Positions 1 to 64,000 of a DNA stretch of 64,000 nucleotides are shown here, one piece after another; position 1 is the first letter of the stretch, and the number at the start of each line of letters is the position of its first letter. The DNA comes from Myxococcaceae bacterium JPH2 (GTDB lineage: Bacteria; Myxococcota; Myxococcia; Myxococcales; Myxococcaceae), in the NCBI GenBank assembly GCA_016458225.1, contig JAEMGR010000001.1, positions 682,001 to 746,000 on the forward strand, written 5' to 3'. Under the pieces are notes generated by a model. That model saw only the letters and a list, made by a program, of their open reading frames with translations. It searched no databases and had not been told where the DNA came from. The position numbers were made by a program, and so were the translations under genes.

Positions 1-484
1 CGTTGATGGGCACGCCCGCGAAGGTCGCGTCCTCGATGGCGCGCATGCCCTGCGGCGTGCCCGGAATCTTGATGAAGAGGTTGGGCAGGCCCGCCAGCGC
101 ATGCAGCCGCACGGCCTGCTCCACCGTCCGCGCCGAGTCGTAGGCCAGGAGCGGCGAGACCTCGAGCGATACCCAGCCATCCCGCCCGCCCGTCGCCTCG
201 TGGATGGGCCGGAACAACTCGGCCGCGCGCGTGAGGTCCTCCAGCGCCAGCGGGAAGAAGGCCGCCTCACCCGTGCGCCCTTGGTCGCGCTGCTCCAGGA
301 TGGCGGCGTCGTAGGCATTCCCCTGCCGGATGGCCAGGTCGAAGATGCTCGGATTCGAGGTCAGTCCGCTGATGCCATACGCCTCGGCGTAGCGTGCGAG
401 CGTCCCCTCGTCGAGCAACCCGCGGGTGATGTTGTCCAGCCAGAGGCTCTGGCCCATCTCACGAAGAATCTGGGTGGCGAGCAT
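1..484 (-). CDS. tal: Transaldolase, N-terminal part (gene runs off the window start)
   Basis: Minus-strand frame opening at the ATG at 484-482 and still open at base 1, so about 161 N-terminal residues are visible. The reading contains LWLDNITRGLLDEGTLARY, then GISGLTSNPSIF, and further on LFIKIPGTPQGMRAIEDATF followed by AGVPIN. These match the transaldolase family (sedoheptulose-7-P/glyceraldehyde-3-P exchange in the pentose phosphate pathway, cytosolic). The Lys of the IKIPGT segment is the residue that forms the Schiff base in this family. The long actinobacterial-type N-terminus means it could be the transaldolase half of a Tal/Pgi fusion; that cannot be decided because the C-terminus is outside the window. 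Confidence 0.9.
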   Translation of the reverse strand, partial: MLATQILREMGQSLWLDNITRGLLDEGTLARYAEAYGISGLTSNPSIFDLAIRQGNAYDAAILEQRDQGRTGEAAFFPLALEDLTRAAELFRPIHEATGGRDGWVSLEVSPLLAYDSARTVEQAVRLHALAGLPNLFIKIPGTPQGMRAIEDATFAGVPIN

Positions 485-706
485 GCGCCCCCTCCTTGTC
501 CACGGCCGCGCGGAGCGACCTCTTGTCGCTCAAGGTGCGCACGCCGGACGCGAGGGACAGGACCCATCGCCCCCCACGTCATGGGGTGTCACGGATGACA
601 GGGCCGCGAGAGGACGCCATGGGTTGGGTGGAGTCTTGAGATGCGGGGCCCGCAACGTCTATGACGCGCTCGCGCCCCATCTGGGGCGCTCGCTCAAGGA
701 CCGACC

Positions 707-1348
707 ATGCTCAAGAAGATTCTTCTGGGTCTCGCCGCCGTGATCCTCGTTTTCGTGGGCGTCGTCGCCACGCGCCCCGCCAACTTCTCCGTCAGCCGCA
801 CGGCCACGCTCCCGGGCACGCCGGACATCGCGTTCGCGCTGGTCAATGACTTTCACCAGTGGGGTCAGTGGTCGCCCTGGGACAAGTTGGATCCAAACCT
901 GAAGCGCACCTTCTCTGGCGCGGAGACCGGCGTGGGCGCCGCCTACGCCTGGACCGGCAATCAGCAGGTGGGCGAGGGCCGGATGACCATCGAGGAGAGC
1001 GTCGCGGACACGTCCATCCGCATCAAGCTGGAGTTCCTCAAGCCCTTCGTGGCCACCAACACCAGCCGCTTCACGTTCAAGCCCGTGCCCGAGGGCGTGT
1101 CCGTCACGTGGTCCATGGAGGGGGAGAACAACTTCATCAGCAAGGCCTTCTCGCTCTTCTTCGACATGGACAAGCAGATCGGCGGCGACTTCGAGAAGGG
1201 CCTCGCGAGCCTGAACACCCTCGCCAAGGCCGAGTCCCTCAAGCGTGCCGAGGAGAAGGCCGCCGCCGAGAAGGCCGCCGCCGAGAAGGCCGCCGCCGCG
1301 CAGGCGCCCGCCACGGGCACGCCGGCCGTCGCCGCTCCCACGCCGTAG
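707..1348 (+). CDS. SRPBCC (START/polyketide-cyclase-like) membrane-anchored protein
   Basis: 213 aa. An N-terminal hydrophobic segment (residues 4-22) would anchor or export the protein. Residues about 28-175 read as an SRPBCC lipid/ligand-binding fold: VSRTATLPGTPDIAFALVND, then HQWGQWSPWDKLDP, and SVTWSMEGENNFISK near the end of the barrel, as in Bet v1-like polyketide-cyclase proteins. The last 40 residues are a low-complexity Ala/Glu/Lys/Pro tail with three AEKAA units. AAGGA lies 6 nt before the ATG. No ligand can be assigned. It stands alone, followed by an unrelated outer-membrane gene. Confidence 0.75.
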   Translation: MLKKILLGLAAVILVFVGVVATRPANFSVSRTATLPGTPDIAFALVNDFHQWGQWSPWDKLDPNLKRTFSGAETGVGAAYAWTGNQQVGEGRMTIEESVADTSIRIKLEFLKPFVATNTSRFTFKPVPEGVSVTWSMEGENNFISKAFSLFFDMDKQIGGDFEKGLASLNTLAKAESLKRAEEKAAAEKAAAEKAAAAQAPATGTPAVAAPTP

Positions 1349-1501
1349 TCCCATCCCCCTGGGCGCGCCACGACTTCGTGAGCGCGCCCGGTTCGGCTCG
1401 GCGCGAACGTTCCGCGCGCTGTTCAGCCGGTGGACCTCGTCGCGACCCGAGGGTCATGGACCTCGGGTGTCGCGCCTCGCATCGTCCGCGCTCCGCCCCA
1501 C

Positions 1502-2920
1502 GTGGGCGTCTCCTTGGAGCGCGCGGTGCGAAGGATTCCCCTCGGACGCGGCTGGGCCTTCTTGCTCGCGCTCACCTTGGCGCGCGGCGCGGCGGCGCAG
1601 GACGCGCACTACTGGACGCGCCAGTTCGGCAACCGCGCGTGGCTGCTCGGCGGTTCGCTGATGGGCGCTCCCGCGGACATCAGCGCCGTCTATTACAACC
1701 CGGGCGCGCTCGCGCTCCTCACCACGTCCGAGTTCGAGCTGTCCGGCTCCGTCGTCGAGTACTCGCGCATCACCGTGTCCAATGGGCTCGGGCCCGGTAA
1801 GGACCTCAGCACCTCGCGACTCAACGTGCCGCCCGCGCTGCTGGCCGGCACGTTGCGCTTCGACTGGTTGGGCCGAGCGCGCATGGGCTACGCCTTCATC
1901 ACGCGCGAGGGCTTCGACACGCGGCTGCAGCGGCAGGACACGTTCTCGGGAATGGACCTCCTGGGCATCGGAGGACTGCAATCCCTCTCCACCGACGTGC
2001 GGCTGGAGCAGGGCGTGCGCGAGTACTGGACCGGCGTCAGCCTCGCGTATCCCCTGGGAAGATTCCTGGGCATTGGCATCACCCCATTCCTCGCGGTGCG
2101 CGATGAGCACGCGTCGCTGCTCACCATCTCGCAGGGCTCTGGGAACGCAGGCCAGTTGCTCCTCGCCACGTTGAATCGCGACTACCGCATGCAGCACGCG
2201 CGGTTCCTCGCCAAGCTGGGCATCAGCTATCAGGAGCCGAAGTGGGCCGTGGGCCTGACGGTGACGCTGCCCAGCCTGAGCCTGTGGGGCAAAGGTGAGG
2301 CAACGTTCGAGCGGGCCCTCGCGCACGAGGGGCTCGCGCTGGCGCCCCTGACTCGCGTGTCCGACTTCCAGCAGAACACGCGCGCCACGTTCCGCTCACC
2401 GCTGGCGGTGGGGCTGGGCGGCAATCGCACGTTCGGCAGCACCACGGTGCACGCGGCGGTGGAGGCGTTCGCGAAGGTGGTGCCCTTCCGGCTGGTGGAC
2501 ACCCGCCCCATCGACCTGCCCGACGGAGAGGAACTGCCCAGCGCCGACATCTTCTATGGGCTCGATCCCGTGGTGAACGCGGCGGTGGGCGTGGAGCAGC
2601 GGTTGGCGGAATCGCTGCGGGCCTACGTGAGCTTCCACACCGACTTCAGCGGCGCGGTGGACTTGCCGAACACCAGCTCCCTGCTGTCCACGTGGGACCT
2701 GTACCACTGGGCCATGGGGTTCTACTTCCGGGTGAGCCACTCGCGGGTGACGCTCGGCACGGACCTCGCGTGGGGACGCCGGACGACACGCCGCCTCACC
2801 GAGCTGTTGGCCCAGTCCGGCCTGCCGCCCACCAGCGAGGCCCAGGGCGTGCGCTACTTCCAGGCCACGCTCATCCTCGGCGCCACCTTCGGGCTCGACG
2901 AGCCCCTGTTTCGTCAATGA
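1502..2920 (+). CDS. Outer-membrane beta-barrel protein, FadL/OMPP1-like
   Basis: About 472 aa if started at GTG 1502; TTG 1514 and GTG 1526 are also possible, and the frame is open upstream to ATG 1430. A signal peptide with core GWAFLLALTLARGAAA precedes QDAHYW. The mature start NRAWLLGGSLMGAPADISAVYYNPGAL matches the pattern of FadL-like proteins, in which the N-terminal hatch contains a (Y/F)NPA-type motif. The rest is a series of amphipathic strands typical of a barrel, ending in hydrophobic LILGATFGL and a terminal FRQ. Likely an uptake channel for hydrophobic compounds, but the substrate is unknown. Its 3' end overlaps the convergent membrane-protein gene by 7 bp. Confidence 0.65.
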   Translation: MGVSLERAVRRIPLGRGWAFLLALTLARGAAAQDAHYWTRQFGNRAWLLGGSLMGAPADISAVYYNPGALALLTTSEFELSGSVVEYSRITVSNGLGPGKDLSTSRLNVPPALLAGTLRFDWLGRARMGYAFITREGFDTRLQRQDTFSGMDLLGIGGLQSLSTDVRLEQGVREYWTGVSLAYPLGRFLGIGITPFLAVRDEHASLLTISQGSGNAGQLLLATLNRDYRMQHARFLAKLGISYQEPKWAVGLTVTLPSLSLWGKGEATFERALAHEGLALAPLTRVSDFQQNTRATFRSPLAVGLGGNRTFGSTTVHAAVEAFAKVVPFRLVDTRPIDLPDGEELPSADIFYGLDPVVNAAVGVEQRLAESLRAYVSFHTDFSGAVDLPNTSSLLSTWDLYHWAMGFYFRVSHSRVTLGTDLAWGRRTTRRLTELLAQSGLPPTSEAQGVRYFQATLILGATFGLDEPLFRQ

Positions 2921-4113
2921 GGCGAAGTCCCCTCGCCTTCCGGACTGGGCCGCGACGACTTTCGCTGACCACCGCGCGGGGAGGACATGGGGCCAGCGAA
3001 CAGCAGGCCCTCGTCCACCGCGCCTCGCGTCAGCGGGAGTGCGCGCGGATGCACGCGTCGCCACTCCTGCTTCCACTTCCGACGGCGCGCGCGGTGGACT
3101 TCCTGGAGGACGACTTGCGTGGCGGCGGCCACCGGCACGGCGATGACCGCGCCCAAGAGCCCGGCCATCCCGGCGCCCACCAACACCACCACGGAGATGA
3201 GCAACGGGTTCATCTTGACGGCGCGGCGTTGCACGAGCGGGCCGAGCAAGTGGGACTCGAGCTGCTGGTACAACATGAACAGCGCCAGCGCGATGAAGGC
3301 GCGGCGCAGTCCGACCGTGGCGAGCGTGGTGAGGCTGACGAGGATGGCGCTGATGACGCTGCCGATGTACGGGATGACGCCGAGCACCGCCGTCATGAGT
3401 CCGAGCGGAAGGAAGTACGGCACGCCGAGCACCAGGGACACCAGCGCCGTCATCGTGCCGCCGAAGGTGGAGACGAGCAGCGTGCCCGCGAGGTAGTTGC
3501 CCACCGCCTCGCGCATGCGGCCCACCACGCGGCGCACTTGAACGCGTCGTCGCGGGCGCACCCAGCCGAGCATCGTCGCGTAGAGGTCCTCGCCGAAGAG
3601 CAGGCCGAACACGGCCAGCGCCAGCATGGTGATGCCGGCGCCCACGAGCGCCAGCGTCGAGGAGAGGACATCCACCAGGGGCTTGGCCAGCTCTCCTGGC
3701 GCGACGTCGAAGGCCTCCTGCGGGCGGGTGAGGACGCCGTAGCGTTCATCCAGTCGGTGGATCCACTCGATGCGGGACAGCTCGGCCACGAAGCTCGGCA
3801 GCGCGCGCACCAGGTTCTGGAGCTGGTTGACGAGCATGGGGACGAGCGTGAAGACGAGCAGCCCCGTGAGCGCCAGGAGGAGCAGCGCGACGAGCGCCAC
3901 GCCAGGGCCACGGCGCACGCCCCAACGGGAGAGGAGCCGGACGAGCGGATCCATGGCGAGGGCGAGGAGGAGCGCCAGCGACAGCACGGTGAGGACGGGC
4001 CCCAGGTGGCGCAGTGCGGTCCCGACCATCACCAGCAGGACCACCTGCGCCCCGACCGCCCACACCGTCCGAGGCGGCACGTAGACGGGAATCTGCCGAC
4101 GCGAGGCCTTCAT
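2914..4113 (-). CDS. AI-2E family (PerM/YdiK-type) transporter-like membrane protein
   Basis: 399 aa from ATG 4113 (MKASRRQIPVYVPPRT); an upstream in-frame ATG at 4143 is an alternative. There are two N-terminal membrane helices, a long amphipathic stretch LVPMLVNQLQNLVRALPSF, then a block of helices containing LVLGVPYFLPLGLMTAVLGV, IPYIGSVISA and a Pro/Gly-rich GLLGAVIAVPVAAA. This order is typical of the AI-2E transporter family (about 350-400 aa). Family members include a putative AI-2 exporter and Na+/H+ antiporters, so the substrate is not implied. The C-terminal 60 residues are basic and Pro/Arg-rich. Divergent from the VOC gene, convergent with the barrel protein. Confidence 0.85.
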   Translation of the reverse strand: MKASRRQIPVYVPPRTVWAVGAQVVLLVMVGTALRHLGPVLTVLSLALLLALAMDPLVRLLSRWGVRRGPGVALVALLLLALTGLLVFTLVPMLVNQLQNLVRALPSFVAELSRIEWIHRLDERYGVLTRPQEAFDVAPGELAKPLVDVLSSTLALVGAGITMLALAVFGLLFGEDLYATMLGWVRPRRRVQVRRVVGRMREAVGNYLAGTLLVSTFGGTMTALVSLVLGVPYFLPLGLMTAVLGVIPYIGSVISAILVSLTTLATVGLRRAFIALALFMLYQQLESHLLGPLVQRRAVKMNPLLISVVVLVGAGMAGLLGAVIAVPVAAATQVVLQEVHRARRRKWKQEWRRVHPRALPLTRGAVDEGLLFAGPMSSPRGGQRKSSRPSPEGEGTSPH

Positions 4114-4248
4114 GCGCCACAAGGTAGGGAGCGCTGTCGTCATCGCGCCGAGCGGACGGACGCGCCCTCCTTGGCCGCCTCGTTCGCCTCTTGCCATCCG
4201 AGCAAGCATGGGGTGCTTCGTGGCGGGTCATGCTAGGCACGCGGGCGC

Positions 4249-4623
4249 ATGGACAAGGCCAGTCAGACGATGTCGTCGTTCGTGAAGGTGCTGGTGTCGG
4301 ACGCGGAGCGCTCGGCGCGGTTCTACGAGGCGCTCGGCTTCGAGCGGATCAGCGCGGAGCCACCGTTCATCCGCATGCGGTGGGGTGAGCACGCGGACCT
4401 GTACCTCATCACGCCGCCGCCGGGCGTGACGATGGACGGGCGAAGGGGAATGGGCGTGCTGCTCGGCTTCCGCACTGGTGATGGCGGAGTGGACGCGTTG
4501 CTCGAACGCGCACGTGACCAAGGCGCGCATGCCGACGGCCCCACCGTCCAGCCCTGGTACACGCGAGAAGTCATCATCACGGACCCGGACGGCTATCGCC
4601 TGAACTTCATCGAGCCCGCGTAG
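4249..4623 (+). CDS. VOC-family (glyoxalase/bleomycin-resistance-like) protein
   Basis: 124 aa, a single-module VOC protein. It begins VKVLVSDAERSARFYEALGF, the first beta-alpha-beta unit, and ends EVIITDPDGYRLNFIEPA, the usual last strand that carries a metal-ligand Glu in active members. VOC dimers bind metal and catalyse isomerisation, dioxygenation or drug sequestration; nothing here separates these. The first His ligand seen in glyoxalase I (GFxHI) is not obvious, so it may be a binding protein rather than an enzyme. It starts 135 bp from the divergent AI-2E-type gene. Confidence 0.8.
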   Translation: MDKASQTMSSFVKVLVSDAERSARFYEALGFERISAEPPFIRMRWGEHADLYLITPPPGVTMDGRRGMGVLLGFRTGDGGVDALLERARDQGAHADGPTVQPWYTREVIITDPDGYRLNFIEPA

Positions 4624-4874
4624 CCAGTCGCTCATCGAGCCCGCTTCCACGCGAACGACCCCAGCTCGGCGGCGGCATGGCTCGATTCGGCAGTCCATTG
4701 GAGACGCCGTCGATGGCTCCCATTGCGGCTCGCGGTCGCGGGCAAAGTACCGGGCCACCCGGAGCCGACCGGCTGGCTCCTGCTCCGGTCTCGGCTGCCC
4801 TGACTCCCCTCGGGGGGCCTCACCCGGGATGGGCTTTCGCCGCGGGGCTGGCGCTCCTAGAGAGGCAGAGCGTC

Positions 4875-6287
4875 ATGGAATCCGCGCTCGCTCAGCGGGC
4901 TGGGGAACCAGCCCTCGCCCTTGATCGCCCGATGGGCATGCGCGAGCCTTGGGATTCCGCCTTGAGCCCGCCCCGCTACTTCATCCCCCACGCCGCCAGC
5001 CCCGCCGAACCGGCGCGGATGGACGCCTCCGCCATGACGCACGCGGTGGATGCCTTCACCCTGGACGCGCCCTACCTGGGCGACCAGGAGTTCATCGTGG
5101 GCACCGACATCGTCGGCAACGTGCTCGTCGTCCCCGCTCGCGAGCGCGACACCCTCGCCTCCTCCATCCAGGCCCAGCTCGCGCACCACGAGGTCGCCTC
5201 AGCTCGGCCCCCTCGGCGCCTCGACGCCCACGCGCTGTTCTTCTTCTCCATCGAACTCGTCGAGCACCCCGCCAACGCCGAGGGCCTCAACGACCCCGTC
5301 TATCTCTACGGCACCCTCACCGGCCCCTGGCCCGGGGAGTCCACCGTGCGCGTGCCGGGACAGCTCACCGTCACGCGCGGCGATGTGCTCGCGGCCTTCA
5401 CCCGCTGCGCCCCCGATGCCTTCCAGTACGCCCGCGACGCCGAGAGCAAGGACGTCCCACGCGGCTACCACGCCCTCTTGCCGGGCGATCGCCCCGCGGC
5501 CCTCTCCGAAGGTCACGGCCTCGTGCTCGCCTACCCCGCCGTCCCCGCCGAGCTTCAGTCGAGCCACGCCGCGAATGGCCCGCAGGTGGCCTCGCTCCTC
5601 CACGATGTGCTCGCACAGCTCCAAGCCGATGCCCGCGAACATGGCGGGATGACCGCCTTCGCCTCGCGCGAGCTGCCCGTGCCGAGCCGCGCCCTCGCCA
5701 TCGCGGAGCTGGAGCTTCGCGGCTACGAAGTCACCGGCGACGTGGCTCAACAGAAGAGTTCGCGCCCCGGGCTCGCGGGCAAGCTCGCGGAGTGGCTCCA
5801 CGGCGACAAGGTGAAGGTGCCGCGCGAAGCCCCACCCACGGAGTTCCTGGAGCTGGCCCAGAACGCGCTCGAGGCGCTCCCCGGCTGGCCGAGCGAGACC
5901 GAGCGCATTCTCCGCGCACGCAGCCGCCCGGGCAGCGGGGTCCCCGTTCCTCGCTCCGTGCCCTCCGCTCCGCCCGCAGCCGCGCGCGTGATTCCACCGC
6001 GCGCGCCGCAGCCGCCGCCTCGCCCCAGCGATTGGATGCAAGACTTCCTCGACGCGCACGCCACCCAGCGCGGTGCGAAGTCGACCGTCACGCGGCTGCA
6101 AGCTCCAGCTCGTGCTCCCGAGCGCAAGGCGAGCACTCCCGAGCGCAAGGCGGGCTCACCGGATTGGATGACCGACTTCGCCTCCGGGCCTCCGGCGCCC
6201 GCTCGCCCGCGCCCCCGCGCCGAGGCCCCGCGCGCCGCGCCCGCGCCCGCGGGGAAGCCGGATTGGATGAAGGACTTCGACGACTGA
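4875..6287 (+). CDS. Uncharacterised protein with three C-terminal DWMxDF motifs; first gene of the VWA/ATPase operon
   Basis: 470 aa if started at ATG 4875 (GAGAGG lies 9 nt before); the frame is open further upstream to 4677. I do not recognise the N-terminal domain (about residues 50-280), which is mixed alpha/beta and globular in composition. The last 130 residues are Pro/Ala/Arg-rich and disordered-looking, and carry a short motif three times: DWMQDF (6030-6047), DWMTDF (6162-6179) and DWMKDF (6261-6278), the last almost at the C-terminus. Such repeated acidic-aromatic motifs on a flexible tail usually serve as docking sites for a partner. It ends 15 bp before the first VWA gene, so it probably works with those proteins. 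Confidence 0.6.
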   Translation: MESALAQRAGEPALALDRPMGMREPWDSALSPPRYFIPHAASPAEPARMDASAMTHAVDAFTLDAPYLGDQEFIVGTDIVGNVLVVPARERDTLASSIQAQLAHHEVASARPPRRLDAHALFFFSIELVEHPANAEGLNDPVYLYGTLTGPWPGESTVRVPGQLTVTRGDVLAAFTRCAPDAFQYARDAESKDVPRGYHALLPGDRPAALSEGHGLVLAYPAVPAELQSSHAANGPQVASLLHDVLAQLQADAREHGGMTAFASRELPVPSRALAIAELELRGYEVTGDVAQQKSSRPGLAGKLAEWLHGDKVKVPREAPPTEFLELAQNALEALPGWPSETERILRARSRPGSGVPVPRSVPSAPPAAARVIPPRAPQPPPRPSDWMQDFLDAHATQRGAKSTVTRLQAPARAPERKASTPERKAGSPDWMTDFASGPPAPARPRPRAEAPRAAPAPAGKPDWMKDFDD

Positions 6288-6302
6288 CCGCAGAGGAACA
6301 CC

Positions 6303-7232
6303 ATGGGACACGAGAAACCCGTCGAGCCGTTTTCGGACCTCCACCTGGAAGAGGGGCGCGTGCGCGCCGTCCTGCTCCATGACCCCACTGTCGAGGGGCT
6401 GGACATGGCCATCTACATGGACGCGTCCGGCAGCATGAAGGACGAGTACACCTATACCCAGCCCTCCCGCTCCTTCCTGGAGTGGCTGCGCGGCGCGCCG
6501 CTCAAGGAGGCCGCCAACCAGGTCGAGCCTCAGGTGCAGTGGATGCTCGAGTACCTGGCCACCAAGGACCGCAACGGCCTCTTGCGCGTGGCGTATTGGG
6601 CCACCGGCAACAGCGGCAGGGATATCGAGGTCATCGGCGAGCTGAAGGGCACGGACGTGAAGCAGTACAAGTTCCCCGGCGCGAAAAAGCTCGGGGGCTA
6701 CACGTACCTGGTGCCCGCGCTGAAGGACTACGTCCGCTACATGAAGGAGCAGGCGAACCAGGGCGCCAAGCGCGGCTGCGCCATCATCGTCACCGATGGG
6801 CGCCTGCATGACGCGGAGGAGGTGGAGCGCTTCTCCGCCGAGGTCGCGCGGGATATCGCCGCGGGCCGCCTGCCTCGCCTCAACTTCGTGCTCGTGGGCG
6901 TGGGCGACGGAATCGACGAGGAGCAGCTCGAGCAGATCGCCCACCAGGAGTTCCCCGGCGTGGGCCACCTGTGGTGCCACCGCATCGCCAAGGAAATCAC
7001 CCAGGTGGCGGAGCTGGTCGCCGTGCTGGTCGACGAGACCATGACGGTCGCGGCCGGCGGCACCATCTACGACGACAAGGGCAAGGTGCTGAAGACCTAC
7101 GAGGGCCGCCTCCCCGCAGTGCTGGAGTTCGACGTCCCCGAGGGCGCGGAGAGCTTCACCCTGGAGGTGAACGGCCAGCGCTACACCCAGCCGCTGCCGG
7201 ATGAAGACCACCACGACGAGGACCACCACTGA
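6303..7232 (+). CDS. VWA-domain protein 1 with acidic/His C-terminal tail
   Basis: 309 aa, cytoplasmic (no signal peptide). A von Willebrand A domain spans about residues 33-235: MDASGSM gives the DxSxS metal-ion-dependent adhesion (MIDAS) site at D40-S44, and GCAIIVTDGRLHD supplies the second Asp loop. A C-terminal beta-rich region follows (TMTVAAGGTIYDDKGKVL and AVLEFDVPEGAESFTLEVNG), ending in an Asp/Glu/His tail (PDEDHHDEDHH) that could bind divalent metal. AGAGGA sits 5 nt before the ATG. Its stop overlaps the start of the next gene, which is a close paralogue. The family is known for assembling or loading complexes; the exact partner here is unknown. Confidence 0.85.
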   Translation: MGHEKPVEPFSDLHLEEGRVRAVLLHDPTVEGLDMAIYMDASGSMKDEYTYTQPSRSFLEWLRGAPLKEAANQVEPQVQWMLEYLATKDRNGLLRVAYWATGNSGRDIEVIGELKGTDVKQYKFPGAKKLGGYTYLVPALKDYVRYMKEQANQGAKRGCAIIVTDGRLHDAEEVERFSAEVARDIAAGRLPRLNFVLVGVGDGIDEEQLEQIAHQEFPGVGHLWCHRIAKEITQVAELVAVLVDETMTVAAGGTIYDDKGKVLKTYEGRLPAVLEFDVPEGAESFTLEVNGQRYTQPLPDEDHHDEDHH

Positions 7233-8200
7233 TGGCCGGGCATGAAGTCATCAAGCGTCCGTTCTCGGACGTGCACCGCATGGGCGCCAAGGTCGTGGCC
7301 ACGCTGCTGCACGACCCCACCGTGGAAGGCCTGGACGTGGCCCTCTACATGGACGGCTCCGCGAGCATGGAGAACGAGTACGGCCCGCGCGGCATCCTCG
7401 CCAAGCTCGCGCCGGTGAAGAACCAGGTCGAGCCGCAGATGCAGTGGATGCTCGAGTACCTGGCCAACAAGGACCGGGACGGCAAGGTGCGCGTGGCGTA
7501 CTGGGCCACGGGCGACGGCACGCAGATCGAAATGGTCGGTGACCTCACCGGCCCCGAGGCCAAGGGCTATCGCTTCCCTGGCCCGCGCGCCTACGGCAAG
7601 GCCACGGTGATGCTGCCCGTGCTGCGCGACTTCGTGGCGCACATCAAGCAGCAGGTCTCCGTGGGCGCCAAGCGCGGGTTGGCCGTCATCATCACCGACT
7701 CGCAGATCAACGACGCCCAGGACGTCATGGCCTACGCCACCCAGGTGGCCAAGGAGATCGCCTCGGGTCGGCTGCCTCGCATCAACTTCGTCTTCGTGGG
7801 CGTGGGCAGCAACGTGGACGAGGAGCAGATGGAGGAGGTCTCGCACACCACGTACCCGGGCGTGGGCCACCTGTGGTGCCACCGCATCGCCGACCGCATG
7901 GAGGAGATGGCGGAGCTGGTGGCCGTGCTCGTGGATGAGACCATGACCGTCGCGGCGGGCGGCACCGTGTTCGACGAGCAGGGCAACATCCTGAAGACGT
8001 ATGAGGGACGCCTGCCCGCCGTGCTCGAGTTCGACGTGCCCGCCGAGTGCAAGGCCTTCACCCTCGAGGTCGCGGGCCAGCGCTTCACCCAGCCCATCCC
8101 CGAGGACCACGACGACGACGACCACGACGAGGACAAGGCCGAGCCCGAACCCGCTCAGGCCCCCGCCCCCGCCCGTCCGCATCGCGGCCACCGCCACTAA
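7232..8200 (+). CDS. VWA-domain protein 2, paralogue of the preceding gene, with acidic and His-rich tail
   Basis: 322 aa, colinear with the protein before it over its whole length (shared EGLD, PVEPQ-type QVEPQMQWMLEYLA, VGHLWCHRIA, VLVDETMTVAAGGT). MIDAS residues D41-G-S-A-S45 are intact and RGLAVIITDSQINDA gives the next Asp loop. The tail is longer: an acidic/His stretch (EDHDDDDHDEDK) and a Pro/Ala linker ending HRGHRH. The ATG overlaps the upstream stop as TGATG, so translation is probably coupled. A tandem duplication that kept both MIDAS sites suggests a heteromer. Placed 15 bp before a metal-transporting ATPase, it is inferred to act with it. Confidence 0.85.
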   Translation: MAGHEVIKRPFSDVHRMGAKVVATLLHDPTVEGLDVALYMDGSASMENEYGPRGILAKLAPVKNQVEPQMQWMLEYLANKDRDGKVRVAYWATGDGTQIEMVGDLTGPEAKGYRFPGPRAYGKATVMLPVLRDFVAHIKQQVSVGAKRGLAVIITDSQINDAQDVMAYATQVAKEIASGRLPRINFVFVGVGSNVDEEQMEEVSHTTYPGVGHLWCHRIADRMEEMAELVAVLVDETMTVAAGGTVFDEQGNILKTYEGRLPAVLEFDVPAECKAFTLEVAGQRFTQPIPEDHDDDDHDEDKAEPEPAQAPAPARPHRGHRH

Positions 8201-8215
8201 GTCGCAGGGAGCACC

Positions 8216-10924
8216 ATGTCGGAGCAGAAGAAGAGTCCCTCCCGCTTCGGGCAACTCCAGATCCAGGGGGTCAAGAGCGCCACGCCCTCCCTCAAGGTCG
8301 CGCACACGCACGGCCCGGACTGCCAGCACGAGCACGACGGGCACGACCACGAGGGCCACGCGCACGGCGCTTCCTGCTCCCACGGGCACGACCCCAAACA
8401 TGTGCATGGCCACGAAGGCCACGCGCATGGCGCTTCCTGCGACCATGGGCATGACCACGACCATGACCATGGGCACTCGGCCCGGCGGATCCACCCGCCT
8501 GGGCACCGCGACGCGGAGGGCGGCGGCATCGCGCTCCAGCTCGACCTGGAAGGCACGCTCCCGGGCGAGACGGATGACCAGGGCCGCTTCGAGAAGCTGG
8601 AGGCCGCGCTGGAGGCCCACCGGGGCATCATCGACGCGCACCTGCGCCGGGATGCGGGCCACGCGGAGATCTGCATCCACTATGACCCCACGCTCGTGAA
8701 CGCCACGCAGCTGCTCGCGCTCGCGCAGAGCACGGGCACGAAGGTGGCCGAGCGCTACAAGCAGCACACGTGGTTCGTGCGCGGCATGGGCTCGGCCGAC
8801 GCGGCGACCGTCATCGAGCACGCGGTGGGCAAGCTCCCGGGCGTCCTCACCGCGAACGTCGCCTATGCGAGCGAGCGCCTGGTCCTGGAGTACGACAGCC
8901 AGGTCCTCGCGCTGAAGGACGTGGAGGCTCGCGCGAAGTCGCTCGGGTATGGGCTGGAGGTCCCCGCGGCGGGGCATGCCTGTTCGCACCACGCGCACGG
9001 CGGCGGCCTCGCGCCCAAGCTGGAGCTGCCGCTGGTGGTGGCCTCGGGCGTGTTGCTTGTCGCGGGTTGGGTGCTGGAGCGCTTCACGCCCGCGCCGCCC
9101 CTGGCGTCCATCCTCGTGTGGGCGCTCTCCATGGCGAGCGGCGGCTTCTTCGCCATCCGCGGCTCGGTGCAGTCCATCCTGCAGCGCCGCGTCGACATCG
9201 AGACGATGATGGTGGTGGCGGCGCTCGGCGCGGCGGTGCTGGGAGCGTGGTTCGAGGGCGCGTTCCTGCTGTTCCTCTTCAGCGCGGGGCACGCGCTGGA
9301 GCACCGGGCCATGGATCGCGCGCGGCGCTCCATCGAAGCGCTGGGCGAGCTGCGTCCCGAGGTCGCCCGCGTGCGGCGCGGCAACGACGTGGTCGAAGTG
9401 CCGGTGGCGGAGGTGCAGCGCGGCGAGCGCGTGGTGGTGCGCCCCGGAGACCGCGTCCCGCTCGACGGCATCATCCGCGAGGGCAAGAGCTCGCTGGACC
9501 AGGCGGCCATCACCGGAGAGTCCATCCCCGTGGCCCGCAAGCCGGGAGACGAGGTGTTCTCCGGGACCATCAACTGCGAGGCGGCGCTGGAGGTGGAGGT
9601 GACGCGCGTCTCCTCCGAGTCCGTGCTCGCGCGCGTGGTGGACATGGTGGCGCAGGCCGAGGCTCAGAAGGGACGGCGGCAGCGCTTCGCCCAGCGATTG
9701 GAGCGCACCTTCGCGCCCCTGGTGATGGGCGCCGCGGTGGTGTTCCCCGTGGTGCTGGTGTTGCTCGGCACGCCGCTGAAGGAGGCCATCCTGCGCGCGG
9801 TGGGACTGCTCGTCGCCGCGTCTCCGTGCGCGCTCGCCATCTCCACGCCGTCCGCCGTGCTCTCCGCGGTCGCCGCGGCGGCGCGAGGCGGAGTGCTGGT
9901 GAAGGGCGGCATCCACCTGGAGCTGCTCGCGGGCGTGCGCGCCATCGCGTTCGACAAGACGGGCACGCTCACCGTGGGCCGGCCTCGACTGCTCACCACG
10001 TCCCCGACGCCGGACGTGACGGCCGAGGAGCTCTTGAGCACGGCCGCCGCGGTGGAGTCGCTCTCCGCGCACCCGCTGGCGCGCGCCGTGGTGGACGCGG
10101 CCCAGGCCGCGAAGCTCTCGCCTCCCGCGGGCCGCGACTTGGAGGCCATCCACGGCCAGGGCATCCGCGCGAAGGTGGGCGAGGACGCGGTGGAGGTGGG
10201 CAGCCTCGCGCTCTTCGGGGCGGACGCGGTCCCCGAGGCGCTCTCGCGTGAGGTGAACCGCCTGGAGGAGCAGGGCCAGACGACCATGGTCGTGCGTCGC
10301 GCGGGCCGGTTCCTCGGCGTGCTCGGCGTGGCGGACACGGTGCGTCCCGGCGCGCGGCAGGCCGTGCTCGCGCTCAAGCAGCACGGCGTCGCTCGCACGG
10401 TGATGCTGTCCGGAGACAACGCCCGCGTGGCCAGCTCCATCGCCGCGCAGGTGGGCATCGACGAGGCGCGCGCGCCCCTCATGCCCGCGGACAAGGTCAC
10501 CGCCGTGAAGGAGCTGGGCCAGGAAGGTCCCGTGGCCATGGTGGGCGATGGCGTCAACGACGCGCCCGCGCTCGCCGCGGCGGCCGTGGGCGTGGCCATG
10601 GGAGGAGCAGGCTCGGACGCGGCCCTGGAGACCGCTGACGTGGTGCTGATGAGCGATGACCTCTCGCGCCTGCCCTTCGCGCTGGAGCTGTCGCGCCGGG
10701 CCACCGCGGTGATGCGCCAGAACCTCGTCATCGCGCTCGGCGTGAGCGGCGTGCTCGTGCTCGCCACGGTGCTCGGCCTCACGCGCATCAGCCAGGCCGT
10801 GGTGCTCCACGAGGGCAGCACGCTCCTCGTCGTGTTCAACGGCCTGCGACTGCTCGCGCTGCGTCCGAGCACAGGCACGCCCGAGCCCGTCGCCGCGCCG
10901 CACGCCGCGCCGATTACGGGCTAG
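8216..10924 (+). CDS. P1B-4-type heavy-metal translocating ATPase with His-rich N-terminus
   Basis: 902 aa. Residues about 28-90 are a His/Asp/Gly/Cys-rich metal-binding stretch. Two HMA-like domains follow (about 100-170 and 183-255) but neither has CxxC; the second reads GMGSADA where GMxCxxC is usual (from G190). The catalytic core is complete: ITGES actuator loop, SPC at residues 536-538 in the transmembrane metal site, DKTGT with phosphorylated D580, SAHPLA, and [10 protein letters not shown]. In the last helices HEGST begins at H865. SPC together with HEG(S/G)T marks the P1B-4 subgroup (Co/Zn/Fe efflux), rather than the CPC-type Zn/Cd pumps. Last gene of the operon begun by the DWMxDF protein; RBS GGGAG precedes the ATG. 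Confidence 0.9.
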
Positions 10925-11115
10925 CCAGCGCGCCGCGTCGGGTCCATGACTCCTCGCGGCATTGCTTGGGATGCCAAGGGCTCGGACGCTGCGACGAGAC
11001 GAAGTCATGCACGCGGTACGCGGTGCGCCTGCTTCGGCCGGAATCCGTCACATGTCCGCATCACGGCGGCCGAGCGTGCGAGCGAAGCGCCAGGGACGTG
11101 GCATGGTGCGCGCCC

Positions 11116-12528
11116 ATGGCCGTCAGCGTCTTCGACCTCTTCAAGATTGGTATTGGACCGTCCAGCTCTCACACCGTGGGGCCCATGCGCGCGGCGCGGC
11201 AGTTCGTCACGCGGCTGCAGGACGCGGGCAAGCTGACGCGGGTGGAGCGGCTGAAGGTCGAGCTGTTCGGTTCGCTGGGCGCCACGGGCAAGGGACACGG
11301 CAGCGACAAGGCGGTGCTGCTGGGCCTGCTGGGCGACACGCCCGAGGGCGTGGACGTGGAGGCGATTCCGGAGCTCGTCACGCGCTGGCGCGCCGAGGGC
11401 CGCATCCGCCTCTTGCGCCAGCACGAGGTGCCCTTCCGCGACGGTGAGCACCTGGTGATGCACCGCCGCAGGGTGCTGCCCTATCACCCCAACGGCATGC
11501 GCTTCACGGCCTGCGCCGGGGACGGCACCGAGGTGGACACGCGCGCCTACTACTCCGTCGGCGGAGGGTTCGTGGTGGACGAGGCCGCGGCGGAGGGCCA
11601 GTCCCCGCTGCGCGCGGACGAGACGCCCCTGCCATTCCCGTTCAAGTCCGCCGCCACGCTCCTGGAGCACTGCGAGCGCGAGCGCGCGTCCATCAGCACG
11701 CTGATGCTGCGCAACGAGCGGGTGTGGCGGAGCGAGGAGGAGATTCGCGCGGGACTCCTGCGCATCTGGGAGGTGATGCAATCCTGCGTGCGCCGAGGCT
11801 GCACCACGTCGGGAATCCTCCCGGGTGGCCTCAAGGTGGAGCGCCGCGCCGCCGCCCTGTATCAGCGGCTCTTGAGCCGCCCCGAGGCCGGGCTCACCAA
11901 TCCCCTCACGGTGCTGGACTGGGTGAACCTGTACGCGCTCGCCGTCAACGAGGAGAACGCGGCGGGAGGGCGCGTCGTCACCGCGCCCACCAACGGCGCG
12001 GCGGGCATCATCCCCTCGGTGCTGCACTACTACTGGCGCTTCGTCCCCGGGGCCAACGACGACGGCGTCGTGCGCTTCCTCCTCACCGCGGGCGCCATCG
12101 GCGTGCTGTACAAGGAGAACGCCTCCATCAGCGGCGCCGAGGTGGGCTGCCAGGGCGAAGTGGGCAGCGCGTGCTCCATGGCCGCGGGCGCGCTCACCGA
12201 GGTGATGGGCGGCACGCCGCTCCAGGTGGAGAACGCGGCGGAGATCGCCATGGAGCACAACCTGGGCCTCACGTGCGACCCCATCGGCGGGCTCGTCCAG
12301 GTGCCCTGCATCGAGCGCAACGCCATGGCCTCCGTGAAGGCCATCAACGCCACGCGCATGGCCCTCTCCGGAGACGGCCGCCACTTCGTGAGCCTGGACA
12401 AGGTCATCAAGACGATGCGCGACACCGGCCGGGACATGAAGGACAAGTACAAGGAGACCGCGCGCGGCGGCCTCGCCGTCAACGTGCTCGAGGTGGCCAA
12501 CCTCAGCGTGGGTCTCCCCGAGTGCTGA
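11116..12528 (+). CDS. sdaA: L-serine ammonia-lyase (L-serine dehydratase), iron-sulfur type
   Basis: 470 aa from ATG 11116 ([20 protein letters not shown]). The frame is open upstream, but this start gives the family N-terminus and the usual length. The beta domain comes first ([12 protein letters not shown], then [16 protein letters not shown]), followed by the alpha domain with four conserved Cys (C345, C353, C387, C398) in [15 protein letters not shown] and [16 protein letters not shown], which ligate the [4Fe-4S] cluster. It deaminates L-serine to pyruvate in the cytosol; the cluster is oxygen-labile. Single-chain alpha-beta form as in gamma-proteobacteria. No linked regulator or transporter is seen next to it, although an AGCS symporter lies 4 kb away. 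Confidence 0.95.
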
Positions 12529-12590
12529 GCACCTGGGCACCGCGTGGGTGAGACGCGGATCCGGTCCCCGTCAAAAGACAACGACATCCA

Positions 12591-12741
12591 CGGAGTGTGA
12601 ACAACCACACACTCCTGTCAGGCTGGGCACTACCATTGACGGGCCAGGACGGAGTGCCGGTTCCGGCGTCTCTGCGGCAAAGAGACACATCCACCTCAGG
12701 CACGGGGCGCGGCGCGTCCGCGCCCACGAGGTCCCTCGTCC
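12591..12741 (+). promoter_or_regulatory. Leader of the first CxxCH lipoprotein gene; first copy of a duplicated 150-bp sequence
   Basis: This leader is nearly the same as 14333-14485, upstream of the paralogue. Identical blocks include GTGAACAACCACACACTC and the stretch GCCAGGACGGAGTGCCGGTT. It contains a hairpin at 12668-12686: GTCTCT / AGAGAC with a 7-nt loop. The likely promoter and RBS lie inside but no clear -35/-10 pair stands out. Confidence 0.6.
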
Positions 12742-14283
12742 ATGACCGCATCCTTGAAGCACCTCTCGACCTGGCGCGCGCTCGCGCTGGGGGCCGCCCT
12801 CGCTGTCTCGGGCGGCTGTGAGACCGCTCCCCCCGAGGCCGCGCCGCGCTCGGAATCCCTCTCACTCGAGACCGCCGAGCCCGTGCGCCACCCGGAGCGT
12901 CGCGGCATTGGCGCCATGGTGCTGCCGCCCCGAGGGCCCTCCGCGATGTCCCTCTCGGTGGACTCGCGCAGCTCGCTCATCGTCACGGACACGGCCATCC
13001 TGGTGAACTTCAGCTTCCAGCGGGTGATGAGCCAGCTGGTCGCGCAGTCCGGCGTCCCGGGCCTCACGCCGCTGCGCTTGTTCCAGGAGTGGTGGGACAC
13101 GAACAACTTCGCGCCGGGCCTGGGGCTGGGCGGTCCGCACTGCGATGACGCCGGCTTCGACGGGCAGACGGCGCTGAACCAGTTCCCGTACCTGTGCGCG
13201 CGCATCGAGGGCACCCAGTCCACCCTCAATCCGTTCGACCCCAACGCCAAGGCACCCGCGTACGTGCCCGCCGCGGTGGTGAATCGCTTTGACCTGGCGC
13301 CCGCGAATGGCTCGGACTGCGGCGAGTACCGCATCGTCTTCGTCAAGCGCACGGGCATGACGGACCCCAGCAATCGCAACCTCCTCATCTTCGAGGCGGT
13401 GTTGCCCAATCCCAATCCCGCGCAGGGGCTCAATGGCTGCCGCCCCGTGGCGGACCTGTGGGCCAGGCTCAGCACCATTCCCGACGCGACCGAGCGCTCG
13501 AAGGTGCTGTCCAACTTCTACTTCGAGGGGCTCACGGGCTTCATGCCGGTGGTGCACATCGACAACTACGGCAACCGCTCGGGCCCCGTGGCCACGGGCC
13601 AGGTGCGCACCAACCAGTTCATGGCGCCGCCCTGGACGCTGCGCGAGTTCAAGGTCCGCCAGCAGTTCTGCTCCGGCGTCACGCCCTGCGCCATGCGCTT
13701 CATCCCGGTGACGGTGAAGACCAACCCGGGCGCCACGCTCTTCTCGCTCTTCTCGGGGCACCCGAAGGCTCCCGCCTTCCAGAGCACGGCCTTTCCCTCG
13801 CAGGTTCCCTTCCTCGCCTTCAACGACCTCAACCTGTTCAACTACTCCGTCGCGGATACGTTCAACAGCGGCGAGAGCAATGCGCAGGGTAGCGACAACG
13901 ACTACATCCAAGCCTTTGGCTTCAGCACCAGCCCCTTCCGCACCAACATCCAGGCGCAGCTCACGGCGACCGGCAGCACGCTGAGCCCGGTGGACATGAT
14001 CTCGCGCGCCCAGGCGCTCTCCTGTGCGGGCTGCCACCAGCTCAGCAACGGCGCGAACTTGGGCGGCGGCCTCACCTGGCCCTTCTCCGCGGGATTCACG
14101 CACGTGTCGGAACAGCAGGAGACGGGCCCGTTCGGACCGCGCTTCCAGATTTCCACCGCGCTCACCGGCACGTTCCTGCCCCACCGCAAGGCCGTGCTGG
14201 AGACGTTCCTCAACAGCTCATGCGGCGACGCGGTCTGCCAGCCGTGGGAGACGCACGCGGCCTGCATCAAGGACTGCCCGTAG
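12742..14283 (+). CDS. Exported CxxCH-containing lipoprotein, copy 1
   Basis: 513 aa. The N-terminus is a lipoprotein signal with lipobox VSGGC. I do not recognise the main body (residues about 60-420), which is rich in Asn, Pro and aromatic residues and has paired Cys. Near the C-terminus LSCAGCHQLSNGANLGG gives one CxxCH heme c attachment motif. The end carries two more Cys pairs (SSCGDAVCQPWE, HAACIKDCP). A single-heme or heme-like periplasmic/outer-membrane lipoprotein is inferred. The next gene is a full-length tandem paralogue, and the upstream region is duplicated as well. No oxidoreductase gene is nearby. Confidence 0.75.
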   Translation: MTASLKHLSTWRALALGAALAVSGGCETAPPEAAPRSESLSLETAEPVRHPERRGIGAMVLPPRGPSAMSLSVDSRSSLIVTDTAILVNFSFQRVMSQLVAQSGVPGLTPLRLFQEWWDTNNFAPGLGLGGPHCDDAGFDGQTALNQFPYLCARIEGTQSTLNPFDPNAKAPAYVPAAVVNRFDLAPANGSDCGEYRIVFVKRTGMTDPSNRNLLIFEAVLPNPNPAQGLNGCRPVADLWARLSTIPDATERSKVLSNFYFEGLTGFMPVVHIDNYGNRSGPVATGQVRTNQFMAPPWTLREFKVRQQFCSGVTPCAMRFIPVTVKTNPGATLFSLFSGHPKAPAFQSTAFPSQVPFLAFNDLNLFNYSVADTFNSGESNAQGSDNDYIQAFGFSTSPFRTNIQAQLTATGSTLSPVDMISRAQALSCAGCHQLSNGANLGGGLTWPFSAGFTHVSEQQETGPFGPRFQISTALTGTFLPHRKAVLETFLNSSCGDAVCQPWETHAACIKDCP

Positions 14284-14332
14284 ACGCGGCGCGGACAGCC
14301 GGGGCGAACCCGACCCGGGATGGATGCCTTCA

Positions 14333-14485
14333 CGGAATGTGAACAACCACACACTCACGTCAGGGTCCGCACTAGCATCTGCGGGCCAGGACGGAGTGCC
14401 GGTTCCGGCGTCTCTCTGGCTCAGAGAGACACGCTCACCTCAGGCACGGGGCGCGGCGCGTCCGTGCCCACGAGGTCCCACACCC
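14333..14485 (+). promoter_or_regulatory. Leader of the second CxxCH lipoprotein gene; second copy of the duplicated sequence
   Basis: Second copy of the 12591-12741 leader. The hairpin here (14410-14430) is longer: GTCTCTCTG / CAGAGAGAC with a GCT loop. The 2-bp length difference between the two leaders lies in this hairpin, and both arms changed together, so base pairing was kept. Confidence 0.6.
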
Positions 14486-16033
14486 ATGTCCGCATTTCCG
14501 AAGACCCTCTCGCCCTGGCGCGCGCTCGCGCTGGGGGCCGCCCTCGCCCTCTCGGGGGGCTGCGAGCCCGAGCCCACGCGCGAAGCCGCGCCGCCGTCCG
14601 ACCCCACCCCGACCGAGAGCGCCGAGGCCGCGCCCCACCCGGAGCGCCGTGGCATTGGCGCGATGACGCTGCCACCTCGCGGTCCTTCCGCCATGGCCAT
14701 CTCGGTGGATCCGCGCAGCTCGCTCACCGTCACGGACACCACCATCCTCGCGCCCTTCACCTTCCAGCGCGTGATGAACCAGCTCGTCGCGCAGTCCGGC
14801 GTCGCGGGACTTACGTCGCTGCGCCTGTTCCAGGAGTGGTGGGACACGGCCAACCCGGCGCCGGGCCTGGGCCTGGGCGGTCCGCACTGCAATGACTCCA
14901 TCTTCGCGGGCCAGCCGTCGCTGAACACGTTCCCCTATCTCTGTCCCCGTCAGGAGGGCGTGCAGGCCACCACCAACCCGTTCATCAGCCCGGGCACCAA
15001 CGTCGACGAGTACGTGCCCGCCGCGCTGGTCAACCGCTTTGACCTGGCGCCCGCGAGCGGCTCGGACTGTGGCGAGTACCGCATCGTCTTCGTCAAGCGC
15101 TCGGGCATGACGAACCCCGGCAATCGCAACCTCATCATCTTCGAGGCGGTGCTGCCCAACCCCAATCCCGCGCTGGGGCTCAATGGCTGCCGCCCCGTGA
15201 CGGACATGTGGGCCAAGCTCACGTCGCTGCCCAACCCCACCGACCGCGCCAACCTGCTGAATGACTTCTATTTCAATGGGCTCCCCGGCTTCATGCCGGT
15301 GGTCCACATCGACAACTACGGCAACCGCACGGGCAGCGTGGCCACGGGACAGGTGCGCTCCAACCAGTTCATGCAGGGCCCCTGGACGCTGCGCGAGTTC
15401 AAGCTGCGCCTGCAGATCTGCAGCACCATCACGCCCTGCGCGCTGCGCTTCATTCCCGTGACGGTGAAGACCAACCCGGGCGGCACCCTGTTCGCCCCCG
15501 CCTCGACCCATCCGCAGGCGCCGGCCTTCCAGGGCCCGGCCTTCCCCGCCGAGGTCCCCACCCTCGCCGTCAATGACATCAACCTGTTCAACCTCAACGT
15601 CGCGAATGTCTTCAACAGCGGCCAGAGCAACGCGCAGGGCCCGGAGAATGACTACCTCGCCGCGTTCGGCCCTGGCCCCAGCCCCTTCCACACCAACATC
15701 CAGACGCAGCTCACGGCGGTGGGCAGCACGCTGACGCCGCAGAACATCGTCGCGCGCGCCGAGGCGCTCTCATGCGCGGGCTGTCACCAGCTCAGCAATG
15801 GCGCGAACCTGGGCGGTGGCCTCATCTGGCCTCCGTCCGCGGGCTTCGTTCACGTGACGGAGCAGCTGGAGCCGGGCCCGTTCGGCACGCGCTTCCGCAT
15901 CTCGCCGGCGCTCACCACCACGTTCCTGCCCCACCGCAAGGCCGTGCTGGAGACGTTCCTCAACAGCTCGTGCGGCGACGCCACCTGCCAGCCGTGGGAG
16001 ACGCACGCGGCCTGCTCGGCGGACTGCCCGTAA
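14486..16033 (+). CDS. Exported CxxCH-containing lipoprotein, copy 2
   Basis: 515 aa from ATG 14486 (MSAFPKTLSPWRALALG); the frame is open upstream but this start matches copy 1 and its signal. Lipobox LSGGC. It aligns with the previous gene along its whole length, with the same DCGEYRIVFVKR, FMPVVHIDNYGNR, LSCAGCHQLSNGANLGG (CxxCH) and C-terminal SSCGD / HAACSADCP features. The middle of the two proteins has diverged more than the heme motif region, consistent with both being functional after an old tandem duplication. Function unknown; an electron-transfer or substrate-binding role is only inferred from the CxxCH. Confidence 0.75.
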   Translation: MSAFPKTLSPWRALALGAALALSGGCEPEPTREAAPPSDPTPTESAEAAPHPERRGIGAMTLPPRGPSAMAISVDPRSSLTVTDTTILAPFTFQRVMNQLVAQSGVAGLTSLRLFQEWWDTANPAPGLGLGGPHCNDSIFAGQPSLNTFPYLCPRQEGVQATTNPFISPGTNVDEYVPAALVNRFDLAPASGSDCGEYRIVFVKRSGMTNPGNRNLIIFEAVLPNPNPALGLNGCRPVTDMWAKLTSLPNPTDRANLLNDFYFNGLPGFMPVVHIDNYGNRTGSVATGQVRSNQFMQGPWTLREFKLRLQICSTITPCALRFIPVTVKTNPGGTLFAPASTHPQAPAFQGPAFPAEVPTLAVNDINLFNLNVANVFNSGQSNAQGPENDYLAAFGPGPSPFHTNIQTQLTAVGSTLTPQNIVARAEALSCAGCHQLSNGANLGGGLIWPPSAGFVHVTEQLEPGPFGTRFRISPALTTTFLPHRKAVLETFLNSSCGDATCQPWETHAACSADCP

Positions 16034-16038
16034 CCGCG

Positions 16039-16094
16039 ACGCGGCATGCGCCGCGCTTCTCCAAATGACGAACGCGGCATGCGCCGCGCTTCTC
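16039..16094. terminator. Two tandem 23-bp hairpin repeats between convergent genes
   Basis: The 23-mer from 16039-16061 recurs exactly at 16072-16094. Each copy can fold as GCGGC / GCCGC around an ATGC loop. It sits 5 bp after the + strand stop at 16033 and touches the stop of the minus-strand symporter gene, so a bidirectional terminator is the simplest role. Confidence 0.5.
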
Positions 16095-17458
16095 TACACG
16101 GGAGGCGCGGCGCGCACGGGCTCGGCGGAGACATCGGGCCGGCGCAGCATCGAAGCCGCCACACCGCTCAAGCCCACCAGTCCCACCAGGTTCGGGAACA
16201 CCTGCAAGCCATTCATCAGGTCACCCCAGGCCCAGATGGTCTCCACCTTGCCCATGGCGCCCATCACGATGAGCCCGCAGTAGAGCCAGCGATAGGGCTT
16301 CGTGACGCGTGGGCCCAACGCGTACGACAGGAACTGCTCGCCGTAGTACGCCCACCCGATGAGCGTGGTGTAGCCGAAGAGGAACGCGCAGAAGGCCACG
16401 ACCCAGCCGCCTACGGTGGGGATGACCGTCTCGAAGCCTCGCGCCACCGCGGCCGTGCTCGTCAGCCCTGACGTCCACGCGCCGCTCACCAGGATGACGA
16501 GCGCGCTGAGCGTGGACGTGACGCACGAGACGATGAACACCTCCATCACCGCCTGGAGCCCCTGCCGCACCGGCTCCTCCGTCCGGGCCGAGCCATACGC
16601 CACCGCGGCGGTGCCATACCCGGCCTCGTTGGCGTAGATGCCTCGCGCGATGCCGTAGCGCAGCGCGACCATCATCCCCACCCCCGCCGCGCCGCCACCG
16701 GCCGCGCGCATCGAGAAGGCCTCCTGCACGACGAGCGCGAGCACGTCGGGGAGCCGCGCCGCATGCGCGAGGATGACGACGAGCCCGCCCACCAGATACA
16801 GCCCCACCTTCAGCGGAGCCAACTTCGCCGCCGCGCGGCCGATGCTCTTCACGCCGCCAATCACCACCAGCCACGTGAGCACCGCGATGACCGCGCCCGA
16901 AACCCACGGAGGGATGGCGAACTGGCTTTGCAGCACCACGGCCATGGAGTTGGGCTGGGTGAACGGCGTCGTGGTGAGCGCGGCCACGCCGGCCACCAGC
17001 GCGTACACCCAGGCGAGCCGAGGCGCGCCGAGCCCGTCCTTCAAATAGTGCATGGGCCCCGCGGACATCCGACCGCCCTCCGTCACGCGGTAGCGGATGC
17101 CCAGCACGGCCTCGGTGAACTTGATGGCCGTGGCGAAGAACCCGTAGACCCAGATCCAGAACAGCGCGCCCGGCCCACCGCTGACGATGGCCGTGGCCAC
17201 GCCCGCGATGTTGCCCGTGCCGATAGAGGCCCCCAGCGCCGTCATGAACGCCTGGAAGGGACTCAGCGCGCCCGCGCCGCGCGCCTCCGCGGGACGCATC
17301 GCGCGCAGGGCCTCTCGAAAGCGCACCACCTGCACGAAGCGCAGCCGAACGGTGAGGAAGACGCCCGTGCCCAACAGCAGCGCGAGCGTCCAGGGTCCCC
17401 ACACCGCGTTGCTCGCCACGTCGATGGCGACTCGCACTGGCTCGGGCAGGAGCGCCAT
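16094..17458 (-). CDS. Sodium:alanine symporter family (AGCS) amino-acid carrier
   Basis: 454 aa, about ten membrane helices. It shows the family landmarks: TVRLRFVQVVRFREAL after the first helix, GALSPFQAFMTALGASIGTG with NIAGVATAI (Na+/substrate site), GPMHYLKDGL, GIARGIYANEAGYGTA, and a C-terminal GYTTLIGWAYYGEQ. AGCS proteins take up alanine or glycine with Na+. The start is 2 bp after the phosphatase stop, so it is the last gene of a three-gene minus-strand operon (Cys-rich protein, phosphatase, carrier). A link between a phosphatase and an amino-acid carrier is not established. Confidence 0.93.
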   Translation of the reverse strand: MALLPEPVRVAIDVASNAVWGPWTLALLLGTGVFLTVRLRFVQVVRFREALRAMRPAEARGAGALSPFQAFMTALGASIGTGNIAGVATAIVSGGPGALFWIWVYGFFATAIKFTEAVLGIRYRVTEGGRMSAGPMHYLKDGLGAPRLAWVYALVAGVAALTTTPFTQPNSMAVVLQSQFAIPPWVSGAVIAVLTWLVVIGGVKSIGRAAAKLAPLKVGLYLVGGLVVILAHAARLPDVLALVVQEAFSMRAAGGGAAGVGMMVALRYGIARGIYANEAGYGTAAVAYGSARTEEPVRQGLQAVMEVFIVSCVTSTLSALVILVSGAWTSGLTSTAAVARGFETVIPTVGGWVVAFCAFLFGYTTLIGWAYYGEQFLSYALGPRVTKPYRWLYCGLIVMGAMGKVETIWAWGDLMNGLQVFPNLVGLVGLSGVAASMLRRPDVSAEPVRAAPPV

Positions 17459-17460
17459 GG

Positions 17461-18453
17461 TCAGGGCACCGCTTTCTTCGCGGGCGCCGGGGCCGGCTGC
17501 TTCGCCGCGGGGACCGCCGGCGGCACGGGCAACAACGGCACGCGCCCCTCCGGATAGAGCGCGGTGACGCGGTCACCCTTCAGCTCCAGCGCGGCCAGGT
17601 GGTGCCCGTAGCCCGTGCTCAATCCCGTGTCGATGATGAACACGCGCCCCCCGAAGCGCACGTGGATGCGCCCGTCCTCCGTCGTGGTGTGGCCCAGCAC
17701 CATGCGCCGCGCCCCGAAGGTGGCCAGCACCTGCGTGAGGCCCGCGTCCCACTTGGACTCCTCGTCCTGCGCGTAGCCTCGGAACCACAGCGGCCCCTCG
17801 CGCGCCACGCCGCCACCGGGAGGAGCGCCGGGCGTCACGTCCTGGAGCACCCAGCGATTGAGCCCCGCGAGCGTCTTCTCGGGGACGCCAGGCGCGAGCC
17901 CTCCGTGCATGAAGAGCGTGTCGTTGATGCGCACCACGGCGGCGTGCGAGCGCAGCCACTTGCCGTAGCGACCGTCCGGCGCGTATGCCGCGCGGTGCCC
18001 CGCCGTGCCGGGCGGATCCAACGGCTCTTCCGGAGCGGAGGATTGATCCGCGAACGTGGCGCGCTCTCCCGGCGTCACGTAGCGCAGGTCCCCGCGCATG
18101 TTCATCACCTCGTGGTTGCCCAGGAGCGCGTGCACGCGCCCGCCCGCGCGCCGAGCCTCGACCTCCAGGCGCATGAGCAGCTCATAGGCATCCCGGGTGT
18201 GCTCGCTCCGGTCCGGGATGTCTCCCGTCTGCACCAGGTGCGTCTTGCCGCCCACCCAGTGCCCCGCCTCGTCGATGACACCCGCCAGCTTCAGCACCTC
18301 GCGCAGCGACTCCACGTCGCCGTGGACATCGCCCACCGCGACGACGCGCTCCACACCCTGGAAGGAGTACGGCTCCTCCGCCGGGGGCGCCGCCACGGCC
18401 AGCGCGGGCACGAGCCACAGCACGGCCCAGCTCCCTCGCGAGATCGCGCTCAT
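17461..18453 (-). CDS. Exported metallophosphoesterase (Shewanella-like PPP phosphatase)
   Basis: 330 aa from ATG 18453, which overlaps the upstream stop as ATGA. Signal peptide with core WAVLWLVPALAVAA. The PPP/metallophosphatase motifs are in order: AVGDVHGD (GDxHG), QTGDIPDRS (GDxxDR), LLGNHEVMN (GNHE), then MHGGLAPG and VLGHTTTEDG for the later His ligands, giving a two-metal active site. The exported form with GDIPDR matches the Shewanella-like protein phosphatases (Shelphs), which can act on phosphotyrosine. The C-terminus is Pro/Ala-rich. Periplasmic location is inferred; the substrate is unknown. Confidence 0.85.
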   Translation of the reverse strand: MSAISRGSWAVLWLVPALAVAAPPAEEPYSFQGVERVVAVGDVHGDVESLREVLKLAGVIDEAGHWVGGKTHLVQTGDIPDRSEHTRDAYELLMRLEVEARRAGGRVHALLGNHEVMNMRGDLRYVTPGERATFADQSSAPEEPLDPPGTAGHRAAYAPDGRYGKWLRSHAAVVRINDTLFMHGGLAPGVPEKTLAGLNRWVLQDVTPGAPPGGGVAREGPLWFRGYAQDEESKWDAGLTQVLATFGARRMVLGHTTTEDGRIHVRFGGRVFIIDTGLSTGYGHHLAALELKGDRVTALYPEGRVPLLPVPPAVPAAKQPAPAPAKKAVP

Positions 18454-18773
18454 TTCCACGCGCATCCCTTGATGAGCTTGCAGTACTTCTCGTTCGTCGC
18501 CGTCTCGCACTTGGGCGGGATGCCCGAGCACATCTTGCTGCTGAAGTAGTAGATGCACCCCGGCTGCGTGTTGCAGAAGGTCTGCGAATAGACGCCGCAG
18601 AACGTCGCCTTGCCCGTGCAGTGCCCACCCGAGGCATCGGTCACGGTGGCCTCTTTCTTGGTGACCTGCGACGTCCCCGCATCCGGGCGCGGGCCTTGTG
18701 CCCACGCGCTCAGCCCCACCGCCCACACCGCGCACCCCACCAGGAGCGCACTCCGCTTCATTCGTCGAATCAT
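18450..18773 (-). CDS. Small secreted cysteine-rich protein
   Basis: 107 aa from ATG 18773; ATG 18761 (MKRSALLVGCAVWAVGLSAWA) is equally likely and gives the cleaner signal peptide. The mature part has a short polar linker and then eight Cys in about 60 residues (HCTGKATFCGVYSQTFC, QPGCIYY, KMCSGIPPKCET, YCKLIKGCAW), probably four disulfides. The last codons overlap the phosphatase start by 4 bp, so the two exported proteins are co-translated. Function not recognised; a small disulfide-rich domain could be a ligand or partner of the phosphatase. Confidence 0.7.
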   Translation of the reverse strand: MIRRMKRSALLVGCAVWAVGLSAWAQGPRPDAGTSQVTKKEATVTDASGGHCTGKATFCGVYSQTFCNTQPGCIYYFSSKMCSGIPPKCETATNEKYCKLIKGCAWK

Positions 18774-18936
18774 GGTGCCATTGTCTCCGCGCCCACCCCG
18801 GCCCGCATCCGTCTCCGCTTGGACACTCGCGATTCTACGGGACTCCCCGCCAGCCGCGCCAAAATGGCGGGAGCGGGGACACCCCTGACGGGACGGTGTA
18901 GAGTCGCGGGAGCATTTGCCACCCTCCCAAACACCC

Positions 18937-20553
<1,617 letters not shown>

Positions 20554-20557
20554 AATT

Positions 20558-20598
20558 GGACGCGTCAGCCTCGCGTGTGACACGCCGCTGACGCGTCC
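20558..20598 (+). terminator. Nested inverted repeat after the sigma-54 activator gene
   Basis: The outer arms GGACGCGTCAGC (20558-20569) and GCTGACGCGTCC (20587-20598) pair perfectly over 12 bp. Inside, GCGTGT / ACACGC (20573-20585) forms a second short stem. It begins 5 bp after the stop codon and has no U-run, as is common for GC-rich genomes. Confidence 0.6.
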
Positions 20599-20734
20599 GC
20601 CCCCACCTTCACGCGCGAGCGCTCGGTGCATCTTCGAGTGACGGCGACGTCGGCCGCTGCTGGTACGGTGCCTGCAATCTCACGTGGACCGCAGCATCCG
20701 GACATCCCCACGTGAGGAATGGAGCCTCACCGCA

Positions 20735-21073
20735 ATGACGCACGTCACCATCGAGATACGACCGGATGACATCCGGTACTCTCCGAGCCAGTTGGTCAAT
20801 CAGGGCGACACCGTGACCTTCCAGCTCGACAGCATCATCGGGCCCGTCACCGTGTTCTTTGACAACGGGACCTGCCTGACCGCGCCCAATCCCTTCACGC
20901 TGAATGGGCAGACGCTCCAGCAGGCCAACACCTTCGTGGCGCTCACCGCCATGTCGGGGGCCTATCCGTTCACCGTGACCATCCCCGACATGCCGAAGCG
21001 GCACAGCAAGCACGGCGGGGAGCACGAAGTGAAGAAGGGCGGCCTGGAGGTCTCGACGGATCCGCCGAAGTAG
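20735..21073 (+). CDS. Small cupredoxin-like protein of unknown function
   Basis: 112 aa from ATG 20735 (MTHVTIEIRPDDIRYSPSQL). The sequence is strand-rich: the first part with VNQGDTVTFQLDS and the later SGAYPFTVTIPDMPKRH resemble the strand pattern of cupredoxin-like folds, where a GDxVxF motif is frequent. The copper ligands (Cys-His-Met at the C-terminal loop) are not present in the usual spacing; only one Cys (NGTCLTAP) is seen. The tail is basic with several His. No signal peptide, so cytosolic. Function unknown. It ends 7 bp before the stop of the convergent kinase gene. Confidence 0.55.
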   Translation: MTHVTIEIRPDDIRYSPSQLVNQGDTVTFQLDSIIGPVTVFFDNGTCLTAPNPFTLNGQTLQQANTFVALTAMSGAYPFTVTIPDMPKRHSKHGGEHEVKKGGLEVSTDPPK

Positions 21074-21080
21074 TCGGCGC

Positions 21081-24000
21081 TTACGGAAGCGCCGCGAGCC
21101 GGCCCTTCCAGACCGGCGCGAGGTTGGGGTTGTCCACCAACGCTCGCGCCAGTTCCTCACGAGCCTGAGTCCTCCACGCCTGTTGTTGCGCGGGGGACGC
21201 GGGCCGCGTCGCGCGCGCGCCCATGAGGCTGGCATGCAGCGCCGCGGCTCGGGCCCACTTCGGCCGCGCGGCGAGAATCTCCTCCACCCACGTCAATCCC
21301 TGCTGCAGCTCCGCCGTGGAGTCGCGGCCCTGGCGCGCCTTCCAGTCCGCCCAGACGCGGTGCAGGTCCGCGGAGGCCAGCCGCAAGTCCGCGCGCCGCG
21401 GATCCAACTCCAGCGCCTGATGAAACGCGCTCGCGGCCCGCGCGAAGTCCTCCTCCACCGCCTGCCCTCGCGCCGCCTTGCCGCGCGCCCGCACGGCGAG
21501 CGCCTCGCCCTGCGCGCGCCACGCGCCGCCCAAGCGCGGGTTGAAGCCCAGGGCCCGGCGCAGCGCCTCCTCCGCGGGAGCAAGCTCCGCTTCCGGATCT
21601 CCCCCCTGCTCCAGCACCCACGCGGCCCGGTACACCCGCACCCGCGCGAGGCTCGTCCACACGTCCGCGTCCTCGGGCAGGAACGTGAGGGCCCGCGTGT
21701 ACACCTCTTCGGCGGCGCGCACGGCGGGGCCCGGGTCGTCGCGGCGCGCGAGCAGGAAGGCCGCGCGGGCCGACCACACCTCGCCCTGGTTGTTGTAGGC
21801 AAAGCCCTGCTGGGGCGCGACGTCGCGCGCCGCGGTGAAGGCCCTCATGGCCTCGGCCAGGAGCGGCTCGGGGTCTCCGCCATCCTCCCAGCGCTGCTCC
21901 GCGTGCCACACCAGCACCGAGCCCCGCCCATTGTGCAGCTGCGGCAGCTTGGGATTGATGGCCAGGCCCTGCTCATAGAGCGACAGCGCCTTCTCCAGGT
22001 CGGCCGTGAAGGGCTCGCCCCGGTCGCGGTGCCGATGCGCGAGCTGCTCGGAGACGTCCGCCGCCTGGAAGCAGGCCGGCACGTTGGCGGGGTTCAACGT
22101 GAGCGCGCGGGTGAGCGCATCCCGCGCCAGCGCCAGGTCTCCCGCGGCGTCCGGCGCGCGAGGATTGGACGCCCGCGCGCGATACGCCCCGCCCAGGCAG
22201 ATCCACGCGTCCGATTGGTTCTCCCGCACGAGGATGGCCTGAAGGCACGCATCGATGGCCTTGCCCTGATGGACGAGCGGCTCGCCGCCATGCTCGCCTT
22301 CGTAGTCCGCCCACACCTGCCACGTCAGGCCCAGGTTGACGTGAAAGGCATAGTCGCGCTCCTCGGCGGGGATCTGCTCGAAGGTCTCGGTGGCCAGCCG
22401 GAGCTGCTCGCGCGGATCCTGCCCCTGGCGTTGCCGGTAGCGCGCCCACAGCCGATACGACAACGCCTGCTCCAACGGCACACGCGCGCGCTTGGGCGCG
22501 AGCACCTGCGCGGCGCGCGCCGCGGCGATGGACTTGCCGAGGAGCGCCTCCACGTCCTCGCCTCCGCGATTGGAGCGCTGCTCGGCGAGCCGGCGGTGGA
22601 AGCGCGCCTCCAGCACGTGCACGCGGTAGTCATCCGGCGCGGCCACGAGCGCGCGGCTCAAGGCATCCAAGCCCCGCTCGTAGTGCGGCAGCACGTTGCC
22701 CTCGCCGTACAGCTCCATGACGAGCGCGGCCAGCTCCAACCGGCCCAGCACGTAGTGCGCGCCCGGCTGGCTCTCCGCGGTCGCGGCGGCGGAGAGATAG
22801 GCCTTCCGCCCCTCGTCCAGGTCCGCCTGCGAGCCGGGACGGTCCCCCTGGTGCCAACGCTGCGTGGCGCGCGCCAGGAGGATGTCGCCGCGCAGGAGCG
22901 GAGACTCGTAGAACCAGGGCTGCGCGCGGCCCATGTCCTCCAGGTGTCCGAGCGCCTCTTCGTAGCGGCCCTCGTAGAACGCGAACAGCGCCTTCACGTA
23001 CAACGGCGGCGCGGGAACGTCCGGCCCATCGGCCTGACGCAGATACGCGAGCGCCGGATCGCGATAGCGCTGCTCCAGCTCACGGCGCCGCGCCTCGCGC
23101 TGCTCGGGCCCGCGGCGCTCCACGTCCAGCAGCAGCTGATCCCGATAGAGATTGCCCAGCACCAGCGCGAGCGCCCACGCCACGCGAGGCTCCCGGTACC
23201 CCTGCGCCCACGCGGACTCCAGCCGCTCGCGCGCGCCCTCCAGGTCGTCGAGCACGAGCAGCGCTCGCCCCAGGGCGTACTGACCGGGCCCTCGCGCCTG
23301 CGCGCCCGCCTCGCGCACCTCCGCCTCCAGCGCGTCCATGCTCTGGCGCAGCGCCGCGCGGTCCTCGCGCGTGTCGTGCAACCGGGCCAGCGCCGAGTAG
23401 CGCGCCGCCGCCTCGATGCGCTCCACCCGCTCGGTGAAGCGCCGCGACAGCCGCTCGCGCTCGGCCACCTCGCGCCGGGCATGGAGCGTCTGCCCCACCG
23501 CGCCAGACACCAGGGCCAGCGCCGCCGCGCCCGTCGCGAGCGCGACCCGATGGCGCCGGGCCTTCTTGCGCAGCCGGTAGCCCAGCCCCTGGCGCGCCTG
23601 CACCGGCTCGCCCTCGAGGAAGCGGTCCAGGTCCTGCGCGAGCGCGTGCGCCGAGTCGTAGCGGGACGGCCGCTCCTTCTCCAGGCACTTGAGGACGATG
23701 GCCTCCAGGTCCTGGGGGATGTCCGCGTCGAGCGAGCGCGGCGCCATCACCTCCTCCGCCTGAAGCCGCGCGATGATCTCCTGCCCGGTGGCGCCCGTGA
23801 AGGGCGGTCGTCCCGTGAGCAGCGTGTAGAGCGTGGCGCCCAGCGCATAGACATCCACGCGGCGGTCCAGCCGGGACACCTCGCCCCGCGCCTGCTCGGG
23901 GGCCATGTAGTGCGGCGTGCCCAGCACCGCGCTGGCGCTGCTGCCCTCCTCGCGCCAGTCGTGCGCCAGACCGAAGTCCATCACGAAGGGCGCGAAGTCA

Positions 24001-24722
24001 CCGTCCTCGCCGCGCTCCACCAGGATGTTGCCGGGCTTGATGTCGCGGTGGATGAGTCCGGCGCGATGCGCGGCGTGCACGCCCTCGGCCGCCTGCCGCA
24101 GCACGAGCACCTTCTGCTCCAGCGTGAGCGACTCGGCGAACACGCCCAAAGGCTGGCCATCCACGTACCGCATGGCGATGTAGCCACGGCCCTGGACCTC
24201 GCCCACCTCGTACACCTCGCACACGCGGGCGTGACGGACGCGGGCCTGCGCGCGGGCCTCGGAGAGGAAGCGGCGCGCCAGCTCCGGGTCCTCGCCGCGC
24301 ACGAACTTGAGGGCCACGTTGCGGCGCAGCATCGGGTCATACGCCAGGAACACCCACCCCATGCCGCCCTGCCCCAGGAAGCGCACCGGCTGGTAGCGCT
24401 CCCACTCCGGCACCGGGAAGGCGGGCGGACCGGACGAAGGCGGCGGGGAGGCCCCTGGCGTGACGGGGGTCAGCGTGGCGGCCTCGTGCGGGAGTCCAGC
24501 GACCTCGGCCATCGGTGACAGCTCGGGGCGGCCCAGCTCGCGCCGCAGCACCTGCAACGTGTCCTCGGAGAGCCGGCCGCGCTCGCGAAGCAGCTCCAAG
24601 GGACCGCGCGCCAGACGCAGGGCCTCCTGCCGAAGGGCCGCCGCCTCCTCCTGGGAGAGCAGCCCCTCGTCCAGCGCGAGGAGCAGCTCCTCCTCGTCGG
24701 TTCCCGCGTCGCGCCCCGCCAT
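21081..24722 (-). CDS. Membrane-anchored Ser/Thr protein kinase with long TPR domain
   Basis: 1213 aa from ATG 24722; ATG 24740 is also possible. A helical N-terminal region of about 90 residues comes first. The Hanks-type kinase domain (about residues 105-370) has FLGQGGMGWVF (glycine loop), VALKFV (Lys), HRDIKPGNILV (catalytic loop), MDFGLAH (DFG) and GTPHYMAPEQARG. All catalytic residues are present, so it should be active. One membrane helix follows (VALATGAAALALVSGAVG), then about 750 residues of TPR-like helix pairs with repeated A-x-x-Y/W patterns. Kinase-TM-TPR proteins of this shape are frequent in myxobacteria. Its targets are unknown. Confidence 0.92.
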   Translation of the reverse strand: MAGRDAGTDEEELLLALDEGLLSQEEAAALRQEALRLARGPLELLRERGRLSEDTLQVLRRELGRPELSPMAEVAGLPHEAATLTPVTPGASPPPSSGPPAFPVPEWERYQPVRFLGQGGMGWVFLAYDPMLRRNVALKFVRGEDPELARRFLSEARAQARVRHARVCEVYEVGEVQGRGYIAMRYVDGQPLGVFAESLTLEQKVLVLRQAAEGVHAAHRAGLIHRDIKPGNILVERGEDGDFAPFVMDFGLAHDWREEGSSASAVLGTPHYMAPEQARGEVSRLDRRVDVYALGATLYTLLTGRPPFTGATGQEIIARLQAEEVMAPRSLDADIPQDLEAIVLKCLEKERPSRYDSAHALAQDLDRFLEGEPVQARQGLGYRLRKKARRHRVALATGAAALALVSGAVGQTLHARREVAERERLSRRFTERVERIEAAARYSALARLHDTREDRAALRQSMDALEAEVREAGAQARGPGQYALGRALLVLDDLEGARERLESAWAQGYREPRVAWALALVLGNLYRDQLLLDVERRGPEQREARRRELEQRYRDPALAYLRQADGPDVPAPPLYVKALFAFYEGRYEEALGHLEDMGRAQPWFYESPLLRGDILLARATQRWHQGDRPGSQADLDEGRKAYLSAAATAESQPGAHYVLGRLELAALVMELYGEGNVLPHYERGLDALSRALVAAPDDYRVHVLEARFHRRLAEQRSNRGGEDVEALLGKSIAAARAAQVLAPKRARVPLEQALSYRLWARYRQRQGQDPREQLRLATETFEQIPAEERDYAFHVNLGLTWQVWADYEGEHGGEPLVHQGKAIDACLQAILVRENQSDAWICLGGAYRARASNPRAPDAAGDLALARDALTRALTLNPANVPACFQAADVSEQLAHRHRDRGEPFTADLEKALSLYEQGLAINPKLPQLHNGRGSVLVWHAEQRWEDGGDPEPLLAEAMRAFTAARDVAPQQGFAYNNQGEVWSARAAFLLARRDDPGPAVRAAEEVYTRALTFLPEDADVWTSLARVRVYRAAWVLEQGGDPEAELAPAEEALRRALGFNPRLGGAWRAQGEALAVRARGKAARGQAVEEDFARAASAFHQALELDPRRADLRLASADLHRVWADWKARQGRDSTAELQQGLTWVEEILAARPKWARAAALHASLMGARATRPASPAQQQAWRTQAREELARALVDNPNLAPVWKGRLAALP

Positions 24723-24782
24723 TCGCACGGGGCACAGCATACCCAGGCACTCAGGAGACACGAGAGCGCTCTGGGAACTACC

Positions 24783-24847
24783 AGGCTCCGGGAAACCGAG
24801 AGTGGACACCGGGCCGGGTGTCCACCGTCGTCTGTCTCCCGGAGCCT
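24783..24847. other. 65-bp two-tier perfect inverted repeat
   Basis: The outer arms AGGCTCCGGGA (24783-24793) and TCCCGGAGCCT (24837-24847) are exact complements over 11 bp. The inner arms GTGGACACC (24802-24810) and GGTGTCCAC (24817-24825) are exact over 9 bp, with a GGGCCG loop. It lies between the 3' end of the MYXO-CTERM gene and the kinase start, both on the minus strand, so it may end the first transcript or control the kinase gene. Confidence 0.6.
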
Positions 24848-24864
24848 TCCTCACGCGCCCTGAC

Positions 24865-27800
24865 TCAGGCGCGCTTGCGACGACGCAGGCCCAGCAGGCC
24901 CAGCAGGCCCAGCCAGGAGGCATCAGGCGCGACGCTGCAGCCACCACCCGCGAAGGCGCGGGTGAAGGCCACGGTCCACGTGTGGACGGCGGGGGTTGCG
25001 TCCACGTTGCCCGCGGCATCCACGGCGCGCACCTTGAGGGTGTGCGTGCCGGGCTTCACGTCGTACGACTCCTGGCACTCGCCGTAAGCGCCGTTGTCGA
25101 GGCTGCACTCGTAGCGCACGCCGTCCTCGGAGGCGCCGTACTCGAAGCCCGACTGCTCCTCCTCGGTGCGCTCCTCGGGGCCCCGCCGGATGACCGTGTC
25201 GGGAGCCTGCGTGTCGATGCGGAACGAGTCGTTGTTCGAGGCGGGGCTCGTGGAGCCCTGCGGGTTGGACGCCGTGGCCGTCACCGTGTGCGCGCCATCC
25301 GCCAGCGGCGTGGTCGGCTTGCAGCTCCACTTTCCGGTGTCATCCGCCGTGGCGGTGCACACCACGGTGGAGCCCTCGCGCACCGTCACCGTGTTGCCCG
25401 GGGTCGCGGTGCCCTGGATGACGGGCGTGCCCGTGGCCAACAGCGAGCCCGGAGCCGGACCGGTGATGACCGGCGCGGTGGGCGGCTGCAGGTCCAGCAC
25501 GAACGTCTTCGCCGGCGCCTTCTCGGTGGCGCTGACCACGGTGGACGTCACCACCGCGGAGTGCGTGCCGGAGGTGACTCCGGTGGCCGTGCAGCTCCAG
25601 TGGCCCGTGGCATCCGCCGTGGCGGTGCACGCGGGCGTGGTGCCGCCATCCAGGTACACCGTCACGGTGGCGCCCGGGGTGGCGGTGCCGCCCAGGTCCA
25701 CGCCCGTGGTGCCGTGGGGCTGCGTCTGGGTGAGCGCCGGGATGAGCTGGCAGATGGAGAGCGAGTTCGCGCTCCAGGTGACCGCGGTGTTCGAGTTGTT
25801 GGCGATGCCGCAGTCCGTGTCGATGAGGCCCACGCGCACGTCACCGGTCAGCGCGTCGAAGTCACGCGACAGCCCGAAGCCCGAGGCCATGCCCTCCTCG
25901 CGCGTGGCCTTGGCCGTGACGGTGCCGCCGTAGCCCAGCGGGAACGCCGTGCCCGAGGCGTTGACGCCCAGGATGCCGGGGTACCAGGACGCGTTGCCCG
26001 AGTAGCTGACCGCGCCCGAGACGTAGCGCATGCGGTAGCGGCCCGGCACGGTGAGCGCGGGCTGCGCCAGCGCCGCGGCCAGCGACGGCGACGTGATGCT
26101 CGTCACCTGGTTGCACTCCGCCACCCCGCGGCGCGTGATGTACGCCTGCACCTGGGTGTTCTGGCACGCGAAGCCGGTCTCCACGGCGCAGGTGGCCGAG
26201 CAGCCGTCGCCGTTCACCGTGTTGCCGTCGTCGCACGCCTCGGAGGCCGCCTTGACGCCATCACCGCACGTCACGGCGCACACGGACGGGTTCTGGTTGC
26301 AGGTGTAGCCCGCCTCGACGGCGCAGCTCGCCGAGCAGCCATCGCCCGCCTTCGTGTTGCCGTCGTCGCACAGCTCGCCGTCATCCAGCACGCCGTTGCC
26401 GCAGACGTTCGCCGCGACGCACACGTGGGTGGAGGGGCTGCACAGCCCGCTGTCGCAGACGCCGGACGCCGCGCAGGCCTGGCCCACTTCCCACAAGCAC
26501 CGGGGCGAGCAGGTGTCACCGCTGGACAGGTTGCCGTCGTCGCACACCTCGGAGCCGGCCACCACGCCGTCGCCGCAGGACGTACGGCACGTGCTGGGCG
26601 CGCCGCTGCACGAGTAGCCCGACTCCACGGCGCACGTGGCCGAGCAGCCATCGCCGGCCGCCGCGTTGCCGTCATCGCACATCTCACCCGCGTCCAGCTT
26701 GCCGTTGCCGCAGGAGTTGAAGCACGTGTTGCCCGGGGCCGGGCAGCTCCAGCCCGGCTCCACGGCGCACGTGGCCGAGCAGCCGTCGCCCACCGTCGTG
26801 TTGCCGTCGTCGCACTTCTCGCTGCCCGCGGTGATGCCATCACCGCAGAGGGTGGCGCAGGCGCTGGGCGCGCCGTTGCACGAGTAGCCCGTCTCCACCA
26901 GACAGCCCGGCGAGCAGCCATCGCCCGCCTTCGTGTTGTTGTCATCGCACGTCTCGTTCGCGTCCACCGTGCCGTTGCCGCAGGTGGCCACGCACACGGA
27001 CGGCCCCGCCGCCGGCCGGCTGCACGCGTAGCCCGGCTCCGCGCGGCACTCGGTGCCACAGCCGTCCTGCGGCGCGAGGTTGCCGTCGTCGCACTGCTCA
27101 CCCGGGTCCACCTGGCCGTTGCCGCACGTCTTCACGCAGGGCTGGCCCACCACGGGGCACGCGTAGCCCAGCTCCAGGGTGCACGCGTTGGAGCAGCCAT
27201 CGCCCAGGTTGCTGTTGCCGTCGTCGCACAGCTCGCCCGAGTCCAGGTGGCCGTTGCCGCACAGGGTGGCGCACTTGGAGGGGACATCCGAGCACTCGTA
27301 GCCGCGCTCGATGCGGCACGCCGCGGAGCAGCCGTCCGAGTCGAACAGGTTGCCGTCATCGCACAGCTCGCCCGGGTCGATGGCCCCGTTGCCGCACGTC
27401 TTCACGCAGGCCTTGCCCTCGGTGGGGCAGGAGTAGCCACCCTCCACGCGGCAGCTCGCGTTGCAGCCGTCGCCGGCCGTGGCGTTGCCGTCGTCGCACT
27501 GCTCGCCCGGGTTGAGCGCGCCGTTGCCGCAGGTGGCGGCGCAGGTGCTCGGCTGACCGGTGCAGCCATAGCCCGGCTCGATGCCACAGGAATTGCTGCA
27601 GCCATCGCCGTTGACCGTGTTGTGGTCGTCGCACTCCTCGCGCAGCGAGATGACGCCGTCGCCGCACTTGTCGTCGTACGCATCCACGAACAGGTAGCGG
27701 AAGGCGTTGGGCGCATTCTCCTCGTTCTCGTTGCACAGCTCGATGCGGTTGAGCCCCAGGCGCCAGGACGAGCTGGCACCGAACTCGCGGATGATGTTCT

Positions 27801-28668
27801 TCTGCCAGGGCTGGCCCGCGGGCTGGCTGATGACCGTGGGCGTCACGTTGGTGCCGTTGACCTTCGCGCTGTCGAACTGGTTGTCATTGAAGGTGGCCAG
27901 CCGCAGACGGAACTGCGACACGTTGGTCGTCGAGGGGACCATGAAGTCCTGGTACACGCAGACCGGCGCGCCCAGCGGCGCCGCCATGTAGCGCGCCGTC
28001 TGAAGCTCCTGGGGCCAGTCATTGGCGTTGCGCACGCCCGGGTCCGAGGGCAAGCCAGAGCCCACGTAGAGCCAGTGCGAGTCCTTGCCGGACTCCAGGC
28101 GCCGGTTGTGCTCATCCACGCCGGTGTTGAACACCGCCACGCCCGCGCGGACACAGCGGCTGGGGCTGCCCGCGCACGCGAAGCCCGGCTCCACTTCGCA
28201 CTGGCGGCTGCAGCCGTCGCCCTCGAAGCGGTTGCCGTCGTCGCAGATCTCCTGCGCGTAGGACGGGTACTGCTTGTTGTCGAAGACGCCGTTGCCGCAC
28301 AGCGACAGGTCGCACGTCGCCGAGCACCCGTTGCCGTTGTCCACCGTGTTGCCGTCGTCGCAGGCCTCGCCCACGTTGATGACGTTGTTGCCGCACAGGC
28401 TCGCCAGCGAACAGGCGCGCCCCGGCACGTGGCAGAGGTAGCCCGCCTCGATGACGCCCGCGGCGGAACAGCCGTCGCCGCTCACGGTGTTGCCGTCGTC
28501 ACACTGCTCGCCCGGGTTGAGCCGACCGTCGCCCACCACCGAGAAGGACTGATGGGTCAGCGTGGAGGTCGCCGTCGTCGTGCGCGGCGCCTCCGACTCG
28601 CAGCCCGTGAGGGAGGAAAGCAGCGCGAGGACGAGCGCCGCGGATTTGAGAGTCACACGTGTGTTCAT
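24865..28668 (-). CDS. Very large cell-surface protein: 14 DUF4215 (Myxococcus Cys-rich) repeats, Ig-like domains, MYXO-CTERM tail
   Basis: 1267 aa from ATG 28668: GAGG 10 nt before it overlaps the upstream stop, whereas ATG 28677 has no room for an RBS. Signal with lipobox-like LTGC. I count 14 DUF4215 repeats of the form CGNG...GExCDDGN...GDGCS..C..E.GY.C, three before and eleven after a beta-rich insert of about 180 residues. Then come a beta domain, two bacterial Ig-like modules (TATPGATVTVYLDGG, TATPGNTVTVREGS) and a third Ig-like module (TPAVHTWTV). The C-terminus GGCSVAPDASWLGLLGLLGL followed by RRRKRA is the MYXO-CTERM pattern: Cys motif, hydrophobic helix, basic end. It should be surface-anchored after sorting. 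Operon with the OmpA/TSP3 gene 12 bp upstream. Confidence 0.93.
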   Translation of the reverse strand: MNTRVTLKSAALVLALLSSLTGCESEAPRTTTATSTLTHQSFSVVGDGRLNPGEQCDDGNTVSGDGCSAAGVIEAGYLCHVPGRACSLASLCGNNVINVGEACDDGNTVDNGNGCSATCDLSLCGNGVFDNKQYPSYAQEICDDGNRFEGDGCSRQCEVEPGFACAGSPSRCVRAGVAVFNTGVDEHNRRLESGKDSHWLYVGSGLPSDPGVRNANDWPQELQTARYMAAPLGAPVCVYQDFMVPSTTNVSQFRLRLATFNDNQFDSAKVNGTNVTPTVISQPAGQPWQKNIIREFGASSSWRLGLNRIELCNENEENAPNAFRYLFVDAYDDKCGDGVISLREECDDHNTVNGDGCSNSCGIEPGYGCTGQPSTCAATCGNGALNPGEQCDDGNATAGDGCNASCRVEGGYSCPTEGKACVKTCGNGAIDPGELCDDGNLFDSDGCSAACRIERGYECSDVPSKCATLCGNGHLDSGELCDDGNSNLGDGCSNACTLELGYACPVVGQPCVKTCGNGQVDPGEQCDDGNLAPQDGCGTECRAEPGYACSRPAAGPSVCVATCGNGTVDANETCDDNNTKAGDGCSPGCLVETGYSCNGAPSACATLCGDGITAGSEKCDDGNTTVGDGCSATCAVEPGWSCPAPGNTCFNSCGNGKLDAGEMCDDGNAAAGDGCSATCAVESGYSCSGAPSTCRTSCGDGVVAGSEVCDDGNLSSGDTCSPRCLWEVGQACAASGVCDSGLCSPSTHVCVAANVCGNGVLDDGELCDDGNTKAGDGCSASCAVEAGYTCNQNPSVCAVTCGDGVKAASEACDDGNTVNGDGCSATCAVETGFACQNTQVQAYITRRGVAECNQVTSITSPSLAAALAQPALTVPGRYRMRYVSGAVSYSGNASWYPGILGVNASGTAFPLGYGGTVTAKATREEGMASGFGLSRDFDALTGDVRVGLIDTDCGIANNSNTAVTWSANSLSICQLIPALTQTQPHGTTGVDLGGTATPGATVTVYLDGGTTPACTATADATGHWSCTATGVTSGTHSAVVTSTVVSATEKAPAKTFVLDLQPPTAPVITGPAPGSLLATGTPVIQGTATPGNTVTVREGSTVVCTATADDTGKWSCKPTTPLADGAHTVTATASNPQGSTSPASNNDSFRIDTQAPDTVIRRGPEERTEEEQSGFEYGASEDGVRYECSLDNGAYGECQESYDVKPGTHTLKVRAVDAAGNVDATPAVHTWTVAFTRAFAGGGCSVAPDASWLGLLGLLGLRRRKRA

Positions 28669-28680
28669 GGAATGCATGCC

Positions 28681-30531
28681 TCAGTTCTTCTCGAGGGTGT
28701 CGGAGGTGGGGGCGCCCTGCTGGACCTGCACGCCCTCCGCCTCGCCCAGAATCTTGAATTCCACGCGGCGGTTCTTCGCGCGGCCTTCCAGCGTCTTGTT
28801 GTCCGCGATGGGCTGCGTGGGGCCCAGGCCCTTGGACTCCAGGCGCTCGCGGCTCACGGCCTTGTTCACCAGGTACTTCACCACCGCCTCGGCGCGGCGC
28901 TGGGACAGGTCCATGTTGTAGGTGGCGTCACCCTTGTTGTCCGTGTGCCCCTCGATGCGGAGCTTCTGGATGTTGGGGTGCGACGCGAGGATGGAGGCCA
29001 CGGTGTCGAGCAGCTTGTTGCTGCGCGCGCTGATGACGTCCTTGTTCTGCTCGAAGTAGATGGACTCGAGGATGCGGATCTGCCCCTCGTCGATCTGCGC
29101 CAGCTGCTTCTCCTTGCAGCCCTTGTTCTTCTCCGTGCCCTTCTCGTCCGGGCAGTTGTCCAGGCGGTCCACCAGACCGTCGCCGTCGCGATCCTGGTCG
29201 GGGCAGCCGCGGTTCTCCTTCGGGCCCGCCTCGTTCATGCACGCGTCCTTCGCGTCCGCGATGCCGTCCTTGTCGTTGTCCAGGTCCGGGCACCCGTCGG
29301 TGTCCTCGAACGAGTCCATGTCCTCGGCCTGCTTCGGGCACGCGTCCTTCGAGTCCGCGATGCCGTCGCCATCCGAGTCCGGATCATCCGGGCAGCCGTC
29401 CATGTCCTCGAAGCCGTTGACGTTCTCGGCCTGGGCCGGGCAGCGGTCCGCCAGGTTCATGATGCCGTCGTGGTCATCATCCGTGTCCGCGCAGCCGTTG
29501 AGCTGGGCGAGGCCCTTCTCGGACGGGCAGCGGTCCGCGACGTTCTTCACGCCGTCGCCATCCGCGTCCAGGTCGGGACACTCCGCCACGGTGTAGGGAC
29601 GACCCTCCACACATTCCGCCACCCGGGCCGCGTCCGCGCCAAACGACACGCCCGCGAGCACGCGGAACTTGGGGGTGCCGGGCGTCTGGCCAAAGCCAGG
29701 GCCGCCCATCACATACACTTCCGAGCCGCCGCCCACCGGGGCGCGCAGGCCCAAGAGGGCCTCGAGCGACTTGGGAGCATTGGCCACCGGCAGGGTGCCG
29801 CGCACCACCAACTCCTCGCGAAGGCCAAACAGCCCCGCCGAGACGTTGACGCCGCCGTTCATCTCCACGCCCAGCTCATCGCGCAGCGGCTGCGTCTGGG
29901 GCGTCAGCGCATACTTCTTGGTGCGCACCAGCGCGCCCAGGTCCGCGCCCACCCGCCACGTGTTGCCCAGCGACTTGCCGAGCCCCAGGCGCGGGGTGAA
30001 GACAAACCCCTGGTCCTTGGTGAGGGCGCTCTCGCTGCCCAGCGGCAGGCCGACGCCCAGGTGCACGCCGAGGTCCATGGGGCCGTCGCGGTCCTCGGAG
30101 AGGACGCCCACGCGCGCCTGGAGCCACGGGGTGCCCAGCGCCATGGTCTCGGGCGAGGAGACGCCCAGGGCCGTGGTGTCCGGTCCCCACTGGGACATGA
30201 GGGGCACCTGCGCGCCCAACTCCAACCAATCCGTGACGGCATAGGCGCCGCTCAGGTGCGCGGTGACGCGATCCGAGACGATGACGCCGTGCTGCTCGTC
30301 ACGCTCCAGCAACACCAAGGGCTTGCGCTCGTAATGCGCGGTGAGGGCGAGACGGTACTGCCCCTTCTGGAGCAGGTCGCCCGTGGACAGCACCAGGCTG
30401 TCTCGTGCGCCGGGGTTGAGCTGCAACCGCTCCAGCTCGATACCGGGGATGCTTTGACTCTGGGCCTGCGCGGTGAATGCCCACAGCACGGACATTCCGC
30501 CAAGCCACCAACGATGCTTTTGCGCGAACAA
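28681..30531 (-). CDS. OmpA-family outer-membrane protein with thrombospondin type 3 repeats
   Basis: 616 aa. Chosen start TTG 30531: GGAGG lies 5 nt before it and it gives a signal peptide (WWLGGMSVLWAFTAQA). An N-terminal beta-barrel of about 300 residues comes first. Five calcium-binding TSP3-type repeats follow (DADGDGVKNVADRCP, DPDSDGDGIADSKDACP and similar). The C-terminal OmpA domain has the peptidoglycan-binding pattern IYFEQNKDVI, then IEGHTDNKGDATYNMDLSQR and RAEAVVKYL. It links the outer membrane to peptidoglycan. Its stop is 12 bp before the start of the giant Cys-rich surface protein, so the two are probably co-transcribed and may assemble at the surface. Confidence 0.92.
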   Translation of the reverse strand: MFAQKHRWWLGGMSVLWAFTAQAQSQSIPGIELERLQLNPGARDSLVLSTGDLLQKGQYRLALTAHYERKPLVLLERDEQHGVIVSDRVTAHLSGAYAVTDWLELGAQVPLMSQWGPDTTALGVSSPETMALGTPWLQARVGVLSEDRDGPMDLGVHLGVGLPLGSESALTKDQGFVFTPRLGLGKSLGNTWRVGADLGALVRTKKYALTPQTQPLRDELGVEMNGGVNVSAGLFGLREELVVRGTLPVANAPKSLEALLGLRAPVGGGSEVYVMGGPGFGQTPGTPKFRVLAGVSFGADAARVAECVEGRPYTVAECPDLDADGDGVKNVADRCPSEKGLAQLNGCADTDDDHDGIMNLADRCPAQAENVNGFEDMDGCPDDPDSDGDGIADSKDACPKQAEDMDSFEDTDGCPDLDNDKDGIADAKDACMNEAGPKENRGCPDQDRDGDGLVDRLDNCPDEKGTEKNKGCKEKQLAQIDEGQIRILESIYFEQNKDVISARSNKLLDTVASILASHPNIQKLRIEGHTDNKGDATYNMDLSQRRAEAVVKYLVNKAVSRERLESKGLGPTQPIADNKTLEGRAKNRRVEFKILGEAEGVQVQQGAPTSDTLEKN

Positions 30532-30772
30532 GGGTTCCTCCCAATGAACAGGTGTCCGGATTTGCACGCACCGCGCCACCGGGACGCGGGACGCATGCTC
30601 CGAGCGAGGCCCGGTCGGACCCACCACATCGGACCCGGACGCGGCGCCTTCTGACACGTCAAAGGCAGGAACGCGAAGCCCTAATTGGGGCCGTTGACGC
30701 GTCAGCCGGGGTTCCGCCCCCGCGGATCGCCCTCATTTCCATGGAATGGAACGTGCTTCGTGGCCCGACACG

Positions 30773-32641
30773 ATGAGTCCCACGCCGTCCAGCCCTCCCA
30801 ATGTCTTGCTGCTCCTGGTGGGCCAGCTCCAGTTCCCTCGCTTCGCCTATGACGAGGCCAGCAAGGCACACGTCGGCATGGCCCGAGGCATCAAGGAAGT
30901 GATGGGCTTCGCGCCGCTGAGCGAGGGCAATGCCTATGTGAGGCACTTCCCCGGCTTCATGGCGCTGCGCGAGCACGCGGTCTGCTTCCAACGCCACACC
31001 ATCGCCAGCTCGGCCTGCACGCCCAGCCGGACCGCGCTGCTGACGGGGCAGTACGGCGCGATGACGGGCGTGACCCAATCCGAGGGCATCTTCAAGGAGG
31101 CCTCGGACCCGGCCTTCCCCTGGTTGGATCCGCATGGGGTTCCCACGCTGGGGGACTGGTTCCGGGCGGCGGGCTATTCCACGCACTACTTCGGCACGTG
31201 GCACGTCTCGCATCCCCGGCACGGCTCGCTCCAGGACTGGGGCTTCGGGGACTGGGAGCTGTCCCAGCCGGAGCCGCAGGGGAACAGCCACGGCGACCTG
31301 GGGGTCTATCGGGACATCGGCTTCACCGACCTGGCGGTCACCTTCCTGCGCCGCAAGGCCGCGGGGCTGGGCTTCGGCGGCAATCCCCAGCGCGCGCGAG
31401 ACGAGGCCGGCAAGCCGTGGCTGGCGGTGCTGTCTTTGATGAACCCGGGGGACATCTCGGGCTATCCGCAGCAGTGGAACCAGGCGCTCCCCGGGGGATT
31501 GGAGCCAGGGCAGCCCCGGCGCATCCCGCCGCTCGGGGCGCGCACGCAGCCACCGCCCCAGGGCACCCTGCCAGTGGCGCTCAACCCCGAGGGACTTCCG
31601 CTCGACTGCGCCACGCTGCCGCCCACCCTGGAGGAGTCGCTGGACACCAAGCCCCGGGCGCAGTTGGACGCGTCCTACAAGGTGGGGCTGGCGCTGGCCA
31701 CGCGAGGCAACGGCGCGGGCGAGGCGCGCTCCCCTCTGCCTTTCCAGCTCAGCGGAAACCCGCGCGGATGGTTCCTGGAGTACCTGCGCTTCTATACGTT
31801 CCTCCAGCAGCTCGTGGACCGGCAGATCGCCCGGGTCATGCGCTGCCTGAAGGACAGCGGATTGGCGGACAACACGCTGGTGGTCTTCTGCGCGGACCAT
31901 GGCGAGCACGGCGGGGCGCACCGGGGGATGATCCAGAAGTGGCACAGCGCCTATGAGGAGGTCATCCACGTGCCCTTCGTGGTGTCCTCCCGGCGCGTCA
32001 ATCCGGGGATTGCCATTGAGTACCGGGACGCGGTGACGAGCCACATCGACGTGGTGCCCACGCTGTTGGGATTGGCGGGCTTCGACGCGGGCGCGAGGGA
32101 CCGGCTGGCACGACAGATTCCACACCAGACGGTGCAGCCCTTGGTGGGCGCGGACCTTTCGCCCTATCTGCGCGGAGAGGCGCCTGGCGTGACGGAGCCG
32201 AACGGGCAGTCGCGCGAGGCGGTCCTCTTCGTCACGGATGACATGGTGACGGAGCCCCTGCCCACGCCCGCGCAGGGCATCCGCATGAGGTTCGGCAGCT
32301 TCCTGGAGTCAGTGCGCCGAGCGGCGAGCGAAGCGAAGGCGCCCATCCGTCCGGGCGTGGTGACGCAGCCCTGCCATGTGCAGTGCGTCCGCTCGGCGGA
32401 CTGGAAGCTGGTGCGCTACTGGGACCCCAAGGGCAACGCCGAAGCGGAGTATGAGTTGTATTACCTGCCGCAAGACGGAATCGAGGCAGTGAACCTGGTG
32501 AGCTGGCGCGGCGGAGAACCCGTGCTGGAGCCCACCCGGATTCCCGCGCACTGGGGCCTGAGCGCCGACCGCGCCCTCAAGGCCCTGACGGGACTGCGCG
32601 AACAGCTCACCTACCAACTGCGGACCAAGCTGCGCGCGTAA
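30773..32641 (+). CDS. Sulfatase-like hydrolase with a formylglycine-site motif but altered N-terminal metal residues
   Basis: 622 aa from ATG 30773 (the frame also opens at 30746). No signal peptide. Alkaline-phosphatase-superfamily sulfatase fold: ASSACTPSRTALLTGQYG has the C-x-P-x-R formylglycine site (C82), followed by VVFCADHGEHGGAHRGM and SHIDVVPTLLGLAGF. In ordinary sulfatases the first strand ends in Asp-Asp (PNVLLIxxDD) that binds Ca; here it reads NVLLLLVGQLQFP, with Gly-Gln (residues 17-18) in place of Asp-Asp. So activity may be altered or lost. An anaerobic or FGE maturase would be needed to convert C82; none is in the window. Likely hydrolase of sulfate or phosphonate esters, substrate unknown. 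Confidence 0.8.
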   Translation: MSPTPSSPPNVLLLLVGQLQFPRFAYDEASKAHVGMARGIKEVMGFAPLSEGNAYVRHFPGFMALREHAVCFQRHTIASSACTPSRTALLTGQYGAMTGVTQSEGIFKEASDPAFPWLDPHGVPTLGDWFRAAGYSTHYFGTWHVSHPRHGSLQDWGFGDWELSQPEPQGNSHGDLGVYRDIGFTDLAVTFLRRKAAGLGFGGNPQRARDEAGKPWLAVLSLMNPGDISGYPQQWNQALPGGLEPGQPRRIPPLGARTQPPPQGTLPVALNPEGLPLDCATLPPTLEESLDTKPRAQLDASYKVGLALATRGNGAGEARSPLPFQLSGNPRGWFLEYLRFYTFLQQLVDRQIARVMRCLKDSGLADNTLVVFCADHGEHGGAHRGMIQKWHSAYEEVIHVPFVVSSRRVNPGIAIEYRDAVTSHIDVVPTLLGLAGFDAGARDRLARQIPHQTVQPLVGADLSPYLRGEAPGVTEPNGQSREAVLFVTDDMVTEPLPTPAQGIRMRFGSFLESVRRAASEAKAPIRPGVVTQPCHVQCVRSADWKLVRYWDPKGNAEAEYELYYLPQDGIEAVNLVSWRGGEPVLEPTRIPAHWGLSADRALKALTGLREQLTYQLRTKLRA

Positions 32642-32921
32642 CCAAACGCCCGGCGAGCGGACCGTCACGCGAACTTCGGCGCGGCGTAAGCACAAGGTCC
32701 AATATCCGTACCCTGACACTCAGAGTATAAGAGAGCGCATCGAGGAGACCCGACAGCTCCTCGGCCTGCCGGGCGCCTGGGTCCTTCCGCACCATCCGCG
32801 CAGCGCGCCTTGGACGACGGCCGCGTCGTCAATCTCACCTCAAGAATCAAGGCAGCACAGGCCCCGCGACCGCCAGGACCCGACCGGCCAGCTTTCTTAA
32901 TCACTCTCAGGGAGGGAATCC

Positions 32922-34475
32922 ATGGTCACACTCGCACTCCTCGCGGCACTGACAACGGCAACCGTTCCGCCCGGGTTCGTCACCAACCCAAGGTCGGGCG
33001 AGACGCGTGGCGGCACTTCAACGGTCGGCATCCAGATTCTGGTCGGCATGTTCATCAGTGCCCCCAACGTCCCAGTGGAGATCCAGGTCCTCAAGAAGCC
33101 CGACCTCGACCCGACGCTCGACGCGAACTGGGACCTCCTGACCACGGCGTACTCGAACACGACGCCCGGCTCCTGGAATGCGAACTCACCCGACCCGGTC
33201 TACCTGCTGTCCAAGTACGTCACGCCGGTCCCTACCACCAACGAAGTCCAGCGCTGGCCCGCGGGCAAGATGGTGAAGCTTCGAGTCGTCCAGAAGTTCC
33301 AATCGGGCGCACCCGGGCCGCTGCCCTTCATCGATGATGCCACCAACTCATCGTGCTACTACGAACACACACAGGACTCCTGGCAGAACTACATCGCCGC
33401 GTGTGCCTCTCAAGCCCCTGCAATCGCTGTCGTATCCACCGCGCTCAATCCAGCCGATCTCCACGCGGGAAGCAACGCCTACGACTACCTGGGCAGGAAA
33501 GGTGACTCCGGCGACGCCGCGACCACAGTCTATTACACCACCGGGCTCCTCCCGTTGACGCTGCAGGGCTTCAAGACCGCGTACGGGTTCCCCACCAACG
33601 AAGTGACGGCCATCTATTACAATGCCGCCGACCTCGGGTTCGGGCGCGAGATGCACTGCAAGTCATTCGCCGCGCTCTTGGGAACGGGCGTGGCCTGCTA
33701 CGTGAGCAATTACGGCAATGTCGCGGGACAAGGCGCCTTTCCGGCGACACCTGCGACCGCCCTCGCCCTGGCCCATAGCGGATCCGGCCCATTCGCAACG
33801 GTGGCGATGGTCTACACGCCGCCGAACACCCTGGCGGATGCCATCAAGTTTGTGGTGTACGACGCGAACGGGACGCGCACCAATACCGCCCAACTCGACT
33901 CCACGGGGCAGCACAAATCGGTGCCCAACAATTGCCTGGCGTGTCACGGCCTCAACTCCAGTGCCAACGCGCTGGGAACAGGCGTCATCGTCGTCAACAC
34001 CGCGGCCCGGTTCCTCCCCTTCGACCCCTACTCCTTCACCTTTCAGAGCCAGAGTGACTTCGAGGCGCAGCGGGAGAACTTCCGCAAGCTGAACGCCCTC
34101 GTCGCGCTCACCCCCTTGTCCCCAGAAACCAGCAACTTCCTCACGGGACTCTATGGCGGGAAGTCGCCTTCGGACCCCACGGCGGTCTCGGTGGGCACCT
34201 ACATTCCTCCCGCTTGGAAGACGAACAATGCGGACCGAGCGATGTACGAGGGCGTCATCAGGCCGCACTGCCGAGGGTGCCACATGACGAGCACCTCGAC
34301 CGCCTACGACTTCGACAGCCCGGCCGACTTGTCCAAATCCCTCATCGAGTTCGACCCGTGCAGTACCAGCCATCTGATGCCACATGCGGAGCAGACGCTC
34401 CGAAACTTCTGGAACAGCGGCGCTCGCTCCTACCTGGCGCAGAAGTACAACATCGCGAACCTCTGCTCGCCGTGA
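32922..34475 (+). CDS. Exported protein with two CxxCH motifs, function unknown
   Basis: 517 aa. Start ATG 32922 has a strong RBS (GGGAGGGAATCC). The N-terminal 15 residues (MVTLALLAALTTATV) look like a short signal. Two CxxCH motifs are far apart: NNCLACHGLNS at about residue 345 and HCRGCHMTST at about residue 450, each a possible heme c site. The middle is beta-rich with IYYNAADLGFGREMHCKSFA. Base composition and codon use are less GC-rich than neighbours, and the 280-bp leader is AT-richer as well, which suggests acquisition by transfer. Possibly related to the two lipoproteins near 13-16 kb only by its CxxCH; no clear similarity. Confidence 0.65.
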   Translation: MVTLALLAALTTATVPPGFVTNPRSGETRGGTSTVGIQILVGMFISAPNVPVEIQVLKKPDLDPTLDANWDLLTTAYSNTTPGSWNANSPDPVYLLSKYVTPVPTTNEVQRWPAGKMVKLRVVQKFQSGAPGPLPFIDDATNSSCYYEHTQDSWQNYIAACASQAPAIAVVSTALNPADLHAGSNAYDYLGRKGDSGDAATTVYYTTGLLPLTLQGFKTAYGFPTNEVTAIYYNAADLGFGREMHCKSFAALLGTGVACYVSNYGNVAGQGAFPATPATALALAHSGSGPFATVAMVYTPPNTLADAIKFVVYDANGTRTNTAQLDSTGQHKSVPNNCLACHGLNSSANALGTGVIVVNTAARFLPFDPYSFTFQSQSDFEAQRENFRKLNALVALTPLSPETSNFLTGLYGGKSPSDPTAVSVGTYIPPAWKTNNADRAMYEGVIRPHCRGCHMTSTSTAYDFDSPADLSKSLIEFDPCSTSHLMPHAEQTLRNFWNSGARSYLAQKYNIANLCSP

Positions 34476-34582
34476 GCCGATGCGCGTGACTTCAGCTCGA
34501 TGCACGGAGGACTGAGGGAATCGAGGCGCCGGCGAAGGTCATGCCGCGCGCCTTGCTCGAGCCGTCCGGTGCGCAGGTGGTC

Positions 34583-35455
34583 TCAACGGGCGCTGCGCCC
34601 CGGTGCGCTCCTCGCGAAGACCGTGGGCGTCACGCCCACGTGTCGCCGCATGGCGCGCGCCATGTGACTCTGATGTGAGAAGCCCGCTTCGAGCGCGACC
34701 TGGCTGGCGGGCAGCGTGCCTTCCAGGAGCAGCCGCTTCGCCCGCTCCACGCGCCGCTGGATGACATACTGGTGCACTGGCAGCCCGATCGTCCGCTTGA
34801 AGAGCGTCCTGAAGTGCGACGTGCTCACGTCGACGAGACGAGCCAGTCGAACCAGCGAGAGGTTCTGGTCCAGATGCGCCTCGATGTAGTCCTCGATGCG
34901 CCGCAGCTGGGCCCGCGAGAGCTGACTGCGTGGCTCCACGGGGGCCGCGTGGTGGCGCAGCAGATGCGCCGCCAGCGCCAGCCCCAGGCTCTCGGTATAC
35001 AGCCGCCCATTGGGACGGTCGGCGGCGCGGTCCGCTTCGAGCGCATGAACGATGTGCTCCACCCGCTCATCGCGAAAGTGATGCTGGAGACTCAGGCCCG
35101 CTGACTCCGGGGGGAGCCCCAGGTCGTCCGCGGCGATTCGAAGCAGCGCGGGGGCCAGCCGCACGCTCAGCACCTGTCGGGGCGTCTCATCGACCCAAGA
35201 GCCGGAGAACCCCACTGGCAACAAGGACGCATCACCCGGGCCGCACCTGTGCCGGCGAAGACACGTCATGCGCGACGGCCGCCCTATCTGCACGAGCAGG
35301 AGATGCTCGCTCAACGGGGCCATCGTCACCGGGCCGCGGGGTTCGATTCGGGACTCGACGTGCAACCCCACCCCGGCCTTGGTCAGTCCGTAGCGCCGCA
35401 GGCCACCCCCCTCGGTCTCGCCTACCGAGGTGTCCGTCGCATTCCGCGGGTCCAT
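34583..35455 (-). CDS. AraC-family transcription regulator
   Basis: 290 aa from ATG 35455 (GGAG lies 7 nt before it; the frame stays open far upstream but this start fits the family). The N-terminal half is a cupin-like effector domain. The C-terminal AraC DNA-binding domain has both helix-turn-helix parts: LVRLARLVDVSTSHFRTLFK and then the signature RVERAKRLLLEGTLPASQVA followed by GFSHQSHMARAMRRHVGVTP. It is divergent from the quinone-reductase gene (190 bp shared control region), so it probably regulates it. Effector unknown. Confidence 0.9.
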   Translation of the reverse strand: MDPRNATDTSVGETEGGGLRRYGLTKAGVGLHVESRIEPRGPVTMAPLSEHLLLVQIGRPSRMTCLRRHRCGPGDASLLPVGFSGSWVDETPRQVLSVRLAPALLRIAADDLGLPPESAGLSLQHHFRDERVEHIVHALEADRAADRPNGRLYTESLGLALAAHLLRHHAAPVEPRSQLSRAQLRRIEDYIEAHLDQNLSLVRLARLVDVSTSHFRTLFKRTIGLPVHQYVIQRRVERAKRLLLEGTLPASQVALEAGFSHQSHMARAMRRHVGVTPTVFARSAPGRSAR

Positions 35456-35644
35456 CGCACACTCCAAGCCAGAAGCAGCAGGTGTAGCGAGAGGTCCGCG
35501 TCCTCGCCCGGCTTTCGAGCACGCCCACCTTCGAGCCCGGGAACGACAGTTCGTGCTCCCCGACAGGCGGAACGTGCGCGATGCGCCCCCGCCCCCAAGA
35601 GGAAGGTGCGCCCATCCGGCGAACCGCCGGGAGGGAGGCACACC

Positions 35645-36649
35645 ATGAAGGCGATTGCATTCGATCAACTGGGCCCGCCCACGGAAGTGCTGCGACTCAG
35701 AGACGTTCCCGTACCGAAGCCCCGCGCGGGCGAAGTGCTCGTCGAGATGCGCTCGGCATCCATCAACCCGGGGGACTTCCTCTTCATCCAGGGGCTCTAT
35801 CCGGAGCCGAAGAAGCCCCAGTTCCCAGGGCAGATCGCCGGCAACCATGGCGCGGGGATCATCACCCAGGTGGGCGACGGCGTCTCGTGGAAGCCGGGGA
35901 CCCTCGTCACGTTCAGCCACGTCGACACCTGGGCGGAGTACGCGGTGCTCCCCGCCGAACGGCTCATGCCGCTCCCCTCCGATTATCCCCTGGAGAAGGC
36001 AGCGCAGTTCTTCAACGTCATCACCGCGTGGGACCTGCTCGAACTGGCCCAAGCGCGCGCGGGACAATGGCTCGCACTCACCGCGGGCCACTCCACCGTG
36101 GCGACCATGGTGGCGCAGTTCGCGCGCATGCGAGACGTGAAGGTCCTCTCCCTGGTGCGAAAGCGCCAGCCCCACCTGGACCTGGAGCAGTACGGTGCCT
36201 CCTCGGTCCTGGAGCTTCCCGAGGACCTCTCTGCCCTCGGGCCGCGGCTCCGGGCCATCACGCAGGGCCAGGGACTCCGCGGCATCATCGACGCGGTGGG
36301 AGGCCCTTTGCTCGGAGCCCTCATCCACGAGAGTGCCCCGGGCGCGACTGCGATTGTGTACGGCGGCTACAGCCCGGAGCGATTCGCCCTCCACAACTTC
36401 GACCTCTTGATGAAGGACCTCCACCTGCGCGCCCACGTGTACCGGTACTTCTTCGACCCGCCGAAGCCCGAGGACCAGGAGCTGCTCCAGCGACTCGCGA
36501 AGCTCACGGCCCCAGAGACCTTCCGCATCCCCATGGCGCAGGCCCACGACCTGGAGGACTTCCAGGTCGCGGTGAAGGAAACCGCCCTGCGCCCCGAGGC
36601 CGGCAAGCGCTTCTTCCGGATGAACCGCGCCGCGCGCGAAGGAGCCTGA
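35645..36649 (+). CDS. Zinc-independent quinone reductase-like medium-chain dehydrogenase (MDR)
   Basis: 334 aa from ATG 35645, with GGGAGG 8 nt before. MDR fold: N-terminal GroES-like part (MKAIAFDQLGPPTEVLRLRD, VPVPKPRAGEVLVEMRSASI, NPGDFLFIQGLYP) and a Rossmann part (WLALTAGHSTVATMVAQFAR, IIDAVGGPLLGAL). The usual NAD(P) loop GxGxxG is replaced by TAGHSTVA. The Cys/His of zinc-type alcohol dehydrogenases are absent, so NADPH:quinone reductase or enoyl-reductase activity fits best. Divergent from the AraC gene that likely controls it. It ends 11 bp from the stop of the convergent VOC gene. Confidence 0.8.
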   Translation: MKAIAFDQLGPPTEVLRLRDVPVPKPRAGEVLVEMRSASINPGDFLFIQGLYPEPKKPQFPGQIAGNHGAGIITQVGDGVSWKPGTLVTFSHVDTWAEYAVLPAERLMPLPSDYPLEKAAQFFNVITAWDLLELAQARAGQWLALTAGHSTVATMVAQFARMRDVKVLSLVRKRQPHLDLEQYGASSVLELPEDLSALGPRLRAITQGQGLRGIIDAVGGPLLGALIHESAPGATAIVYGGYSPERFALHNFDLLMKDLHLRAHVYRYFFDPPKPEDQELLQRLAKLTAPETFRIPMAQAHDLEDFQVAVKETALRPEAGKRFFRMNRAAREGA

Positions 36650-36660
36650 ACGGCAAGCGC

Positions 36661-37338
36661 TCACGCGTCCGCGAGCTGCTCGCGATCCCCAGCCGAGAGT
36701 GGCAGGGCCGACAGCTCCGCACGCACCGCGGCCTCGCGCGCGGGCTCGCCCAACACCGACGCCAGCTCCGCGCGCGCGAGGAGGACTCGGGCCCGCTCCA
36801 GCGGAACACTCTGCTCGGCGCGGGCCAGCGCCGCGTCGAGCACCTTGGCCGCCGCGGCGTCATCCCCCTTGAAGTCACGCAGCTTGCTCGCCGTCTGGAG
36901 CGCCGTCATCAGCTTCGACTGACTCTTCCTCCGAGCAGACTCCGCCTCCGGCACCTCGCGCGGATGGTTGCGCTTCACGAAGCGAAGCCAGTTGCCGCCT
37001 GGGTCCACCACGTGGAAGCGGCTCTGTCCCTTTCGCTTGCGAGCGATGCGCGGGATACCCGTGACGGGGACCTTCCCTTGGAAGCGCCGCAGCGCCTCCA
37101 GGAAGACCTCGTGCAGATCGTCAATTTCATCCAACACAATCAGGCAGGAGGCATACGACTCGGCCGGGTTGAGTCCCTTCTGGCCAAAGAGGTGCAGTTG
37201 CACATCCTCGCGCTGCACCACCGCATAGGGATTGGGCGAGACCTGCTGATACGTCACGGAGAACCCGAGGGCGCGGTAGAACCCCAGGCTCTCGGTCAGT
37301 GAAACACACGGCAACATGGGGATGGTGACAGCGTTCAT
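36661..37338 (-). CDS. VOC-family protein with an extra helical C-terminus
   Basis: 225 aa. Residues 1-130 are a VOC module: AVTIPMLPCVSLTESLGFYR, ALGFSVTY, DVQLHLFGQ and FHVVDPGGNWLRFVKR. Residues about 140-225 are an unusual helical Ala/Leu/Glu-rich extension (AAKVLDAALARAEQ, RARVLLARAELASVLGEPAR) resembling TPR-like helices. Many bleomycin-resistance proteins stop at about 130 aa, so the extension is extra. It starts 24 bp after the MarR gene stop, so it is the likely target of that regulator. Role could be drug binding or detoxification. Confidence 0.75.
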   Translation of the reverse strand: MNAVTIPMLPCVSLTESLGFYRALGFSVTYQQVSPNPYAVVQREDVQLHLFGQKGLNPAESYASCLIVLDEIDDLHEVFLEALRRFQGKVPVTGIPRIARKRKGQSRFHVVDPGGNWLRFVKRNHPREVPEAESARRKSQSKLMTALQTASKLRDFKGDDAAAAKVLDAALARAEQSVPLERARVLLARAELASVLGEPAREAAVRAELSALPLSAGDREQLADA

Positions 37339-37362
37339 GGACTCAGCCCTCGCTCCGTCCGC

Positions 37363-37833
37363 TCACGGACTCCCGTCGTCCCACTGCGCGCGGTCCTGTT
37401 CCAGGCTCTCTCGGAGTTGCCGCAGGGTCTCCAGCGCGCCATGCAGTGCCTTCACGCGCGACGTGGCCCCCAGTCGATTGGCCCACTTCGCCAGCTCCAA
37501 CTCGACGCGCCGGAGGGCCTCGCGCCCCTTCGGAAGGAGCGCGACTCGCTTCGCCCGCCGATGAAAGGGGTTCTCCTCGTATTGGATGAACCCATCCTTC
37601 TCCAGGGCGTCCGCCGTCTGCTGCACGCTCTGGCGCCGCAGCCCCATGATTCGCGCAATGGTGGCCACGGGCTCGGGGCCATGGTCCACCACCCCGAGCA
37701 CCTGCCACCGCGCGCTGCTGAGCCCCACCGGAGCGCTCAGCCGATCTCCCGCCTCCAGCAACAGTCCATTCAGCCGGAAGACCTCCACATTCAACCGCGC
37801 GATGGCCTCGCCCTCGGGCGTCAACTGACTCAT
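37363..37833 (-). CDS. MarR-family transcription regulator
   Basis: 156 aa from ATG 37833 (the frame extends upstream but this is the family start). The winged helix is clear: ARWQVLGVVDHGPEPVATIA, RIMGLRRQSVQQTADALEKD, and the wing IQYEENPFHRRAKRVALLP followed by KGREALRR. A perfect 14-bp palindrome lies 20 bp before the ATG. It is the first gene of a two-gene operon with the VOC protein, a common arrangement for drug- or phenol-responsive MarR repressors. Ligand unknown. Confidence 0.9.
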   Translation of the reverse strand: MSQLTPEGEAIARLNVEVFRLNGLLLEAGDRLSAPVGLSSARWQVLGVVDHGPEPVATIARIMGLRRQSVQQTADALEKDGFIQYEENPFHRRAKRVALLPKGREALRRVELELAKWANRLGATSRVKALHGALETLRQLRESLEQDRAQWDDGSP

Positions 37834-38198
37834 GCCCAATTTCTGCCATGACGACAGGTGCCTGTCAAAACGACTGTTCCCCAATAGCGATGAGGGCGCG
37901 CCCTCACAGGAGCCGGACGCAGCAACTGAGGACAAGGAACCCAATATGGCTGTCGGACCTGCGCACATCGTCGACTCGAAAGCATCGCCATCCCAGGGAA
38001 GGTTCACCACCAACGCCAAGTCGAGCAGCGGGAAGAGTTCGTGCCTGTCTTAAGCGTTGGCGGCTGTCAGCAGTTCGGCCAGCGGCAGCCCTCGCGCGAC
38101 GGGGCAACTCTTCTTATGGAGCAGCATCTCTCAGGAAATACCGCTGTGGCCCACGAGAACGATGACCTCCATCGCCGTACAGTCATCGTATCGAGGGG
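37834..38198. other. 365-bp stretch with no convincing gene
   Basis: It holds the MarR operator at its left end and otherwise no frame I can support. Minus-strand reading of about 38040-38160 gives short runs that look like worn coding sequence (a VGHSG stretch, then a 25-residue basic run broken by stops), so it may be decayed remains of an earlier gene. GC is lower than in the flanking MarR region. Confidence 0.4.
37853..37866. promoter_or_regulatory. Perfect 14-bp palindrome, likely MarR operator
   Basis: GACAGGTGCCTGTC is a self-complementary 14-mer centred 26 bp upstream of the MarR start. On the minus strand its outer edge creates TTGACA, a -35-like hexamer. A MarR dimer bound here would block that promoter, so autorepression is inferred. 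Confidence 0.6.
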
Positions 38199-39386
38199 TC
38201 AGTCGTCGGAAACGACGGAATCCTTCTCCGCCCTCTTCCATCCGAACGCGGGACCATGCACTGCGAGGTTCAGCCTCTCAGCCAACGCGCGCCCGCCGGC
38301 CTTTTTCCCGAAAGAGCGCTCCTTATTGGTCACAGGGACGGCCTGAAGGAAGCCCACCTCTGCCTTCGCGACATCGCGAGGCCAGCCCCACGGAGGAACG
38401 AGCAGGAAGGAGCGGCGTGGATTTGTCGACTCAACCAATGCATAGGGCTTGAAGTCGCCGGAGTTGATGCTGGCGAGGGCGCTCATCACCTGTTCATCAA
38501 CATCCGGCGCATGGGCAACCAGTTCGTACGCACCCAGACGGCGCGCGAAGGTCGCGTAGGTGACATACGGTCGTTGGTCAGTGGTAAAAAAGCAGAACAC
38601 GAAGATGTCCGGCTCGCCCACGACCTTCGCGGGGAAGGAGTGCGCAGTTCCCGGGCCGGCGTTCTTGTACAGCTCGCCCAATGCGAATGTTCGCACTTTC
38701 TTTCGCTCGGACGCAGCGATGGCCTCCTCTGAGGCCGGAGCATTCAGGTTCCCCACTCGGTAGGCCGAAAGCACCTCGCGCGTCATCGCCATGGCTCCAT
38801 CACCGGCGAGAACGACGGGGCGATTGTGCGTACCGCCCAACTTCGCCCTGATTGCATCGAGCGAGGGCTTGGAACCGGCATCTTTGGGGTGAACCTCGTA
38901 CGCCACCGGAACCTTTGACCAATCGTATCCAGCCTTCTCCAGGGACGCTCGGATTCGTCCCTCCAGTTTCGCTCCGTCGCACTGATTATTGGTGTCGCAA
39001 CGTATCGCAAACAGGAGCCCGTCGACGCCTGCGAGTGCTCGCGCCTCCGCCACGGCCCATTCGCTCTCAGGCACAACACTGCCCGACTCAATGGCATAGA
39101 CATGCATTCGCACTTGATAGCCATCGATCGGCTCGACCTCCGGTGGCGTGAAGTCGAAAGAGACCGACCGAGTGGCTCCAAACCCAATGCCTGTCAGCCG
39201 GCCCTTGGACTCCGCCGGAAGCGCCTCGTGGAGTCTGTGGACGATGGAGAGCGGCAGCCCCCGATCCTCCGACACGACTACGACTTTGTAATTCAGCCGC
39301 TTGGAATCCTCAGAGACGAACATGGCTGAGGCCGACTCCCCAAAGAAGAGGCATACGCAAATCAACCACGACGCACGTTTCATCAT
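38199..39386 (-). CDS. Exported protein with an MglA-like but catalytically dead GTPase fold
   Basis: 395 aa. Signal peptide of about 21 residues (MKRASWLICVCLFFGESASA). Residues about 33-160 follow the MglA/Ras-like GTPase pattern seen in the cytoplasmic myxobacterial switch protein: strand YKVVVVSED, helix VHRLHEALPAES, KGRLTGIGFGATRSVSFDF, GYQVRMHVYAI, LAGVDGLLFAI and a late strand VAYEVHPKD where MglA has a NKxD motif. The nucleotide residues are gone: SEDRGLPLS stands where the P-loop GxxxxGKT should be, and IESGS replaces the switch-II PGQ. An exported, non-binding GTPase fold would be unusual. Residues 190-395 are of unknown fold. GC is lower than in neighbours. Confidence 0.6.
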   Translation of the reverse strand: MMKRASWLICVCLFFGESASAMFVSEDSKRLNYKVVVVSEDRGLPLSIVHRLHEALPAESKGRLTGIGFGATRSVSFDFTPPEVEPIDGYQVRMHVYAIESGSVVPESEWAVAEARALAGVDGLLFAIRCDTNNQCDGAKLEGRIRASLEKAGYDWSKVPVAYEVHPKDAGSKPSLDAIRAKLGGTHNRPVVLAGDGAMAMTREVLSAYRVGNLNAPASEEAIAASERKKVRTFALGELYKNAGPGTAHSFPAKVVGEPDIFVFCFFTTDQRPYVTYATFARRLGAYELVAHAPDVDEQVMSALASINSGDFKPYALVESTNPRRSFLLVPPWGWPRDVAKAEVGFLQAVPVTNKERSFGKKAGGRALAERLNLAVHGPAFGWKRAEKDSVVSDD

Positions 39387-39566
39387 GCATGATTACCATG
39401 AAAACGAGTTCGGGCGGTTCCCATTTGCCCGACTGCTCGTTCTCCGCCAGCGCGCCGTCCAGGACAGCGCGCCCTCCACGCATGAGAGGAGGGGCTGAAC
39501 GGCAAGCACCCCTCCGTACCTGGGTGGGAACCAGAAATGGCATGTGGCAGGCGCGGCAAGTCCCGG

Positions 39567-40361
39567 TCACCGATGAAACCGGCTGGGGAACGGCGTGAAG
39601 AAACCGTCGACGCCCAGGTCGATGAAGCGCTGGGCGTCGGCGGGCGTCTCGACGAGCCACGGCCAAACGCGCTCGCCCCGCTGATGTGCGACGTCAATCA
39701 GCCGGCGGGTGAGCACTTGGAGCCCCGCATGGCGCTCCGGCACCATGAGGATGCAAGGACCTCCGGGCGCAAGCCAGTCCAGCCGCAGACGCTCCAGGAC
39801 CAACCGCGTGCGCGCCTGCCGCGCCGTCGCCGAGTAGAGCCAATCCGGACGAAGCTTCCGCGTGGCTTCGACGACCGCGGTGTGCTCGCTCACGACCACG
39901 ACCCGTCCTTGCGCCTGGTGTTGCTCAATCAGCCTCACCAACTCCCCCGACACCTCCGGATGTTGAGTGTGAACGTCGAGCGCGAAGAGCGCCCGAGGAT
40001 GCGCCGCGAGCAGCTCATCCAGCGTGGGCACCCGCACACCCGCGCCTCGGTGGGCATGCGCGCCCTCTGCATCCTGAAATGAGAAGCCCGCGTCGAGCGC
40101 CTGGAGCTGCTCCACCGTCAGCCCGTCCACCCGCCCTTTGCCGTCCGTGGTGCGGTCCACCGTCTCGTCATGCATCGCAACCAGGACACCGTCGCGGCTG
40201 CGCTGGATGTCGACCTCCAGCACGATGCGCTCCGAGACGCGGGCCGCGTGCTCGAACGCGGGCATCGTGTTCTCGGGGCGCTCTCCGCCGCCGCCCCGGT
40301 AAGCGACCATGCGGAAACCAGGCTCGAGCAGCGGATGGCGATGGAGGGACGAGGTGTGCAT
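39567..40361 (-). CDS. Glycerophosphodiester phosphodiesterase-like protein with a substituted catalytic His
   Basis: 264 aa from ATG 40361 (TTG 40382 is also in frame). Single GDPD barrel: MVAYRGGGGERPENTMPAF, LEVDIQRSRDGVLVAMHDET, VDRTTDGKGRVD, LFALDVHT, and the C-terminal strand GVDGFFTPFP. The usual first motif is HRGxxxxxPENT; here the His is Tyr (Y21), while the second catalytic His (H64 in AMHDE), the metal-type Glu49/Asp51 and the rest are kept. Normal enzymes split glycerophosphodiesters into glycerol-3-P and an alcohol. With Y21 activity may be lost or changed. Divergent from the Crp/Fnr gene with 53 bp between starts. Confidence 0.8.
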   Translation of the reverse strand: MHTSSLHRHPLLEPGFRMVAYRGGGGERPENTMPAFEHAARVSERIVLEVDIQRSRDGVLVAMHDETVDRTTDGKGRVDGLTVEQLQALDAGFSFQDAEGAHAHRGAGVRVPTLDELLAAHPRALFALDVHTQHPEVSGELVRLIEQHQAQGRVVVVSEHTAVVEATRKLRPDWLYSATARQARTRLVLERLRLDWLAPGGPCILMVPERHAGLQVLTRRLIDVAHQRGERVWPWLVETPADAQRFIDLGVDGFFTPFPSRFHR

Positions 40362-40397
40362 GTGCACGCTCTCTACGCCCAACTCGGACTGCCTGGC

Positions 40398-40413
40398 GTT
40401 ATCCTGGGATAAC
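40398..40413. promoter_or_regulatory. Perfect 16-bp palindrome between divergent genes
   Basis: GTTATCC-TG-GGATAAC is self-complementary, ends 1 bp before the ATG of the Crp/Fnr gene and lies in the 53-bp gap to the GDPD gene. A dimeric repressor or the Crp/Fnr protein bound here could block both genes. The overlap with where the RBS should be suggests autorepression. Confidence 0.65.
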
Positions 40414-40414
40414 G

Positions 40415-41020
40415 ATGCTCACGCCGCACCCTTCCGACGCGTTCCTGAGTTACATGCGAAAGCTCGCCCCCGTGCCGGACGACGAGTGGCGCTTCGCGCG
40501 AACCCTCTTTCGCCCTCGGCGCCTCGACCGAGGCGAGTATCTGACTCGCGCGGGCGACGTCGCGATGGAGTTCGGCTGGGTCCTCCGTGGACTCATCCGC
40601 AAGTACTACCTCGACCGGAATGACAGCGAGGTCGTTCGAGGCTTCGCGGCCGAAGGTCAGCTCGCGGGTGCCTACGCCTCCCTCTTGAGCCGCGCACCTT
40701 CCATCCTCAACGTGCAGGCGTTGGAAGAGACGGCCCTGCTGGTGATGAGCCATTCCGACATCACAGTGCTCTATGGCCGCCATGCCTGTTGGCAGGAATT
40801 GGGCCGCAAGGTGGCGGAGTCGCTGCTGCTCGAACGCGAGGAGCGGGAGTATCAACTGCTGCGATTGAACGCCACGGACCGCTACCTCGCGTTCCGCCGC
40901 GACCAGGGCGAGTTGGTGGGCCGAGTGCCTCAACACCAGATTGCCGCCTATCTGGGCATCACCCCGGTCTCCTTGAGCCGCATCATCGGTCGGTTGAAAC
41001 GACGCTCCGAAACAGAATGA
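40415..41020 (+). CDS. Crp/Fnr-family transcription regulator
   Basis: 201 aa from ATG 40415 (the frame is open upstream). The N-terminal cyclic-nucleotide-binding-like barrel reads FRPRRLDRGEYLTRAGDVAM, then EGQLAGAYASLL and ALEETALLVMSHSDI. The C-terminal winged helix-turn-helix has VPQHQIAAYLGITPVSLSRI followed by IGRLKRR. The Arg that contacts cAMP phosphate is not obvious, and no Cys for an Fe-S cluster is seen in the N-terminus, so the ligand is unknown. Probably binds the palindrome just upstream. Confidence 0.9.
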   Translation: MLTPHPSDAFLSYMRKLAPVPDDEWRFARTLFRPRRLDRGEYLTRAGDVAMEFGWVLRGLIRKYYLDRNDSEVVRGFAAEGQLAGAYASLLSRAPSILNVQALEETALLVMSHSDITVLYGRHACWQELGRKVAESLLLEREEREYQLLRLNATDRYLAFRRDQGELVGRVPQHQIAAYLGITPVSLSRIIGRLKRRSETE

Positions 41021-41220
41021 GCGCGCGCCCAAGCCCCCTGGTTCGCATCGCTCAATCACTTCCATCTCGACAGCGCCCTGTCACGTGCCGTGACAATGTT
41101 TCGGCCCTCCGGCTTCGCGTGTGGCGTTGTCAGGCATCGAGCGCCGAATGCCCTCACGCGCCCACCTCGCGGGCTCGCCGCTTGACACCGCGAAGAAGCC
41201 ACCTGTACAAACCGCGCCGT

Positions 41221-41407
41221 GCTGGTGCCTGGATCTCGGTCCAGGCTTAAAAGGGAACCCGGTGTAATTCCGGGGCTGCCCCGCAGCGGTCAGTGAGAAC
41301 GAACCCCGTCCATGACACTGGCTCCCTCTGGGGGCTGGGAAGTGACGGGCAGTAGGAAGCCGGCCCTCAAAGCCGAAGCGCTCACGAGCCCGAAGACCTG
41401 CCCGCAT
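41221..41407 (+). ncRNA. Cobalamin (B12) riboswitch
   Basis: About 187 nt match the conserved cobalamin-aptamer blocks in order: GGTGCC (41224), TTAAAAGGGAACCCGGTG (41247-), CCGGGGCTGCCCCGCAGCGG (41270-), GACACTGG, a GGGAAG and GGGCAGTAGG segment, and the closing GAGCCCGAAGACCTGCC. Such leaders bind adenosylcobalamin or a related form and usually reduce expression when B12 is plentiful. It is read in the direction of the eight-gene operon starting at 41683. The expression platform is discussed with the hairpin at 41642-41661. Confidence 0.93.
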
Positions 41408-41641
41408 CCGACCGTGGGAGAAATCCATGGCCGGTTTCGACCTGGAGCCGCGTGGGACGGCCGGAAGGTCCGAGCAGCGCGGGCGCTCCGTCGAGCCTCG
41501 TCGCGTCTCGGCTTTTCCGAACCTTCACCCCTCGTGTCTCCAGTCGCCCGTGGGGGCGAAGGTCGGTCCGTGGGCTCTTCCCCGAGCCTGGTGCGCGCTC
41601 GCGTGCATCGTGACAGCCCTTCTTCCACGCGGGAGCCCTGT

Positions 41642-41661
41642 CGGGCGACCTCGGTCGCCCG
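41642..41661 (+). promoter_or_regulatory. Leader hairpin before the operon start, possible riboswitch expression platform
   Basis: CGGGCGACC (41642-41650) and GGTCGCCCG (41653-41661) form a perfect 9-bp stem with a 2-base loop, ending 8 bp before the GGAGG RBS. An upstream segment GTCGCCCG (41543-41550) is complementary to the left arm (8 bp), so the two structures exclude each other. This allows a B12-controlled switch, either by termination or by hiding the RBS. Confidence 0.45.
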
Positions 41662-41682
41662 CGCTGCGTGGAGGACCGACGG

Positions 41683-43047
41683 ATGCGGGACGAAGAAGCA
41701 ACCAGCGTGCGCTACCCCCAGGGGAATGTGCTCCTGCGCAATCTGACGCGCGAGTTCCCCGTGGTGACGCATGGCCAGGGCGTGCATCTCTTCGATGCGC
41801 GCGGCAAGCGCTACCTCGATGCCTCCGCCGGAGCGCTCGTGGCCAGCGTGGGCCACGGCAACCGCGAGGTGGTCGAGCGCATCCACGAGCAACTGCTCCG
41901 CGTTGCCTACGTCAATGGCACGCACTTCACCACCGACGTGACCGAGCAGCTCGCCTCGCGACTGTGCGCGCTCGCCCCCTCGGGACTGAACCGCGCCGCG
42001 TTCTTGTGCTCGGGCTCGGAGGCCGTGGAGGCGGCGGTGAAGTTCGCCCGGCAGCTCTGGGTGGAGCGCGGTCAGCCGCAGCGCACCAAGGTGATTGCCC
42101 GCGTGCCCGGCTACCACGGCAACACGCTCTACGCGCTCTCGCTCTCGGGGCGCCCTCACTACAAGACGTTCTTCGGGCCGATGTTGGCCGAGGTCGTCAC
42201 CACGCCCGCGCCCTACCCCTACCGCTCCGGGCTGGAGAACTACGCGCGCGACGGCGCGGCTCACTACGTGAAGCTGCTGGAGGAAACGCTGCGCCGCGAA
42301 GGGCCCGACACCATCGCCGCCTTCATCGCCGAGCCCGTCATCGGCTCGTCCGCGGGCGCCTCTCCTCCACCTCCGGGCTACTTCGAGCAGGTGAGCGCGC
42401 TGTGCCGCAAGCACGGCATCCTCACCATCGCCGACGAGGTCATGTGCGGCTGCGGACGCACCGGGCACTTCTTCGCCAGTGAGCAGTTCCAGTTCACGCC
42501 CGACCTGCTGGTGCTGGGCAAGGGACTCGGGGGTGGCTACGCGCCGCTGAGCGCGGTGCTCACGAGACAGGAGCACCTGGAAGAGATGCGCCGAGGCTCC
42601 GGCGGCTTCATGCACGCGCAGACCTATCTCCAGGCGCCCGCGATGACGGCGGCCGGACTCGCCGTGCTCGACTACTACGCGCGCCACGACCTGGTCGCCC
42701 ATGCCGCGCAGGTGGGCGCGCACTTCCAGCGACGGCTGCGCGAGTCCCTGCTGAGCCTGCCCCACGTGGGCTCGGTGCAGGGCGTGGGGCTGATGGCGGG
42801 CATCGAACTGGTGGAGGACACCGCCAGCCGCCGCCCCTTCCCGCGCGCACGCAAGGTCGTGGAGCGCCTGCTCGCGGCGCTCTTCGAGCAGGGCCTCGTC
42901 CTCTGGTCCAACACCGGGCACGCCGATGGGACGAACGGCGACCTGCTCATGCTCGGCCCGCCGCTCGTCATCACCGAGGCGGAGGTCGACGAGCTGGTCG
43001 ACACGCTCTCTCGCGGCATCCACCACTTCTTCCAGGAGGCGTCATGA
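41683..43047 (+). CDS. Class III (PLP) aminotransferase, operon gene 1
   Basis: 454 aa from ATG 41683 (GGAGG 8 nt before; GTG 41668 is possible). Fold type I PLP enzyme of the class III omega-aminotransferase group: LDASAGALVASVGHGNREVV, SGSEAVEAAVKFARQ, PGYHGNTLYALSLSG, IAEPVIGSSAGASPPPP, DEVMCGCGRTG, and the PLP lysine K280 in LGKGLGGGY. It moves an amino group from an omega-amino compound to 2-oxoglutarate or pyruvate. First gene after the cobalamin riboswitch; its stop overlaps the aldehyde dehydrogenase start (ATGA). Substrate unknown. Confidence 0.92.
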   Translation: MRDEEATSVRYPQGNVLLRNLTREFPVVTHGQGVHLFDARGKRYLDASAGALVASVGHGNREVVERIHEQLLRVAYVNGTHFTTDVTEQLASRLCALAPSGLNRAAFLCSGSEAVEAAVKFARQLWVERGQPQRTKVIARVPGYHGNTLYALSLSGRPHYKTFFGPMLAEVVTTPAPYPYRSGLENYARDGAAHYVKLLEETLRREGPDTIAAFIAEPVIGSSAGASPPPPGYFEQVSALCRKHGILTIADEVMCGCGRTGHFFASEQFQFTPDLLVLGKGLGGGYAPLSAVLTRQEHLEEMRRGSGGFMHAQTYLQAPAMTAAGLAVLDYYARHDLVAHAAQVGAHFQRRLRESLLSLPHVGSVQGVGLMAGIELVEDTASRRPFPRARKVVERLLAALFEQGLVLWSNTGHADGTNGDLLMLGPPLVITEAEVDELVDTLSRGIHHFFQEAS

Positions 43048-44603
43048 GCTTTCGCATCACCTACTCGGTGCTGGATGCGGACCTGTCCGCGCTGCACGCC
43101 CAGTTCGACGCGGCGCTCGACTCGGTCCGAGGCACGCTGGGCGCGCGGCTTCCGTCGTGGATCGCCGGCGCGCCGTATCAGAGCGGAGACCTGCTGGAGA
43201 GTCGCAACCCCGCGCGCCCGGACGAACTGCTCGCCTCCTTCCATCGCACGCCGGTCTCGGAGCTCGACCGCGTGGTGCGCGCCGCGCGCGAGGCCCAGCG
43301 CACGTGGGGCGCCACGAGTTGGGAGGAGCGCGTGCGCATCCTCCGGAAGGCCGCGGACCTCATCTCCGAGCGACGACTGGAGCTGTCCGCGCGGATGACG
43401 CTGGAGGTCGGCAAGAGCCGGCTGGAGTCGCTGGGGGACGTGGAGGAGTCCGCGGACCTGCTGCGCTACTACTCCCGACAGCTCGAGGAGGCCGAGGGCT
43501 TCCGCCGTCCCATGGCGAGCCTCGCTCCGCGCGAGCACACCTTGAGCGTGCTGCGCCCCTATGGGGTGTTCGCCGTGGTCGCGCCCTTCAACTTCCCGCT
43601 GGCGCTCGCGGCGGGGATGAGCGCGGGCGCACTGCTGGGTGGCAACGCCGTCATCCTCAAGCCGAGCGAGGAGACGCCGTGGTGCGCCGAGGGCCTGTAC
43701 CACGCGCTCGCGGATGCGGGCCTTCCTCCCGGCGTGTTCCAGGTGGTGCACGGCGAAGGGGAGTCGCTCGGCGCGGCGCTGGTGCGCCATCCGGGCGTGG
43801 ACGGCGTCTCGTTCACCGGGAGCAAAGCGGTGGGCATGGACATCCACCGGCACCTGTCCACGGGCCGCGTGCGCCCCTGCCTGTTGGAGTTGGGTGGGAA
43901 GAACCCCGCCATCGTCTGCCGCGACGCGGACCTCGAACTCGCCATCGAGGGCTGCTTCCGCTCCGCCTTTGGCCTGTCCGGACAGAAGTGCAGCGCGCTG
44001 TCTCGCATCTACGTTCACGAGTCCCTGCTGAACGACTTCACCGACGGGCTGGCGCGCAAGGCGCGCGAGGCGAAGGTGGGGGACCCGTCGCTCGCGTCGG
44101 TGTTCACCGGCCCTGTCATCAACGCCGCGGCGGTCCAGCGCTTCGAGCGCGCGGTGGACGATGCGCGTCGGGACGGCGCCATCATCGCGGGAGGCGGGCG
44201 TCCGCGACTGGAGGGCGACCTCGCGCGGGGCCACTTCGTGGAGCCCACCGTGGTCGCGCTGGCGCACGACCATCGCTTGATGCGCGAGGAGCTGTTCCTC
44301 CCCTTCGTCGGAGTCACCCGCTTCCGCACCTTGGATGAAGCGCTGCGGTTGGCCAACCACTGCGACTATGGCCTGACCGCCGGAATCTTCAGCCGCGCCC
44401 CCGAGGACGTGGAGCGCTTCATGTCCGAGGCCGAGGCCGGTGTCCTCTACGCCAACCGAGGCACGGGCGCGACGACAGGCGCCTGGCCCGGGGTGCAGTC
44501 GTTCTGCGGTTGGAAGTCCAGCGGCGCGTCCGGCAAGGGCGGCTGCGGTCCCTATTACGTCTCCCAGTTCATGCGCGAGCAGGCGCAGACGCGGATGGGC
44601 TGA
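43044..44603 (+). CDS. NAD(P)-dependent aldehyde dehydrogenase (semialdehyde-type)
   Basis: 519 aa. ALDH superfamily with EARPL-type N-terminus; NAD motif VVAPFNFPLALAAGMS, FTGSKAVGM, ELGGKNP with E282 (general base) and catalytic C316 in GQKCSALSR, and the C-terminal TTGAWPGVQSFCGWK and GGCGPYYVSQF. The pattern with EVGKSRLES and YYSRQLEEAEGF is close to glutamate/aminoadipate semialdehyde dehydrogenases (P5CDH/PutA type). It would oxidise the aldehyde made by the preceding aminotransferase to an acid. ATGA coupling with gene 1. Confidence 0.92.
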   Translation: MSFRITYSVLDADLSALHAQFDAALDSVRGTLGARLPSWIAGAPYQSGDLLESRNPARPDELLASFHRTPVSELDRVVRAAREAQRTWGATSWEERVRILRKAADLISERRLELSARMTLEVGKSRLESLGDVEESADLLRYYSRQLEEAEGFRRPMASLAPREHTLSVLRPYGVFAVVAPFNFPLALAAGMSAGALLGGNAVILKPSEETPWCAEGLYHALADAGLPPGVFQVVHGEGESLGAALVRHPGVDGVSFTGSKAVGMDIHRHLSTGRVRPCLLELGGKNPAIVCRDADLELAIEGCFRSAFGLSGQKCSALSRIYVHESLLNDFTDGLARKAREAKVGDPSLASVFTGPVINAAAVQRFERAVDDARRDGAIIAGGGRPRLEGDLARGHFVEPTVVALAHDHRLMREELFLPFVGVTRFRTLDEALRLANHCDYGLTAGIFSRAPEDVERFMSEAEAGVLYANRGTGATTGAWPGVQSFCGWKSSGASGKGGCGPYYVSQFMREQAQTRMG

Positions 44604-44623
44604 TGCCCCGCGAGGAAGGCCAC

Positions 44624-45997
44624 ATGAGCAAGCTCTTTCCCGAAGTGAAGGTGGCGCCCCCAGGCCCCAACGCGCAGGCCATCATCGCCATGGACCAGCG
44701 CCACAGCTCGCCCTCGTACATCAAGGAATATCCCTTGGTCGTCGAGCGAGGCGAGGGCCCCTGGGTCTACGACGTCGATGGCAACCGCTTCCTCGACTTC
44801 ATGGCAGGCATCGCGGTGGCGTCCACCGGGCACTCCCACCCCACCGTGGTCAAAGCCATCCACGCCGCCGCCGACCGCTTCCTGCACATCTGCGGCACCG
44901 ACTTCTATTACGACGCGTTCTCTCGCGTCTGCGCGCGTCTCGCCAGCTACCTGCCCGAGATGGGACCCAAGCGCGTCTTCCTCACCAACTCCGGCACCGA
45001 GGCCGTGGAAGGAGCGCTCAAGCTCGCGCGTCACCACACCCGGCGGCAGTACGTCGTGGCCTTCAAGGGCGGCTTCCATGGCCGCACCTACGGCGCCATC
45101 TCGCTCAACTCATCGAAGGTGGCCCAGCGTGCCTTCTTCGGGCCGCTGCTCCCCGGCGTCATCCACCTCCCGTACGCCAATCCCTATCACTGCCCCAACG
45201 GCTGCGCGCCCGATGCGTGCGGTGACGCCTGCAACCCGGCGCTGGCGCTGGAGCGGGAGTGGTTCGTCAACCACGTGGACCCACGCGAGGTCGCGGCCAT
45301 CTTCGTGGAGCCCATCCTGGGCGAAGGCGGCTACGTCGTCCCGCCCGCGAGCTTCCTCCAGCACCTGCGCCGCATCTGCGATGCGCACGGCATCCTGCTC
45401 GTCTTCGACGAGGTGCAGTCGGGCATCGGGCGCACGGGCCACATGTTCGCGGCCGAGCACTTCGGCGTGATGCCAGACATCCTCGTGTCCGCGAAGGGCA
45501 TCGCCTCGGGCATGCCGCTGGGCGCCATCATCGCGCGCGAGTCGGTGATGACGTGGCCTCGCGGCTCTCACGGCAGCACCTACGGCGGCAACCCCGTGTG
45601 CTGCGCGGCGGCGCTCGCCACCCTGGACGTGGTCGAGGGGCTCCTCGACTCGGTGCGCACCACCGGCGAGCTGCTCATGCACGGACTGCGCGAACTCCAG
45701 GCGAAGCATCCCGTCATCGGAGACGTGCGCGGCGTGGGCCTGATGGTGGGCGCGGAGTTCGTCATCCCCGGGACGCGAGACCCCGCCGGCGCCTACGTGG
45801 CCGCGCTGGAGCAGCTCGCCTTCCGCAAGGGGCTGCTGCTGCTGTCCTGCGGCAAGTCGACCATCCGCTTCGCCCCGCCGCTGGTGGTGGGCCCACACGA
45901 AGTCGGAGTCATGCTGCGCATCCTCGAGGAGTGCCTGCGGGAGCTTCCCCTCCCCGTGCCCCTTTCCCAGCCCTCTGACGAGAGCGTGAAGCTCTGA
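44624..45997 (+). CDS. Class III (PLP) aminotransferase, operon gene 3
   Basis: 457 aa from ATG 44624 (GAGGAAGG RBS; ATG 44603 touching the upstream stop is an alternative). Class III aminotransferase close to GABA/ornithine/lysine-type enzymes: DFMAGIAVASTGHSHPTVVK, NSGTEAVEGALKLARHHT, FKGGFHGRTYGA, VEPILGEGGYVVPP, FDEVQSGIGRTG and K291 in SAKGIASGMPLG. Distinct from gene 1, so the operon has two transaminations. An inserted Cys-rich loop (CPNGCAPDACGDACN, residues about 190-205) could be a metal site or structural. Located 20 bp after the dehydrogenase. Confidence 0.92.
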   Translation: MSKLFPEVKVAPPGPNAQAIIAMDQRHSSPSYIKEYPLVVERGEGPWVYDVDGNRFLDFMAGIAVASTGHSHPTVVKAIHAAADRFLHICGTDFYYDAFSRVCARLASYLPEMGPKRVFLTNSGTEAVEGALKLARHHTRRQYVVAFKGGFHGRTYGAISLNSSKVAQRAFFGPLLPGVIHLPYANPYHCPNGCAPDACGDACNPALALEREWFVNHVDPREVAAIFVEPILGEGGYVVPPASFLQHLRRICDAHGILLVFDEVQSGIGRTGHMFAAEHFGVMPDILVSAKGIASGMPLGAIIARESVMTWPRGSHGSTYGGNPVCCAAALATLDVVEGLLDSVRTTGELLMHGLRELQAKHPVIGDVRGVGLMVGAEFVIPGTRDPAGAYVAALEQLAFRKGLLLLSCGKSTIRFAPPLVVGPHEVGVMLRILEECLRELPLPVPLSQPSDESVKL

Positions 45998-46015
45998 AGC
46001 CCGCGAGGCGCATCG

Positions 46016-46924
46016 ATGAACAAGCTCTGTTCCATGAAGGAAGCCATCGCCGCGAGCGTGCGCAACGGCAGCTCGCTGGTGATTGATGGCTTCACCCATC
46101 TCATCTGCTTCGCGGCCGGACATGAAATCATCCGCCAGGGGTTCCGAGACCTGACGGCCATCCGCCTCACGCCGGACCTTGTCTACGATCAGCTCATCGA
46201 GGCCGGCGCGGTGCGCAAGCTCGTCTTCAGCTGGGCGGGCAACCCCGGCGTGGGCAGCCTGCACGCGCTGCGCCGCCGCAGCGAGGCGTCATCTCCCGAG
46301 CGGCTGGAGCTGGAGGAGTACTCGCACTTCGGGCTGCTGTCCCGGCTGATGGCCGGCAGCGCGGGGCTCCCGTTCTGGCCGCTCAGCAACTACCAGGGCG
46401 GCGACATCGCCCGCGTGAACCCAGCCATCAAGACGGTGCAATGTCCTTACACGGGGCGCGAGCTGGCCACCGTGCCGGCCCTCCATCCCGACGTGGCCAT
46501 CATCCACTGCCAGCGTGCGGACCGGGAGGGCAACGCCCAGGTCTGGGGCCTGCTCGGCTCGCAGAAGGAAGCGGCCTTCGCCGCGCGCAAGGTCATCGTC
46601 GTGGCCGAGGAGATCGTCTCCACCGCGCTGATTCGCCGAGACCCCAACCGCACCTTGGTGCCTGGAATCATCGTCTCGCACGTGGTGCACGAGCCCTGGG
46701 GTTGTCATCCCAGCTTCGTGCAGGGCTTCCACGACCGGGACAACGACTTCTACGTGAAGTGGGAGGACATCTCCCGCCAGCCCGAGACCTATCGCGCGTG
46801 GCTGGAGGAGTTCGTCTACGGCGTGAAGGACCGGCAGGGCTACCTGGCGAGGCTGGAGAGCGGGCTGCTCGACACGCTCCGCGCCAAGGCGCGCGTCTGC
46901 GAGGGGGTGGACTATGGCTATTGA
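46016..46924 (+). CDS. CoA-transferase alpha subunit (GctA/PcaI-type)
   Basis: 302 aa. Family I CoA transferase, subunit A: SLVIDGFTHLICFAAGHEII, SWAGNPGVGSLHALRRR, EEYSHFGLLSRLMAGSAGLP, AIIHCQRADREGNAQVWGLL, and KVIVVAEEIVSTALIRRDPN. The glutaconate/3-oxoacid group is the closest. It works with the beta subunit next door, whose catalytic Glu is intact. The 3' end overlaps the beta-subunit start by 11 bp. Acyl acceptor unknown; it would activate the acid from the operon as a CoA ester. Confidence 0.9.
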   Translation: MNKLCSMKEAIAASVRNGSSLVIDGFTHLICFAAGHEIIRQGFRDLTAIRLTPDLVYDQLIEAGAVRKLVFSWAGNPGVGSLHALRRRSEASSPERLELEEYSHFGLLSRLMAGSAGLPFWPLSNYQGGDIARVNPAIKTVQCPYTGRELATVPALHPDVAIIHCQRADREGNAQVWGLLGSQKEAAFAARKVIVVAEEIVSTALIRRDPNRTLVPGIIVSHVVHEPWGCHPSFVQGFHDRDNDFYVKWEDISRQPETYRAWLEEFVYGVKDRQGYLARLESGLLDTLRAKARVCEGVDYGY

Positions 46925-47687
46925 GACAGGAGCAGGTCCCACCGCCTCCGAGCGGATGGCCTATCGCGCGTCGCAGGAGCTTCGAGACGGGGACGTCGTC
47001 TTCGTGGGCATCGGCCTGCCCAACCTGGCGTGCAACCTGGCGCGAGAGCTTCACGCGCCAGGACTCTTCATGATCTACGAGTCGGGCGCGGTGGGCGCGA
47101 TGCCGGAGCGCCTGCCCGTGTCCATTGGCGACCCGTCCCTGGTGACGAACTCGCTCGCCGTGGTGGGGCAAGCAGACATCTTCCAGTGCATGCTCCAGCG
47201 CGGCCTCATCGAGGTGGGCTTCCTGGGCGGCGCGCAGGTGGACCGCTGGGGCAACATCAACACCACGGTCATCGGCGACTACGCCAATCCCAAGGTGCGC
47301 CTGCCCGGCAGCGGCGGCGCGTGTGAGATTGCGGTGCACACCCGGCGGTTGCTCATCGTCATGCGCATGAGCCGGCGCACCTTCGTGGAGGCCTGCGACT
47401 TCATCACCAGCCCGGGGCACCGGGTGAACGGCCGGAGCCGCCAGGAGCTGGGCATGCCCGGCGGCGGCCCCACCCGCATCATCACGGACCTGGGCGTGCT
47501 CGACTTCGACGCCACGGGCGAGGCGGTGCTCACCGAGGTCTATCCAGGCGTCACGCCCGAGCAGGTGCGGCAGTCCTGTGGCTGGCCTCTGCGCGTGGCC
47601 GAGACCGTGCGCCAGTCCGCGGACCCGGATGCCTCCGTGCTCACGCTGCTGCGCGAGAAGCTCGATCCGAAGCGCCTCTATCTCTAA
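46914..47687 (+). CDS. CoA-transferase beta subunit
   Basis: 257 aa. Subunit B: DGDVVFVGIGLPNLACNLAR, the catalytic Glu in FMIYESGAVGA (E56), GGAQVDRWGNINTTVIGDY, GSGGACEIAVHTRRL and a C-terminal TEVYPGVTPEQVRQSCGW. The Glu distinguishes it from the myxobacterial AibB-type decarboxylase subunit, in which this position is changed (recalled from the AibAB literature), so true CoA transfer is expected. Start overlaps the alpha subunit; thiolase follows 21 bp later. Confidence 0.92.
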   Translation: MAIETGAGPTASERMAYRASQELRDGDVVFVGIGLPNLACNLARELHAPGLFMIYESGAVGAMPERLPVSIGDPSLVTNSLAVVGQADIFQCMLQRGLIEVGFLGGAQVDRWGNINTTVIGDYANPKVRLPGSGGACEIAVHTRRLLIVMRMSRRTFVEACDFITSPGHRVNGRSRQELGMPGGGPTRIITDLGVLDFDATGEAVLTEVYPGVTPEQVRQSCGWPLRVAETVRQSADPDASVLTLLREKLDPKRLYL

Positions 47688-47708
47688 CGAACCCCACACG
47701 GAGCATTC

Positions 47709-48911
47709 ATGGCCGAGGCCTTCATCGTCGACGCGATCCGCACTCCCATTGGCAGGTTCCGGGGCGCCCTCCGAGGCGTGCGACCGGATGACCTGGCCGC
47801 ACATGTCTTGCGTGCGCTCCTGGAGCGCAACACCTTGGACGGCACGCGGGTGGACGAGGTCTTCCTCGGCTGCGCCAATCAGGCGGGCGAGGACAACCGC
47901 AACGTCGCGCGCATGGCATTGCTGCTCGCGGGACTGCCCGCCTCCGTTCCCGGCGTCACCGTCAACCGGCTCTGCGCCAGCGGAATGGAAGCCGTCATCC
48001 AAGGCTGCCGCATGCTCCAAGTGGGTGAGGCAGACATCGTGCTCGCGGGGGGCGTCGAGTCGATGACGCGCGCCCCCTGGTCCATGCCCAAGCCCGAGGA
48101 CGGCTTCCCCTCTGGCAAGTGGGAGGCCTGGGACACGGCCCTGGGCTGGCGCTATCCCAACCCACGCCTCGCGGCCCTCTTCCCCTTGGAGCAGATGGGC
48201 GAGACCGCCGAGAACGTCGCCGAGAAGTGGGGCATCTCGCGCGAGGCCCAGGATGGCTTCGCGCTCGCCTCACACCGCAAGGCGGTGGCTGCGCGTGAGG
48301 CAGGCGCCTTCACTCGCGAGCTTGTCTCGGTCGAGGTGCTCCAACCCAAGGGAGTCGCCACGAAGCTGGAGGCCGATGAGGGTCCTCGCGCGGACACCTC
48401 GCTGGAACGACTGGCCGCGCTGAAGCCCGCCTTTCGTCAGGGCGGCAGTGTCACGGCAGGAAACTCCTCGACGCTCAACGACGGCGCCTCCGCGCTCCTG
48501 TTGATGAGTGAGCGCGGGCTGCGCGAGACCGGGGCCACGCCGCTGGCGCGCTATGTGAGCAGCGCGAGCGTGGGCGTGGATCCGCGCTACATGGGCGTGG
48601 GCCCGGTGCCCGCGACACGCAAGGCCTTGGCTCGCGCTGGGTGGAGCATCGACTCGGTCGACTTGCTGGAGTTGAACGAGGCCTTCGCCGCGCAGGCGCT
48701 GGCGTGCATCCGCGACCTGGAGGTGTCACCGGAGCGCGTCAACGTGCATGGCGGAGGGATCGCGCTGGGACACCCGCTGGGCTCCAGCGGCGCACGCCTC
48801 CTCACCACCCTGGTGCACGCGATGCGAAACCGGGACGTGCGCCGGGGACTGGCGACGTTGTGCGTTGGCGTGGGGCAGGGGCTCGCGATGAGCGTGGAGC
48901 GTGCCGCATGA
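47709..48911 (+). CDS. Acetyl-CoA acyltransferase (thiolase)
   Basis: 400 aa. Thiolase fold with all catalytic groups: Cys in [14 protein letters not shown] (C89), [13 protein letters not shown], the His in [18 protein letters not shown] and the C-terminal Cys in [12 protein letters not shown]. Degradative type, resembling PcaF/beta-ketoadipyl-CoA thiolase as well as FadA, so it cleaves a 3-oxoacyl-CoA to acetyl-CoA plus a shorter acyl-CoA. It follows CoA activation in the operon. Its stop overlaps the next start as ATGA. Confidence 0.93.
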
Positions 48912-49264
48912 AAGAGCAGTCCCGGAATGGAGTCCTGCGCATCTTCCTCGATGAGGATGCGCCCACGCGCGAGTGGAGCTACCGCGCCTCGCTCCGCGGG
49001 CAGCGCGCCGAGACGGGCGGCATTCCCTCTCTGGACGTACTCGCGGCGGTGCTCGGACGCCATGGCGCCCTGCTCACCGACCTCCCCTGGACGGAGCTGC
49101 CCACCTTCGGCGGCCCACCGCCTGACAGGACCGACGACGTGTGGAGCTGGGATGCGGAGCGACTGCTGGTGGGAACACGCCCCGACTCGCTCACCCTCGT
49201 TCGCCGAGGCAGCGTCCCACCCAATCCCTCTCATTCATCGCCCGAGCATCGCCATGACCCCTGA
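48908..49264 (+). CDS. Small uncharacterised protein in the B12-riboswitch operon
   Basis: 118 aa from ATG 48908, which overlaps the thiolase stop (ATGA). Reads [76 protein letters not shown]. No signal peptide or membrane helix; I recognise no family. The reading frame is supported by the tight coupling on both sides: its 3' end overlaps the thioesterase start by 11 bp. It may be a subunit or accessory factor. Confidence 0.6.
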
Positions 49265-49676
49265 GGCCCCTCCCCAGCGCATCGAAGCAGGGCTCGTCAC
49301 CGAGGCCCGTCTCATCGAGATGGTCTTCCCCGAGCAGACGAATCACTACGGCACCCTCTTCGGAGGACAAGCCCTGGCATTGATGGACAAGGCCGCGTTC
49401 ATCGGCGCATCTCGTTACGCGCGACGGACCGTGGTCACCGCGAACAGCGAGCGCGTGGACTTCCATGTCCCCGTGCGACAGGGGCAGCTCGTGGAGCTGG
49501 TGACCCGGATTGTCGCCACGGGGCGCACGTCCATGACGGTGGAAGTGGACCTGTTCGCGGAGGACCTGCTCACCGGGGACAGGCAACTCGGCACGCGCGG
49601 GCGCTTCGTGCTCGTCGCCCTCGATGCGCATGGGAAGCCCACGCCTGTGCCGCCGCTGCCCCAGCCACAGCCGTGA
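49254..49676 (+). CDS. Acyl-CoA thioesterase (hotdog fold, YciA-like)
   Basis: 140 aa from ATG 49254 (overlaps the previous gene by 11 bp in another frame). Hotdog domain: MVFPEQTNHYGTLFGGQALA, LMDKAAFIGASRYARRTVVT, SERVDFHVPVRQGQLVELVT, GRTSMTVEVDLFAEDLLTG. The NHYGTLFGGQ segment with Asn and the DxxA helix are the catalytic region of the acyl-CoA thioesterase group, which hydrolyses short to medium acyl-CoA. Last gene of the operon; it could release an acid end product or relieve CoA trapping. Confidence 0.88.
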   Translation: MTPEAPPQRIEAGLVTEARLIEMVFPEQTNHYGTLFGGQALALMDKAAFIGASRYARRTVVTANSERVDFHVPVRQGQLVELVTRIVATGRTSMTVEVDLFAEDLLTGDRQLGTRGRFVLVALDAHGKPTPVPPLPQPQP

Positions 49677-49732
49677 CTCCCAGCACCTGGTGACTCGCGA
49701 AGGCCCGGAGCTTCGAGCACGGGGTGTCCGGC

Positions 49733-51295
49733 TCACCGCGGACGGGCCGCGTCCAGCGCCCGCGCGAGGAGTTGCGTCCCTGCGCGAAGCGCCTCCGGGC
49801 GCACGCACCCAAAGCCAAACACGAGGCCCGACTCCCGGCGCCGGCCCAGGAAGTAATCCGACAGCGCGGCCACCTCCACGCCCAGGCGAGCCGCCTCGTC
49901 TCGCACGCGCACGTCGGACCACGGCGCCGCGAGCGACGCGCACACCTGCATGCCGGTGTCACAGGGCCGAGGCGTCAATGCCCCCGCACAGTCCGCGCGC
50001 AACGCATCGAGCAGGGCCTCACCGCGTTCTCGGTAGGCCACGCGCATCCGGCGCAGGTGGCGCGCGAAGTGTCCTCCCGAGAGGAAGGCCGCGAGCGCGG
50101 CCTGCTCCAGGGACGAAGCAGGCGCAGACGCGGTGGACCGAGCCGAGGCGACGACCTCCACCCAAGCCGGCGGCGCGATGAAGAAGCCCAAGCGCAGCCC
50201 AGGGAACATCGACTTGCTGAACGTGCCCACGTAGACCACGCAGCCCCAGTCATCGAGCCCTTGAAGCGCGGTGAGCGGGCGCCCTCGGTGTCGAAACTCG
50301 CTGTCGTAGTCATCCTCGATGATGACCGCGCGCGAACGCTTCGCCCACTGGAGCAGCGCCATGCGGCGCGCGAGGCTCAGCGTGGAGCCCAGCGGATACT
50401 GATGCGAGGGCACCACCACCGCGGCTCGCGCCCGAGGAGCACGGGCGATGCCCAAGGCCACATCGAGTCCTTCCGAGTCCACGGGCACCGGCACTGGCTT
50501 CGCACCCGCGGAGAGCACCGCGCGTCGCGCCCCCGAATAGCCAGGGTCCTCGACCCATACGGACTCCCCGGGCCGTACCGCGAGCCGGAGGATCTCATCG
50601 ATGGCTTGCTGGGTCCCTCCCGTGATGAAGACCTGCTCCGGAGCACAGTGGACGCCACGTGAGGAGGACACATGCGTGGCGATGGCCTCGCGAAGCGACG
50701 CGTGGCCAGCAGGGTCTCCACCATCGAGCAACGCCGTGCTCGCCCGGGAATGGACGCGAGACACCGTACGTCCCCACAGCGCGGTCGGAAACAAGTCGAG
50801 CGCGGGCACTCCGGGACGGAATGCACGCGGCGCGGAGCCCAAGCGGGGTGCCCCCACCGGCGAAGACACGCCCCCTCGCGCACGGGCACCGGACCTCGGC
50901 TCGAGAATGACTCGCCCACCGCGCTCATCGGAGAGCAGCGACGCTCGTGTTTTGGAGCGCACCGACTTGGCGACTTGCGCGACATCGGCAGCCAAGGGCG
51001 ACACAGTGGTCCGGCCTCGAACCTCCGGGACAATGGGCAACTCGGGAGCGACGCGCGTGCAGGAGCCAGCGCGAGCCACCAGATAGCCCTCGGACGTGAG
51101 GGCATCCACCGCCTGGAGGACGGTGCTCCGAGCCACATCCAACTCGACCGCGAGCTGACGGGAGGACGGCAGCCTCAGGCCGGGCGCCAGCGCGCCGGAC
51201 AGGATGCGCGCTCGAATGCCCTCGAAAATCTGCTCATGGAGCGGGACGGCCGACCGCGTGTCGAGCCGCAGCAGCAACGAGGAAGCGACACCCAT
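49733..51295 (-). CDS. MocR/PdxR-type regulator (GntR HTH fused to class I aminotransferase)
   Basis: 520 aa from ATG 51295 (MGVASSLLLRLDTR; TTG 51307 is possible). The N-terminal GntR winged helix spans residues about 12-80 (PLHEQIFEGIRARILSGALA, PGLRLPSSRQLAVELDVARS, TVLQAVDALTSEGYL). A linker is followed by a fold I aminotransferase-like domain: ITGGTQQAIDEILRLAVRPG, WVEDPGYSGARRAVLSAGA, IIEDDYDSEFRHRG and the PLP lysine in VYVGTFSKSMFPGLRLGF. MocR proteins bind PLP with or without an amino-acid ligand and control nearby genes. Divergent from the NIPSNAP-like gene. Confidence 0.92.
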   Translation of the reverse strand: MGVASSLLLRLDTRSAVPLHEQIFEGIRARILSGALAPGLRLPSSRQLAVELDVARSTVLQAVDALTSEGYLVARAGSCTRVAPELPIVPEVRGRTTVSPLAADVAQVAKSVRSKTRASLLSDERGGRVILEPRSGARARGGVSSPVGAPRLGSAPRAFRPGVPALDLFPTALWGRTVSRVHSRASTALLDGGDPAGHASLREAIATHVSSSRGVHCAPEQVFITGGTQQAIDEILRLAVRPGESVWVEDPGYSGARRAVLSAGAKPVPVPVDSEGLDVALGIARAPRARAAVVVPSHQYPLGSTLSLARRMALLQWAKRSRAVIIEDDYDSEFRHRGRPLTALQGLDDWGCVVYVGTFSKSMFPGLRLGFFIAPPAWVEVVASARSTASAPASSLEQAALAAFLSGGHFARHLRRMRVAYRERGEALLDALRADCAGALTPRPCDTGMQVCASLAAPWSDVRVRDEAARLGVEVAALSDYFLGRRRESGLVFGFGCVRPEALRAGTQLLARALDAARPR

Positions 51296-51306
51296 GGAGG
51301 TCTTCA

Positions 51307-51354
51307 ACTGGTATGGCCGATTCGCACGAAAGTGGTCTTTGTGACCCTACCAGT
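51307..51354. promoter_or_regulatory. Inverted repeat in the MocR / NIPSNAP-like intergenic region
   Basis: ACTGGTA (51307-51313) and TACCAGT (51348-51354) are exact 7-bp complements 34 bp apart, flanking the divergent promoters. Between them lies a smaller hairpin (GGTC TTTGT GACC). MocR proteins often bind paired half-sites in such gaps, so this is a candidate operator. Confidence 0.4.
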
Positions 51355-51399
51355 CCTCGGGCAAGGATGGCGCCCGGACCCACTCCCCTGGAAGTCACC

Positions 51400-52128
51400 A
51401 TGTCGTCCCCCGGCTCCTGCTGCTCTGTGCTCGAACTGCGCCAGTACACCCTCCATCCTGGCCAGCGCGACGTGCTCATCTCCCTCTTCGAACAGCACTT
51501 CATCGAGACGCAGGAAGCCGAGGGGATGCATCTCATCGGGCAGTTCCGAGACGAAGGACAGCCGGACCGATTCGTGTGGATGCGTGGCTTCCGCGACATG
51601 GCGTCACGGGGAAACGCGCTGCGCTCGTTCTACGGAGGACCGGTGTGGAAGGCGCACCGGAACGCGGCGAACGCGACGATGGTGGACTCCGACAACGTCC
51701 TGCTCCTTCGTCCGGTCAGCCCACACACGGGCCTCCCGCATCCCAGCGAGCCTCGTCCGCTACACGGAACAGCGGCCCGTCCCGCGTCACGCGTGGACGT
51801 CACGCTCTGCTACCTGAAAGCCCCCGCGGATGACGCGCTCCTCTCCCACTTCGAGCGACACGTGCGCCCGGTGCTCGGGAGCCTCGGTGCCTTACCCACG
51901 GCGCGGTACCAGACCGATTATCAGGAGAACACCTTCCCAGCCCTGCCCGTGCGAACGGGTGAGCATGTCTTCGCGTGGCTCACGGTGTTCCCCGACAGCG
52001 AACAGCACCGCGAGCACGTGCGACGCCGAGCGGAGTCCACGGTCTGGCGCGAGTCTCTTCAGCCGTGGCTGAGCGCGCCACTGGAACATCTGACCCTCGC
52101 CCCGACCTCCCGTTCGGAACTGCGCTGA
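51400..52128 (+). CDS. NIPSNAP-family protein
   Basis: 242 aa from ATG 51400 (frame open upstream to 51313; GGAAG lies 6 nt before). Residues about 10-110 match the NIPSNAP ferredoxin-like domain: VLELRQYTLHPGQRDVLISL, FEQHFIETQEAEGMHLIGQF, RFVWMRGFRDMASRGNALRS and FYGGPVWKAHRNAANATM. The second half (about 140-240) looks like another, diverged copy of the same fold (ALLSHFERHVRPVLGSLGAL). Role unknown. Divergent from the MocR gene, its likely regulator, and followed 25 bp later by an uncharacterised protein, probably co-transcribed. Confidence 0.8.
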   Translation: MSSPGSCCSVLELRQYTLHPGQRDVLISLFEQHFIETQEAEGMHLIGQFRDEGQPDRFVWMRGFRDMASRGNALRSFYGGPVWKAHRNAANATMVDSDNVLLLRPVSPHTGLPHPSEPRPLHGTAARPASRVDVTLCYLKAPADDALLSHFERHVRPVLGSLGALPTARYQTDYQENTFPALPVRTGEHVFAWLTVFPDSEQHREHVRRRAESTVWRESLQPWLSAPLEHLTLAPTSRSELR

Positions 52129-52153
52129 GCGAGCACCTGAAAGGATTTGCACC

Positions 52154-52660
52154 ATGAAGCCCCTTCCTCCTCTGCCCACGGGCACCGTGCGCGACTTCGA
52201 CTTCGTCATGGGCGAATGGACCTGCGTGAACCGCAAGCTGAAGCAGCGGTTCGTCGGCAGCAATGACTGGGATGTGTTCACGTCACGGATGCGCTGCCAG
52301 CCTCACATGGGCGGCCTGACGAACGTCGAGGAGACGGACTTCGAGCCCGGCTTCTCGGGCATGGCGCTGCGCACGTTCGACCTGAAGGAGCGGCGCTGGT
52401 CCATCTACTGGATCGACAGCCGGAGCGGCGTGTTGCTGCCACCTGTGCTGGGCGGCTTCACGGGCGATGTCGGCCACTTCTACGGCGAGGATACGGACGG
52501 AGGCAGACCCATCCAAGTGGTCTTCCGCTGGACGCGCCTGGGCACCGACCGCGCGCGCTGGGAGCAGGCGTTCTCGCTTGATGGAGAGGTCTGGGAGACC
52601 AACTGGGTGATGGAGTTCACCCGCGTGACGAAGGACGCAGCGCTCCCTGCGGGCGCCTGA
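52154..52660 (+). CDS. Uncharacterised lipocalin-like protein
   Basis: 168 aa, no signal peptide. Strand-rich with spaced aromatic residues: RDFDFVMGEWTCVNRKLKQR, SGMALRTFDLKERRWSIYWI, VFRWTRLGTDRARWEQAFSL, DGEVWETNWVMEFTRV. The FDFxxGEW opening is shared with DUF1579-like lipocalin-type proteins. Ligand unknown. RBS AAAGGA is 10 nt before. It follows the NIPSNAP-like gene closely and probably shares its promoter. Confidence 0.6.
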   Translation: MKPLPPLPTGTVRDFDFVMGEWTCVNRKLKQRFVGSNDWDVFTSRMRCQPHMGGLTNVEETDFEPGFSGMALRTFDLKERRWSIYWIDSRSGVLLPPVLGGFTGDVGHFYGEDTDGGRPIQVVFRWTRLGTDRARWEQAFSLDGEVWETNWVMEFTRVTKDAALPAGA

Positions 52661-52669
52661 GTGACGTCT

Positions 52670-53461
52670 TCAGAAGTCGACGCCCATCCCCAAGTAGAGC
52701 CCGAGGAGCCCGCCATCACGCGCGTGAGCTGCCTCGACGCCTGCGTGGTCCAGGTAGATGCCGCGCACACCGCCGCGCACCACGAGGGCTCCCACGTGCG
52801 CCGCCAGCCCCGCTGACCCATCCACCTGTCGGTATGGGAGCGGGGTCACCAGGGCACGAAGCTCCAGGTCGAGTGGCCCCCACATGCAGCCTTCGAATGA
52901 CAGCCCCGCCATGGGACCGATTCGCTCCGTGTCGGGAGCCATCAAGGCACCCGCGCCGGCCTCCAGTCGAAGCCGAGCAAACTCGGACGCATGGAGTGCC
53001 CACGCAATCCGAAGCTCCGCGAGCATCAAGGCCGAGCCCGACTGACGACTCCTGGGCGACGACCGCATCCATCGCGCTGCCACGCCCCATCGCTCCATGT
53101 CCATGCCCAGGAAGAAGTCCACGGCGCTGCCGTCGCGCAGCAACAACGCCTGGGCTCCGGTCCTGATCGTGAGGGGACGGGCGTGGCGCAAGCCCAGGCC
53201 CTCACCTGGCGGCTCCGTGTCCAGTCGCTCGTGATGCGTCCCACCGTCCCGGAGCGCGTAGACCAATCCCTCAACAAGGGCCTGGGCCACCGGCTGCAAC
53301 AGTTCGCCAATCGCGCTGTTGTCATTGAGGGCAGAGGTCGGCATCCCTTTGGGGGAAGGCACATCGACAGGGAGCGCCTCCGCCGAGGGCACAGCCAGCA
53401 GGACCGCCGACAGCACCAGACGTGGGACAGCGCTGAACCCGGAGACCATGGCGCGCAGCAT
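52670..53461 (-). CDS. Exported protein, probably outer-membrane beta-barrel, unknown function
   Basis: 263 aa from ATG 53461 (ATG 53449 is also in frame). Signal peptide core SAVPRLVLSAVLLAVPSAEA. The mature part has alternating hydrophobic strands ending in LGLYLGMGVDF, a typical beta-barrel C-terminus with terminal Phe, and Gly-rich turns (LRLEAGAGALMAPDTERIGP). I recognise no family. Convergent with the previous gene by 9 bp. A mobile-element island begins 84 bp upstream of its start, so its promoter may have been moved or cut. Confidence 0.6.
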   Translation of the reverse strand: MLRAMVSGFSAVPRLVLSAVLLAVPSAEALPVDVPSPKGMPTSALNDNSAIGELLQPVAQALVEGLVYALRDGGTHHERLDTEPPGEGLGLRHARPLTIRTGAQALLLRDGSAVDFFLGMDMERWGVAARWMRSSPRSRQSGSALMLAELRIAWALHASEFARLRLEAGAGALMAPDTERIGPMAGLSFEGCMWGPLDLELRALVTPLPYRQVDGSAGLAAHVGALVVRGGVRGIYLDHAGVEAAHARDGGLLGLYLGMGVDF

Positions 53462-53579
53462 AGCGGGAAAGCCCCCAAGCCGCGCATTGCAACCACTCCC
53501 TACATGCAGGCCGATCTTCCAGCCGGCCCCAACCAGACATCGTGTGAAGTTACCCCGGTTTCGTGGAGTCCCACCCGCT

Positions 53580-53881
53580 GTGCGAAAAGGGTCCCACGAT
53601 GCCGAAGTCACGCCCCCGTACCCACCGGAGTTCCGTGAGAGGGTCGTCGAACTGATGAAGGCCGGCCGGTCCGGCAAGAGTCTCGCGAGAGAGTTCGGAT
53701 GCACCGAGCAGAGCATCCGCAACTGGAGGAAGCAGTTGGAGGGGAGCAGCAGCGGCGCCCCCAGCAGCAACGGCGAAAGCAGGCCAGCTGTCAGGGCGAG
53801 CAGTGCCGCCTCGGATGAGCGCGCTGAACTCGCGCGGCTGCGTCGCGAGATACGGGTGCTGCGCGAGGAGCGCGACATCCT
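53580..53881 (+). pseudogene. Truncated IS3-family orfA (type A)
   Basis: Starts at GTG 53580. It encodes an HTH transposase subunit: PPEFRERVVELMKAGRSGKS, LAREFGCTEQSIRNWRKQLE, then a leucine-zipper-like ELARLRREIRVLREERDILK. The reading is cut at the run of six A's at 53882 and continues into the inserted element, ending at 53936. In intact IS3 elements the A-run after DILK is the -1 frameshift site into orfB; orfB is missing here. Confidence 0.7.
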
Positions 53882-53907
53882 AAAAAACTACGCCGGTAAA
53901 TATGGCC
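53882..53907. repeat. Left terminal inverted repeat of the inner element
   Basis: AAAAAACTACGCCGGTAAAT ending in ATGGCC; its reverse complement is found at 55531-55556 with one mismatch in 26 (T/C). Confidence 0.75.
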
Positions 53908-53983
53908 TGAGCTCCACTTCGATGCCTCGGAGGTAGGCCTCCGGGTTGGCGCGGAAACGACGGCCCATGATGCGAGGGACGCG

Positions 53984-55493
53984 TCACTGCTCAAGCTGGG
54001 CGCGCAGTTGGCGCCAGTCATTGATGTCTCCCGATGCCAGGTGGGGGCCGTCAAGCGCGGGCAGGAGGTGGGCCGAGGCGATGGCCGGCAACCGCACCGC
54101 GCCGCGCACGACGAGGCCCGCGCTCCCGCGCACGCGGCCCGAGGCGCGCCGCTCATGGTAACGACAGGTGCCGAAGAGATGCTCCAAGTCATTGTCGGTG
54201 CGAGGCAACTCGGGCACGTCGTAGCAATGGAAGAGGCCCTTCCAATAGCGGCGCGTCTCGAGGAGGAAGTGAGCGAGGGCGTGACGAAGGACTCCCCGGT
54301 GACGGCGGCGAGTCCAGCGCACCAGAGTGGCCAACAGCGAGGAGAGTCTGCGGCGCACACCTGTTGCGTCCAGGCCGGGCTCGTTATGGAGAATGGCCGC
54401 CGTGCGCTCCACCCATTGGTATGCCTGCTCCAGGCGGGGCCACATGCTGGCCGTGGCTCTCAATGCCTTGCGTAGCACCGCTCGCAGGCGGCTCAACTCC
54501 GGTGGGCAGGCCCCCTTTGGACACCCGCTCCAAGCTCTTCTCAATCGCGCCCAGGCGCCTGCGCAGCAGGAGGCCGGAGGGATTGAGAGGCGGGCGGTGG
54601 TCGTCGGTGAGCGCGCTCCTGACGGCCGCTGCGTAGGCGCGCGTGGCGCGGGCGCCAACATCCTGGCGGCCTTCCACTGCACGCTCGACTCTCCTCACCT
54701 CGCGTACCCGCTTCTTCAACTCCTTCTTTGCATGCCGGTCGACCTCGTAGAGGGGCCGAGCCGCCTCACGAAGGTAGTGGAAATGACAGAGTTGGTGCGG
54801 CACCCCAGGCAGCGCATGGGCCAAGGCGTTGCGGATGCTCCTCTGCCCATCGGACACCACGCCGGCGATGGGAAGTGGCCCCAACGCGCGCTTCACTTCT
54901 TCGAGGAGTGGCACGAGTTCCTGCTCGCTCCCAGACAGCAGGGGGCGGGCCAGCAGCACCTGCCCCGATAGGCATTCGCGCACCACCCACAGCACCTCGT
55001 GGCCCACATCCGGAGCGAGTCCATCAATGGCAAGCACTGCTCGCCCCTGACGTTTGAGTGCCAGTTGCGGTCGTCCAGCGTCGAGCAGCTTGAGGCTGAC
55101 GAGTTCGTCGTACCGGTCGAGCAGGTTGGTGCAGGTGCGCTCGGAAATGGCGATGCCCTCTCGGCGCAACCGGGCGTGGATTTCGGGCACGCTGCGGTGC
55201 TCCCGGTAACGTTGCTCTCCAATGAAGGCCAGCACGTCCAGGCCGAACTCGTGCTCAGGCAGTACCCAACGGCCCTCGCCTTCGGCTCTCAGCGACACGC
55301 CCTCCAGCAGGCAGCCCTCCCGGTGGCATACCCGCACTTGCACGGACAGCCCCACGCACCCGGTGAGCGTCGTCACGCAACGACGAGAGCGCCAGGCTGC
55401 TCGGGTCCTCGTGCCACATGCCTCGCAGCGCCTGCGCTCGCTGTCGAGCCTCACTTCGCGGGTAGCGACTGGGCGAGCCGTCGTCCGTGCCAT
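53984..55493 (-). pseudogene. DDE transposase of the inner element, split by a +1 frameshift
   Basis: Starts at ATG 55493. N-terminal Cys-rich zinc-binding-like part (RRRCEACG, VRVCHREGC), then AVLAIDGLAPDVGHEVLWVV (first Asp), IAGVVSDGQRSIRNALAHAL (second Asp) and VPHQLCHFHYLREA. The third catalytic residue (Glu in RTDNDLEHLFG) is only reached in another frame ending at 53984. The frames join near 54525 at CCAAAGGGGGCC: skipping one G restores LERVSK-GACPPELSRLRAV. This is either a programmed +1 shift, a decay mutation or a homopolymer error. As read it is inactive. Confidence 0.65.
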
Positions 55494-55530
55494 GGTGTCC
55501 CCCTCTCAGAGGGGAAACATCCAGGACGCG

Positions 55531-55556
55531 GGCCATATTTGCCGGCGTAGTTTTTT
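55531..55556. repeat. Right terminal inverted repeat of the inner element
   Basis: GGCCATATTTGCCGGCGTAG followed by six T's, the inverted partner of 53882-53907 with one mismatch. Confidence 0.75.
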
Positions 55557-55808
55557 TGCTTGGATTTCCTTCAGCACCTCGATGTCCAAGTCCCGCTCGG
55601 CCAGCAGCTTCTTCAACCGGGCATTCTCCGCTTCCAGTTGCTTCAGCCGCTTCGTGTCGTTGGCGTCCATTCCCCCGAAGCGCTTGCGCCACGCGTACAC
55701 CGTCGGCTCGCTCACCCCGTGCTTCTTCGCGGTCTCCGGGACTGACGTCCGCTCCGCCTCGCGCAGAATCGCGACCATCTGCTCCTCGCTGAACCGACTC
55801 TTCTTCAC
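55557..55808 (-). pseudogene. Truncated IS3-family orfA (type B)
   Basis: Minus strand from GTG 55808 (ATG 55838 upstream). HTH subunit of the IS51/IS1400-like kind: KKSRFSEEQMVAILREAERT, SVPETAKKHGVSEPTVYAWR, then a zipper KRLKQLEAENARLKKLL and DIEVLKEIQAKK. It ends at the A-run where the inner element begins. Its sequence differs clearly from the left orfA, so the two flanks come from two different elements. Confidence 0.75.
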
Positions 55809-55880
55809 CGCCTGCCTCCGTCGTACCCGGAGCGGCATCCTCTCAAGCTTCAGCTGGTCCGAAAATCCCAGGGCATGTCA

Positions 55881-55965
55881 CCCTCACGGACTGGCGGCCT
55901 CGGCGCATCAGCACGTCCAGCGCCGCCTTGTCCGCTTGCCTCATCTTCAGTCCTGGCGCCCTCAT
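55881..55965 (-). pseudogene. N-terminal stub of an IS630-like transposase, cut by the IS3 end
   Basis: ATG 55965 with a strong AGGAGG RBS, then MRAPGLKMRQADKAALDVLM followed by RRGRQSVRV. This resembles the first helix of IS630-family transposases (AD/EERAxLEALLRRG...SxR). The reading stops at 55881, exactly where the IS3-type end TGACATGCCC begins. The rest of the gene is not in the window. Confidence 0.45.
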
Positions 55966-56091
55966 ATCGGCCTCCTATCTGGGCCAACACTCAAGTCCGG
56001 AGGACTTCACCCGGGCCGAGCACTAGGCAGCAACCAGTCCAGACAGGGCTCTCTCCTCAAAGACAGCGACTGCACCGCGCGTCATCGCGGG

Positions 56092-56511
56092 CTATCGCTG
56101 GACCGCGAGGATGCGCCACTTCCGGATGTCCACTGCGTAGGTCGCGCCCAGGTCCAGAGCAATCCCGTCCTGGATGCACGCCCCCTTCTTGGGGGTGAAG
56201 GAAACAAGGACAACCTCGTCCGACATCAACTTCGCCAAGGTGTCGTAGGAGTCCCGCTGGTAGAGACAAACCTCATCGGCGGTCGCTCCTCGATGCGGCG
56301 TGCTTCCACGAGGCAGGAAGTCATCCATGGCCAGCTGAACGGCGGCAGCAAGCGTTCCCGGAATGAGGACGTGGTCCCCCGGCGGAAACCCCAAAGGAAA
56401 CTCGAACCTCGAAGCCTCTTCGACAGGGGCATGCTCCGGTCGAAACGGCTGCCGGAAAAGCGAGCAGCCCATCAGCGAGGAACACGCCACCCAGAGGAGA
56501 ACTCGATTCAT
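56092..56511 (-). CDS. Small lipoprotein of unknown function
   Basis: 139 aa. Lipoprotein signal MNRVLLWVACSSLMGC (lipobox LMGC) followed by SLFRQPFRPEH. The mature part is mixed alpha/beta (GDHVLIPGTLAAAVQLAMDD, DEVVLVSFTPKKGACIQDGI, ALDLGATYAVDIRKWRILAV). I recognise no family. The ATG overlaps the stop of the (frameshifted) gene before it as ATGA, so the two form a translational unit of exported proteins. Confidence 0.6.
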   Translation of the reverse strand: MNRVLLWVACSSLMGCSLFRQPFRPEHAPVEEASRFEFPLGFPPGDHVLIPGTLAAAVQLAMDDFLPRGSTPHRGATADEVCLYQRDSYDTLAKLMSDEVVLVSFTPKKGACIQDGIALDLGATYAVDIRKWRILAVQR

Positions 56512-57175
56512 GGACGGCCCCTATCCTCGCCGGACTCGGAATCGTCGTCCACCGAAGTGACAATGCCAAGCTCCTTGTCCTGCTGAGTCTGGAGCAAACC
56601 GATCAACTGCCACGTCCGGCCCCTCCGCACGTAGACCTCACCCGGTCGCTGTTCGTGTCGGTAGGGGACATACTTCATGGTCGTGCATTTCTTGTCGAAC
56701 TGGATCCGAACAAACCAGACCTGGGTCCCGCTCTGAAATCAAAGACAGACATCGGGGATGGACCCCATGGGTGGCCATGGTAGTCAGCCAACCCAACAGT
56801 TCGCCCTCGCTCATCAACGACCCGCGACGGCGGAATACATTGCTTTCGGCGTGCCGCGCCCACGAGGCCAATTTTTCCCAGCGGCGAACCATAGCTCGCA
56901 TAGTAGACCCCATCGCCTAGCGAGTAGATGACACCGCAGTACTCCTGCCCATAGTCGCCATCGCCCGCACCGGGCAACTGCATGATTGCGGGACACAGTT
57001 GGTCAATCACGTCATCTACATCCGTGGAGGGGCGAATTGCCGACCAAGGTCCACGCACCCAAACGATCGAATCCTGGGTCTTTCCGTACCAAGTTCCTGC
57101 ACCTTCCCGCATGTACCAGGTCTCGCTCGCGCAGCCGGCCATCAGAATGAGCACCGCCACCCCGTAGCGCATCAT
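56508..57175 (-). pseudogene. Lipoprotein gene with a probable single-base frameshift
   Basis: From ATG 57175 (57172 also): signal MRYGVAVLILMAGC with lipobox, then a sensible 150-residue frame through GQEYCGVIYSLGDGVYYASY and GKIGLVGAARRKQCIPPSRV to MSVFDF. At 56735-56740 this frame turns into a poor tail and stops at 56675. Read with one base added at GATTTC, the frame goes on as FQSGTQVWFVRIQFDKKCTT, then PYRHEQRPGEVYVRRGRTWQ and LIGLLQTQQDKELGIVTSVD, to a stop at 56508 that overlaps the next ATG. The long clean continuation and coupling argue for a recent frameshift or a sequence error. Confidence 0.6.
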
Positions 57176-57371
57176 TCTCGCCCCATCTCGACTTGGCAAA
57201 GAAACAAGACCCGCGGGCAATTGATAACGAATCGCCCTCACGAGGCTATTGCGATCCACCACCACGAAGAAACTTCGCAGGGCCTCCTACAGTCACAAAA
57301 CCAACACGACACCCGAGCAGGCACCAATCACAAACACATTTCCCACCATCAGACAGGGCCCCCTCAGCACC

Positions 57372-57896
57372 TCAACGCAAGCGTGCATAGAGGTACTGAT
57401 CTCGAACCCGGCCGTCCTTCACGGCGCTTCGGCGCAACAGTCCTTCACGCTGGAAGCCTGCGTTCTCCAGCACCCGGCAGGACGCCGTGTTGTCCGCGAA
57501 GGGCAGTGCGAACAGCCGGATGAACTCGAAGCGCTCGAAGCTCGAGGCGCAGAACGCGTTGAGCGCCGCCGTGACGATTCCCCGCCCCCACAGCGCCTGC
57601 CCCAGCCAATACCCCACCTCCGCCGAGTACCGCTCGATGTCCGTGCCGGGAATCAGCCCGATGGAGCCCACCGCCGCCCCATCCACCTCGATGGCGAGAT
57701 TCAACGGCTCGGACTCACCCGAGGCATGCCCTATCCACCAGGCGGCATCCGCCTCCGTGTAGGGATGCGGGAAGCGGTCGCGAAGGTGGCTCCACACCTC
57801 GCGATTGTTGGCGTGCTGAATCAGCGACGCCTCGTCCCCGCGCCTCCAGGGACGCAGGACACAGGGACCACAGTCGATTCGGAGCGGCGGGGCCAT
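57372..57896 (-). CDS. GNAT N-acetyltransferase (RimJ/RimL-like)
   Basis: 174 aa from ATG 57896 (the frame is open upstream to TTG 57932). GNAT fold: CVLRPWRRGDEASLIQHANN, REVWSHLRDRFPHPYTEADA, LNLAIEVDGAAVGSIGLIPG, then the acetyl-CoA loop in ERYSAEVGYWLGQALWGRGI, followed by TAALNAFCASSFERFEFIRL and NTASCRVLENAGFQREGLLR. The WLGQALWGRGI and NxxSxRVLEKAGF motifs are those of RimJ/RimL-type N-acetyltransferases. Cytosolic; substrate unknown. Convergent region on its 3' side is a 195-bp AT-richer gap with nothing I can support. Confidence 0.9.
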   Translation of the reverse strand: MAPPLRIDCGPCVLRPWRRGDEASLIQHANNREVWSHLRDRFPHPYTEADAAWWIGHASGESEPLNLAIEVDGAAVGSIGLIPGTDIERYSAEVGYWLGQALWGRGIVTAALNAFCASSFERFEFIRLFALPFADNTASCRVLENAGFQREGLLRRSAVKDGRVRDQYLYARLR

Positions 57897-57944
57897 GGCC
57901 CCACCATTCCCCAAGGGCCCATCGCGCTTCAAGGCGCGCTCGAC

Positions 57945-58364
57945 TCAAGCGCTGCGCACCGCACGCGGACGCAGCAGCGCGGCGGCCAGCACCACGCCGT
58001 AGACGACCGCGCTCCCGTGAACCATGAGCGCGTAGGGCACCGAGGTCCCCGCCTGCACCACCGTCAGTGCATCCACCGTGGGCATCACGATCGAGGCCAG
58101 GACGAAGGCGCCCGCCGCCACCCGCTGCCGGACCGCCACCAACCCGAAGATCCCCAACGCGATGCCCAGGTCACGCCCCGCCTTCACATGCATCCACGGG
58201 ATGGCCTCGGTCCCCGTGAGCGACAGGCCAAACCCCTTGGCCGCTTCCACTGGGTTCAACACCCCGTTGATGCTGAGGAACAGCATGAAGCCTCCCAGAA
58301 TCAAGGTGAACACCGCCGTGGGGGAGCTGAGCTTCCAGGACAACTTCGTATCCGTTGCAGTCAT
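57945..58364 (-). CDS. Small membrane protein, DUF4267-like
   Basis: 139 aa from ATG 58364 with GGAG 9 nt before. Four hydrophobic helices: AVFTLILGGFMLFLSINGVL, RDLGIALGIFGLVAV, GAFVLASIVMPTVDALTVV and GSAVVYGVVLAAALL. The KGFGLSLTGTEAIPWMHVKA and RDLGIALG segment is characteristic of the DUF4267 family. Function unknown. It is divergent from the AraC gene, with an inverted repeat in the gap, and so is the likely target of that regulator. Confidence 0.65.
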   Translation of the reverse strand: MTATDTKLSWKLSSPTAVFTLILGGFMLFLSINGVLNPVEAAKGFGLSLTGTEAIPWMHVKAGRDLGIALGIFGLVAVRQRVAAGAFVLASIVMPTVDALTVVQAGTSVPYALMVHGSAVVYGVVLAAALLRPRAVRSA

Positions 58365-58461
58365 TGTGTTTCTCCGAGGGAGTGAGTGCGTCGTTGATGG
58401 GCGTAATGTGCCGAATCCGGCCCCCACGCACCATTCGCCCGCCGCTCAACCTTTTGCCTGA

Positions 58462-58482
58462 AACGCTCATGGCCTGAGCGTT
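58462..58482. promoter_or_regulatory. 21-bp inverted repeat between DUF4267-like and AraC genes
   Basis: AACGCTCA-TGGCC-TGAGCGTT: 8-bp perfect arms with a 5-bp spacer, 30 bp before the AraC start and 98 bp before the divergent gene. Likely operator. Confidence 0.5.
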
Positions 58483-58511
58483 CCCCGCATGCGCCTGCTA
58501 CCTTCACGGGC

Positions 58512-59498
58512 ATGGACCTCTCACATCCCTCGGACTTGCTCGGGCACATCCTGGAGCGCACCCGCCTGCGCGGGCAGCTTTACTGCCGCACCGTGGCTCG
58601 CGCGCCGTGGGGACTGCGCCTCCCCACCACCTCCACCGCGACCCTCCACCTGGTCATCGCCGGCACCTGCCACTTGACCCAAGGCACCGAGCACGTCCCG
58701 CTCGGCCCCGGCGACCTCGTGCTGCTCCCCCGAGGCGAGGGCCACGCCGTGGCCGATTCCCTCCGCAGCCCCAAGATCAATCTGGACGAATGGCTGGCCA
58801 CCCGTGGCGAGGAGGGCGCCGCGTCGTACCTGCTGGGGGGCTCCGGCGTGGAGTCCCGCCTCATCTGCGGCTTCTTCGCGTTCGAAGACCCCGGCGCGCA
58901 TCCCGTCATGAAGCTGCTCCCGGAGCGGGTCCACCTCCGGGGCGCCTCCCCTGAAGCGCGAGAGCTGCTCCCCACCATCGCCCTGCTGGAACGGGAGTAC
59001 GAGCGCGCGGAGCGAGGCTCCTCCCTCGTCGCCTCGCGGCTGCTCGACGTCCTCTTGATTCAGATGCTGCGCGCCTGGGCGGATGCGCAACCTCCCGGCG
59101 GCGCGGGCTGGCTCGGGGCGCTCGGAGACCGGACGCTCGCGAGCGCCCTGGGCTGGATGCACGCGGAGCCCGGGACGGCCTGGACTGTCGACACGCTCGC
59201 CCACCGCTCCGGCACCTCGCGGGCCACGCTCGCGCGCCGCTTCGCCAGCGAGGTCGGCATGGCGCCGCTCGAGTACCTCACGCAGCTGCGCATGCAGGAG
59301 GCCGCGCGCCGGCTGCGGGACACCCAGGATGGCCTCGCCGCCATCGCGGGCCACGTCGGCTACACCTCCGAGTTCGCCTTCAATCGCGCCTTCCGCCGCA
59401 TCATCGGCGTGCCGCCCGGCGAGTACCGCCGCAGCCAGCCTCGGGACGGGGTTCCTTCCTCATCCCCGAAGCCCTTCACTTCCCGTCCCAGCGGATGA
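58512..59498 (+). CDS. AraC-family regulator with cupin N-terminus
   Basis: 328 aa. The N-terminal cupin-6/AraC-binding domain has TATLHLVIAGTCHLTQGTEH, VPLGPGDLVLLPRGEGHAV. The C-terminal DNA-binding domain has WTVDTLAHRSGTSRATLARR, FASEVGMAPLEYLTQLRMQE, AARRLRDTQDGLAAIAGHVG and FNRAFRRIIGVPPGEYRR. Such cupin-AraC proteins often activate a divergent short-chain or membrane gene. Start ATG 58512 fits; the DUF4267-like gene lies 147 bp away on the other strand. Confidence 0.93.
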   Translation: MDLSHPSDLLGHILERTRLRGQLYCRTVARAPWGLRLPTTSTATLHLVIAGTCHLTQGTEHVPLGPGDLVLLPRGEGHAVADSLRSPKINLDEWLATRGEEGAASYLLGGSGVESRLICGFFAFEDPGAHPVMKLLPERVHLRGASPEARELLPTIALLEREYERAERGSSLVASRLLDVLLIQMLRAWADAQPPGGAGWLGALGDRTLASALGWMHAEPGTAWTVDTLAHRSGTSRATLARRFASEVGMAPLEYLTQLRMQEAARRLRDTQDGLAAIAGHVGYTSEFAFNRAFRRIIGVPPGEYRRSQPRDGVPSSSPKPFTSRPSG

Positions 59499-59548
59499 CC
59501 TGGCGGGACCTATCTCGTGGGGCCACCACGCTGATAGATACTTGAAAC

Positions 59549-61336
59549 ATGGATACCACCTCCTCGCCGACCTCCAAGGGTTGGTCGTTTCGACGCTATT
59601 TCTGGATTTCAGTCGCGGCCGCGGGCCTGCTGAGTCTGCTGACCCTGAACAGCGGCCTCATGTTCGACGACTATGTCTGGCTGGGCGTCTGGGACAACCT
59701 GGTTCAACCCGCGCCGCTGGCCAACACGCACTTCGACGTGTACCGCACCGCGACGGGAATCCCGGAGCACACCGCGGCGATGTCTCACGCCGGCATCTTC
59801 CCGTGGTGGGTGGAGCCCCATGTGAAGCTGGCCTTCTTCCGGCCGCTGGGCAGCGCGATGTACGGCCTGGACCACCTGCTCTACAACCGCGTCGTCGTCG
59901 CGTACCACGTGCACTCGCTGCTCTGGTACGTGGGCCTGGTGATGCTGGTGGCGCTGCTGTTCAAGCGCGTGCTGCCCACGTCCCTGGCCGCGTTCGCGCT
60001 GTTCCTCTTCGCGGTCAACGGCTCGCACGCGGCGGTGGTGGGGTGGCTGTCCTACCGCGTCCTCTTGATGTCCATGCTGTTTGGAACCCTGGGCATCTGG
60101 TTCCACATCGAGTGGCGCGAGCGTCAGCGCAAGGGCGCGCTGGTGGGCTCGCTCATCGCCTTCGCGCTGGGACTCGCGAGCGCCGAGACGACGCTCATCA
60201 TGATTCCGTACATGCTGACCTATGAGGCCTTCATCGGGCCGGGCAATCGGGCGCAGCGCCTCAAGTCGCTCATCCCGTTCGGCGTGCTGTTTGCCGGCTA
60301 CTTCGTGATGTACCGCGCGCTGGGCTATGGCGCGGCCCACCAGGACACGCACCTGGATCCGTTCGGTGCGCCGGCGCAGTGGTTCACCGCGATGTTCGAC
60401 CGCGTGCCCGCCGCCATCGCCGGCCTGACGCTCAGCGCGCCGGTGGACTACATCCTCGACTCGACCTTCGTCCCCATGTTCCGGCTCATCGGCCTGGGCG
60501 GCCTGACGCTGTTCTCGCTCGTGCTGTGGGGCGTGTGGCCCCTGGTGGAGCAGGAGGAGCGGCGGCTGGTGAAGTGGATGCTGACCGGCTCGTTCCTCTC
60601 CACGTGGCTGGCCAGCTCGCCGCTGGCGGGCTCGCGCACGCTGCTCGTGCCCAGCCTGGGCATGGCCGTGGGCCTCGCGGTGGCGCTGCGGGCCGCGTGG
60701 CGGGGCCGCGCGCGCAAGCTCCGTCCGGCGCTGGTGCTGGTGGGCGCTGGCGTCCTGTTCCTCGCGGACGTCCTGGCCTCGCCGTACGTCTGGACCCAGA
60801 CGGCCAAGGCCTACACCAACATGAGCGAGGTGTTCGTGCGCGTGCACAAGCGCTACGAGGAGGCGCTCGACCTCAAGGAGCTGCCGAACCAGCGCCTGGT
60901 GGTGCTCAACTCGCCGGGCGGCACGATTGGCATCTACGCCTCCGTGCAGTGGTGGTCCACGGGCATGCCGCTGCCGAAGAACTGGTGGGTGCTCTCCTAC
61001 AAGGCGGAGGACCAGGAGGTGACGCGCACCGGCCCCAACTCCATCGAGCTGTCGCTGCCCAAGGGGCAGCACTACCTCAACATGCTCGAGGAGCGCATCT
61101 ACCGCGGCAAGAACTACCCGGTGGCGCAGGGCGACGAGTTCGACATGAAGGGCATGAAGGCCCGCATCGTGGAGGCGGACGCGGAGGGCCCCACGCGCAT
61201 CTCCTTCACCTTCGACGTGCCGCTGGAGGACCCGTCGCTGAAGTTCGTCCACTGGAAGAACCGCAAGGTGCACACCTGGACGCCGCCCACCCTGGGTGGG
61301 CCCGCGGTGACGCTCAACGCGCTGAAGGCGGACTGA
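59549..61336 (+). CDS. Polytopic membrane protein, GT-C glycosyltransferase-like
   Basis: 595 aa. Ten or more membrane helices in residues 15-410 and a soluble C-terminal domain of about 170 residues. After the first helix, LNSGLMFDDYVWLGVWDN puts a DD motif at the start of a long periplasmic loop, as in GT-C enzymes (PMT/ArnT-like) that use lipid-linked sugars. Further loops include SHAGIFPWWVEPHVKLAFFR, then PLGSAMYGLDHLL. The C-terminal part has strand-rich ISFTFDVPLEDPSLKFVHWK. Acceptor and donor unknown; a surface-polysaccharide or protein mannosyl/arabinosyl transfer role is inferred. Confidence 0.6.
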   Translation: MDTTSSPTSKGWSFRRYFWISVAAAGLLSLLTLNSGLMFDDYVWLGVWDNLVQPAPLANTHFDVYRTATGIPEHTAAMSHAGIFPWWVEPHVKLAFFRPLGSAMYGLDHLLYNRVVVAYHVHSLLWYVGLVMLVALLFKRVLPTSLAAFALFLFAVNGSHAAVVGWLSYRVLLMSMLFGTLGIWFHIEWRERQRKGALVGSLIAFALGLASAETTLIMIPYMLTYEAFIGPGNRAQRLKSLIPFGVLFAGYFVMYRALGYGAAHQDTHLDPFGAPAQWFTAMFDRVPAAIAGLTLSAPVDYILDSTFVPMFRLIGLGGLTLFSLVLWGVWPLVEQEERRLVKWMLTGSFLSTWLASSPLAGSRTLLVPSLGMAVGLAVALRAAWRGRARKLRPALVLVGAGVLFLADVLASPYVWTQTAKAYTNMSEVFVRVHKRYEEALDLKELPNQRLVVLNSPGGTIGIYASVQWWSTGMPLPKNWWVLSYKAEDQEVTRTGPNSIELSLPKGQHYLNMLEERIYRGKNYPVAQGDEFDMKGMKARIVEADAEGPTRISFTFDVPLEDPSLKFVHWKNRKVHTWTPPTLGGPAVTLNALKAD

Positions 61337-61387
61337 CGCGCGGGTGAGGTGAGGGGAAAAAGGCCCGGGCTTCGTTGATGGGGGCGA

Positions 61388-61428
61388 GGCCGGAGCGCGC
61401 GCGGCAGACACCGCGCGCCACTCCGGCC
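61388..61428 (+). terminator. GC-rich hairpin after the GT-C-like gene
   Basis: GGCCGGAG (61388-61395) pairs with CTCCGGCC (61421-61428), and inside CGCGCGG (61398-61404) pairs with CCGCGCG (61411-61417) around a CAGACA loop. It lies 51 bp after the stop at 61336 and 32 bp before the next start; terminator or leader structure. Confidence 0.5.
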
Positions 61429-61459
61429 GCCACGCTGACCCAAACGGGGGACCCGGACC

Positions 61460-62344
61460 ATGACACTTCGTAAGCATTCCAAGCGGTGGACGCGCGCGGC
61501 GCTCGCGGGAGCGGTGCTCCTGCCCGCCGCGGCGCTGGCGAACGAGACGCACGTCTACGGCATCGCCAACTTCGGCAGCGCGAGCAACGGCCTGTGCAGC
61601 GCGGACTCCCACTCCGTGCACACCAAGACGGCGGCCGAGTTCGCGGACTACTTCAACTCCCTGAAGAACGCCGGTCAGTGGTCGGACGTTCGCACGCTCA
61701 ACAACACGAGCGCGCGCACGGACCTGTGGACGGACCCGTCCAAGGGCGCGGCGGCGGACGCGAAGGACACCCAGCTCAACGCGGGCGTGGATGACGCGGA
61801 CGTCCTCTTCGTCCACACGCACGGCGGCCACAACGAGACGTACCTGCGCAGCTGGCTGGTGATGGGCACCAACGCGGACTCCTGCGCGGCCGTCACGGAC
61901 ACGCACATGAGCCTGGGCAACGGGAAGCTGAACATCGCCGTGGTGAAGGCGTGCCAGTCCGGCGACTACCAGGTCTGGAAGCAGGGCGGCTATCGCAAGG
62001 CGCTCGTGACGAGCACCAGCGGCTTCACCATGTGGAACGCGTTCCACGGGGACTCGTCGTGCGGCAACCACGTGAAGCGCTACGTGCGCCGCTATGCGGC
62101 CCACTCGAAGACGTCCGGCGTGGGGGAGAACTGGATCGACGAGGCGTACGACTGGGACGCGGGGCGCAACAACGACGACTGCCCCGTCTCCATCGTGTTC
62201 GGCGACACGAAGGCGAAGCGCGTGTCGATGTTCGAGTCCGGGGGATGGAAGGACCGCCAGAACACCGGCGCCAAGGTCGCCTCCAGCATCTTCTTCGTGG
62301 GCGCGTGCGATCCGTCCAGCGGCCAGAAGCTCCCCGAGGACTGA
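61460..62344 (+). CDS. Exported caspase/gingipain-like (clan CD-type) protein, putative peptidase
   Basis: 294 aa. Signal peptide with basic start and core ALAGAVLLPAAALA; cut near A27. The domain order hints at a clan CD fold: a hydrophobic strand then His-Gly (DVLFVHTHGGHNETY; H121-G122), and 44 residues on, another strand ending in Cys (LNIAVVKACQSGDYQVW; C165). That is the His-Gly ... Ala-Cys dyad pattern of caspases, gingipains and clostripains. The rest (GFTMWNAFHGDSSCGNHVKR, ENWIDEAYDWDAGRNNDDCP) I do not recognise; it resembles the DUF6345 proteins by memory only. The next gene is a PepSY-like lipoprotein, a possible propeptide-type partner. Confidence 0.6.
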   Translation: MTLRKHSKRWTRAALAGAVLLPAAALANETHVYGIANFGSASNGLCSADSHSVHTKTAAEFADYFNSLKNAGQWSDVRTLNNTSARTDLWTDPSKGAAADAKDTQLNAGVDDADVLFVHTHGGHNETYLRSWLVMGTNADSCAAVTDTHMSLGNGKLNIAVVKACQSGDYQVWKQGGYRKALVTSTSGFTMWNAFHGDSSCGNHVKRYVRRYAAHSKTSGVGENWIDEAYDWDAGRNNDDCPVSIVFGDTKAKRVSMFESGGWKDRQNTGAKVASSIFFVGACDPSSGQKLPED

Positions 62345-62380
62345 GTCCTCCCTTCCCTCGCCTTTCAGGAACGACCGACC

Positions 62381-63268
62381 ATGAAGACCTCCATCCTTCG
62401 CCTCATGACCGCCCTTCCGCTCGCCGCCGTGCTGGGCTGCGACAGCGGGACCCTCACCGACCCGGCCCTCCTCGCGAGTCAGTCCGCTCGCGCCACCCTC
62501 GGCTTCACCTTCGACTCCACGCTCATCGCCACGCCGCCCTCCGGCAGCCTCCCCACCGACCTGCTCCCGCGCACCGCGTTCGACGACGCCACGCTCCAGG
62601 GCGGACTGGTGGGCTCGACCGAGCCCTTCACGCTCACCGAGCAGCTCGGGACGCGCCGCACCCAGGACTCCCGCACGTGGACGCTGGAGAGCGATGCGTC
62701 CGAGGGCGTGGTGCTGGTGCAGAACCGGCTCGGCGCCGGGCCCGCGACGACGCAGGACCCCGCGGTGTTGCAGCGCATCGCGATCGCCCGCTTGCAGCGC
62801 TGGGGCATCCCCGCGTCGGAGATGGGCCCCATCCGACAGGTGAAGTCCTACGTCCAGAGCGAGGACGACACCAACGTGGCCACGTCCGAGCTGCACCGGC
62901 ACAAGACCTTCGTGCTGCGCGCCATCAACGGCATCCGCGTGGAAGGCCATCGCGCGGTGGTGACCCACGGCGTGGATGGGAGCTTCCAGCGCGCGCTCAT
63001 CAGCTGGCCGCCGCTGGCCCGCCAGGGCCACCTGCTGCACACGCGGCTGACCGTGGCGGAGATTGAGCAGCGCGCCCGCGAGGCCCTCCAGGCCGAGGGA
63101 GAGACGACGGGCCCCGTGCGCCTCACGTGGAAGTACGTGCCCTCCCAGCTCAGCACGGGCGAGTGGGCGCTGACGCTCCAGGTGTCCGCCTCGATGGCCC
63201 CCGTCACCAGCGCGACGAGCACCGAGGAGCCCCGCGTCGTCGACGTGGACGTGAGCGCGGTGCCGTAA
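62381..63268 (+). CDS. Lipoprotein with PepSY/FTP-like region, partner of the protease-like gene
   Basis: 295 aa. Lipoprotein signal with AAVLGC (C20). Residues about 130-250 read like a PepSY/fungalysin-propeptide-type fold: AIARLQRWGIPASEMGPIRQ, RHKTFVLRAINGIRVEGHRA, VVTHGVDGSFQRALISWPPL, LTVAEIEQRAREALQAEGE. Such domains act as propeptide chaperones or inhibitors of secreted peptidases. The gene starts 36 bp after the clan-CD-like gene and is probably co-transcribed, so the pair may be an enzyme and its inhibitor or folding partner. Membrane-bound location inferred. Confidence 0.6.
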   Translation: MKTSILRLMTALPLAAVLGCDSGTLTDPALLASQSARATLGFTFDSTLIATPPSGSLPTDLLPRTAFDDATLQGGLVGSTEPFTLTEQLGTRRTQDSRTWTLESDASEGVVLVQNRLGAGPATTQDPAVLQRIAIARLQRWGIPASEMGPIRQVKSYVQSEDDTNVATSELHRHKTFVLRAINGIRVEGHRAVVTHGVDGSFQRALISWPPLARQGHLLHTRLTVAEIEQRAREALQAEGETTGPVRLTWKYVPSQLSTGEWALTLQVSASMAPVTSATSTEEPRVVDVDVSAVP

Positions 63269-63281
63269 CGCGAAGTCACGG

Positions 63282-63311
63282 CGCGGGGCCTCACATCATC
63301 GAGGCCCCGCG
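63282..63311. terminator. Bidirectional GC-rich terminator
   Basis: CGCGGGGCCTC (63282-63292) and GAGGCCCCGCG (63301-63311) pair perfectly over 11 bp with an ACATCATC loop. It lies between convergent stops at 63268 (+) and 63324 (-). Confidence 0.7.
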
Positions 63312-63323
63312 TTGCGTTGGGAG

Positions 63324-64000
63324 TTACGTGCCGTTGATGAGGCGCACGGCCAGGTCCGGACTGAACGTCCCCGCCGGGACACCGGGCGCGATGCCACACT
63401 GGCCATCCGAGTCGCCCGGCACCTTGACCCACAGCAGCATCTCCGCGCCGCTCGCCTGCGTCTGGGACACCGCGCCCAGCTTGCGCCCCGCCGGATTGCA
63501 CCAGTTTCCATCCGAGCCATTGCCGTTGCGGCTGGTGTCCACCACGAAGGGCAGCGTGTAGCCGTAGCGCGTGTTGAGCGACGCGTTGACCGCCGCCCCG
63601 TACGTCGTCGACTGGGCGGTGGTGTAGAAGTTGGAGACGTTCACCGCGAAGCCTCGGATGTTGTGCGCGCCCGCCGACTCCAGCCGCTGCGCCATGGTGT
63701 CCGCGGCGATCCACTGCGCGTTGCCTCCATCCAGGTAGGCCCACGTGTTGGGCGCGTGGTCGCGGAACTGCTCGGTGGCGTAGCGCAGCAGGTTGAGCCG
63801 CACCGTCCGCTCCGCGTCGCTGGGGAGGCAGTCCAGCTGGGCCACCGCGTCCGGCTCGATGATGACCACGGCGGGGCGATTGCCGATGGCAGACGCGAAG
63901 GCGGCGATCCACGTCTGATAGGCCGCCGCGCTCCCCGCGCCTCCCGAAGACTGGCCACCACAGTCGCGGCCCGGGACATTGTACGCCACGAGGATGGGCA
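63324..64000 (-). CDS. Glycoside hydrolase family 6 (cellulase/cellobiohydrolase-type), C-terminal part
   Basis: Gene enters from beyond the window; the last 225 or so residues are visible. GH6 landmarks: PILVAYNVPGRDCGGQSSGG, the catalytic acid loop VVIIEPDAVAQLDCL, TWAYLDGGNAQWI, IRGFAVNVSNFYTTAQS and the C-terminal AEMLLWVKVPGDSDGQCG. The enzymes split beta-1,4-glucan, working in the medium. The EPD motif and the C-terminal PGxSDG segment, both needed for activity, are kept. It should be a secreted glycanase with any N-terminal signal or binding module outside the window. Confidence 0.93.
   Translation of the reverse strand, partial: PILVAYNVPGRDCGGQSSGGAGSAAAYQTWIAAFASAIGNRPAVVIIEPDAVAQLDCLPSDAERTVRLNLLRYATEQFRDHAPNTWAYLDGGNAQWIAADTMAQRLESAGAHNIRGFAVNVSNFYTTAQSTTYGAAVNASLNTRYGYTLPFVVDTSRNGNGSDGNWCNPAGRKLGAVSQTQASGAEMLLWVKVPGDSDGQCGIAPGVPAGTFSPDLAVRLINGT

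Follow-up and report, generated by a model that had tools for sequence, protein, structure and literature searches.

We identified, on the minus strand of the window (by which we mean the whole 64,000-nucleotide stretch of DNA analysed here), a gene at positions 38199 to 39386 whose 395-amino-acid product, hereafter the window protein, is likely to be an exported pseudo-GTPase that has been reused as a binding module and joined to a second binding domain. It consists of a predicted signal peptide, an MglA domain without a nucleotide-binding site, and a SUFU-like domain. The homology to MglA, the loss or disruption of motifs G1 to G4, the signal-peptide-like N-terminus, the SUFU-like domain, the existence of relatives of the same design and the patchy, strain-specific presence of the gene are computed results; actual export, the absence of GTP binding, the binding function and the partner are inferred. 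Because four related bacteria carry shorter versions of the protein, a switch fold of the cytoplasm seems to have been reused outside the cytoplasm. A preliminary description, which gave no strand and overlooked the SUFU-like C-terminal half, had proposed an exported pseudo-GTPase derived from MglA, and this is supported as the best reading, with export inferred from sequence alone.

The 395-codon frame is intact, and its GC content at codon positions 1, 2 and 3 (0.64, 0.47 and 0.71) is typical of coding sequence. Overall GC is 0.607, compared with 0.64 to 0.70 in the neighbouring genes that were measured, which bears out the lower GC that had been remarked on in the preliminary description. 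A search of NCBIfam with the window protein gave no match, nor did a search of genome contigs with it as the query, and in a plasmid collection the sole match was a distant Arf-like protein of Deinococcus.

Homology to MglA and predicted fold

When the window protein was compared with the whole of the PDB using phmmer, only MglA chains were matched, and the alignment to Myxococcus xanthus MglA (E = 2.5e-11) extended over residues 23-184. For the AlphaFold2 model, the input alignment consisted of 24 relatives, that is, MglA and two exported relatives. Block-mean pLDDT was 66 to 92 at residues 21-210, with low confidence elsewhere (mean 61). Foldseek and VIA-align both rank MglA first, at a Z of about 21 with the best five aligned over 182 to 193 residues, and Rab and Ras proteins come after it (Z of 13.7 to 14.5). 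The structural match to MglA covers residues 22-212, encoded at 38751 to 39323 on the minus strand. Because the input alignment was rich in MglA, the model is not independent of the homology, with which it agrees; the Ras/MglA fold is a prediction.

We read the state of each nucleotide-binding motif from an alignment of the window protein to the MglA of the same genome, using the definitions of Wuichet and Sogaard-Andersen (PMC4316618). The G1 P-loop, GxxxxGK[ST], is absent, with SEDRGLPLS at residues 39-47 (39246 to 39272, minus strand) in place of GPGLCGKTT. G3 is also lost, TVPGQ being replaced by AIESG.. together with a five-residue insertion. At G2, where TETDRT has become FGATRS, the arginine, which in MglA is the arginine finger next to the conserved threonine, is retained and the threonine is a serine; at G4 the pattern [NT]KxD is not met, since NKRD has become HPKD and the aspartate alone is in place. 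G1 and G3 are gone, and G2 and G4 survive only as scattered residues. That the window protein does not bind GTP is an inference, made without nucleotide-binding data.

Predicted signal peptide and exported relatives

The window protein begins with MMKRASWLICVCLFFGESASA, followed by MFVS. Residues 1-21 (39324 to 39386, minus strand) form the predicted signal peptide, with cleavage before M22, and this signal-peptide-like segment ends exactly where MglA starts. The prediction rests on the pattern of hydrophobicity and cleavage and on an identical junction in four relatives. Of the open frames in shuffled window DNA, 0.2% had both an equally hydrophobic stretch and, at residues 19-23, a cleavage site, and under laxer thresholds 1.3% of the shuffled open frames carried a signal-peptide pattern. 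The lower figure depends on home-made thresholds and on shuffles of 2-base blocks, not on SignalP. We consider it likely that the window protein is exported, although this is judged from sequence alone.

We sought relatives in 96 genomes of the window genome's own family and found four further proteins of about 215 to 230 amino acids, encoded by genomes G002, G010, G011 and G049. Every one of them has a signal peptide of its own, and its G motifs are ruined. Their junctions read LTLPASA before SFINYSAREINLK (G010), STTASA before AYIDYEKREINLK (G011), AMPAFG before SSINEAAREINLK (G002) and ASSAFA before STVDSTAHEVHAK (G049), and the point at which signal peptide and MglA are fused is identical in all four. 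With the window genome included, the five carriers span four genus codes (g1, g3, g4 twice, and g15). The MglA descent of the exported relatives is firm, because a profile of three of them, with the window protein left out, matches M. xanthus MglA at E = 1.5e-67. Between the proteins of G010 and G011, dN/dS is about 0.46.

To compare the motifs with the rest of the domain, we used 89 alignment columns that are invariant across 14 true MglA proteins, 23 of them in G motifs and 66 elsewhere. Two functional paralogues keep 22 of the 23 motif columns. The exported protein of G010 keeps 3 of the 23 motif columns and 51 of the 66 others (Fisher p = 7e-8), that of G011 keeps 4 and 41 (p = 2e-4), and that of G002 keeps 5 and 40 (p = 1e-3); in these three members, which are the closest to MglA, the fold has clearly been retained despite the loss of the nucleotide site. 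The difference is borderline and not significant for G049 (6 of 23 versus 31 of 66, p = 0.065), and not significant for the window protein itself (4 of 23 versus 19 of 66, p = 0.22).

The contig matches to the exported profile that were read comprised the exported proteins of G010 and G011, together with MglA or paralogues. Matches of any score were considered in 38 of the 96 genomes of the family and in 86 genomes from elsewhere in the phylum; in the rest of the family, only matches above about 131 bits were covered. No exported form was seen outside the family in the 86 further genomes searched with the exported profile, where the inspected candidates, those whose match began early in the profile, proved to be ordinary GTPases or unrelated, though ranking alone cannot exclude divergent forms.

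The remaining claims of the preliminary description can be set against these results. It had placed the MglA pattern at residues 33-160, which held and proved to extend more widely in both the phmmer and the structural match. It had stated that the P-loop and switch residues were gone, and this also held, apart from such scattered residues as the G2 arginine. The clear signal peptide that it described stands as a prediction, given the low frequency of the pattern by chance and its recurrence in independent relatives, with a cytosolic start at Met22 still possible. It had suggested comparing a predicted structure with MglA and looking for homologues with signal peptides; the first gave a Ras/MglA fold, albeit from an MglA-rich alignment, and the second gave the four proteins above. 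Neither outcome that it named as a refutation, a structure without the Ras-like fold or a signal peptide that is not cleaved, was met, the latter at the level of prediction only, the sequence pattern being that of a cleavable signal peptide, as it also is in the relatives. Its suggestion of a periplasmic structural partner remains conjecture, with no supporting data.

Several loci in these searches had features of their own. Besides its exported copy, G002 encodes a cytosolic MglA relative (L035:2968-3633) with a damaged P-loop (GPDLAGQKT) and an intact NKRD. A degenerate MglA-like domain without a P-loop lies within a larger open frame in G164 (L241:2-2303), a single case outside the family. 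At L213:2965-4056 in G049, the exported relative is found closely downstream of a 130-amino-acid gene on the same strand, in an operon-like arrangement; that gene has no Pfam family. At L032:3430-6645 in G011, an open frame whose product has a protein-kinase-like domain at its end precedes the exported relative by 51 bp.

A SUFU-like C-terminal domain

Residues 242-375, approximately, are likely to form a divergent SUFU-like domain (38262 to 38663, minus strand), for which the Pfam score lies just below threshold. The match to Pfam SUFU (PF05076) at residues 301-373 scores 22.9 bits against a gathering cut-off of 25; in a further search the score was 23.8 bits, or 25.7 with neighbouring pieces in the frame included. 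Using hhalign, a profile that included homologues from G005 and G011 matched the family's bona fide SUFU proteins with a probability of 94% (E = 1.2e-7). A profile of the SUFU part matched no chain in the PDB. An alignment-free model was poor (pLDDT 50); its top three PDB matches were human SUFU and many more of the top 20 were SUFU, but each match was weak (E of about 0.1 or worse). The GxS signature of SUFU (GLS) is not retained: relatives show TSGLSN or TAGLSL at this position, and the window protein TFARRL.

The presence of this domain changes the reading of what the whole protein might do. SuFu proteins in bacteria are immunity proteins against many toxins, GDPD toxins included (PMC3482391). 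Only one other MglA-SUFU fusion was found, in G005 (L037:3971-4855); it is frameshifted and has no signal peptide. We also asked whether the SUFU proteins of the family might be hidden MglA fusions, and this was rejected, as no MglA part was present in 20 SUFU loci or in those from a separate search.

Genomic setting

By blastn, positions 36685 to 39562 of the window (about 2.9 kb, not assigned to a strand) correspond to only 233 bp in G014, a genome of the same genus. The block contains the gene for the window protein, a MarR-type gene (37363-38019) and most of a glyoxalase-like ORF (36661-37338). In this comparison it is specific to the strain, and gain here and loss in G014 are both compatible with the data. 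Directly upstream of the window gene is a stand-alone GDPD gene, which G014 shares at 87%. Nothing recognisable as a toxin gene adjoins the window gene, whose neighbours are the GDPD gene, the MarR-type regulator and the glyoxalase-like ORF, although no dedicated toxin search was made.

A second block, of about 1.9 kb at 32655-34570 of the window, likewise matches nothing in G014 by blastn. It contains, on the plus strand at 32922-34475, a gene for a 517-amino-acid protein that has motifs of the CxxCH type but matches no Pfam family.

Proposed mechanism and alternative explanations

In the explanation that we favour, a copy of mglA would have gained a Sec-type signal peptide immediately ahead of the MglA start. 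The nucleotide site would have been lost, with the Ras-like fold remaining to bind proteins beyond the cytoplasm. In the window genome the protein also has a SUFU-like domain; in bacteria this fold is known to bind a variety of toxins and to confer immunity. Once exported and cleaved, the protein would most likely act, in the periplasm or extracellularly, by binding through its two domains without need of a nucleotide. It may perhaps confer immunity to a toxin of kin or rivals, or neutralise it. This last step is the weakest of the explanation: it is possible, but is drawn by analogy, with no partner or toxin identified. A bolder reading, which could as easily prove wrong as right, is that Archangium's family holds a small, patchy set of exported MglA-derived pseudo-GTPases acting as nucleotide-free binders at the cell surface or in the periplasm, and that one lineage added SUFU, perhaps for recognition of kin or rivals.

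The protein might instead be a cytosolic pseudo-GTPase translated from Met22, the upstream 21 codons being a chance open extension that resembles a signal peptide. In alignments, Met22 coincides with the start of MglA and with the MFKDES start of the other MglA-SUFU fusion, which itself lacks a signal peptide; the Shine-Dalgarno-like site is better at Met22 than at Met1 (-7.3 versus -2.9 kcal/mol, spacing 11), with GGGGAG 12 bases ahead of Met22; and the cytosolic relative in G002, with its defective P-loop, is a precedent. However, few shuffled frames (about 0.2%, by our home-made criterion) contain so good a signal peptide cleaved at that position, and four of four exported relatives fuse a signal peptide to MglA at the identical residue. 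The missing Shine-Dalgarno site at Met1 says little, because the starts of true mglA and of the exported relatives mostly lack one too. We regard a cytosolic protein as unlikely. It is similarly improbable that the gene is a decaying orphan, acquired horizontally, without current function and now being lost. The extreme divergence, the lower GC and the strain-specific block would fit such a history, as would the frameshift in the G005 fusion. Against it stand the intact frame of 395 codons with coding-type GC by codon position, the predicted fold and signal peptide, which are still preserved, and dN/dS below 1 among the relatives. Least likely of all is an exported SUFU-type immunity protein for which the MglA part is a mere carrier, perhaps paired with the upstream GDPD. 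Glycerophosphodiester phosphodiesterases are among the toxins for which SuFu immunity domains have been reported (PMC3482391), and a GDPD is what the upstream gene encodes; but the pairing looks accidental, because the stand-alone GDPD is kept in G014 although the window gene's block is missing there, and we dismissed a GDPD-SUFU toxin-immunity pair as coincidence.

A further alternative concerns origin only and is compatible with the exported pseudo-GTPase explanation. The four short proteins may be one exported family, with the window protein derived from an MglA-SUFU fusion that was at first cytosolic and gained its signal peptide separately. Its MglA part is most nearly identical to that of the G005 fusion (26% over 80 columns), which leaves room for such a separate gain, and the SUFU-like C-terminus is common to both. 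On the other side, the best tree places the five exported proteins on one side of a single branch, with an indecisive support of 65/89, and every signal peptide joins at the identical residue. We lean slightly against independent origins. Given the clade support and the extreme divergence of the window protein, whose branch length is 5.4 changes per column, a shared origin with the four relatives is unproven; a single origin of the five exported proteins remains possible, neither demonstrated nor rejected.

Comparison with known systems

The exported pseudo-GTPase that we propose resembles MglA, the Group 1, Ras-like polarity GTPase of Myxococcus, in sequence over residues 22-184 and in predicted fold over residues 22-212. 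It differs from MglA in having a predicted signal peptide and an extra C-terminal domain, in the loss of G1 and G3 and the near loss of G2 and G4, and in that no mglB was seen beside its gene. A 2014 survey limited Group 1 MglA to single-domain proteins of 240 amino acids or less (PMC4316618), which the window protein exceeds with its 395 amino acids and additional domain. Its C-terminal 130 residues or so match bacterial SUFU (Imm-SuFu) by profile; unlike Imm-SuFu, they are divergent, lack the GLS signature, are fused to a dead MglA and have no recognised toxin gene adjacent. The G005 fusion has the same domain order, but differs in its frameshift, in the absence of a signal peptide and in a P-loop that is partly kept (GPAWAGKLT). 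Eukaryotic pseudoGTPases, such as the Rnd proteins, CENP-M and the pseudoGTPase domains of p190RhoGAP, keep the G-domain fold for binding without normal nucleotide cycling. These are intracellular, whereas the window protein descends from bacterial MglA and its predicted location is outside the cytoplasm. We found no earlier description of an exported MglA in the open-access literature searched, most subscription journals being outside its scope.

Ras-like small GTPases are nucleotide-dependent cytosolic switches. If our reading is true, a recurrent exported version without a nucleotide site would show how the fold can be converted to passive binding outside the cytoplasm, and would reveal, by a natural experiment, which surfaces of MglA function without GTP. 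The short exported forms are small and near to well-solved MglA structures and should therefore suit expression and structural work.
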